From a virus: 32,137 bases of DNA. Location: IMG/VR virus record IMGVR_UViG_3300042516_000813, positions 1 to 32,137 of that record. One strand, 5' to 3'. Positions within the stretch are counted from its first letter, which is position 1; each line of letters begins with the position of its first letter. Below the pieces are notes generated by a model. The model searched no databases. It had not been told where the DNA came from and saw only the letters and a list, made by a program, of their open reading frames with translations. The position numbers were made by a program, and so were the translations under genes. Of this stretch, positions 1 through 32,137 are shown piece after piece.

Positions 1-35
1 TTGCTGCCGAGCGTGCGCGCAGGTACGAAAAAGAC

Positions 36-785
36 ATGACGATGGATCTTGAGGACGGGGTCGTACTGGTGGCCTCTGACTGCCACTATTGGCCGCAGGT
101 GGTAACGACAGCGCATGAGGCGTTCTGCAAGCTGGCAAAGGCGCTGAAGCCGAAGCTCGTAGTGCTGAACGGCGACATCCTTGACGGCGCTCGCATCTCC
201 CGTCACGCGCGCATCATGTGGGAGAAACAGCCAGAGCTGAAAGATGAGATCTATGCGGTGCAGGATCGGTGCGCTGAGATTGAGCGCGCTGCGGGTAACG
301 CTGCTTTCGTGCGCACGATCGGCAACCACGATGCGCGATTCGAGAACTACCTATCCAACCGGATTGGTGAGTTTGAAGATATGACCGGCATGACGCTGCT
401 CGATTACCTGCCGCGCTGGCGGGCGGGTTGGGCGCTGCACCTCAATCACGGCACGAAGGGCTGGACTGCAATCCGGCACAGGCCGGTCGCTGGTGGCATT
501 CATTCTGCCTACAACTCGACGCTCAAGGCTGGCGTGAACTACGTTCACGGGCATCTGCACAAGCTGCAGGTGACGCCGTGGGCTGACTACCGCGGACGTA
601 GATACGGCGTAGATACGGGAACGATGGCCGAACCGTATGGGCCGCAGTTCAACTACACCGAGTCCGGCCCGGTGAACTGGGCGTCTGGGTTTGCGGTGCT
701 GACCTTCCACAATGGCGTGATGCTTGAGCCGGAGCTTTGCGTAGTGCAGCACGGCGCGGCATGGTTCAGAGGTGCGCAGGTATGA
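36..785 (+). CDS. calcineurin-like metallophosphoesterase
   Basis: Predicted metal-dependent phosphoesterase of unknown substrate. All motifs of the calcineurin-like fold are visible in order: D15-x-H17 (SDCHYWP), G46-D47-x2-D50, G96-N97-H98-D99, H138 in NHG, and H171-G-H173-x-H175. Such enzymes are often encoded beside head genes in podophages, but their role in infection is not settled; nucleic-acid or nucleotide turnover is an inference. The ATG at 36 has no convincing ribosome binding site. The same frame is open to the window edge and reads AAERARRYEKD just before it, so the gene may start upstream and be 5'-truncated here. Its TGA overlaps the next start as ATGA. Confidence 0.85.
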   Translation: MTMDLEDGVVLVASDCHYWPQVVTTAHEAFCKLAKALKPKLVVLNGDILDGARISRHARIMWEKQPELKDEIYAVQDRCAEIERAAGNAAFVRTIGNHDARFENYLSNRIGEFEDMTGMTLLDYLPRWRAGWALHLNHGTKGWTAIRHRPVAGGIHSAYNSTLKAGVNYVHGHLHKLQVTPWADYRGRRYGVDTGTMAEPYGPQFNYTESGPVNWASGFAVLTFHNGVMLEPELCVVQHGAAWFRGAQV

Positions 786-1057
786 AAATGATGCTGCTCT
801 GGTTGCTGATTGTTTTGCAGGTCGTCGATGCGCTAACAACGATGAAGATTCTTGAGAAAGGCGGGCGCGAGCTAAACCCTGCGATGGACTGGGTCTTTCG
901 CAAGATCGGCGTGCTCGAAGGGCTCTTTATCGTCAAGACGCTGGTTTGCGGAATATGCTGGATATGGATGGAGTCCATCCCGGTCTGGGCGTTCCTGTTT
1001 CTGATCGGCGCGACCTCGCTGGTCGTTCACCACAACATCAAGCAACTGCAAAAGTGA
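782..1057 (+). CDS. small membrane protein, DUF5658-like
   Basis: A 91-residue protein of unknown function with about three hydrophobic segments: residues 3-16, 42-58 and 62-80. The pattern of a first helix followed by DALTTMKILEKGG and ELNPAMDWV resembles the DUF5658 family of small integral membrane proteins; this is a pattern-based guess. The start at 782 was chosen because it overlaps the phosphoesterase stop (ATGA) and lies behind GAGGTGCGCAGG; the in-frame ATG at 737 would add a charged stretch that is only a shadow of the upstream gene. A holin role cannot be excluded, because no other lysis gene is seen in the window, but nothing points to it specifically. Confidence 0.65.
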   Translation: MKMMLLWLLIVLQVVDALTTMKILEKGGRELNPAMDWVFRKIGVLEGLFIVKTLVCGICWIWMESIPVWAFLFLIGATSLVVHHNIKQLQK

Positions 1058-1248
1058 GCGAGTTCCAGCAGGCGTGGCAGGCACCGGAGCTGTGCCGCAA
1101 GTGCGTTTGGTTCTGCCCGTGGAATGGGCAGGGCTACGGGTGCGCGCACGATACCGTCAACGGGTTGCTCGGCGGCGTGGTGCGCTGCGAGGGAAAACAC
1201 TTTCAGCAATGGGAGCCGTGGGTCATGCCTAAAATCAAGGATCTCTAA
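1054..1248 (+). CDS. small cysteine-rich protein
   Basis: A 64-residue protein of unknown function. It starts with GTG at 1054, overlapping the previous stop as GTGA, which supports translational coupling. Cysteines at 14, 17, 21, 30 and 45 (C-x2-C-x3-C-x8-C-x14-C) suggest binding of zinc or an iron-sulfur cluster, and the C-terminal third is rich in tryptophan and proline. An ATG-initiated longer form from 946 is open but would overlap most of the membrane-protein gene, so the GTG is preferred. Its stop overlaps the next ATG by one base (TAATG). Confidence 0.6.
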   Translation: MSEFQQAWQAPELCRKCVWFCPWNGQGYGCAHDTVNGLLGGVVRCEGKHFQQWEPWVMPKIKDL

Positions 1249-1547
1249 TGACGTTCTCAATGATGCGGGCGCGGGTCGCCCAAGTGCTTCACCGCACTCG
1301 CGGGTACAAGCGGCTATTCATGGCCCCCGGCACCAACGAGCTGTCCGAGGATGGTCAGATTGTGATGGCGCATCTCAAGCGGTTTTCCAAGTACGGAAAG
1401 CCGCCGATCGCGCCGGGCGTGCAAGGGGATTTGTTTCAGCTTGGCCGGATGGTTGGCCGGCAAGAAACGGTGCAGATGATTGTCGAGGCGCTGCACTTGG
1501 ACGAACGAACCTTGACCAATTTGCAAGAGGACTTCAGAGATGAGTGA
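1248..1547 (+). CDS. Bbp19-like phage protein
   Basis: A 99-residue protein resembling the Bbp19 family, named after a Bordetella phage BPP-1 gene located just upstream of the scaffold and capsid genes. The typical features are present: an RGYKRLFMAPGTN motif near the N-terminus, a central DGQIVMAHLKRFSKYG helix, and a LGRMVGRQETVQMIVE helix in the C-terminal half. The function of the family is unknown; its constant place next to the head genes suggests a part in capsid assembly. The AAGGA ahead of the ATG supports the start, and the gene overlaps the scaffold gene by 8 bases. Confidence 0.7.
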   Translation: MTFSMMRARVAQVLHRTRGYKRLFMAPGTNELSEDGQIVMAHLKRFSKYGKPPIAPGVQGDLFQLGRMVGRQETVQMIVEALHLDERTLTNLQEDFRDE

Positions 1548-2394
1548 CGATCAAGGGTCTGCAGAGGCAGGCAACCCGACTGCAGCGGCACCTGCATGGT
1601 ATGCGCCGGAAGGGATCGCTCCCGAGGTATCTACCTCGCTCGGCGAACTGGTGAAGGCGAAAGGCTGGAAAGGGCCGGCGGATGCGCTGCTTTCGTATCA
1701 GAATCTCGAAAAGGTATTCGGCGCTGACAAGGCCGGGCGCACGATTCTCGCTCCCAAGTCGGACGATGACGCCGACGGGTGGAGTGCCGTCTACAACCGC
1801 CTAGGAAGGCCGGAGAGCGCAGACAAGTACGAGCTGCCTGTACCGGAAGGCGACGATGGCTCGTTCGCTCAGGCGGTCGCTCCGGTGCTGCATGAGCTTG
1901 GGCTGACCAGCAAGCAAGCCAAAGGGCTCGCCGAATGGTGGAACCAGACGTCTGCGCAGCGTATCGAAGCCGAGTCCGAGGGTTTCTCTGCCAAGTCGGA
2001 GGCCGAGTACAAGGAGCTGCAGAAGGAATGGGGCGCTGCCGCGGCGCAGAATGAGGAGCTCGCCAAGCGTGCGGTGCTCAAGTTCAGCAAGGAAGCCGGC
2101 ATCGATGAGACGGCCTTTGATGCGATGGAGCGGGCGATTGGCACGGCCAAGCTGATGAAGCTCTTTCACTCGATCGGCTCCCAGTTCGCAGAGGGCTCAT
2201 TCGTTTCGAGCGACACGCCGACGGGCGGTGCGATGACGCCAGCTCAGGCGAAGAACAAGATCGCCGGCATGTTTGCCGATCAGGAGTTCATGGGCCGTTA
2301 CATGAACACCGACGAGCGCGTGCGCGCTGGGGCGATTGAAGAAATGATGAAGCTGCAGCGGATGGCGAATCCCGAGCTCTTTACATCAGAGTGA
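1540..2394 (+). CDS. capsid scaffold/assembly protein
   Basis: A 284-residue acidic, largely helical protein placed immediately before the major capsid gene, the standard position of a scaffolding protein. Visible marks are a low-complexity N-terminus, a WKGPADALLSYQNLEKVFG segment (about residues 43-61), a LGRPESADKYELP segment (about 88-100), and a long charged coiled region at about 140-180. Phage scaffolds of this group share exactly this layout. The protein would guide procapsid assembly and then leave. No protease domain is visible, so exit of scaffold by proteolysis is not supported here. AGAGG precedes the start. Confidence 0.8.
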   Translation: MSDDQGSAEAGNPTAAAPAWYAPEGIAPEVSTSLGELVKAKGWKGPADALLSYQNLEKVFGADKAGRTILAPKSDDDADGWSAVYNRLGRPESADKYELPVPEGDDGSFAQAVAPVLHELGLTSKQAKGLAEWWNQTSAQRIEAESEGFSAKSEAEYKELQKEWGAAAAQNEELAKRAVLKFSKEAGIDETAFDAMERAIGTAKLMKLFHSIGSQFAEGSFVSSDTPTGGAMTPAQAKNKIAGMFADQEFMGRYMNTDERVRAGAIEEMMKLQRMANPELFTSE

Positions 2395-2444
2395 GCAGGG
2401 CATACCATCCGAATGTCTTGTGAATTTTCTCCTGAGAGTAACTT

Positions 2445-2472
2445 GCCGGGGAGGTAACTCCCCGGCCTTTTA
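2445..2472 (+). terminator. intrinsic terminator/attenuator between scaffold and capsid genes
   Basis: A perfect 9-bp stem (GCCGGGGAG / CTCCCCGGC, 2445-2453 with 2458-2466) closed by a GTAA tetraloop of the GNRA type and followed by CTTTTA. The T-run is short, so it is probably leaky and could set the ratio of scaffold to capsid transcripts. Alternatively it may act as an RNA processing or stabilising hairpin at the 5' side of the capsid message. Confidence 0.6.
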
Positions 2473-2612
2473 GGAGACAGGGCAAGCCGCGAGGCCCCTA
2501 AGACAGTCGGAAAGACGACCGCCCGGCTAGAGCGTATCTGGCAAGGATTCTGGCCCCGGCAACGGACAAGCCATCCGAGAACAGTAATTCATTTTGTTTT
2601 TGGAGGGCTATC
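2473..2612 (+). promoter_or_regulatory. long untranslated leader of the capsid gene
   Basis: About 140 bases without a gene lie between the hairpin at 2445-2466 and the capsid start, unusually long for this otherwise compact genome. It holds small hairpins such as GCC-GCGA-GGC (2486-2495, GNRA loop) and GTCG-GAAAGA-CGAC (2506-2519), and ends with a strong ribosome binding site (GGAGGG). No convincing sigma-70 promoter was seen. The likely role is an mRNA leader that stabilises or boosts capsid expression; this is an inference from position. Confidence 0.4.
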
Positions 2613-3500
2613 ATGGCCGATAATATTGCAAGCGTTTATGCCGTCCAATACGGCACGAACATCTCGCTGCTTCTGCAGCAGAAGGGCTCCAAGCTGCGCT
2701 CTGCGGTGCAGACTGGTTCTTACAAGGGCAAGCAGTCGGAAGTCGTCACGCAGTACGGTGCCACCTCGGCCCGTGCGGTTTCGACCCGCTACCAGCCGAT
2801 CGTCCCGGTCAACACCCCGAACAATCGTCGGTGGGTGTTCCCCGAGGATTACGACTGGGCCGACCTGATCGACAACTTCGACAAGCTCCGTCTCCTCGCT
2901 GACCCGCAGTCTGCCTATTCGCAGAACGGGCTCTATGCGATGGGCCGCGCGATCGATGACGTCATCATCTCGGGCATCTTCGGTGCGAACAAGACGGGCG
3001 AGGCTGGCGGCACGACCACCAACTTTGCCACTTCGACTCAGCAGGTTGCTGTGAACTACGCTGCCTCGGGCAACGTGGGCCTCACGGTCGACAAGCTGCG
3101 CGAAGCGCGTCGCATCCTGATGGAGAACGAAGTCGACCTCGACGCCGAGCCGGTGTATTGCGCCATCTCTGCCGAGCAGCACGATGACCTTCTCGGTCAG
3201 ATCCAAGTGACCTCGGCTGACTTCAGCTCCGGCATGCCGGTGCTTGAGGATGGCAAGGTGACCCGTTTCCTCGGGATCAACTTCATCCACACCGAGCGTC
3301 TCCCGACGAGTTCGAGCCACCGCCGTTGCCCCGTGTGGGTGCCGTCGGGCGTTCATCTCGGCATGTGGAATGACATCATGTCGAACATCACGCAGCGTCG
3401 TGACCTCTCTTCGCATCCTTATCAGATCTATCTGATGGGAACCTTCGGTGCCACGCGCACGGAAGAGAAGAAGGTCGTTGACATCCTCTGCGCGGAATAA
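2613..3500 (+). CDS. major capsid protein
   Basis: A 295-residue coat protein that would form the icosahedral shell, of the BPP-1-type HK97-fold group. Features seen: an N-terminal arm with VYAVQYGTNISLLLQQKGSKL, the segment RWVFPEDYDWADLIDNFDKLRL (described by its position, about residues 72-94), GRAIDDVIISGIFG (about 111-124), a glycine/threonine-rich loop, then TVDKLREARRILMENEVD and a C-terminal half ending in EEKKVVDILCAE. The position after the scaffold, the length and the strong GGAGGG ribosome binding site all agree. Codon use is strongly biased to C/G-ending codons (gtc, atc, ctc), as expected for the most highly expressed phage gene. Confidence 0.92.
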   Translation: MADNIASVYAVQYGTNISLLLQQKGSKLRSAVQTGSYKGKQSEVVTQYGATSARAVSTRYQPIVPVNTPNNRRWVFPEDYDWADLIDNFDKLRLLADPQSAYSQNGLYAMGRAIDDVIISGIFGANKTGEAGGTTTNFATSTQQVAVNYAASGNVGLTVDKLREARRILMENEVDLDAEPVYCAISAEQHDDLLGQIQVTSADFSSGMPVLEDGKVTRFLGINFIHTERLPTSSSHRRCPVWVPSGVHLGMWNDIMSNITQRRDLSSHPYQIYLMGTFGATRTEEKKVVDILCAE

Positions 3501-3514
3501 GGGAGTAAACGAAA

Positions 3515-4015
3515 ATGGCAGTTGTAGCAGTTAAGTCGACCCTTATCACCAATGCAGACGCGACCCCGGTCGTCCTCAATAGCCCGCGTGTTGATGGCGG
3601 CAGCGAGCGTGTGGCGGTAGCCACGGCGGCGATTACGGACACCGATAGCATCGCTTCGACCTATCGCATGTTCCGTGTGCCGTCGAATGCTGTGATGACG
3701 GATCTCCGCATCTACTCGCCGGACATCGGCACCACGACGATCACCGACATCGGCCTCTACGCCGCTGACGGCGGTGCGGTTGCTGATGCGAACTTCTTCG
3801 CCGACGCTCTGTCCCTCAAGGACGGCGCGCTGAACGGCGTGGACGTTCTGCATGAGGGCGGTGGGTTTTTCACCATCGCCAACTCCGGCAAAGAGCTGTG
3901 GGACGCCCTCGGCCTCACCAGCGACCCCGGCGTGCTCTACGATGTGACTCTCACGCTGACGGCGGCGGCTGACGCCACCGGCACCGTGAAGCTCGTCGGT
4001 CGTTACACGGCGTAA
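3515..4015 (+). CDS. putative capsid decoration/cement protein
   Basis: A 166-residue beta-rich protein directly after the coat gene, with its own ribosome binding site (GGGAG) 14 bases downstream of the coat stop and followed by a strong terminator-like hairpin. This pairing with the coat gene suggests an abundant head-surface or cement protein. Recognisable stretches are VVAVKSTLITNADATPVVLN at the N-terminus, DSIASTYRMFRVPSNA, and DPGVLYDVTLTLTAAADATG near the C-terminus. I know similar proteins after coat genes of podophages, annotated only as hypothetical; the cement role is inferred from position and fold type. It is not obviously the same family as the BPP-1 cement protein. Confidence 0.65.
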   Translation: MAVVAVKSTLITNADATPVVLNSPRVDGGSERVAVATAAITDTDSIASTYRMFRVPSNAVMTDLRIYSPDIGTTTITDIGLYAADGGAVADANFFADALSLKDGALNGVDVLHEGGGFFTIANSGKELWDALGLTSDPGVLYDVTLTLTAAADATGTVKLVGRYTA

Positions 4016-4021
4016 TGAATC

Positions 4022-4055
4022 GGGGCGGGCCTGTAACAGGGCTCGCCCCTTTCTT
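4022..4055 (+). terminator. intrinsic terminator after decoration gene
   Basis: A 10-bp stem GGGGCGGGCC (4022-4031) with GGCTCGCCCC (4040-4049), containing one G-U pair, closes an 8-base loop and is followed by TTTCTT. It separates the capsid/decoration pair from the tail genes, so it would reduce transcription into the tail module relative to the coat gene. Confidence 0.65.
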
Positions 4056-4069
4056 GATGGAGAGCCAAC

Positions 4070-4264
4070 ATGGCAGACCGTTTCTACGGAATTGACCGCG
4101 GCGAGCAGGGCGTGCGTAACGTGACGGAAGGCGCGGCCTCTACGGCCACGACCGACGTCGAAGTGCGCGTCGATCTCGATGCAAACATGCAAAAGATGGA
4201 AGTCTTGCTTGCCCTTGACACGATCAAGGAAGCGATCCTTCAGGACACTTGGCCGCCGGCTTAA
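4070..4264 (+). CDS. small hypothetical protein of the head-tail region
   Basis: A 64-residue protein of unknown function between the decoration and tail-tube genes, with GGAG ahead of the ATG. The N-terminus MADRFYGIDRGEQGVRNVTEG is followed by a beta-like stretch (TTDVEVRVDLD) and a C-terminal helix (MQKMEVLLALDTIKEAIL). Its place suggests a small structural or assembly protein; no domain is recognised. Confidence 0.65.
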   Translation: MADRFYGIDRGEQGVRNVTEGAASTATTDVEVRVDLDANMQKMEVLLALDTIKEAILQDTWPPA

Positions 4265-4282
4265 TAGCTGCGGGAGACGCCC

Positions 4283-4885
4283 GTGGCTGCTAGTGACGTC
4301 GCAATCGCAAACCTCGCGCTCACCAAGATTGGTGACTTGAGGATTACGAGCCTCTCGGACAATACCAAGCCGGCCCGAGAGGTTTCTGCCGTCTACTCGA
4401 TGCTGCGCGACAAGCTGCAGCGAACCTATAACTGGCGCTTTTGTGTAAAAAGGGCGGTTCTGGCAGCAGAAGTTGATACCCCAGTTTTCGACTACAGCTA
4501 CCAATATCCCGTACCGTCCGACTGTCTGCGCATCCTGCAGATCAATGCTTACTATCCAGCGCCAGACCTGTCCGATCTGATTAGCAGCGGCGGGCAGGAA
4601 TATGTGCTCGAAGGCGGCAAGATCCTGACCCGCAGCTCGGGCTCGCTGAATCTGCGCTATCTCGGGCGCGTGACTGACCCCACAAAGTTCGACACCTCGT
4701 TCGATGAAGCCTTCGCGTCATCGATCGCTTACAACGTCGCCGAGGCGCTCACACAGTCTGACGGCAAGAAGAATGCGGCGCTGCGCGATTACCGCATGGC
4801 GCTGATGGAAGCCATCCGTGCCAACGCTATCGAGAATCCACCGGAGTCCATTGCGGATACGACTTGGATTACTGTGAGGCTCTAA
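4283..4885 (+). CDS. tail tubular protein A-like (T7 gp11 type)
   Basis: A 200-residue adaptor protein that would sit beneath the portal and join it to the nozzle. The opening AASDVAIANLALTKIGDLRI and the following VYSMLRDKLQRTYNWRFCVKRA are the signature of the gp11/TTPA family, and the length equals that of T7 gp11 (196). PSDCLRILQIN and EAFASSIAYNVAEALTQSDGK are further family-like segments. The start is GTG at 4283, behind GGGAG. The protein is followed with no gap by the nozzle gene, as in T7-like phages. Confidence 0.82.
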   Translation: MAASDVAIANLALTKIGDLRITSLSDNTKPAREVSAVYSMLRDKLQRTYNWRFCVKRAVLAAEVDTPVFDYSYQYPVPSDCLRILQINAYYPAPDLSDLISSGGQEYVLEGGKILTRSSGSLNLRYLGRVTDPTKFDTSFDEAFASSIAYNVAEALTQSDGKKNAALRDYRMALMEAIRANAIENPPESIADTTWITVRL

Positions 4886-7747
4886 ATGCCAAACGCCAAT
4901 CCAGCCGTCGTCAATTTTAACGGTGGTGAAGTCGGGCCAATGATGAGTGGCCGCACGGACTTCGATAAATATCCATCGAGTATGCACCGGATGCGGCGGT
5001 TCATCCCGACCGCGCAGGGGCCGGCCAAGCGATCGCCGGGTACAAAGTACGTCTTGCAGGCGCGCTATCCCGACAAACGGGTGTGGCTGCAAAAGTTCGA
5101 GTTTGCCTTCGATCAGGCGTATGTCATCGAGTTCGGTGACCAGTACTGTCGTTTCTACACCGACCGCGGCGTAGTGCTGGAGACTGGTCTTGACGTCAGC
5201 AACGTCACGAATGCCAGCCCCGGCGTGTTGACCTATGTCGGCACAGACCCGTCGAACGGCGACTGGATGTATGTCAAAGACGTTCTTGGCATGCCGGACA
5301 TCAATGGCCGATACGTCAAGGTCACGAATCTCAACGCTGGCGCTAAGACGTTCGAGCTCTACGACATCAACGACCAACCGATCAACACGACCGGATACGG
5401 CACTTATGCCGGCAACGGCGACATCCAGCGCGTCTACACGATCGCATCCCCGTACACGGTTGAGGATTTGTTTACCGCGGAGGGAACCTCTGCGCTCTCA
5501 ATCACTCAGTCGGGCGATGTGCTCTATGTCGGCTGCGAGGGCTATGCGCCGCGCACGCTGACGCGCAGCGGGCAAACAAGCTGGGCCTTCGCCGAGTACG
5601 CACCGACAGATGGGCCGTTCCAAGCGGAGCCGGTAACGAAGGTCAACTTCTCGCTCTCGGCAACGACCGGATCGGTAACGGTGACCGCGGGCAGCACGGT
5701 TTTTGATAACAATTCTGCTGGGATGCTGCTGCGTTTGCAGCCGATCAACATCACGACAACACAATGGGAAACCGGCAAGGCAACCACCGCCGGCAATATC
5801 CGCAAGAGCGCGGGCAAGTTTTACGAGGCGGTCAACTCGGCAACGACCGGCGCGGTGCGCCCGATCCACGAAGAAGGCGAGGACTATGACGGTACCGCTG
5901 GCGTTCTCTGGAAGTTCCTGCACCCCGGCTATGTGATTCTCAAGATCACGGCGGTGACGAGCGGAACGGTGGTCACGGCAGACGTTATCGGGCCGGGTGT
6001 TGCGCCGACCGAACTGCTGTCGTCGACGCCTTGCGCCTATCGCGTGGGCGCGTGGGGTACGGGCATGGGTGCTTCGTTCCCGTACAAAGTCACCTTCTGG
6101 CGCGATCGCCTGTGGTGGGCTGGCGGTCAGAATGTGTACGCATCGGTGGCCGGCGACTACAGCTCGCAAGCGGTCGACACGATGGGCGAGATCCTTGCTG
6201 ACAATGCAATCAATCTGACGCTCGCGGTCGGCAACGTCGACAAGGTGCGCTGGATGCGCCCCGGCAACGCGCTGATCGTTGGTACTGCGGGCGCTGAGAT
6301 TGCGATCCGCGAGAACATTACGACTGCGGCGCTCGGGCCAGAGAACGTCAAGTTTGACTTGCAGTCGGCAGAGGGCTCGATGGAGCTTGAGCCGATCCTT
6401 GTCGAGGACGCTGTACTGTTTGCCCGCGTCGGCGGTCGACGGATCATCGAGCTGCGCTTTGACATCCAAGCGGATGCGTGGGTTCCCCGCGACATGAACG
6501 CGCTCTATCCCGAGATCACCAAGTCGGGAATCATCGACATCGAGTTCCAGAAAGAGCCGGACGACATCATCTGGTGTGTGCTCGGCGATGGTCGTCTTAT
6601 CGGCCTGACCTACGACCGTGAGCAGAATATCTACGGCTGGCACCAGCACCCGATCGGTGGCCGCAACGTCAAGGTAGAGGCGGTGCAGGTTATCCCCGGC
6701 CCGGCTGGCGACGTCGATGACGTTTGGCTTGTGGTGTCGCGCACGGTCGAGGGCGATGTGGCGTATGAGCTGGCGACTGAGGCGGGCGACGATCTCATCA
6801 CAGAGGGCGACGACCGGCTTGTGACCGAGGCCGACGTCGAGTTCACCCGCCGCACGGTAGAGTATTTCGCGCAGGCGCTCGAAGAGGGCGAGGACATTCA
6901 AGGCGCGGTGTATCTTGACGACTCGCTGGAATATAACGATTTGATTCCGGCAGACCTGTTCCTTGGCTCTGGCTATGACACCGTGGGCAGTACCAACGTC
7001 ACGGCTACGGTGACGTCCTCGCTGGAGCTTGCAACGGAAGCGGATGAGATTTTGGAAACCGAGGACGGCTTCGACATCGTGATTAACGATCCGGTGTTCG
7101 TAGCGAGCGACGTCGGGCGCGAAATCGTTTATCGGTATTACGACGAGGCATTCGGCCAATGGCGCAGCTCGCGTGCGCTCATTACCAGTTACCTCAACGA
7201 AGAGCAGATTTTTGTCACAATTATTGCGGCATTTTCTGACAACGATGTGCTGTTTAATACTTGGCGCATGACCGCGACCTTGCTGCGCGGGCTGCACCAC
7301 CTCGAAGGCGAAACAGTATCTGCGCTCGCAGACGGTGCTGAGGTGACGGGCCTCTTAGTCACAGACGGCAAGGTGACGCTGCCTGTGGCGGCTTCTCGGG
7401 CTATTGTGGGCTTGCCTTATACCTCGACCCTAGCCACGCAGAGAATCGAGGCAGGAGCCTCCATAGGCACGGCACAGGCCAAGACCAAGCGCATCCACAA
7501 GCTCGCCTTGCGGCTGTACAACAGCCTCGGCGGCAAGATCGGGCCGAGCGCAACGAATCTGGACTACATCATTTACCGCACCGGATCGGATTTGATGGAC
7601 GAGGTGCCGCCGCCTGTGACGGGCGATACCGATGTTCTCCCGTTCCCCGGCGGCTATGAGACGGACGGAAGAATCTGGGTGGTAGCGGATCAGCCGCTGC
7701 CGCTGAACGTGGTGGCGCTGTATCCCGAGCTGGAGACGGCAGGTTGA
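4886..7747 (+). CDS. tail nozzle / tubular protein B-like stabilisation protein
   Basis: A 953-residue protein expected to form the tail nozzle, the counterpart of T7 gp12/TTPB or the P22 gp10-like stabilisation proteins. The opening FNGGEVGPMMSGRTDFDKY and RRFIPTAQGPAKRSPGTKYV is diagnostic of the family, and the MNALYPEITKSGIIDIEFQK and GWHQHPIGG segments (beta-propeller part) fit as well. An acidic repeat insertion at residues 629-654 contains three eight-residue units, LATEAGDD, LITEGDDR and LVTEADVE; a related LATEADE/ILETEDGFD pair occurs near 715-730. The gene starts behind GTGAGG just after the gp11-like stop and overlaps the next gene as TTGA. Confidence 0.85.
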   Translation: MPNANPAVVNFNGGEVGPMMSGRTDFDKYPSSMHRMRRFIPTAQGPAKRSPGTKYVLQARYPDKRVWLQKFEFAFDQAYVIEFGDQYCRFYTDRGVVLETGLDVSNVTNASPGVLTYVGTDPSNGDWMYVKDVLGMPDINGRYVKVTNLNAGAKTFELYDINDQPINTTGYGTYAGNGDIQRVYTIASPYTVEDLFTAEGTSALSITQSGDVLYVGCEGYAPRTLTRSGQTSWAFAEYAPTDGPFQAEPVTKVNFSLSATTGSVTVTAGSTVFDNNSAGMLLRLQPINITTTQWETGKATTAGNIRKSAGKFYEAVNSATTGAVRPIHEEGEDYDGTAGVLWKFLHPGYVILKITAVTSGTVVTADVIGPGVAPTELLSSTPCAYRVGAWGTGMGASFPYKVTFWRDRLWWAGGQNVYASVAGDYSSQAVDTMGEILADNAINLTLAVGNVDKVRWMRPGNALIVGTAGAEIAIRENITTAALGPENVKFDLQSAEGSMELEPILVEDAVLFARVGGRRIIELRFDIQADAWVPRDMNALYPEITKSGIIDIEFQKEPDDIIWCVLGDGRLIGLTYDREQNIYGWHQHPIGGRNVKVEAVQVIPGPAGDVDDVWLVVSRTVEGDVAYELATEAGDDLITEGDDRLVTEADVEFTRRTVEYFAQALEEGEDIQGAVYLDDSLEYNDLIPADLFLGSGYDTVGSTNVTATVTSSLELATEADEILETEDGFDIVINDPVFVASDVGREIVYRYYDEAFGQWRSSRALITSYLNEEQIFVTIIAAFSDNDVLFNTWRMTATLLRGLHHLEGETVSALADGAEVTGLLVTDGKVTLPVAASRAIVGLPYTSTLATQRIEAGASIGTAQAKTKRIHKLALRLYNSLGGKIGPSATNLDYIIYRTGSDLMDEVPPPVTGDTDVLPFPGGYETDGRIWVVADQPLPLNVVALYPELETAG

Positions 7748-8172
7748 TTGAGGTCGTAAAGTTCCGCCCGGCGCACCTCGATGAACTGAGGCTGCAGCCC
7801 TCGCAGGAATACCTCTCAGCCTTCGTCGGTCGACCGGGATATGGGCAGGAGCTGGTGGAGGCAGGGCCGTGCTATACGGTGCGCAGGGATGGAAAGATCA
7901 TCTGCTGCGCTGGTGTGGTGAACCTGTGGACAGGCAGAGCGTCGGCGTGGGCGCTTTTGTCGTGGGACGCAGGTAAGAGCATGAGGCCGCTGCACCGCGA
8001 GGTGTTGAAGTTCCTTGATCGCTGCGAGATTCGGCGCGTCGAGGCGTATGTATATCCGGCCTTTGAGCCCGGTCACAGATGGGCGAGAATGCTGGGGTTT
8101 GAGTTTGAAGGATTGATGCGGGCATTCGGCCAAGACGGAAACGATATGGCGATGTACGCGAGGATTCGGTAA
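7744..8172 (+). CDS. GNAT-like virion protein (T7 gp13 type)
   Basis: A 142-residue protein with the general layout of the acetyltransferase-like proteins found at this place in T7-like phages (internal virion protein gp13). Seen are EVVKFRPAHLDEL at the N-terminus, a central GKIICCAGVVNLWTGRASAW and a C-terminal VEAYVYPAFEPGHRWARMLGFEFEG, typical of the final strand and helix of a GNAT fold. The acetyl-CoA loop is poorly conserved, so catalysis is doubtful; a structural or assembly role is more likely. The start is TTG at 7744 overlapping the upstream stop, behind GGAG, which indicates coupled and weaker translation. Confidence 0.7.
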   Translation: MIEVVKFRPAHLDELRLQPSQEYLSAFVGRPGYGQELVEAGPCYTVRRDGKIICCAGVVNLWTGRASAWALLSWDAGKSMRPLHREVLKFLDRCEIRRVEAYVYPAFEPGHRWARMLGFEFEGLMRAFGQDGNDMAMYARIR

Positions 8173-8711
8173 TGGCAGATCCAGTCACAATTGCGGCACT
8201 AGCGGCGGCAGCATCTGCGACATCGTCTCTGATGTCGACCGGGCAGCAGCGTCAGGTCGGAGCCGCGCAAGCGCGGCAACTTGAGGTTGAGGCCGGCGTG
8301 GCTCGGCGTCAGGCTGGACTTGAGGCAGAGGCGCTCGGTCGTGAGACTCGTCGCCAATTCGGCGAACTGCGAGCGGCTGGCGCACAATCTGGGCTTTTGG
8401 AGTCCGTATCCTTCGGCGATGTCTACAAGCAAGCCGCGACCGCGGCGGAGCTCGATGCGTTGTCTCTGGCATATCAAGGCGAGACGCAAGCGCAGAGCTT
8501 GCTGACCGAGGCGCGCATCACTCGCGCTGCGCGGCCATCATGGGTGCAAGGCATTTTGCAGGCTGGATCTGCGGCACTCGGCGGTTACACCGGCGCGGGC
8601 GGCACGCTCCCTGCGCCAAGAGCGCGAACGACGACGCCGGCTGCGGCTACGCCAAAGCGCGCCCCATCGACAATGACCACGGTTTCCCCGCGGCGTATTG
8701 GCCCGAGGTGA
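8172..8711 (+). CDS. internal virion protein B-like (gp14 type)
   Basis: A 179-residue alanine-rich, mostly helical protein corresponding by position to T7 gp14. Residues 1-125 form a long helix-forming segment (repeated Gln-Ala-Glu-Arg) with QFGELRAAGAQSGLLESVSF in the middle, a pattern common to phage internal proteins B. The tail from about residue 140 is rich in proline, threonine and basic residues and is probably disordered. It likely leaves the capsid with the DNA and helps build the ejection channel. It starts at TAATG behind AGGA. Confidence 0.65.
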   Translation: MADPVTIAALAAAASATSSLMSTGQQRQVGAAQARQLEVEAGVARRQAGLEAEALGRETRRQFGELRAAGAQSGLLESVSFGDVYKQAATAAELDALSLAYQGETQAQSLLTEARITRAARPSWVQGILQAGSAALGGYTGAGGTLPAPRARTTTPAAATPKRAPSTMTTVSPRRIGPR

Positions 8712-8714
8712 TAT

Positions 8715-10778
8715 ATGGCAAGGCTTGAGTTCTACAGACAGCAAGTCGTCCCGCGGATCGCTACACCTAGCACGCGCGGGCTTGCGGCTGTTGGCGCTCA
8801 GGCTGCGGAGACGGCAGAGGCGGTTGCTCGGGGTGCGGTCGCTGTCGGCCAGTTGGTCGGCGAGCGCAATCGCGAAATCGAAAAGCGGCGCGAGGATGAG
8901 GCTGCAATCGACGCATCATCACGCGCTATCCGCATCAAGTCGCGCTGGCTAGACAAGTCCAGCGAGCTTGAGCAGCAAGCCATCGAGAAAGACGAGCTCG
9001 ACGATTACACCAATCGCGCTGCCGAGGCTTACCGCGAAATCGCGGATGAGGAGGTCAACCAGGCTCAGTCCGATCGCGCCCGTGCGTGGCTGCGAGGACA
9101 AGCCGAGCAGTTTGGCCTCAACGTGCAAGAGAGTTCGCTGCGTTGGCAAGCGAATGCCAAGGTTGACCGCGACATCAACAAGGCCGAGCAATCATACGAA
9201 TCTGGTCGCCTTTTGGTTGCAGCAAAGCCGGAAGATTACGAGTCCGTCAAAAACGATGTCGGTTTGCAGTTCGCAATCTTGCCGCCGGACAAGCGCGAGC
9301 GAGCGTGGGCAAAGGCGAGAAGCAATCTCGCTCTGGACGCCGCGCTTTCATCGATGCGCGCCAATCCGGCTGCTATGCAAAAGGCGCTGGAAGCGGAACC
9401 CGGCAAGTCGCCTCTCGCGTTTATCAACGACCTCGATCAGGACGATCGCACTCGACTGACGGTACAGACGGAGGCTGAGATCGAGCAGATCCGCCGCGAG
9501 CAGGAGCGTCGGCGCGCAGAGATGCGCGATGTGCTGCGCGATGATGTCGCGAACCAGACCGCGCTGATGAGCGTAGGCGTCATGCCAGAGAGCCCGATCC
9601 CGCGATCGCGATTCGTTGCCGCTGGCATGGGCGATGACTACGACAGTTATTCGGAAGCGTTCAAGCTCGCTCCGATGATGAACTCGCTTGCCAATATGAA
9701 CCGGCAAGACGCAGTCACCATGATTGAGGGTCTCAAGCCAAAGACCGAAAAGGGCGCTGCCGATGCGGTCAAGCGTTACGAATTCGCGCTGAAAAACTAC
9801 ACGAACATCGTCAAACAGCAAGAGGAAGATCCCGGTGCATTCCTAATCCAGAACTCTCCATCCCTGCGCGCAGCCTATACCGCAATCGGCGAAGCCCAGA
9901 CGCCGGAAGCATCAACTGCTGCTGCTCAAAATTACGCTCGGCTGGCTGTGACCGAGGCGAAAAGTATTGGCATCCAGAACCCGGCCATCCTGCCTAAGAA
10001 CGTCGCTGACGATCTTGTGGCCCGCGTCTACGGCAGACCGGGTGACGACAAGGCAATCGTCGGCTCTTCGGTGATCCTTGCCGAGCGCCAGAAGTGGGGC
10101 AAGTATTGGCCGAACGTGTTCGCTCAAGTCGCTAAGGATCTGCCGGGATCGGCTGCGGTGATTGGCGCTGGCATGCGCGAGAAGCCGGCCGACCGATTAA
10201 TTGAGCTGTCCGCGCTCTCTGAGAAAGAGCTCGGTGCGTTGCTGCCTTCCGACAAGGCTCCGAAAGATGTTCGCGACAAGGTCAACGATGTGATGAGCGA
10301 CATATTCGCATCGTTCCAAGGCCAGCAAGGTGATGCAGCGATGATCGCCATGCTTGAGGATTCGGCCTATCGGCTGGCGGTCGATTACGCACGCGCCGGC
10401 AAGAGCATTAACGATGCGGCCGATCTAGCGTATTCCGAGGTTGTCGGAGAGCGGTATGTGCTTTCCGAAATCGAGGACAGCATGGTGCGAGTGCCGCGCC
10501 AGAATGCGATGCCGAATCGCGTATTGCGCAGCGGGCTGACCATTGCGAAAAACAAGGCCGTGAAGGATCTCGGTTACAGCAGAATCCGCGATGCGTACTG
10601 GCAGACGCTGCCGAGCGACGATCGGGTGGCGCTGATGTACGACCGCGAGCCCGTACTCGACAAGAGCGGGAACCCGGTGATCTATACATGGGAAGAATTG
10701 CGAAACCTTAGTGCGACAAAGGAAGAGACGATGCGCCCACAAATGCGAGAGCTCTCGCGTGCCACGCTCGGTCAATAG
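8715..10778 (+). CDS. internal virion protein C-like (gp15 type)
   Basis: A 687-residue, highly charged helical protein placed between the gp14-like gene and the giant gene, the position of T7 gp15. The N-terminus MARLEFYRQQVVPRIATPST is typical of podophage internal core proteins; residues 45-190 are a long coiled region with many Glu, Arg and Gln. ELEQQAIEKDELDDYTNRAAEAY is one such heptad-like stretch (about residues 85-107). The protein would be ejected into the host periplasm as part of a trans-envelope tube. No enzyme motif was found. GAGGTGA sits at ideal spacing before the ATG. Confidence 0.72.
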   Translation: MARLEFYRQQVVPRIATPSTRGLAAVGAQAAETAEAVARGAVAVGQLVGERNREIEKRREDEAAIDASSRAIRIKSRWLDKSSELEQQAIEKDELDDYTNRAAEAYREIADEEVNQAQSDRARAWLRGQAEQFGLNVQESSLRWQANAKVDRDINKAEQSYESGRLLVAAKPEDYESVKNDVGLQFAILPPDKRERAWAKARSNLALDAALSSMRANPAAMQKALEAEPGKSPLAFINDLDQDDRTRLTVQTEAEIEQIRREQERRRAEMRDVLRDDVANQTALMSVGVMPESPIPRSRFVAAGMGDDYDSYSEAFKLAPMMNSLANMNRQDAVTMIEGLKPKTEKGAADAVKRYEFALKNYTNIVKQQEEDPGAFLIQNSPSLRAAYTAIGEAQTPEASTAAAQNYARLAVTEAKSIGIQNPAILPKNVADDLVARVYGRPGDDKAIVGSSVILAERQKWGKYWPNVFAQVAKDLPGSAAVIGAGMREKPADRLIELSALSEKELGALLPSDKAPKDVRDKVNDVMSDIFASFQGQQGDAAMIAMLEDSAYRLAVDYARAGKSINDAADLAYSEVVGERYVLSEIEDSMVRVPRQNAMPNRVLRSGLTIAKNKAVKDLGYSRIRDAYWQTLPSDDRVALMYDREPVLDKSGNPVIYTWEELRNLSATKEETMRPQMRELSRATLGQ

Positions 10779-10788
10779 GTGATATCGC

Positions 10789-13700
10789 ATGAGCTTTGAC
10801 GGACTGTTGTCGATTCGCCGGCCCTACGAGCGCCAAGTCGAAGTGCGCGAGCCGACGCTGGGCGAAGAGCTCATCGAGGTGGGGCGCGAAGCATTCGAGT
10901 TCAGTCCGACGCAATCTATCGTCCGCGGGCTGGAACTGCAAGAAGCCCGTCGCAGCAAGAACATCTTGTCAGCAGAAAGCGCCCGCGCCCAGCTTGGCAA
11001 TGCGGGACTGCGCGAGCAGTTGACCGTGCCAGATCAAGGCATCAGTCAAGAGGCGCTCGACATCCTCATTCGTCGCAAGCAGATTGAGAATCGGCGCGCT
11101 GATCTCTATTCCAGAAGTCCCGGCGGTTTCGGTCGCGGCGCAGCTAAACTTGGGGCCAGCCTCGGGTATTCGCTCTTTGATCCGCTAAACATTGCCACGG
11201 CATTTGTGCCTGTGGTCAGTCAGGCTCGGTATGCGGCCATGCTCAGAGCGCAAGCCGGACTGGTTGGCCGCACCGGAGTGCGTGCCGGCGTCGGTTTTGT
11301 CGAGGGCGCTGCCGGTGCCGCGTTGGTTGAGCCACTCATTCTCGGCGTAGCTCAGGCAGAGCAGGCCGACTATGACGGCGCTGACTCCCTGCTCAATATC
11401 GCATTCGGAGGCATTCTGGGCGGCGGTCTGCATGCCGTGGGCGGCGCTGGGTACGAGGCCGTGCGCCGCCTCAGAGGGCTTGAGGCGCTGCCTCCGCGCA
11501 CCGATGTTGAAGCTGCCGTGCAGCAGGCTCTCGCTGAGTCGCGCACCGAGCTGCCGAGCGCGCCGAATGTGCCGCCGCCGGTTAAGGTGGAGACATCCAA
11601 GCGGTTTGAACCGTCGACCGTGCAGCCCGCAGACGCCTACACCGAAGCTGCGCAACGGATTCTGAAAGAGCTCAACAGCATTCTCGACCTCGATCCGAAC
11701 AACACCAAGCAGGTGTCTCTGGCTACGGGAGAGAAGGCAGTATCGATCACCGAGTTCGTGCGCCGCGCTGGCGGCATTGTCGATCAAGGTGGCGAGCTCT
11801 CAGCCAGAGACGTTACCAACAAGACTGCGCCCGGTTTGGTTCGCAAGGACACGCCGGAGAATCGGCAGATCGCAGGCATGGACTCCGTGCGCGAGCGCCT
11901 TTTCGACGCCGGATATTTCCCAGAAAAGACCGACTACAACCAGATCAGCGACTCCGAGATATTCGACGCGCTGGCCGAGGACATTGCCGGCAATCGAGTA
12001 TGGCAAGGCACGGTACGAGACAAGCTCTCCAAGTTTATCGGTGGCCGCGATTACATCTCGCTCATGGAAGCCGAAGGCTTCAGCCGCAATATGTCTGTGG
12101 CGCAGATCGCCGATCGGCTGCGAGCGATGGACGATGAGGCCCGCGCCGAGTTCGACGTTGCCCGCGAGATTGACCCCGAGACGCTGCGCGAATACGAAGC
12201 CTTCGCAGAGCGCCTTAACGCACAGAATGCCGCGGTCAATATCGTCGACTCGCTGAATCCAGAAACCCGCCGCGCTGCGCTGCAGACTGGCGTGGCTCAA
12301 GCGATGGATGCCCGCGATATCAGCGTCGAAGCCATTGTCGGCCTTGATCCGTCGATTGCCCGCGGTGGCGAGGACTTCCCGCTGCAGTCTGCGCGCAATG
12401 CTGCCATTGAGAACTCACGCCCCGATCAGGCCGCGCTGGTGGACTTCGAGGCTGCTGCCGAGACGCCAGATCCGCGACGAGTGCCGATGCTAGACGCGGC
12501 CGATTCCGCGCTCGCCGATGCCCGTGCTGCGGCTGATGAAGCCGTCAATGCGGTCAATGCAGAAGGCGAGTTCCGTCGCAGCCTGATGGTGCAGGAAGAG
12601 CCGCAGCAGTTCGGCGATGTGCCGGTGACAATCGACAATATCGCCAACGTCGAAGCAGCCTTTGAGCGTGCCCGCGGCAAGACGTTCCCGAATAACCGAA
12701 CATTCAAGAAGGAAATCCAAGACGCGGTTAATGCCGCGGCTACGGACGCCGCGGTCGATCTCACGGAGATGACGCCTGCCGTTGAGCGATACCTAATCCG
12801 TATGGCTGTGCGCGAGGCTCGGGTCGCCCTGCGCGATAACGCCAATGCGGTCGGCTGGTACAACGAGAAGGTCACCAAGGCGCTGCGCATCATTTCGCTG
12901 ATTCACCCCGAGATTATGAAGAGCCGAGAGGATCGGTTCGCATTCACTTGGGCGCTTGCCGTTACATCGAACGGGCTGAAGGTCGACAAGAACTTCGATC
13001 TTGCGATGAGGGCATACGAGGCTTGGAAAAAGACCGGCCGCATGCCAAGCGACATTGGCATCGGTACCGCCTCTAGCGCCATCAATAACTCGCTAGAGCT
13101 CTACAACGTGATGCTCAAGCAGCACGGATTCGATGCGCTTGAGAATTTCATGCGATCGAAGGACACGGTCAAGAAAATCGAGGCGTTCTCGGGCCTTGAG
13201 GTTGGCGGAGAGAACCTTTCGACGCAGGTCTACGGCTCGGCCATTCTCGGCCCGAAGATCGGCAACGGATTTTTCTCAAACTTGTACGGCAACTTCGAGC
13301 AGCTCACGATCGACCGCTGGCTCATGCGTACTTGGGGGCGCTGGACTGGGACGCTGATTGAGGAAAACCCGACGCAGGTCGCGGCCAAGAGAAAGTCACT
13401 TGTCTCGCTTATCCGATTGCTAGGCAAAGATGAGCGCAAACAACTTGAAGGCATCATTGGCAGGAAGATCGCTCTGGCTCGGCCGGACGAGATTGCGTTC
13501 GCCATTGCCAAGGCCAGTACCAAAAAGGCAAACAGAACGGCTGTTAATAAAATTGGGGCAGGATTTTCTGAAGAAGCATTGAGCTCGATTGTTGGCTCGT
13601 TGAAGAAAAACAAAGTCCGAATCGGCCTAGGTGATGAGATTCGCAAAACTGGCAATGCGCTCGCAAAGTATATTGACGGGCAGAAAGAAGCTCCGTCTGG

Positions 13701-16700
13701 CCCACCTGAGCGCGCCAGTCTTCGCAAGGTGTTCGGCGCTGCCCTTGAGCAGCTCCAAAAAGACAACCCAGAGTTAACAATGGCTGACATGCAAGCCTTG
13801 CTCTGGTATCCTGAGAAGAGGTTATACGATGCAGCGGGTGCAGCAGATGAAGCAGTCGAAGCCGGATATGCAGACGATGCAGCCCCAGACTACGCCAACG
13901 CAGCGGCAAAGCTTGCCGAAGGACGAGGAGTCTCCAGAGACAGAATCGACGGAGTCACTCGAGCAGTTGACGAAGAGCTACAGGCCGAGCAACGCGCAGG
14001 ACGAGCAGGACGAGCTGGTCAGCGAATTTCTAACTCTGCAGCGTTCACAGTAAATGAACAGCTCCAACTGTATCTCGATTTCGGGCCAGTTCCGACTCAA
14101 AGCGGCCCGCGAGCTGTCGCAGCCCAACGCGCCGCAGTCAAAGCGGTGGATGATCTACGATCCTCCTCCGACCTACTTGCACTCTCCTTGTCGCGTGATT
14201 TCGCTGCAAGACAGAGAGTCTCGCTTGTCGGGCAAAAAGTAAGCTCGACCGAGGACTTCGCCACGCTTGCTCAGGTCTACCGCGATCCGCGGTTTGAGAC
14301 GCTGCGCTATGTCTTTGTGGACGATCAAGGGAATATCGTCGGGCAGGCTGGCGCGACGTCACGCCTTCCTGCGGCTGCGGCCGGCTGGATTGGGCCAGAA
14401 GCCACGGACTTCTTTAACGAGCTCATCGATCGCGCATACGGAATCGGCGCTCGCGGTGTTTATCTTTTACACAATCACCCGAGCGAGATCGCCAAGCCAA
14501 GTTCGTCTGACATTGAGTTCACTACAAGCGTTGCCAAGTTTTTCAAAAGGCGCGGCATGGAATTCCGCGACCATGTGATTATCGATACCAACGAGTACAC
14601 CGTAATTAAGGCAGACGGGGCATCCGAAACAATCAAGAAGGACTTCGGCCAGCCAAGTCAGTTGCGCCTCAAGAAGATGGCGAGCATGCCAATCCAAAAC
14701 GGAGAGGTGCTTGCCAGTCTTGCTAGAGAGTTGAAGTTTGATAGCAAATCGACTGTGCTGATTGCTACGAATAACCGCTATATCGTCCAGAACATCGTCG
14801 AAGTTCCGCAAGACAAAATCATGTCTTACGGCAGCACCCCGCAAGAACAAGCTCGCGCGATGTTCGCTCTGCGCAGGATTGCGCTGGCGAGCGATTCGTC
14901 ATTCATCTTTGCCGTGACCCGTGACTATGCGTCTGCACAGGCGATGCGCAACGTGGCGCTCGATACTATCTTCATCGATGAGAGTGGGCGCGCAAGCTCC
15001 GTCGGGGCTGCGCAAGCTCGTGGTGGCCGCATCATTCCGAGCGACCGCAGGGCTCGATTGTCGCCAGAAACTAGCGAAACATTCCTGCCATTGCGCGACC
15101 TTGATGCTGCCGAGGCCATGCGCCAAAAAGGCGTGTTCGAGGAAGGCGCTGTCTACAATGCCGGCGATACCAAGGATCAGATGCGCCCGTTCGATGAGGC
15201 GATCACCCGCGCAGAGATGTATGCGCAGGCTATCCGCGCCGCCGCCGATCGCGTCGGCAATGACGATGCCGCAAGAAGCGCGATGCAGATGGCATCGAAG
15301 GGCCAGCTCACGGCAATGGAGATCGACACGTTGCTGGCGCGGCTGAAGGATGAGAACACCCGCGTTCGCTCAACGCTCCGAAAAGCGCAGGAGCAATTCA
15401 CGGCAGCAGACAAGATTGACTCACTCGAAGGCGATGCAACCCGCGCGGCCAACTCGCTCGCCAACAACATCAAGCTCGACGCCACAATCGCTGCCCGTAA
15501 CGCCGCGCTCAGTCTCGCGGCGCGCACCAAGGCTGTCGGTCGCATCCTTACTCAGTTCGCAGACAACCCGTCAGAGGGTTTGCTGTCTCTGCTCGGCGGT
15601 TCGTCATTCGCCCGGTTCGGCTCCAAGGACTCGGCGTTCCATTGGCAGCGCACCTACTTCACCCGCTGGACGAAGGGCATGCTCGCCGAGATGGAGAAGG
15701 AAGGGCTCGTCGAGGGATTCGCGAGCGATGCCTACTCACGCGATGTTGCCCGCGCCCTGTACCAGATGGGTCGCGATGAGCCTCGCCTTGAAGGGCTCGA
15801 CCCGACCGCGGTCAAGATCGCCAAGATCGTCTACAAGTACCGCGAGGACTCGCGCAACACCCGCAACCGATTCGGTGCGTGGATTCGTGACCTAACGGGA
15901 TACATCACCCGCCAGCAGCATGACTTCATGAAGATCCGTGCGGTGAGCGACAAGGACTGGAAAGACTTTGTGCGCCAGCGCATCGATGTCGAGCGATCGC
16001 TCAAGCCGGGGCAGAACCTTGAGGAGTTCCTCGATGTCGTCTATGCCGACCTCGCCGCTGGGCGTCACCTGTCTGCGATCGATGACGAGGCCGCGGCCTA
16101 CACGGCACCGGGCTCGCTCGCTCGCCGAGCCTCGCAGTCTCGCGTCATCTACTTCAAGGATGCAGATGCCGAGTTCGATTACCTGACCGAGTTCGGCGTC
16201 GGCAAGCTCAACGAGGCAATCCTCGGCGATCTCAGTCGCGCAGCCCAGCAAGCCGGCTTGATGCGCGTGCTCGGCCCCAACCCCGGCTACACGCTCAAGG
16301 CGGTCATGGCCGAGGTCGAGGCTGGCCTTGTGCGCACGCCAGAACTGCGTGGCGAGTTTGCCGATGCCCGCGACACGGCAGAAGGCCTGCTCTCAATGCT
16401 CGACGGCACGGCCAATGTCCCCGGCAAGTCGATGGCCGCTCGCGTCGGCTCCAACGTGCGCGTCGTGCAGGCGATGGCAAAGCTCGGCGGTGCGGTCATC
16501 TCGGCCGTCACCGACCTGCCCGTATACGCGAGCCAGATCAAGTATCAGGGCCGCGGCGGTCTGTTCTCTGGTATTGCCGAAGGTATCGGTGGCCTCCTGC
16601 AGGGCCGCGCCAAGGGCGAGCGCAAGCGCATCCTCGGAATGATCGACACGGTGGCCGACAATCTCGTTGGCAGCGTGGCGACCCGGTTTGATTCGGACGA

Positions 16701-17787
16701 CCTCATGTCTGCCGGATCGGCTGACCTGATGCGGATCTTCTTCCGGCTCAATGGTCTGCAATGGTGGACGGACACCCTGCGCGAGAGCATGGAGCTCGGC
16801 ACCGCGAACTGGCTCGGCTCTCTCCGCGATACCTCGTTCGACGGTCTTGACGCCAATGCCAAGCGCCTCTTCGACCAGTACGGCATCACAGCCCCAGAGT
16901 GGGACGTCATTCGTCAGGGCGTTATCGATGCCGCCGACAAGCGCACCTATGTCGTCCCCGAGCAAATCAACCAACTCGACATCGAGGTGTTTCGCAACTA
17001 TCTGGGCAAGATCGGTCGAGAGCCAACGGATGCTGCAGCCGCCACGGCTCGTCGTGATCTGGCCGATCGCTTGCGCAACTTCATCATCGATCAAGCCATG
17101 ACCGCCGTGATCGAACCAGACATTCGGTCGCGTTACTTCTGGGTGCGCGGCCTGCGACCGGGAACTTTCTGGGGCGAGGCAGCTCGGTTCATTGCTCAGT
17201 TCAAGGGGTTCCCGACCGCGCTCACCCGGCAGGTGTTTGGTCGCGAGATCTACGGTCGCGGCTACGGCTCGCTGTCGGAATACCTCAAGTATGGCAAGGG
17301 CGACATGCTTGGCCTCGCTCAGATGATTCTGATGATGACGGCGTTCGGCTATATCGCCATGTCGGCGAAGGATCTGCTCAAGGGCAAGACCCCGCGAGAT
17401 CCCGAGAACCCGCAGACTTGGCTCGCCGCCATGCTGCAGGGTGGCGCGCTCGGCATCTATGGTGACTTCCTGCTCGGCCAGTCAAACCGTTACGGGCGCA
17501 ACATCATCGACACCTTAGCTGGCCCGACATTCGGCGTCATCGGTGACCTTGATGAGCTGCGCCAGCGGGCCATGCGCGGCGACGATGTGGCCGCATCGGC
17601 CTTCCGCATCCTGATCGCAAACACCCCATTTATGAATCTGTTCTACAGCCGTATAGTCCTCGACTACCTTGTGCTGTACCAGATCCAAGAGGCATTGAAC
17701 CCCGGTTACTTGAGACGCATGGAGCGTCAGGTGGAGCGGGAGCAAGGGCAAGAGTTCTTGCTCGCGCCTTCAGAAGCTGTGCAATGA
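10789..17787 (+). CDS. giant DNA-ejection polyprotein with JAMM (RadC/JAB-like) metalloprotease motif
   Basis: A 2332-residue virion protein at the place of T7 gp16, probably ejected with the genome. Layout: charged N-terminus; Gly/Ala-rich hydrophobic segments (about 110-225); a GGIVDQGGELSARD region (about 328); a helical domain at about 610-870 with FPNNRTFKKEI and SREDRFAFTWALAVTSNGLK; WYPEKRLYD and an Ala-rich linker (about 1005-1090); a JAB domain with E1170 (RFETLRYVFVD) and HNHPSEIAKPSSSD, giving H1228-x-H1230-x10-D1241 and PSxxD; then a gp16-like C-terminal third with amphipathic and hydrophobic helices (LGLAQMILMMTAFGYIAM, about 2175-2195). The full set of JAMM ligands is present, so proteolysis is plausible. 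Phage polyvalent proteins are known to carry such domains. No lysozyme or transglycosylase motif was seen. AGGTGA precedes the start. Confidence 0.85.
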   Translation: MSFDGLLSIRRPYERQVEVREPTLGEELIEVGREAFEFSPTQSIVRGLELQEARRSKNILSAESARAQLGNAGLREQLTVPDQGISQEALDILIRRKQIENRRADLYSRSPGGFGRGAAKLGASLGYSLFDPLNIATAFVPVVSQARYAAMLRAQAGLVGRTGVRAGVGFVEGAAGAALVEPLILGVAQAEQADYDGADSLLNIAFGGILGGGLHAVGGAGYEAVRRLRGLEALPPRTDVEAAVQQALAESRTELPSAPNVPPPVKVETSKRFEPSTVQPADAYTEAAQRILKELNSILDLDPNNTKQVSLATGEKAVSITEFVRRAGGIVDQGGELSARDVTNKTAPGLVRKDTPENRQIAGMDSVRERLFDAGYFPEKTDYNQISDSEIFDALAEDIAGNRVWQGTVRDKLSKFIGGRDYISLMEAEGFSRNMSVAQIADRLRAMDDEARAEFDVAREIDPETLREYEAFAERLNAQNAAVNIVDSLNPETRRAALQTGVAQAMDARDISVEAIVGLDPSIARGGEDFPLQSARNAAIENSRPDQAALVDFEAAAETPDPRRVPMLDAADSALADARAAADEAVNAVNAEGEFRRSLMVQEEPQQFGDVPVTIDNIANVEAAFERARGKTFPNNRTFKKEIQDAVNAAATDAAVDLTEMTPAVERYLIRMAVREARVALRDNANAVGWYNEKVTKALRIISLIHPEIMKSREDRFAFTWALAVTSNGLKVDKNFDLAMRAYEAWKKTGRMPSDIGIGTASSAINNSLELYNVMLKQHGFDALENFMRSKDTVKKIEAFSGLEVGGENLSTQVYGSAILGPKIGNGFFSNLYGNFEQLTIDRWLMRTWGRWTGTLIEENPTQVAAKRKSLVSLIRLLGKDERKQLEGIIGRKIALARPDEIAFAIAKASTKKANRTAVNKIGAGFSEEALSSIVGSLKKNKVRIGLGDEIRKTGNALAKYIDGQKEAPSGPPERASLRKVFGAALEQLQKDNPELTMADMQALLWYPEKRLYDAAGAADEAVEAGYADDAAPDYANAAAKLAEGRGVSRDRIDGVTRAVDEELQAEQRAGRAGRAGQRISNSAAFTVNEQLQLYLDFGPVPTQSGPRAVAAQRAAVKAVDDLRSSSDLLALSLSRDFAARQRVSLVGQKVSSTEDFATLAQVYRDPRFETLRYVFVDDQGNIVGQAGATSRLPAAAAGWIGPEATDFFNELIDRAYGIGARGVYLLHNHPSEIAKPSSSDIEFTTSVAKFFKRRGMEFRDHVIIDTNEYTVIKADGASETIKKDFGQPSQLRLKKMASMPIQNGEVLASLARELKFDSKSTVLIATNNRYIVQNIVEVPQDKIMSYGSTPQEQARAMFALRRIALASDSSFIFAVTRDYASAQAMRNVALDTIFIDESGRASSVGAAQARGGRIIPSDRRARLSPETSETFLPLRDLDAAEAMRQKGVFEEGAVYNAGDTKDQMRPFDEAITRAEMYAQAIRAAADRVGNDDAARSAMQMASKGQLTAMEIDTLLARLKDENTRVRSTLRKAQEQFTAADKIDSLEGDATRAANSLANNIKLDATIAARNAALSLAARTKAVGRILTQFADNPSEGLLSLLGGSSFARFGSKDSAFHWQRTYFTRWTKGMLAEMEKEGLVEGFASDAYSRDVARALYQMGRDEPRLEGLDPTAVKIAKIVYKYREDSRNTRNRFGAWIRDLTGYITRQQHDFMKIRAVSDKDWKDFVRQRIDVERSLKPGQNLEEFLDVVYADLAAGRHLSAIDDEAAAYTAPGSLARRASQSRVIYFKDADAEFDYLTEFGVGKLNEAILGDLSRAAQQAGLMRVLGPNPGYTLKAVMAEVEAGLVRTPELRGEFADARDTAEGLLSMLDGTANVPGKSMAARVGSNVRVVQAMAKLGGAVISAVTDLPVYASQIKYQGRGGLFSGIAEGIGGLLQGRAKGERKRILGMIDTVADNLVGSVATRFDSDDLMSAGSADLMRIFFRLNGLQWWTDTLRESMELGTANWLGSLRDTSFDGLDANAKRLFDQYGITAPEWDVIRQGVIDAADKRTYVVPEQINQLDIEVFRNYLGKIGREPTDAAAATARRDLADRLRNFIIDQAMTAVIEPDIRSRYFWVRGLRPGTFWGEAARFIAQFKGFPTALTRQVFGREIYGRGYGSLSEYLKYGKGDMLGLAQMILMMTAFGYIAMSAKDLLKGKTPRDPENPQTWLAAMLQGGALGIYGDFLLGQSNRYGRNIIDTLAGPTFGVIGDLDELRQRAMRGDDVAASAFRILIANTPFMNLFYSRIVLDYLVLYQIQEALNPGYLRRMERQVEREQGQEFLLAPSEAVQ

Positions 17788-17797
17788 GGATTGAACC

Positions 17798-19543
17798 ATG
17801 ACCGTTTCATCGACACAAACCCGAGTCAGCTATTCCGGCAACGGAACTACCACCGCATTTGCGGTGCCGTTCTACTTCCTCGCAAACAGCGACTTGCTGG
17901 TAGTGCTGCGTTCCTCGGCTGGCGTCGAGACGACCCAAGTCCTTAACACCAACTACACGGTGACCGGAGCTGGAGTCTTGACCGGCGGCACGGTAACGAT
18001 GACCTCGGCCCCGGCCTCTGGCGTCACGGTTGTCATCAGCCGCAACGCTCCACTTACCCAGACGACCGATCTCCTGCCGAACGACAGACTGCCGGCAGAG
18101 TCGATCGAGACTGCGCTCGACAAAGCAACCATGCTGGCGCAGCAGCTCGATGAGGTACTCGACCGCTCTATTAAGTTCCCGCTAACCGATGCGACATCGA
18201 TCTCCTCGGCGTTGCCTGTCTCCTCGGAGCGAGCCAACAAGTATCTTAAATTTACCTCTGGCGGCGCGGTTACGGTCGACGCCATCACTCAGAACTTCCG
18301 CAACGTGAAAGACTTTGGCGCAATTGGTGACGGCACGACAGACGATACCGCCGCCATCAATGCAACGATCGCTGCGGCGAATACCAATGGCACCGTGTTC
18401 TTTCCGAAAGGCACCTACCTCGTCAGCGGCACTTTGCAGATGCTGTCTGGTCAATGCTTTATGGGTGAAGGTGGCTCGATGCAAGGAACATCGACCATCA
18501 ACAAAGGCGCGAATGGCGACCTTATCAACATGGTCGGGCGGTGCCGCCTTGAAAACCTCAACCTTGATTCGGTAGGCGCAACCTACACCGGACGCGGTAT
18601 CTTCGTCAGCACGGGACTCTCGCAGGTCATCAACAACGTCCGCTCCGCCAACAACGTGACTTATGCGTTGGAATACGAAGCGACTTCTGGCGGCGGCACG
18701 TTTGTTACCAACTTTGTAGCCGACATGATTGCAGCGTCTGCTGATACGGCTGCAATTAAAGTAGGTGAAAACTATCCGACAAACGTCCTTAGATTCTTCC
18801 AGAATATCTGGTTGTCCAACGGCAAGTTTGATTTGACCAATACCGTCGCGTTTACGTTGGACGGCTTTTTCTGTCGCGGTTTCATTACCGGCCCGACGTT
18901 TGATAAGTGCGTGGTCAATAAGATTGCGAACGGTCGAGTCTCGACGCCGGGTACGCCATTGGTGCTGTCGATGGCGGACAGTTCGATAGTTAACGTGCCG
19001 ATCAGCGGCACCACGCATCTGACAAGCTGCCAAGGGTTGATGCTGGCAAACTGCCAGTTTGATACGTTGACCATCGACAACAGCAGCATTAGTCCTGCCG
19101 CGGGCGGCGTAGCAGCGTGCTTCATTACGGATCGCCAGCGCGTTTATACCCCAACGTGGTCGCAGGCGTCTGGCACCGGCCCCGTGTTGGGGGACGGTAC
19201 TATTGAGTCTCTCGTCACATATAACGGTTTTAAGGTCGAATACTATATGCGCCTTGTGATGGGCGGCACGACGACTTATGGCGACAGTACGGGCGCGTGG
19301 ACATTCTCGCTGCCCCGCATTGCCAGCGCGACCGGAACGCCCTCTGCATACAATCAACGCTTTGGCGCAGCTTACATGAAACTTAACAGCGGCAACTTTA
19401 TTTACCTCGGCGAAGTGGCTATTGGCGCTGGCGAATTGGTGTTAAGTATCGGCTACCAAAATCAGTCAGTTCGCGGAACTTGGCCGTATACATGGGCCTC
19501 GGGCGACATACTTGAGTTCTCCATTTCGTACCTTGCTCCATAG
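17798..19543 (+). CDS. tail spike with T7-fibre-type N-terminus and pectate-lyase-like beta-helix
   Basis: A 581-residue receptor-binding protein. Residues 1-125 (TRVSYSGNGTTTAFAVPFYF, then ESIETALDKATMLAQQLDEV) match the T7 gp17-like N-terminal virion-anchoring domain. Residues 168-205 (VKDFGAIGDGTTDDTAAINA, then VFFPKGTYLV) are the signature of the pectate-lyase-3 type right-handed beta-helix used by spikes that bind or degrade polysaccharide. Residues about 445-581 form a separate beta-rich C-terminal domain starting at YTPTWSQASGTG, likely the receptor-contact or trimerisation tip. Codon use becomes more AT-rich from the beta-helix onward, consistent with host-range swapping. GAGGA precedes the ATG. 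Confidence 0.85.
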   Translation: MTVSSTQTRVSYSGNGTTTAFAVPFYFLANSDLLVVLRSSAGVETTQVLNTNYTVTGAGVLTGGTVTMTSAPASGVTVVISRNAPLTQTTDLLPNDRLPAESIETALDKATMLAQQLDEVLDRSIKFPLTDATSISSALPVSSERANKYLKFTSGGAVTVDAITQNFRNVKDFGAIGDGTTDDTAAINATIAAANTNGTVFFPKGTYLVSGTLQMLSGQCFMGEGGSMQGTSTINKGANGDLINMVGRCRLENLNLDSVGATYTGRGIFVSTGLSQVINNVRSANNVTYALEYEATSGGGTFVTNFVADMIAASADTAAIKVGENYPTNVLRFFQNIWLSNGKFDLTNTVAFTLDGFFCRGFITGPTFDKCVVNKIANGRVSTPGTPLVLSMADSSIVNVPISGTTHLTSCQGLMLANCQFDTLTIDNSSISPAAGGVAACFITDRQRVYTPTWSQASGTGPVLGDGTIESLVTYNGFKVEYYMRLVMGGTTTYGDSTGAWTFSLPRIASATGTPSAYNQRFGAAYMKLNSGNFIYLGEVAIGAGELVLSIGYQNQSVRGTWPYTWASGDILEFSISYLAP

Positions 19544-19552
19544 GAAATTATT

Positions 19553-20209
19553 ATGCCTAATACAACACCCATAGGTTTTGCTTACGCAGACATGGAATTA
19601 AACGGCACGAATTTGGTTAATGTGCCGACGACAGGTGCTGACAAAGGTATCGGCATTGGCGCTGGCGTTGCAGCAGAAACATCGCTTCAGATCAGCGGAA
19701 CTTATCCAAGTAGTGGGGCTAATACTCTTCTTGTACAAGCGAATGGAACTTCGCCAGCTTCAACAACAGGAGTATTGCGTGTCTTTTCGAGTTCTCCTAA
19801 TACTGTTGCAGGGTCTTATACGCTTAGTAGCGTTCAACATTTTCGTGTTGAGCAAGGCACTTTCGGCGCAGGGTCAACTGTAACAGATCAGTACGGATTT
19901 CTTGTCCAATCCGGCATGACCGGCGCGACCAATAACTATGCGTTCTTCGCTGATCTTGCGGCGGCGTCGGGCCGATTTAATTTTTACGCAGGCGGCACCG
20001 CTCGTAACCACTTTGCGGGCGGCGTCGAAGTGGTTGCGGGTACGACCACGATGGCAAGCGGCTTTACGCATATCCCTGCTGCCGCAGGCGCCCCGACTGG
20101 CGCCCCGACCAATCCGACCGGCAACGTACCCATGTATTACGACAGCACGAACCACAAGATTTACGTTTATAGCGGCGGCACTTGGCGATCCACGGCTGCA
20201 TTAACTTAA
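19553..20209 (+). CDS. tail-associated structural protein, fibre-like
   Basis: A 218-residue beta-rich, Gly/Thr/Ser-rich protein of the kind found in phage fibre cassettes. The C-terminal GNVPMYYDSTNHKIYVYSGG and the middle FRVEQGTFGAGSTVTDQYGF are recognisable as recurring phage-fibre modules. It is more AT-rich than the neighbouring virion genes, suggesting horizontal replacement together with the spike C-terminus. It could be a spike accessory or a second adhesin; it has no enzymatic motif. AGGA lies upstream of the ATG, 9 bases after the spike stop. Confidence 0.65.
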   Translation: MPNTTPIGFAYADMELNGTNLVNVPTTGADKGIGIGAGVAAETSLQISGTYPSSGANTLLVQANGTSPASTTGVLRVFSSSPNTVAGSYTLSSVQHFRVEQGTFGAGSTVTDQYGFLVQSGMTGATNNYAFFADLAAASGRFNFYAGGTARNHFAGGVEVVAGTTTMASGFTHIPAAAGAPTGAPTNPTGNVPMYYDSTNHKIYVYSGGTWRSTAALT

Positions 20210-20220
20210 TAGGTATATCT

Positions 20221-20538
20221 ATGATTACTTGGAAAGTTACGAAACTTGAAGTGAAGCCTGCCGAAGGCCAGTACACCGATGTGGTGGTAGTGGTGAGCTG
20301 GATATGTTCAGCCTCACAGGACGGTAAAACCGCGCAAACTAATGGCGAAACACGATTGCCGCCCGTGCAGAGTGATTTCGTGCCTTTTGACAATCTGACA
20401 CAAGACGAAGTGCTGTCTTGGTGTTATGCCAACGGCCTTGATAAAGAAGCCGCTGAATTGCGGGCAACGCAAAAGCTGCAGGACTTGCTAGCCCCGCCTA
20501 CCGTCTCAAAGCCGGTGCCGTGGGCAAGCGTTGCGTAA
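20221..20538 (+). CDS. small tail-region protein, DUF7936-like
   Basis: A 105-residue protein ending the rightward structural unit. The N-terminus MITWKVTKLEVKPAEGQYTD then VVVVVSWICSASQ forms a beta-like half; the second half is helical (LTQDEVLSWCYANGLDKEAAELR) and ends in a proline-rich tail. It resembles small proteins encoded next to phage fibre genes; the DUF number is my best recollection. The start at 20221 was chosen because the in-frame ATG at 20182 lies inside the preceding gene. Confidence 0.55.
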   Translation: MITWKVTKLEVKPAEGQYTDVVVVVSWICSASQDGKTAQTNGETRLPPVQSDFVPFDNLTQDEVLSWCYANGLDKEAAELRATQKLQDLLAPPTVSKPVPWASVA

Positions 20539-20559
20539 TTACGGCTTGTGCGACTTTTT
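20525..20559. other. convergence point of the two transcription units
   Basis: The rightward and leftward genes end only 19 bases apart. A weak stem CAAGC/GCTTG (20526-20530 with 20544-20548) encloses the perfect palindrome CGTAATTACG (20534-20543), and a T5 run follows at about 20555. This could terminate the rightward unit, but the stem is short and the T-run is displaced. No T-run is seen in the leftward direction. Confidence 0.3.
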
Positions 20560-20842
20560 ATACGATGTTCTCCTTGCGTAGCTGTGCGATGGTTCTAATG
20601 ACGCCTTCGAGGTGTGCTAGTCGGACATGATCTCGATCTAGGTCGGTGTGGCTGCGCCGATCGACGGCATCGTGACAGGCGCTGCAGCTCCAAGCGCCGA
20701 GTAGATCGTCGGCCTTCATGCCCATGCCGGAGACGCCGGCCATGCGAACGTGGGCAAGCACCACGGTTTCGCTGTTGTGGGTGCAGATCTCCGGCAAGCG
20801 AATCATGCAGCCGCGGCCACGGGCTTCCTTGCGTAGATTCAT
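20558..20842 (-). CDS. DUF1364/YbcO-like putative nuclease
   Basis: A 94-residue protein of the DUF1364 family, whose E. coli prophage member YbcO is a small HNH-like nuclease encoded in nin-type regions of lambdoid phages. Family marks are present: KEARGRGCMIRLP, C20, then VVLAHVR (H31), GMGMKADDLLGAWSCSACHD (C53, C56, H57, D61) and LEGVIRTIAQL. The Cys/His set would bind a metal. It is the last gene of the leftward recombination operon and overlaps the upstream gene as ATGA, so a role in processing recombination or replication intermediates is likely. Confidence 0.8.
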   Translation of the reverse strand: MNLRKEARGRGCMIRLPEICTHNSETVVLAHVRMAGVSGMGMKADDLLGAWSCSACHDAVDRRSHTDLDRDHVRLAHLEGVIRTIAQLRKENIV

Positions 20843-21180
20843 GCGTAGTGCGCCGGGGTGAGCTCAAGCCTGTGAGTCGCAAACTCGGCGGCTGAGGTTT
20901 GTTCTCGGGTTCTAAAGAATCCGGCATGCTCTGGATGCAGGCGCATAAACCTCCGCGAATAGAAAGCGCGATAGTTGTTGTTCAGTTTGAACGACGTTAG
21001 TCCGTCGCCGCCGACGCTATCCTTTTCCCAGCGTATGCGCTCGAAGATCGCGTTTACGGAATAGTTCTTATACCCGCGATCAATCATCTGAAATGTGAAC
21101 TGAACAAAGAGCTGCCAGACTTCGGGATGTCGCCGATGAAACTCAGTAACTTGCTGGCGCATTTCTTCCTGTCTATTCAT
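20839..21180 (-). CDS. conserved hypothetical phage protein in recombination operon
   Basis: A 113-residue protein of unknown function. It has an N-terminal helix (QVTEFHRRHPEVWQLFVQFT), a YKNYSVNAIFERIRW segment and FKLNNNYRAFYSRRFMRLHP, a pattern I recognise from small proteins near nin-region genes of many phages. The basic, aromatic-rich centre (IFERIRWEK, FKLNNNYRAFYSRRFM) could bind nucleic acid; that is inference. It overlaps the gene before it by 8 bases and the gene after it by 4, so it is translated as part of the operon. Confidence 0.65.
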   Translation of the reverse strand: MNRQEEMRQQVTEFHRRHPEVWQLFVQFTFQMIDRGYKNYSVNAIFERIRWEKDSVGGDGLTSFKLNNNYRAFYSRRFMRLHPEHAGFFRTREQTSAAEFATHRLELTPAHYA

Positions 21181-21577
21181 ATCGCGGCTCCGGTATGTGA
21201 ATCCCCATCTCGGCGCAGCGCACCTCGATGAGTGTGATGTAGTCGCGGAATTCCGTCTTGGTCATCTTGCTGGATCGTTTGATCGGCTTGTGCCGTTTCC
21301 TGCCAAATCCTTCTATGACCTCAGAACCCCACATTTCGATGAGGAAGTATTCGTGCAGGTCTTCCTTGCTCCAGCCTCGCAGCGCCTCGCCGCCGCCTTC
21401 AAGGATCGACGGGTACACGACACCCCACAGAAAGGAATTCTGCTGCTCGCTGCGTCTCGGCTTGAATGCCTCGATCGTTACCTGCCAGCTCTGGCGTGCG
21501 TCGAGCCCGCGCACCAGAACGGCGACCGCGGTGGCGATCTGTTCTGGCGGCGTGCCTTTTGGGAATACCCGGCGCAT
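21173..21577 (-). CDS. ninB: NinB-like recombination protein
   Basis: A 134-residue protein, likely a counterpart of lambda NinB/Orf, a mediator that helps load recombinase at single-stranded DNA. Support: SEQQNSFLWGVVYPSILEGG, the GWSKEDLHEYFLIEMWG segment, then RSSKMTKTEFRDYITLIE and GIHIPEP at the C-terminus, which match the order of helices and ending of NinB-type proteins. The context with exonuclease and annealing protein agrees. The start at 21577 (MRRVFPKGT) overlaps the previous stop by one base; a longer open frame to 21760 is only a shadow of the neighbouring gene. Confidence 0.6.
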   Translation of the reverse strand: MRRVFPKGTPPEQIATAVAVLVRGLDARQSWQVTIEAFKPRRSEQQNSFLWGVVYPSILEGGGEALRGWSKEDLHEYFLIEMWGSEVIEGFGRKRHKPIKRSSKMTKTEFRDYITLIEVRCAEMGIHIPEPRYE

Positions 21578-21882
21578 CAGAATGGGATGGCTTTGTCGTC
21601 GTCGAAGTCGATCTTGTCCCAGTTGGCCTCGGTCAGCTCCGTGCCTTTCGGGACATCCTTCGGCACCTGCCGATCTGGGTAGCCATCCTTCGGCTTGACG
21701 GACAGGCTGAAGAACTTCGAGCCCGGTTCCTTTGCGTTCGGGCCGGCGGTCTTGACCCACGCGCTTAACCAGTATTCGACTCCGTTGATGTTAAGCGAGC
21801 CCGTGTATTCCGGATGCTTGTCACTCTTGCGCTCTCTGGCTTTGCCAAGCGTGCCGGTGTTGGTGCGGTCGTACTCTTTCAC
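21577..21882 (-). CDS. small putative single-stranded-DNA-binding protein with SSB-like C-terminal tail
   Basis: A 101-residue protein, GTG start at 21882 behind GAGG and overlapping the exonuclease stop as GTGA. The body is beta-rich (HPEYTGSLNINGVEYWLSAW, then SKFFSLSVKPKDG), compatible with a small OB-type fold. The last ten residues are DFDDDKAIPF, closely like the MDFDDDIPF tail with which bacterial SSB proteins recruit partners. Between an exonuclease and a NinB-like mediator, this makes a phage SSB or SSB mimic likely. I did not recognise a classical SSB domain in the body. Confidence 0.6.
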   Translation of the reverse strand: MKEYDRTNTGTLGKARERKSDKHPEYTGSLNINGVEYWLSAWVKTAGPNAKEPGSKFFSLSVKPKDGYPDRQVPKDVPKGTELTEANWDKIDFDDDKAIPF

Positions 21883-22484
21883 AGTCTTACCTCTTTCAGT
21901 TTCTCGGTTCGTTCAAGCAATTCGCGGGTGAAGTTCTCGACCGCCGCGGTCAGCTCAAGGATCGTCGGCTGGTCGCGCGGGACGCGGATAATGAGCAGCT
22001 TGAGCTGCTCTGGCAGCTTTGGCTGGTACACAACGTAATCGCACCAGTCGCGCCCAGTAACAGCCATCTGCCATTGCATCTGCAGGCGATGCTCTTTCGG
22101 CACCTGCCGGCTGTCGATCAGGTCGAGCATGGTGGCCGGCTGGACACACTTGATCTCGATCAGGCCATCCTCTCCCACAAGCCCGTCTGGGCTTGCCCCG
22201 GCCTCCAGCTTCGGGTGGCGGATAAAGCCTACCTCCTCCACCAGAAGCCCCGTGCGGGCGCTATAAGCGGCCCTAGCCTCGGGCTCGGTGTCTATGCCGT
22301 GCTGCATCTCGGCGCTCTTGTACGTCTCCGTAGGCTGTCCCGTAAGGCGCTCGCAGACGAGCTGCGCCATGTAGTTACGATAACCGCCGGTCGTCGAGGC
22401 CATCATCACCTTGTAGATCGAGCTCGCGGTGACGAGCGCGAGCCGCTGACTATGCCACTCTGTGGTACGCTGGAGCTCAGTCAT
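21879..22484 (-). CDS. YqaJ/lambda-type alkaline exonuclease
   Basis: A 201-residue 5'-3' double-strand exonuclease of the lambda Exo/YqaJ family, which makes the single strand used by the annealing protein. Motifs: WHSQRLALVTASSI (W10, S21), HGIDTEPEARAAY (E67, E69), and the PD-(D/E)XK core D100-x9-E110-x-K112 in ASPDGLVGEDGLIEIKC, with the same spacing as D119, E129, K131 of lambda Exo. A conserved QMQWQMAVTGRDWCDYVVY follows. AAGGAG lies before the ATG, which overlaps the ERF stop as ATGA. Confidence 0.9.
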   Translation of the reverse strand: MTELQRTTEWHSQRLALVTASSIYKVMMASTTGGYRNYMAQLVCERLTGQPTETYKSAEMQHGIDTEPEARAAYSARTGLLVEEVGFIRHPKLEAGASPDGLVGEDGLIEIKCVQPATMLDLIDSRQVPKEHRLQMQWQMAVTGRDWCDYVVYQPKLPEQLKLLIIRVPRDQPTILELTAAVENFTRELLERTEKLKEVRL

Positions 22485-23017
22485 GTCAGCTCCTTCTTGC
22501 GCTTGGTGAACTCGGCGGTGGTCGCTGCGTCACGGGCAGACTCGGGCAAGGACTGGTAGAGCGCGTTCAGCTCTGCCGCGGTGTTGCAGGCGGCGATCTT
22601 GGCGACGATCGCTGGCGATGCCTTGCGGTCGCGGGCCTGTGCTGCCTCGGCGTCATCGTCGATCTGGGCGAGGCCGACGATCGCTGCGAGCGCGTACCGG
22701 CGAGCGTAAGTGATGGCGCTGCCCTGTGCCTGTGGGCTGTCATCCTTGGCGCGGATCGGTAGTTCACCGCGAATCCATTGGCCGGACTCATGCACCAGCG
22801 TCGTCAGTAGCATAATGCCGTTTGGGTTCCATTCGGTCGTCTGGATGACGGCGAGGTTGTTGGCTGCGAGCTGCTTGCGGCAGGCGTCCCAGCACGATGC
22901 GAGGTCGGCGTATTTGGACTTGAAGAACGGGTTGGCCGAGTCCTTGAGTGCGCCGGTGATGTCAGCTTGCGCCTTGGACAGGGCGGCGGCGAGTGCGCCG
23001 ATCGATTCAGATTGCAT
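22481..23017 (-). CDS. erf: ERF-family single-strand annealing protein
   Basis: A 178-residue recombinase of the ERF superfamily (as in phage P22), which anneals complementary single strands made by the adjacent exonuclease. Hallmarks: LSKAQADITGALKDSANPFF then KSKYADLASCW (residues 14-43), LLTTLVHESGQWIRGELPI (70-88) and QGSAITYARRYALAAIVGL with IDDDAEAA (98-125). The C-terminal 45 residues are helical and basic. The ATG at 23017 has GAGGAG in front; the longer open frame to 23149 runs through another small gene and is rejected. Confidence 0.9.
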   Translation of the reverse strand: MQSESIGALAAALSKAQADITGALKDSANPFFKSKYADLASCWDACRKQLAANNLAVIQTTEWNPNGIMLLTTLVHESGQWIRGELPIRAKDDSPQAQGSAITYARRYALAAIVGLAQIDDDAEAAQARDRKASPAIVAKIAACNTAAELNALYQSLPESARDAATTAEFTKRKKELT

Positions 23018-23153
23018 GCGGATTCTCCTCTGAGCGGATGAGTGCGACGGCGAGGTTGCAGGCATCGATGCGCTCCTGCTCCTCGCGCTCTTGCATTTCG
23101 AGATCGAGCTGGTGCCACCAGCTTGCGTCATCGTTTCCCCAAGGTTCATTCAT
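23007..23153 (-). CDS. 48-residue acidic helical protein
   Basis: A short gene reading MNEPWGNDDASWWHQLDLEM, then a charged helix rich in Glu and Arg and ending in SEENPHAI. An AGGAG box lies 7-8 bases before the ATG. It overlaps the preceding membrane peptide (ATGAATGA) and the start of ERF by 11 bases, placing the ERF ribosome binding site inside its last codons. The overlap pattern suggests translational coupling. The function is unknown; such peptides are common in front of phage recombination genes. Confidence 0.55.
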   Translation of the reverse strand: MNEPWGNDDASWWHQLDLEMQEREEQERIDACNLAVALIRSEENPHAI

Positions 23154-23253
23154 TGTGCGTCTCCTGACATGAGTGGCCGTCGCAGGGCTCGATCGCGGCG
23201 GCGAGTAGGTAAATCAGAACGATTCCAATCACGGCGAGTTTGCTGCGCTTCAC
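23146..23253 (-). CDS. 35-residue single-pass membrane peptide
   Basis: A GTG-started mini-gene overlapping its upstream neighbour as GTGA. It reads MKRSKLAVIGIVLIYLLAAA followed by IEPCDGHSCQETHNE, that is a basic start, one hydrophobic helix (residues 6-21) and a short polar tail with two cysteines. There is no lipobox in front of the first cysteine, so a spanin-type lipoprotein is not supported. AAGGGG precedes it at slightly long spacing. It is supported mainly by the exact overlap and by the hydrophobic pattern. Confidence 0.45.
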   Translation of the reverse strand: MKRSKLAVIGIVLIYLLAAAIEPCDGHSCQETHNE

Positions 23254-23414
23254 AGCGGCGACCCCTTGTTGTAGATGTTCTGAGCGGCCTGCAGTCCGTC
23301 TGCCTTGCCGGTGAGGTATGCAGCCTGCAGAGCGGCCGCGACGATCTCGCGGTAGTTATTTGGCAGGCAGTCGCAGATTAGCTCGATCTCTTTCATCTTG
23401 TTCTCGGGAATCAT
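23250..23414 (-). CDS. 54-residue hypothetical early protein
   Basis: An early-operon protein starting MIPENKMKEIELICDCLPNN and continuing with an alanine-rich helix (YREIVAAALQAAYLTGKADG). AGGAG lies at good spacing before the ATG at 23414, and that ATG overlaps the previous stop as ATGA; the farther upstream ATG at 23462 lies inside the neighbouring gene. No domain is recognised. Confidence 0.6.
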   Translation of the reverse strand: MIPENKMKEIELICDCLPNNYREIVAAALQAAYLTGKADGLQAAQNIYNKGSPL

Positions 23415-23716
23415 TGCAATTCTCCTGATGCGCGGTGCGCGGCTTGAAGGTAGTTCATGCAACCGATCGGGTCGGCAAAGATGTCAGCAATGCTGATGTG
23501 GTCTGGGCTTTGCGAGACAAGGATCTTGGTAAAGCAGTCCTCGCAAGTGTCCTCATCGATAGTCGGATTTGCATTGCACAGATGGCAGGTGCTGAGCAAT
23601 TCATCGCACTTTGTGCAGATAAATTCCCAGCTCATAGTGCCAGCGTTGTCCATGCAGATTGTTTCGTCGGCGATCTGTCCGTAGTTATTGCAGCCTTGGC
23701 AGTAAGCGGTGTGCAT
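23411..23716 (-). CDS. zinc-ribbon protein with four CxxC pairs
   Basis: A 101-residue early protein with CxxC pairs at residues 6/9, 34/37, 44/47 and 58/61, enough for two structural zinc sites, and a C-terminal helical part (DHISIADIFADPIGCMNYLQ). The N-terminal CQGCNNYGQ is followed by an acidic segment. It may be a small nucleic-acid- or protein-binding adaptor; the specific function is unknown. AGGAG precedes the ATG. A hairpin (23735-23750) separates it from the first gene of the operon. Confidence 0.65.
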   Translation of the reverse strand: MHTAYCQGCNNYGQIADETICMDNAGTMSWEFICTKCDELLSTCHLCNANPTIDEDTCEDCFTKILVSQSPDHISIADIFADPIGCMNYLQAAHRASGELQ

Positions 23717-23734
23717 TGCGTCTCTCCTGTGAGG

Positions 23735-23750
23735 GGCGGCTTATGCCGCC
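23735..23750 (-). other. intercistronic hairpin
   Basis: A perfect 6-bp stem GGCGGC/GCCGCC with a four-base loop overlaps the stop codon of the first leftward gene. In the leftward direction no T-run follows, so it is more likely an RNA stabilising or processing hairpin than a terminator. Confidence 0.35.
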
Positions 23751-23947
23751 ACCTCGTCAACTACATATCCAAAGAAACCATCATGCGGTTTGTACAGTCC
23801 TTTTTGTTCAAGGCTGCTCAACACGCCTGCAAACTGGTGCTTAGTAATACTTTCCGGTTTGGCGTTGGGCAAATAAACCCAACCGTCGCCTTCTTCCTTG
23901 TCGCGTAAGGAGGCGAGGATTTGTGTTTCAAGGGCGGTCAGTTCCAT
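23741..23947 (-). CDS. small winged-helix-like early protein
   Basis: The first gene of the leftward operon, 68 residues. LTALETQILASLRDKEEGDG, then ITKHQFAGVLSSLEQKGLYK and a short beta-like end (HDGFFGYVVDE) give the helix-helix-wing arrangement of a small winged-helix DNA-binding protein; this is a pattern inference. The ATG at 23947 has CAGGAG in front and lies about 30 bases after the predicted transcription start. It could regulate early transcription along with the divergently encoded HTH protein. Confidence 0.55.
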   Translation of the reverse strand: MELTALETQILASLRDKEEGDGWVYLPNAKPESITKHQFAGVLSSLEQKGLYKPHDGFFGYVVDEVAA

Positions 23948-23970
23948 GTCGTTTCTCCTGTGTGTTTGTT

Positions 23971-24021
23971 CTGTCAACGGTTGTGATCATGACGGGTATC
24001 TCCAGACCTGTCAACACTTGT
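23971..24021. repeat. two direct repeats, putative operators
   Basis: CTGTCAACGGTTGT (23971-23984) and CTGTCAACACTTGT (24008-24021) agree in 12 of 14 bases and are 37 bases apart. One covers the expected start of the leftward transcript, the other lies between the two -35 boxes. Each has partial inner symmetry (CAA..TTG), as expected of repressor sites. Confidence 0.45.
23986..24014 (-). promoter_or_regulatory. leftward promoter of the recombination operon
   Basis: On the minus strand: TTGACA (24014-24009), a 17-base spacer, then CATGAT (23991-23986). The -35 box is consensus and the -10 matches 4 of 6 positions. It points at the gene starting at 23947 and is the only good sigma-70 promoter found for that operon. 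Confidence 0.6.
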
Positions 24022-24046
24022 AACCCAAAAAAGATTCCGTCATGAT
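24018..24046 (+). promoter_or_regulatory. rightward promoter of the HTH gene
   Basis: TTGTAA (24018-24023), a 17-base spacer and CATGAT (24041-24046), the mirror image of the leftward promoter. The expected transcript would start near 24053, about 18 bases before the HTH start codon. The -35 is weaker than the leftward one (4 of 6), so the leftward promoter is expected to be stronger unless activated. Confidence 0.5.
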
Positions 24047-24070
24047 GCCGGTAGTAAACACGGAGGCATC

Positions 24071-24313
24071 ATGGACATTGACCAGTTGATAAAGAAGTAC
24101 GGCAACCAGAGTGCGGTGGCGCGCAGATTCGGCGTCACTCGCGCATACGTTTCGCGTTGGGTGAAGAACGGGCGAGTGCCGGAGCGGTATGCGCTGCGCG
24201 AGCTGGCCGGTGAGGTGGTTGAAGAGCTGCAGGAAAGCGAGCAGAGCCGATCGATGCAGCGGCTGATCCGCAAGATCAAGGCGGGACTGCGACCGCAGCC
24301 GGATCAGGCGTGA
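24071..24313 (+). CDS. Cro/YdaS-like helix-turn-helix regulator
   Basis: An 80-residue DNA-binding protein. GNQSAVARRFGVTRAYVSRW followed by VKNGRVPERYALRELA (residues 11-46) is a classical Cro/YdaS-type HTH with the usual W-x-x-G-x-x-P ending. The C-terminal half is a charged helix. It is transcribed away from the early operon across the dyad-symmetric control region and probably represses or balances the two divergent promoters. CGGAGG precedes the ATG. No large CI-type repressor with a protease domain is seen in the window, so whether the phage is temperate is open. Confidence 0.8.
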   Translation: MDIDQLIKKYGNQSAVARRFGVTRAYVSRWVKNGRVPERYALRELAGEVVEELQESEQSRSMQRLIRKIKAGLRPQPDQA

Positions 24314-24339
24314 TTGTTGAGAACCCCAGAAACGACAAA

Positions 24340-24386
24340 CCCCCGGCTGGCGGGGGCTTGACGGTTGGCGTTGCACCAACTATTTT
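24340..24386 (+). terminator. tandem hairpins after the HTH gene, candidate terminators
   Basis: The first hairpin is CCCCCG-GCTGG-CGGGGG (24340-24356), strong but without a T-run. The second is GTTGG/CCAAC (24364-24368 with 24376-24380), weaker but followed by TATTTT. Together they could stop or pause transcription from the HTH promoter before the packaging genes. Confidence 0.45.
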
Positions 24387-24421
24387 CCAAGCGGGGACTT
24401 GGTGATGTGGACTCTACTGGA

Positions 24422-24478
24422 CTGTTCTAGTCGAGTCAAACACCGAATCCCCTCGGCTGTTCTGGTCGGGGAAACCAC
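24422..24478 (+). repeat. tandem imperfect repeat R1 in leader
   Basis: CTGTTCTAGTCGAG (24422-24435) and CTGTTCTGGTCGGG (24457-24470) differ at two positions, 35 bases apart. Each sits in the loop and right arm of a hairpin whose left arm has changed in step: GACTC/GAGTC in copy 1 and TCCCC/GGGGA in copy 2. Confidence 0.5.
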
Positions 24479-24536
24479 GCGCAGAGTCAGCTTAAACCCA
24501 CACCGGGGCAGTCAGCCTGTGGGCGCGCAGCGTCAG
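24478..24536 (+). repeat. imperfect repeat R2 in leader
   Basis: CGCGCAGAGTCAG (24478-24490) and CGCGCAGCGTCAG (24524-24536) agree in 12 of 13 bases, 46 bases apart. Both CGCGC segments can pair with nearby GCGCG sequences (24523-24527 or 24544-24548), giving alternative folds around the CCCACA/TGTGGG hairpin. Confidence 0.5.
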
Positions 24537-24584
24537 TCGGGAAGCGCGAATGACAGCAGGGAAACCTGTGAAAAGTAGCCGACA

Positions 24585-24669
24585 GCGGATGGCTCCGTCA
24601 GTCATCTCCGCACGAATGAACCTAGGCGTACTCCGTCTGGACACCGTGCGGATTCACCATCAGTCATCT
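24585..24669 (+). repeat. imperfect repeat R3 in leader
   Basis: GCGGAT plus TCAGTCATCT occur twice with the same order and nearly the same spacing: 24585-24590 with 24598-24607, and 24648-24653 with 24660-24669. Period 62-63 bases. The GCGGAT of the first copy pairs with a downstream TCCGC; the GCGG of the second lies in the right arm of the competing hairpin. Confidence 0.5.
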
Positions 24670-24701
24670 ATCTAAAACACTACATCAGGAGATATACGGT
24701 C

Positions 24702-25037
24702 ATGGGAGACGAGTACCAATACACCCCGAGCGCCGGGAAGTCCGGCCCGCAGGGACAGCCGGACGACCGGGTAGCGAGTCTGATCAGGCAATCATCGGAG
24801 AGCTGGCAGCAGTCGATGCGTGAGAACCCGCTAAACCGACTCCGCTACCTTGACGCTAAACTCGCCCGCATCGGCCTCGACAGTCCAGAGATCGAGCAGA
24901 TGAAGGCCAGAGCGGGTGAGCTGATCCGCGAGTTGCCACCGGCTGACGTACTTGGTGACCCCGGTTGCGTGGGGCTGGTGCGGCAGTTATTCGGCGAACG
25001 TGGCGTGCAGCGATTGCGAGAGAGGGTAAAGCGATGA
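24702..25037 (+). CDS. hypothetical protein downstream of structured leader
   Basis: A 111-residue hypothetical protein with a disordered polar N-terminus (GDEYQYTPSAGKSGPQGQPD) and a helical rest (ENPLNRLRYLDAKLARIGL, EIEQMKARAGELIRELP, GLVRQLFGERGVQRLRERVK). No family is recognised. AGGAG lies 9 bases before the ATG. Being the first gene after the leader, it is the direct target of any control exerted there. Its stop overlaps the next start as ATGA. Confidence 0.65.
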   Translation: MGDEYQYTPSAGKSGPQGQPDDRVASLIRQSSESWQQSMRENPLNRLRYLDAKLARIGLDSPEIEQMKARAGELIRELPPADVLGDPGCVGLVRQLFGERGVQRLRERVKR

Positions 25038-25231
25038 TCGTCGATGACCAGTCACCGCCCGGCGCATGGGCGAACGAGATGAAGGCAGCACCGTGGGCGT
25101 TCGGGCAGCAGGAGCGCAATATCAGGCTCGCCCTGACCACGATCCGCAAGGCAGGGCTCTGGCATGAGGCCGAGGTGCTGGAGCGCCGTATCAGCGCCCT
25201 AGAGGCTGCAATCGAGGCACCGCTGAAATGA
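25034..25231 (+). CDS. 65-residue hypothetical protein
   Basis: A small, mainly helical protein starting MIVDDQSPPGAWANEMKAAP and ending in a coiled-coil-like segment (EAEVLERRISALEAAIEAPL). It overlaps the upstream stop and the next start, both as ATGA, so it is embedded in the operon. No function can be assigned. Confidence 0.6.
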   Translation: MIVDDQSPPGAWANEMKAAPWAFGQQERNIRLALTTIRKAGLWHEAEVLERRISALEAAIEAPLK

Positions 25232-25773
25232 CGTACACACACGCCGGGTCATTGCCGCGGCACCTGTACGTCTGGATCGAGCCGAATGCGATCGGGCAAC
25301 ACGATTGGCTGCGAGCGGTCTGGTTCGGCATTACCAGCTATCCCGGTCGCGCATGGAGATGCCATGTGCTACTCGAGTGCGGAGCGATCTACCGTAACGT
25401 ACCGTTGCACAAGGTTGCAATGCGTAACACCGAGGAGGTGTGGCGACCGCAGGACGCGCAGACATGGGATGCGTATGGGTGGCAGTTCTCGACAATCGAG
25501 TATTCGTACCTGATGAGCAACAACGTGCTGGTCAAGCTTAGAGACAAGCGAGAGTTTGCCGGCGAGTATCTCTTCACGCTGGTGCCGATCGGCGATCCGT
25601 TCTCTGCAGCGCCGGAGCAGTCGAAAGAATTCATGTTCTGCGCGCTGGCGAACGGGCGCATTACCGCGCAGCCAACCAACCATGTGCTCGTCGCTGATCG
25701 ATCGTTCACGACAGAGTTGGTGTGGCCGAAGTTTCTGGCCCGGCAAACAGACTGGTTTTCATCGGAGGAATAA
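25228..25773 (+). CDS. conserved-looking hypothetical protein
   Basis: A 181-residue protein rich in aromatic residues, probably an alpha/beta single domain (PRHLYVWIEPNAIGQHDWLR, then ITSYPGRAWRCHVLLECGAI and RNTEEVWRPQDAQTWDAYGW). No catalytic motif is evident; hydrophobic segments are too short for membrane anchoring. It lies between small operon genes and a nuclease, so a part in early or middle phage metabolism is possible, but nothing specific can be said. Its stop overlaps the next ATG by one base. Confidence 0.65.
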   Translation: MTYTHAGSLPRHLYVWIEPNAIGQHDWLRAVWFGITSYPGRAWRCHVLLECGAIYRNVPLHKVAMRNTEEVWRPQDAQTWDAYGWQFSTIEYSYLMSNNVLVKLRDKREFAGEYLFTLVPIGDPFSAAPEQSKEFMFCALANGRITAQPTNHVLVADRSFTTELVWPKFLARQTDWFSSEE

Positions 25774-26096
25774 TGGGCGCAGGTCAACGTAGAAAGGGCG
25801 CGGCGGGAGAGCGTGAGCTCGCGCAGGTACTCTCAGAGCAGCTCGGCTGGGTGGTGAGTCGCAAGCTCGGGCAAGCCAGAGACGGCGGCGATGACATCCA
25901 GACCGGCAAGTTTCGCTGGGAGTGCAAGCGGCGCAAGAAGCTCGCAGTCTACGAGTTCATGGATCAGATCACCGCGGCGTGTGGGTCGGGCGATGTGCCG
26001 GTCGTTGCCATGCGTGCAGACGGCAAGGGCTGGCTGGTGATGATGAAGCTCGAAGATGCGCTACCACTCATTCGAGGGGAGCTGCCGCAGCGATGA
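25773..26096 (+). CDS. PD-(D/E)XK nuclease, Holliday-junction-resolvase-like
   Basis: A 107-residue small endonuclease. RRKGAAGERELAQVLSEQLG supplies E13; ARDGGDDIQTGKFRWECKRR supplies D40/D41 and the E50-x-K52 core; a further helix (AVYEFMDQITAAC) and a strand-turn (VPVVAMRADGKGWLVMMKLE) follow, as in archaeal-Hjc-like and related phage resolvases. It would cut branched DNA before packaging, the job done by RusA or endonuclease VII elsewhere. Standing a few genes before the terminase fits. The start at 25773 has GGAGG in front; a longer open frame from 25722 lies within the upstream gene. Confidence 0.75.
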   Translation: MGAGQRRKGAAGERELAQVLSEQLGWVVSRKLGQARDGGDDIQTGKFRWECKRRKKLAVYEFMDQITAACGSGDVPVVAMRADGKGWLVMMKLEDALPLIRGELPQR

Positions 26097-26392
26097 AGCT
26101 CAAAACGTGCGACATCTGTGGCACTCGGTACTATAAAAACTGCAGACAGGAGAAGAACCATGACGCGATCATTCAGCATCGACAGTTCCATCGACTCTAT
26201 CGACTTGTCTCCGCGGCGGTCGATGACGCCAGAGCAAGAGCAGCGAAAGAGGCAAATTCTCTACCGGATAAAAGGCTTACGCGCAAACCTCGCAGAACTG
26301 GAGCGAGAGTTAAACCGCGTCGAACTTGGCCTGCCGGAACCTTATCGCTACGATCCCGAATGGTTGCCGCCATTCATTCGGAGGGGCCATGA
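26093..26392 (+). CDS. doubtful small protein with N-terminal CxxC, overlapped by another frame
   Basis: It starts at ATGA overlap with the nuclease stop and reads MKLKTCDICGTRYYKN, which looks like the start of a zinc-binding protein (C6, C9). From about residue 30 the sequence becomes Arg-rich and looks like a shadow of the gene at 26160, which runs in another frame with much better protein character. Either this is a genuine overlapping gene, or only a remnant of a short one. See the separate finding. Confidence 0.3.
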   Translation: MKLKTCDICGTRYYKNCRQEKNHDAIIQHRQFHRLYRLVSAAVDDARARAAKEANSLPDKRLTRKPRRTGARVKPRRTWPAGTLSLRSRMVAAIHSEGP

Positions 26393-26462
26393 GGTTCAAC
26401 ATCAAGATCGAGGAAGTGGAGAACGTGGCGACGATCGCAGAGCTTGCGGCGACGGTACTTGA
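26160..26462 (+). CDS. 100-residue coiled-coil hypothetical protein
   Basis: A good CAGGAG ribosome binding site precedes the ATG. The N-terminus is Ser/Asp-rich (TRSFSIDSSIDSIDLSPRRS), followed by a convincing charged coiled coil (MTPEQEQRKRQILYRIKGLR, then NLAELERELNRVELG) and PEPYRYDPEWLPPFIRRG. The last 25 residues overlap the next gene in another frame and look less protein-like. Function unknown. Confidence 0.55.
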   Translation: MTRSFSIDSSIDSIDLSPRRSMTPEQEQRKRQILYRIKGLRANLAELERELNRVELGLPEPYRYDPEWLPPFIRRGHEVQHQDRGSGERGDDRRACGDGT

Positions 26463-26568
26463 TTACGAGCGTGTACTGCGTAGAATCGAAAGGTGGGGCC
26501 GTGACCATGAGCCAAGCATATGGGCGAGGGAGATTCTGGAATCGAATCAACGAAGGCTGGATTCCTAG
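26389..26568 (+). CDS. 59-residue hypothetical protein
   Basis: Starts at 26389 behind GAGGGG and reads MRFNIKIEEVENVATIAELA followed by a charged helix (VLDYERVLRRIERWGRDHEP). It overlaps the previous frame by 74 bases. The short beta strand plus helix is typical of small phage early proteins, with no known function. Confidence 0.5.
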   Translation: MRFNIKIEEVENVATIAELAATVLDYERVLRRIERWGRDHEPSIWAREILESNQRRLDS

Positions 26569-26666
26569 CCGATGTGGTTTGGTTCGCCTACGCGAGCGTA
26601 TCGATTGGCATACTGGCTGGCCTCTGTTTCTCGGTCGCGTACTGGGTATTTAGAATCCTGACATGA
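26520..26666 (+). CDS. 48-residue single-pass membrane protein
   Basis: A short gene reading MGEGDSGIESTKAGFLADVV then WFAYASVSIGILAGLCFSVA and YWVFRILT, that is a soluble N-terminus and one long hydrophobic helix (residues 17-45). Its TGA overlaps the next start exactly as ATGA, the same rule followed by its neighbours, and the only in-frame start is the ATG at 26520. There is no clear ribosome binding site, so translation may depend on coupling with the overlapping gene. A holin-like or superinfection-exclusion role is possible but unsupported. Confidence 0.5.
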   Translation: MGEGDSGIESTKAGFLADVVWFAYASVSIGILAGLCFSVAYWVFRILT

Positions 26667-26860
26667 GCGATGGGATGAGATTGGTGCCGTGCCAGAACTG
26701 CAATGCTGCAGGCTGGATCGCGCACAACGGAGACTGGGTACGGTGCGAGGAGTGCAATCCTCTGCCGATCCCGAAGGCAACGGCCACGGTGTTGACATTC
26801 AGCCGCGGTGCCAAGGTCAGAAGGCCGGTAGTTGACAACGACCTGCCGCCGGCAGCGTGA
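26663..26860 (+). CDS. small zinc-ribbon protein
   Basis: A 65-residue protein with two CxxC pairs, C10/C13 (CQNCNAAGW) and C28/C31 (CEEC), spaced like a DnaJ-type zinc ribbon or small anti-/adaptor protein. The C-terminal half (PIPKATATVLTFSRGAKVRR) is basic and likely extended. It overlaps the membrane-protein gene as ATGA. The function is unknown. Confidence 0.6.
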   Translation: MSDGMRLVPCQNCNAAGWIAHNGDWVRCEECNPLPIPKATATVLTFSRGAKVRRPVVDNDLPPAA

Positions 26861-26867
26861 GGACGAT

Positions 26868-27017
26868 ATGAAGCAAGGTTTGTACGCAAACATCAATGCC
26901 AAGCGCGAGCGCATCAAGGCCGGAAGCGGCGAGAAGATGCGCAAGCCGGGCGAGAAGGGCGCACCGACAGCCAAGGCATTCCGCGAGTCCGTCAAGACGG
27001 CGATGAAGCGGAAATGA
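26868..27017 (+). CDS. 49-residue strongly basic protein
   Basis: Reads MKQGLYANINAKRERIKAGS, then GEKMRKPGEKGAPTAKAFRE and a lysine-rich end. The LYANI-AK-ERI-GSGE-MRKPG pattern recurs in small phage proteins located before terminase genes; the function is not known. The charge suggests nucleic-acid binding. GAGGA lies ahead of the ATG, and the stop overlaps the next start (ATGA). Confidence 0.65.
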   Translation: MKQGLYANINAKRERIKAGSGEKMRKPGEKGAPTAKAFRESVKTAMKRK

Positions 27018-27316
27018 AAACGGCTGCGTGGCAGCGGAAGGAAGGACAGAACCCCAAGGGCGGGCTGAACGAAGCAGGAAGGGCCAGCTATGCTCGACAA
27101 ACTGGTGGAAAGCTTAAGGCTCCGGTACGAAGTGGCGATAACCCGCGCAGAGCTAGCTTTCTTGCGCGCATGGGCAACGCTGCAGGCCCGATGGAGAAAG
27201 ACGGAAAGCCAACCCGTCTCGCCCTCGCCCTCCGAGCGTGGGGAGCAAGCTCCAAGGAAGATGCCAAAGCGAAAGCGGCGGCGATAAGTAAACGAAACAA
27301 GGGAAAGGTTAAATAA
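27014..27316 (+). CDS. DUF6321-like basic protein
   Basis: A 100-residue basic protein. AWQRKEGQNPKGGLNEAGRA, then KLKAPVRSGDNPRRASFLAR and the LALALRAWG end match a family I know from phages of aquatic bacteria (DUF6321), of unknown function. The high Lys/Arg content and the cluster with two other tiny basic proteins hint at DNA binding or condensation near packaging. Confidence 0.65.
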   Translation: MKTAAWQRKEGQNPKGGLNEAGRASYARQTGGKLKAPVRSGDNPRRASFLARMGNAAGPMEKDGKPTRLALALRAWGASSKEDAKAKAAAISKRNKGKVK

Positions 27317-27318
27317 CC

Positions 27319-27489
27319 ATGCCGCTAGGTAAAGGCTACAGCCAGAAAACCATCTCGAAGAACATCTCTGCAGAGCGCAAAGCTGGCCGTCCCCAGAAGC
27401 AAGCTGTGGCGATCGCACTCAATGTCGCACGCAAGGCCGCACAAAAGGCAGGCAAGCGCGGGATGTTTACCCGCAAGACGATGGGATGA
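27319..27489 (+). CDS. 56-residue basic protein before terminase
   Basis: Reads MPLGKGYSQKTISKNISAER, then KAGRPQKQAVAIALNVARKA and a Lys/Arg-rich tail ending in KTMG. The PQKQAVAIAL stretch is common to small phage proteins of this kind (DUF6496-like). AAAGG precedes the ATG and the TGA overlaps the small-terminase start as ATGA, so the three basic proteins and terminase form one coupled string. Confidence 0.6.
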   Translation: MPLGKGYSQKTISKNISAERKAGRPQKQAVAIALNVARKAAQKAGKRGMFTRKTMG

Positions 27490-27875
27490 CCGACAGAGCC
27501 GAGCAAGTCCGGCGAGTCTTAGAGCTCGTCGAGGACGGAATGTCGGAAGCCGCGGCCTGCCGTGAGGTGGGAATCAATCGCGCAACCTTTCGAGCGGCGG
27601 CGTTGAAGGTAACTTCTGGTGACTCGTACGCGCGCGCGTTAGAGGCTCTTGCGCAAGATCAAGTCGAGAAAGCAGAGCAGGTCATCGAGGACATGCGCAA
27701 CGGCGTGATCGACGCACAGCAGGCCAGAGTCGAGCTCGATGCCCGCAAGTGGTTCGCCAGCAAGTTCCTGCCCAAGCGATACGGCGACAAGGCCGAGGTC
27801 GAGCACTCGGGCAATGTCGGCCTGACGGTCAACGTGGTACGGCTAACCGATGCCGACAATAAACCTGCCGGCTGA
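27486..27875 (+). CDS. terS: terminase small subunit
   Basis: A 129-residue packaging-initiation protein. It has an N-terminal helix-turn-helix (GMSEAAACREVGINRATFRA, residues 18-37), a middle coiled part (AEQVIEDMRNGVIDAQQARV) and the characteristic ELDARKWFASKFLPKRYGDK segment seen in many small terminases. It recognises phage DNA and feeds it to the large subunit. The gene overlaps the large-subunit gene by 26 bases, as is usual for the pair. Confidence 0.85.
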   Translation: MTDRAEQVRRVLELVEDGMSEAAACREVGINRATFRAAALKVTSGDSYARALEALAQDQVEKAEQVIEDMRNGVIDAQQARVELDARKWFASKFLPKRYGDKAEVEHSGNVGLTVNVVRLTDADNKPAG

Positions 27876-29223
27876 CAGCTGGCGACCGCGGCATTACCAA
27901 GTCCCGGCATGGGCGGCGCTTGAGGGCGGCGCTAAACGTCTGGCGCTGGCGTGGCACCGTCGCTCCGGTAAGGACGAACTGGCGCTGCATTGGGCTGCAG
28001 TCTCGGCGATGACCCGGCCCGGCGGTTACTGGCACCTGCTGCCGCTCGCCAACCAGTCACGCAAAGCGATCTGGGACGCGATCAATCCGCACACGGGCAG
28101 ACGGCGCATCGATGACGCATTCCCGCTCGAACTGCGCGAGACGACGCGCGAGCAAGACATGTTCATCCGGTTCAAGAACGGATCGACATGGCAGGTCGTA
28201 GGCTCGGACAACTACAACAGCCTCGTCGGTTCGCCTCCGGTCGGTGTCGTGTTCTCCGAATACGCGATGGCAGACCCGAATGCATGGGCATTCCTGCGCC
28301 CGATCCTTGCCGAGAACAACGGCTGGGCGATCTTCATCTCGACGCCGAGAGGCCGAAACCATTTCGCTCGCCTCGTCGAATACGCACGCCAAGACCCGCA
28401 ATGGTTCGGGCAAGTGCTGACGGTCGAGGACACGAAGGCGATCCCGATGGACACGATCGCTCGGGAGCGCAAAGAGCTGAAGATGGAGCGCGGCGACAAG
28501 GAAGCCGAGGCCATCATCCGGCAGGAGTATTACTGCGACTTCGATGCAGACATACCGGGCGCGTACTACAACGAGCTCATGCGATCAGCAGAACTGCAGG
28601 GTCGCATCGGTTCCTTCCCGCATGTGATCGGCCAGCCGGTCGGCACGGCATGGGATATTGGCGTCGGCGACTCGACGGTGATCTGGTTCTACCAGTTCGT
28701 CGCTCACAAGATTCGCATCATCAACGTACTTGAAGGCTCGGGCGTCGGGCTCGACTGGTACGCCAAGAAGCTCCTGAGCATGGATTACGTCTACGGCGAC
28801 ACGATCTGGCCGCATGACGGGGCTGTGCGTGAGTGGGGTTCTGGCGTTACTCGAGTCGAGACTGCCGCGGGCTACGGGCTCAAGCCGCGCATCCTCGAAG
28901 CCGATTCGGTCGACGACGGCATTCAAGCTGTGCGACAGATGCTGCCGGTGTGCGAGTTCAACGCTACGCCAGATCCGTTCCCCGGTGAGACGCCAGATGA
29001 TGCCAAGGCGCGCATGACTCGAGCGATCGATGCGCTGCGCCAATACCGCAGGGAGTATGACGAGAAGGGGCAGAGATTCCGCGACAGGCCGCTGCATGAT
29101 TGGACGTCGCACTTTGCAGACGCGATGCGCTATCTCGCCAAAGGTCGCCGGCCATTCAGAGGTACAGAGCGCCGGGGTCGACAGCCGGGTGCCGCTATAG
29201 CAGACTACGCTGTGTTGGGCTAG
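27850..29223 (+). CDS. terL: terminase large subunit
   Basis: A 457-residue packaging motor with ATPase and nuclease halves. The Q-motif-like RPRHYQVPA (12-20) is followed by the Walker A loop AWHRRSGKDE (K41; Asp stands where Ser/Thr is usual, as in related phages), Walker B VGVVFSEY (131-138, E137), and motif III FISTPRG (S164-T165-P166). The nuclease half shows D269 in AWDIGVGDSTVIW, D323 in WPHDGAVREWG and D417/D424 in HDWTSHFADAMRYLAKG. The protein would translocate DNA into the procapsid and cut it; whether packaging is headful or at cohesive ends cannot be told here. Confidence 0.93.
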   Translation: MPTINLPADSWRPRHYQVPAWAALEGGAKRLALAWHRRSGKDELALHWAAVSAMTRPGGYWHLLPLANQSRKAIWDAINPHTGRRRIDDAFPLELRETTREQDMFIRFKNGSTWQVVGSDNYNSLVGSPPVGVVFSEYAMADPNAWAFLRPILAENNGWAIFISTPRGRNHFARLVEYARQDPQWFGQVLTVEDTKAIPMDTIARERKELKMERGDKEAEAIIRQEYYCDFDADIPGAYYNELMRSAELQGRIGSFPHVIGQPVGTAWDIGVGDSTVIWFYQFVAHKIRIINVLEGSGVGLDWYAKKLLSMDYVYGDTIWPHDGAVREWGSGVTRVETAAGYGLKPRILEADSVDDGIQAVRQMLPVCEFNATPDPFPGETPDDAKARMTRAIDALRQYRREYDEKGQRFRDRPLHDWTSHFADAMRYLAKGRRPFRGTERRGRQPGAAIADYAVLG

Positions 29224-29248
29224 ACTCGCGCCAAACCGTGAGGTGTCT

Positions 29249-29449
29249 ATGTCTGGACTGTTCAAACCCAAGATGCCGAAGATCGAGCCGCCGCCGCCAC
29301 CTCCCGAAACGGATGTCGCAAAGCAGCGCGAAATCGAATCCACCCGACTGCGCCGGCGTCGAGGCCGTGCCAGCACCATGATGTCGACGTCCGAATCCCG
29401 CCAGCAGGGCGGCGTGGCGACGACTAGACTCCTCGGAGGTGGCATGTAA
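29249..29449 (+). CDS. proline-rich small protein next to terminase
   Basis: A 66-residue protein with a polyproline run (KIEPPPPPPETDVAKQREIE) followed by the basic segment STRLRRRRGRASTMM and a flexible Gly-rich end. Similar proteins sit beside terminase or portal genes in many podophages, with unknown function, perhaps virion assembly. The ATG at 29249 is preferred over GTG at 29243 because GTGAGG lies at proper spacing. It overlaps the next gene by one base. Confidence 0.65.
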   Translation: MSGLFKPKMPKIEPPPPPPETDVAKQREIESTRLRRRRGRASTMMSTSESRQQGGVATTRLLGGGM

Positions 29450-30177
29450 TGGCTACCAAAAAGATCACCCAGCTCACCTCGCTCGCTCAGGTCGACGTCG
29501 CTAATGCCAACGACGTTCTCGCCATCGTCGACCTCGGTGCGTCAGAGACGAAGAAGGTCACCCCGCAGGCGCTCGTCGGTTCAGCCGCGAGCGACATGGT
29601 GGCGACATGGAATAGCGTCCTGACCGCCTTCAACGGCGTCAAGCTCAACGTCACGGACACGGCGTCGGATGCTGCCTCGCGGCTATTGAGCTTGCAGGTC
29701 GGTGGCGTCGACAAAGCATTCATCACCAAGGCCGGCACGATGAACATCGCCGGCGCGCTGGTCGTCTCCAGCGTCTCGACGCTTACGGGCGCGGTCACCG
29801 CGGTCAGCTCGGTCAAGTCGACGTCAGCCACGGCGGGCGTTGGCTATGGCACGGGCGCAGGCGGCGCGGTTACTCAGGCTACCAGCAAATCAACCGGCGT
29901 CACGCTCGACAAGGTTTGCGGCGAAATCACGATGAACAACGCCACGCTCAACCGCGAGACTGCGGTGAGCTTCACGTTGACCAACAGCGCGATCGCGGCG
30001 ACCGATGTGGTGGTCGTGAACATCAAGTCGGCAGCAACAGCGAATGCCTACAACGTCGCTGTGACGGCTGTGGCCGCTGGGTCATGCCGGATTCAAGTTC
30101 ACAACCTTCTCGGCGGCTCCGATCTTTCGGAAGCTCTCGTACTTTCCTTCGCGGTCATCAAGGCCGTCGCGGCTTAA
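29449..30177 (+). CDS. beta-rich fibre/adhesin protein
   Basis: A 242-residue protein of Ser/Thr/Ala-rich beta repeats. The N-terminus MATKKITQLTSLAQVDVANA, DVLAIVDLGASETKKVTPQAL is a widely occurring phage fibre or capsid-fibre start; the C-terminal half (VGYGTGAGGAVTQATSKSTG, then VTLDKVCGEITMNNATLNRE) is a known portable phage structural module. It most likely forms a trimeric fibre on the virion. It lies between terminase and the missing portal, an unusual place for adhesins. GGAGG precedes the start. Confidence 0.7.
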   Translation: MATKKITQLTSLAQVDVANANDVLAIVDLGASETKKVTPQALVGSAASDMVATWNSVLTAFNGVKLNVTDTASDAASRLLSLQVGGVDKAFITKAGTMNIAGALVVSSVSTLTGAVTAVSSVKSTSATAGVGYGTGAGGAVTQATSKSTGVTLDKVCGEITMNNATLNRETAVSFTLTNSAIAATDVVVVNIKSAATANAYNVAVTAVAAGSCRIQVHNLLGGSDLSEALVLSFAVIKAVAA

Positions 30178-30189
30178 CGGAGTCCCATC

Positions 30190-30477
30190 ATGGCAACAGG
30201 CATTGTTTTGGCATCGAACGCCAGCGCGACGGGTAGCTGGTTCTTCTGGCCGGGCGGTCGCGGTGAGTTCCGCGTCGAGGCAACTTTCGGCGGCGGTAGT
30301 GTCAAGCTTGAGTGCAAAGGGCCGAACGGCACCGCACAGGAAGTCGGCACAAATACCAACTTGACTGCGGCTGGCGGCGGAATCTTCGAGCTCGGCGCTG
30401 GTGAGATCCGCGCCGCGATTGCAACGGCGACCGCGGTCTACGCGATGGCATTGCGGATACCGACGCAAGGTTCGTAA
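30190..30477 (+). CDS. small beta-rich structural protein
   Basis: A 95-residue protein (ATGSWFFWPGGRGEFRVEAT, then FGGGSVKLECKGPNGTAQEV) with alternating beta strands and no charge clusters, of a type often found beside phage fibre genes. It may be a fibre cap, connector or decoration. Its exact role is not known. ACGGAG precedes the ATG; the stop overlaps the next start by one base (TAATG). Confidence 0.65.
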   Translation: MATGIVLASNASATGSWFFWPGGRGEFRVEATFGGGSVKLECKGPNGTAQEVGTNTNLTAAGGGIFELGAGEIRAAIATATAVYAMALRIPTQGS

Positions 30478-30641
30478 TGAGAACTGAGGAGCGTACTCGA
30501 TCGCGCACTCACGCTCGGACAACGACTCGGGATAATCCAGAGTTCGTCCCCGCCCCGAGCCCCGGTGTGGATGCGCTCTTGCTTGAGGACGACACCTCAT
30601 TTGCTCTCTTGGAGAGCGACGACAAGATACTTCTGGAGTAA
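30477..30641 (+). CDS. 54-residue protein with acidic Leu-Leu-Glu repeats
   Basis: Reads MRTEERTRSRTHARTTTRDN, a basic-polar start, then EFVPAPSPGVDA and three copies of a short L-L-(L/E)-E-D-D type repeat: LLLEDD, ALLESDD and KILLE. The same kind of repeat is embedded in the nozzle protein at 4886-7747. The repeat is known to me from phage tail and fibre proteins, where it probably forms stacked beta hairpins. The gene fits tightly between neighbours (TAATG start, 3 bases to the next ATG). Confidence 0.6.
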   Translation: MRTEERTRSRTHARTTTRDNPEFVPAPSPGVDALLLEDDTSFALLESDDKILLE

Positions 30642-30644
30642 GTC

Positions 30645-31232
30645 ATGGCCGACACAAAGATCAGCGCATTAAGTTCAGGCGCACCGGCGCAAGCCGGCGA
30701 TGAGTACATCGTTGCTCGGTCAGGGGCTAACTACAAGCTCACCGGCACCAACATCCTCGCTCTGGTAACCGGCACGGCTAACACCTTCACCGCCGCGCAG
30801 ACTCACGCATCCGGCAACTTGAAGATGACCGGATCATCGTCCGGCACCATCACCTTTGCGGTTCCTGCTGCGGCTGGCACCAACACGGTGACGTTTCCCG
30901 CCGAAACAATGACGGTCGGGTTCCGTAATATCCCGCAGTCGGGTTCAGCCAAGACGACTTCCTACTCGCTGGCAACCGGCGATGTCGGCAAGTTCATCGA
31001 GGTCGGTGTTTCTGGCGCCATCACGATTCCCGACGCGACGTTCGCCGCTGGCGATGTGGTGTCGATCTTCAACAACACCTCTGGCAACGTGACGATTACC
31101 TGCACGATTACGACGGCGTATATCGCGGGTACGGATGCAGACAAGGCGACGGTGACGCTGGCAACGCGAGGCGTGGCGACGATTCTGTTCTTATCGGGTA
31201 CGGTCTGCACCATTACCGGCAACGTGAGTTAA
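30645..31232 (+). CDS. fibre-like structural protein
   Basis: A 195-residue beta-rich protein. MADTKISALSSGAPAQAGDE is the common start of phage structural/fibre proteins, followed by YIVARSGANYKLTGTNILAL and a Thr/Ala-rich beta region (GDVVSIFNNTSGNVTITCTI, then ATLATRG-like ends). The central GKFIEVGVSGAITIPDATFA is a recurring phage fibre module. It is likely an adhesin component or connector for the glycine-rich protein that follows. GGAG precedes the ATG. Confidence 0.7.
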   Translation: MADTKISALSSGAPAQAGDEYIVARSGANYKLTGTNILALVTGTANTFTAAQTHASGNLKMTGSSSGTITFAVPAAAGTNTVTFPAETMTVGFRNIPQSGSAKTTSYSLATGDVGKFIEVGVSGAITIPDATFAAGDVVSIFNNTSGNVTITCTITTAYIAGTDADKATVTLATRGVATILFLSGTVCTITGNVS

Positions 31233-31235
31233 GCC

Positions 31236-32137
31236 ATGAGCGGCATTATGAGTTTGCTGCTCGCCGCCAAAGTTGCAGCGGGCGCAGCCTACACCGAATA
31301 CAAAATCTTCACCGCCTCGGGTAACTGGACTGCCCCGACCGGCGTGACCGAGGTTGAATACCTTGTCGTTGCGGGTGGAGGGGGTGGTTCTGTTGGAGGC
31401 GGCGGCGCTGGCGGTTTCCGAACTGGCACGGGGCTTTCTGTCACAGCAGGTACTGATTACACGGTAACCGTGGGCGCAGGCGCGGCAGGGATTTCTAGCG
31501 ACGCGCAAGGCAACGACGGCAACAGTTCAACATTTAGCACCATCACTTCTGCTGGAGGCGGCGGCGCCGGCGGATATTCGTCAACGGCTAGTCTGCGAAA
31601 CGGTCGTGCTGGCGGCTCTGGTGGCGGTGGCGGCGTAAGATCAAGTGGCGCACCCGGCGGTGGCGGGGTAGGCACGGGCGGTGCTGGCAATACCCCAAGC
31701 ACAAGTCCGGCACAAGGCAGCGCCGGAGGCGATGGTAATTTACAAGCCAGCGGTTCTCCCGGTGGCGGCGGTGGCGGTGCTGGAGCAGCGGGAACAACGG
31801 CTTCTTCTCCGTCTGTCGGTGGTGCGGGTGGAAATGGCACCGCATCTTCAATATCTGGCAGCAGCGTCACTTACGCGGGAGGCGGAGGCGGAGCAAGTCC
31901 TAGCGGCTCTCCTCAAGGCGCAGGCGGTTCTGGCGGCGGCGGCACAGCAGTAGCCTCGGGAACTTCAAATAATGGAAGCGCCAATACCGGAGGGGGAGGT
32001 GGAGGTAATTTCAATTTGCCTCCAGACACTGGCGGCGCAGGCGGTTCCGGCATCGTCATCCTCAAATACTCTGTCCCCGTCCAATCTGTCGTGGCCACGT
32101 TCACTTCAAGCGGCACATGGACTTGCCCGAGCGGTGT
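31236..32137 (+). CDS. glycine-rich adhesin, 3' end beyond window
   Basis: An open frame of at least 300 residues without a stop before the window end. After a short hydrophobic start (MSGIMSLLLAAKVAAGAAYT), residues 25-50 read FTASGNWTAPTGV, EVEYLVVAGGGGG, followed by about 220 residues of dense Gly/Ser/Ala-rich sequence. A second copy of the unit start, FTSSGTWTCPSGV, begins at 32100, 792 bases after the first. Such proteins resemble the glycine-rich host-recognition tips of phage fibres (for example Gp38-type adhesins). It likely decides host range. Confidence 0.75.
   Translation, partial: MSGIMSLLLAAKVAAGAAYTEYKIFTASGNWTAPTGVTEVEYLVVAGGGGGSVGGGGAGGFRTGTGLSVTAGTDYTVTVGAGAAGISSDAQGNDGNSSTFSTITSAGGGGAGGYSSTASLRNGRAGGSGGGGGVRSSGAPGGGGVGTGGAGNTPSTSPAQGSAGGDGNLQASGSPGGGGGGAGAAGTTASSPSVGGAGGNGTASSISGSSVTYAGGGGGASPSGSPQGAGGSGGGGTAVASGTSNNGSANTGGGGGGNFNLPPDTGGAGGSGIVILKYSVPVQSVVATFTSSGTWTCPSG

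Follow-up and report, generated by a model that had tools for sequence, protein, structure and literature searches.

Divergent promoters beside a Cro-like gene in an uncultivated, probably lytic phage, and the structured RNA next to them

Between positions 23971 and 24046 of the window (i.e. the whole 32,137-base stretch analysed here, which is IMG/VR virus record IMGVR_UViG_3300042516_000813 of an uncultivated phage), two promoters point away from each other beside a gene for a small helix-turn-helix (HTH) protein, an arrangement that the sequence-only reading had taken for a compressed immunity region. This raises the question whether the locus is a lysogeny switch or an early control region of another kind, and which of its repeats a regulator would use. 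At 32 kb, compared with about 35-38 kb in relatives, this record does not cover the complete genome, so that a repressor or integrase gene of this phage may be missing from it. No relatives of the promoter region were found at the DNA level among named phages, to which the HTH protein itself gave only short matches of 39-46% identity. Querying with the HTH protein retrieved 13 viral loci, and querying with a profile of its family 74. Promoter and operator conservation was counted in 22 listed loci, here called family A, while gene order, integrases and repressors were compared in 12 cassette-bearing records of up to 38 kb, which had been picked before the RNA/DUF1376 pattern described below was known.

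Leftwards, a -35 box TTGACA (24009-24014, minus strand) is combined with a -10 box CATGAT (23986-23991, minus strand), and rightwards TTGTAA (24018-24023, plus strand) with CATGAT (24041-24046, plus strand; predicted start near 24053). Both spacers are 17 bases and the promoters are symmetric about 24016, so that the pair is present in the letters just as it had been described. The leftward -35 box is identical in all 22 family-A loci, in each of which a -10 hexamer follows at a spacing of 16-18 (TATGAT in the nearest relatives), while 21 of the 22 have a rightward spacer of 17. Because these elements and spacers are kept, both promoters can be regarded as conserved features, whereas the flanks and the leftward open reading frame (ORF) vary. 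They are presumably of the sigma-70 type in both directions, with predicted activity. A phage-type RNA polymerase (PF00940) that might read them was found in none of the 12 records, which is a weak negative, as the control genomes were also without a match. Among relatives the layout has repeatedly been rewired, with divergent control beside a Cro-like gene being retained. In loci L095-L117, for instance, interlocked divergent promoters lie upstream of the HTH gene, with TTGACA-N6-TGTCAA inside AGGATAG...CTATCCT (mirrored -10 boxes), and the ATG of the HTH gene is so near the -10 box that the transcript looks leaderless.

The HTH gene to the right (24071-24313, plus strand, with GGAGG 5 bases before the ATG) is a real ORF for 80 residues (P0001), and its earlier assignment to the HTH class was borne out. 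The protein passes the Pfam cut-off for YdaS (PF15943; 32.6 bits, cut-off 30) and falls below that for P22_Cro (PF14549; 26.3 bits, cut-off 30.2), it matches transcription regulators in PHROGs, and a sequence search against solved structures returns Cro proteins. The best Foldseek neighbours of its AF2 model (pLDDT 88) are the Cro proteins of N15, P22 and Xfaso1, with 0.9 Å over 37 columns for N15 Cro and 0.9 Å over 42 for P22 Cro, at Foldseek E-values of only 0.1-0.7 and with the C-terminal half left without a match. Judged by profile, solved-structure search and fold prediction, it is a Cro-type HTH protein.

As to the sites on which such a protein could act, the window holds a direct repeat CTGTCAACnnTTGT at 23971-23984 and 24008-24021 (12 of 14 bases, p=0.007, post hoc), in which the CTGTCAAC-N2-TTGT pattern noticed earlier is exact. 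TGTCAANNNTTG occurs in the window at these two places only (0.26 expected), and TGTCAA-based repeats are conserved among relatives. Further copies of TGTCAAC (26791 and 26831) were discarded as operators, being in or near ORFs and without promoter context. The right-hand copy belongs to a central site, OC (TGTCAACACTTGTAA, 24009-24023), which spans both -35 boxes and departs from the palindrome TGTCAA-N3-TTGACA at 2 positions. Its first 12 bases are near-invariant in family A, as is TGTCAACACTTG. The conservation of OC is partly owed to the two -35 boxes alone, but a second constraint is hinted at by the rightward -35 box, which begins with TTGT or TTGC throughout and never with the consensus TTGA. 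The left-hand copy belongs to O1 (TGTCAACGGTTGTGA, 23972-23986), which lies at the predicted leftward start (about 23979) and abuts the leftward -10 box at a fixed distance. Only TGTCAACG is widely kept in O1, and its TTGT half is missing in several relatives.

Neither site is a good palindrome in family A (2 mismatches to the ideal), and co-variation between them gave no signal (p=0.26). It could then be argued that OC is just two abutting -35 boxes, that the TCAACG of O1 is an element of the leftward 5' end or the site of another factor, and that the HTH protein acts elsewhere. In line with this, TCAACG lies 25-48 bases to the left of TGTCAA in 57 of 88 unique regions (0.05 in shuffles), across many recognition helices, and in most relatives the 5' hairpin of the downstream RNA is followed by a complementary UGUCAA. 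As far as O1 is concerned the point is well taken: an element kept under many recognition helices may not be the site of the HTH protein, and its independence of the HTH type makes OC the better candidate. As a whole this explanation nevertheless seems rather unlikely, since two -35 boxes would not require OC to be as near-invariant as it is (the TTGT found where TTGA would be expected being a case in point), and O1 and OC agree at 12 of 15 bases in the window. OC would thus be the best candidate operator for the Cro-like protein.

A different pair of sites was suggested by the perfect dyad that the sequence-only reading saw over the -10 boxes. The arms, ATCATGACGG (23986-23995) and CCGTCATGAT (24037-24046), are indeed exact inverted repeats in the window; it is the functional symmetry that does not hold up. 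In principle, one protein could bind ATCATGACGG at both promoters of the window phage, the score of the repeat being 10/10 in the window and 9/10 in L087, and a 10-bp inverted repeat within the 123-bp intergenic stretch having p=0.005 (post hoc; over 32 kb, 3.8 +/- 2.2 such repeats with a loop of at most 60 are expected and 1 is seen). Moreover, palindromes do cover -10 boxes under other HTH types: sister phages with the recognition helix TKGAVSQW carry GTTTA-N6-TAAAC palindromes on their -10 regions (on both sides in L039; clear on the left in L037 and L023, p 0.02-0.03 each), as is expected if this class of regulator acts on both promoters. In family A, by contrast, no palindrome is found at the -10 boxes. 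Its scores range from 4 to 10, with 10/10 in the window alone, and the nearest relative, L053, has an HTH protein that is 99% identical and a repeat of only 5/10 (leftward TATGAT, spacer 16). Beyond the hexamers the arms are not conserved either, and across ten clusters they are no more alike within a phage (6.3 of 20 matches) than between phages (6.28; permutation p=0.51). An operator pair at the -10 boxes is therefore improbable and was rejected, and by these comparisons the dyad arises by coincidence from the likeness of the two -10 hexamers.

The leftward unit offered no support for a partner regulator. Its first gene (23741-23947, minus strand; likely start the ATG at 23947, not the TTG at 23977) encodes 68 residues that had been likened to a winged-helix protein, a proposal that was dropped: neither Pfam nor PHROG families match the ORF at E 0.001 and no relatives of it were found, while unrelated ORFs hold its place in related phages. 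The operon continues (20558-23716, minus strand) with genes for an ERF annealing protein, a YqaJ exonuclease, NinB/Orf and a YbcO nuclease, and small ORFs. In the 12 records, ERF was found in 11, on the strand opposite to the HTH gene, and terminase in all 12, on the same strand as the HTH gene; wherever these two were found, the HTH gene sits between them, in a fixed gene order that has it flanked by recombination genes and by terminase. The structural genes look podovirus-like, judging from matches to tail and internal virion proteins. Integrase and S24 (CI/LexA-type) repressor genes were found in none of these records (up to 38 kb; that of the window is incomplete), nor was a divergently encoded CI-type lysogeny repressor. 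The structured RNA linked to the locus in many of these phages (see below) was recovered by one exact pattern from 88 IMG/VR stretches and, with the same pattern, from none of 84,980 cellular genomes, so that the phages with this RNA were not seen as prophages.

It follows that the locus is not read as an immunity region. That the leftward unit encodes a lysogeny repressor, with the HTH protein as its Cro antagonist in a lambda-like decision between lysis and lysogeny, is very improbable and was rejected on the present data, since (for all that the divergent layout with a small Cro/YdaS-type HTH protein encoded in one direction is that of lambdoid immunity, and that YdaS has been identified as the Cro homologue of the Rac prophage (PMC5917428)) its first gene is an orphan swapped for unrelated ORFs, its operon consists of recombination genes, and neither integrase nor S24 repressor genes were found in the 12 records, nor copies of the RNA in the 84,980 cellular genomes.

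Taken with the gene order and the podovirus-like genes, the lack of integrase and S24 repressor genes in the records leads instead to a reading as early control in a phage that is probably strictly lytic. With some confidence, we regard the locus as a divergent early control region that the Cro-like protein represses, its own gene included, through OC. Host sigma-70 RNA polymerase would fire leftwards into the recombination operon and rightwards into the cro-like gene and the genes beyond. The 80-residue protein would bind OC (24009-24023) as a dimer, covering both -35 boxes and repressing (rather than activating) its own gene and the leftward operon, and it may also bind O1 at the leftward start for an additional leftward shut-off. 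The earlier idea of a regulator common to both units survives in this form, because with two divergent promoters, shared TGTCAA-type sites and an adjacent Cro-like HTH gene one protein could act both ways; the symmetric dyad as a functional site does not.

Behind the HTH gene, where it may bear on the reach of rightward transcripts, lies a G+C-rich hairpin (24336-24360), which scores as a terminator on the minus strand only (there is no U-run on the plus strand) and has a similar counterpart in relatives. A third promoter-like site, TTGACG-17-TATTTT (24358-24386, plus strand), follows; by eye, TTGACG-17-TAnnnT is also present in L002, L003, L004, L006, L054, L059, L077 and L081. It heads a stretch of about 270 nt (24393-24667, plus strand), with a 5' hairpin at 24410-24437 and then a covarying core, that is clearly a structured non-coding RNA by covariation. 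In an alignment of 27 sequences, 99.4% of cells pair and 13 pairs are changed on both sides, whereas in slid controls 29-49% of cells pair and no more than 5 pairs change in this way; the window copy alone has z=-2.9. The stretch is conserved at 78-85% even where terminase is only about 37% identical. It matches no Rfam family above its gathering threshold, and blastn found it in neither phage (50,697 records) nor plasmid records.

Several side observations concern this RNA. In the window (24410-24445) and in the corresponding part of relatives, the RNA has TGTCAA after a 5' hairpin that varies, and relatives with a DUF1376 gene start similarly. The leftward transcript has the complementary UUGACA at its predicted 5' end, which makes it attractive to suppose that its leader (CGUUGACA) pairs with UGUCAAC of the RNA; the window copy GAGUCAAAC pairs poorly, however, so that this is only an idea. 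In one copy (L031:2185-2487) a hairpin is duplicated in tandem over 30 nt (AACCCACACCGGGGCAGCCAGCCTGTGGGT), the remainder being intact. In some relatives the HTH gene and the RNA are separated by a C-5 cytosine DNA methylase-like gene (in G004, L140:4558-5970, minus strand), and one RNA-bearing relative carries a tRNA gene (L018:577-647, minus strand), of which the window has none.

In sister phages the slot of the RNA is held by a DUF1376 gene, preceded by a promoter and a 5' hairpin of the same kind, and PHROGs lists DUF1376 as a primosomal protein (its AlphaFold model, pLDDT 53, is too poor for use). The RNA occurs in 131 loci and DUF1376 in 35, never both (the loci are redundant, some being from one contig), and in the 12 records the RNA is present in 8 and DUF1376 in the remaining 4. 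The gene for a 111-residue 'MGDE' protein (24702-25037, plus strand) usually follows either of them. The RNA is therefore found where relatives carry a replication protein, and never together with it. In the two RNA-bearing genomes scanned (G004 and G008) no recognised replication protein was found, many of their ORFs being without a family and the records perhaps incomplete; DnaB was found in none of the 12 records, and GC skew was uninformative as an origin marker. Mycobacterial prophages without repA are reported to have RNA-based origins (PMC7157519), so that a replication module made of RNA deserves serious consideration here. Tentatively, and as a possibility rather than an expectation, 24393-24667 might serve a group of lytic phages as an RNA-based module for initiating replication (an origin primer or a recruiter of host replication proteins), standing in for DUF1376 at a level set by the Cro-like protein; a late-operon leader or other regulatory RNA would fit as well. 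In L059:6400-6760 and L077:6281-6700 the slot has a third kind of occupant, namely another RNA-like and G+C-rich stretch (...CTCGACATGGGTTCAATCTGTCGGC...) that differs from the RNA described above and is known from few distinct sequences; both that RNA and DUF1376 are absent nearby. The DUF1376 gene of L054, L081 and L087 contains, at about base 315-350, tandem GCGAACGCA/GCAATGC-type repeats that recall the iterons of an origin within an initiator gene.

The promoter pair adds one more case to the early control regions of Cro type, which are a familiar kind. Like the cI-cro regions of lambda, P22 and N15, it has divergent promoters with a small Cro-like HTH gene rightwards and operator-like repeats in between, and a single main Cro site is plausible, as in the single-operator switch of PY54 Cro (PMC4488713). 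Unlike in lambda, P22 and N15, no CI-like gene or integrase was found and the leftward unit consists of recombination genes, while in place of three graded operators there are weak palindromes in tandem, which are candidate sites. The HTH protein, above the Pfam cut-off for YdaS, and the DUF1376 gene that follows it in sister phages recall the ydaS region of Rac, where ydaU follows ydaS-ydaT in what we take to be a parallel. YdaS has been identified as the Cro homologue of that prophage in a letter (PMC5917428). The present locus differs from Rac in that no RacR-like divergent repressor and no YdaT were found, and in that the DUF1376 slot holds a structured RNA. The promoter series is nevertheless useful, as the recognition helix and the promoter-overlapping sites both vary naturally.

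It is the RNA neighbourhood, however, that merits more attention than the promoter pair, the RNA being widespread, strongly structured, absent from cultured phages and Rfam, and taking the place of a replication gene behind a similar promoter. Plasmid ColE1 needs an RNA, RNA II, for its replication, and to our knowledge the precedents for RNA-started replication come from plasmids and some mycobacterial prophages only. RNA-based prophage origins are described for the cluster A mycobacteriophages RedRock, Alma and LadyBird, whose prophages lack repA (PMC7157519). The RNAs of these phages and of ColE1 are experimentally required for replication, whereas the present phages look lytic, their RNA matches no Rfam family and its role in replication is putative. 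The likeness lies in a non-coding RNA carried by phages that lack the replication protein of their close relatives, and if DNA replication does start from this RNA, O and primosomal proteins would have an RNA-based alternative in lytic phages.
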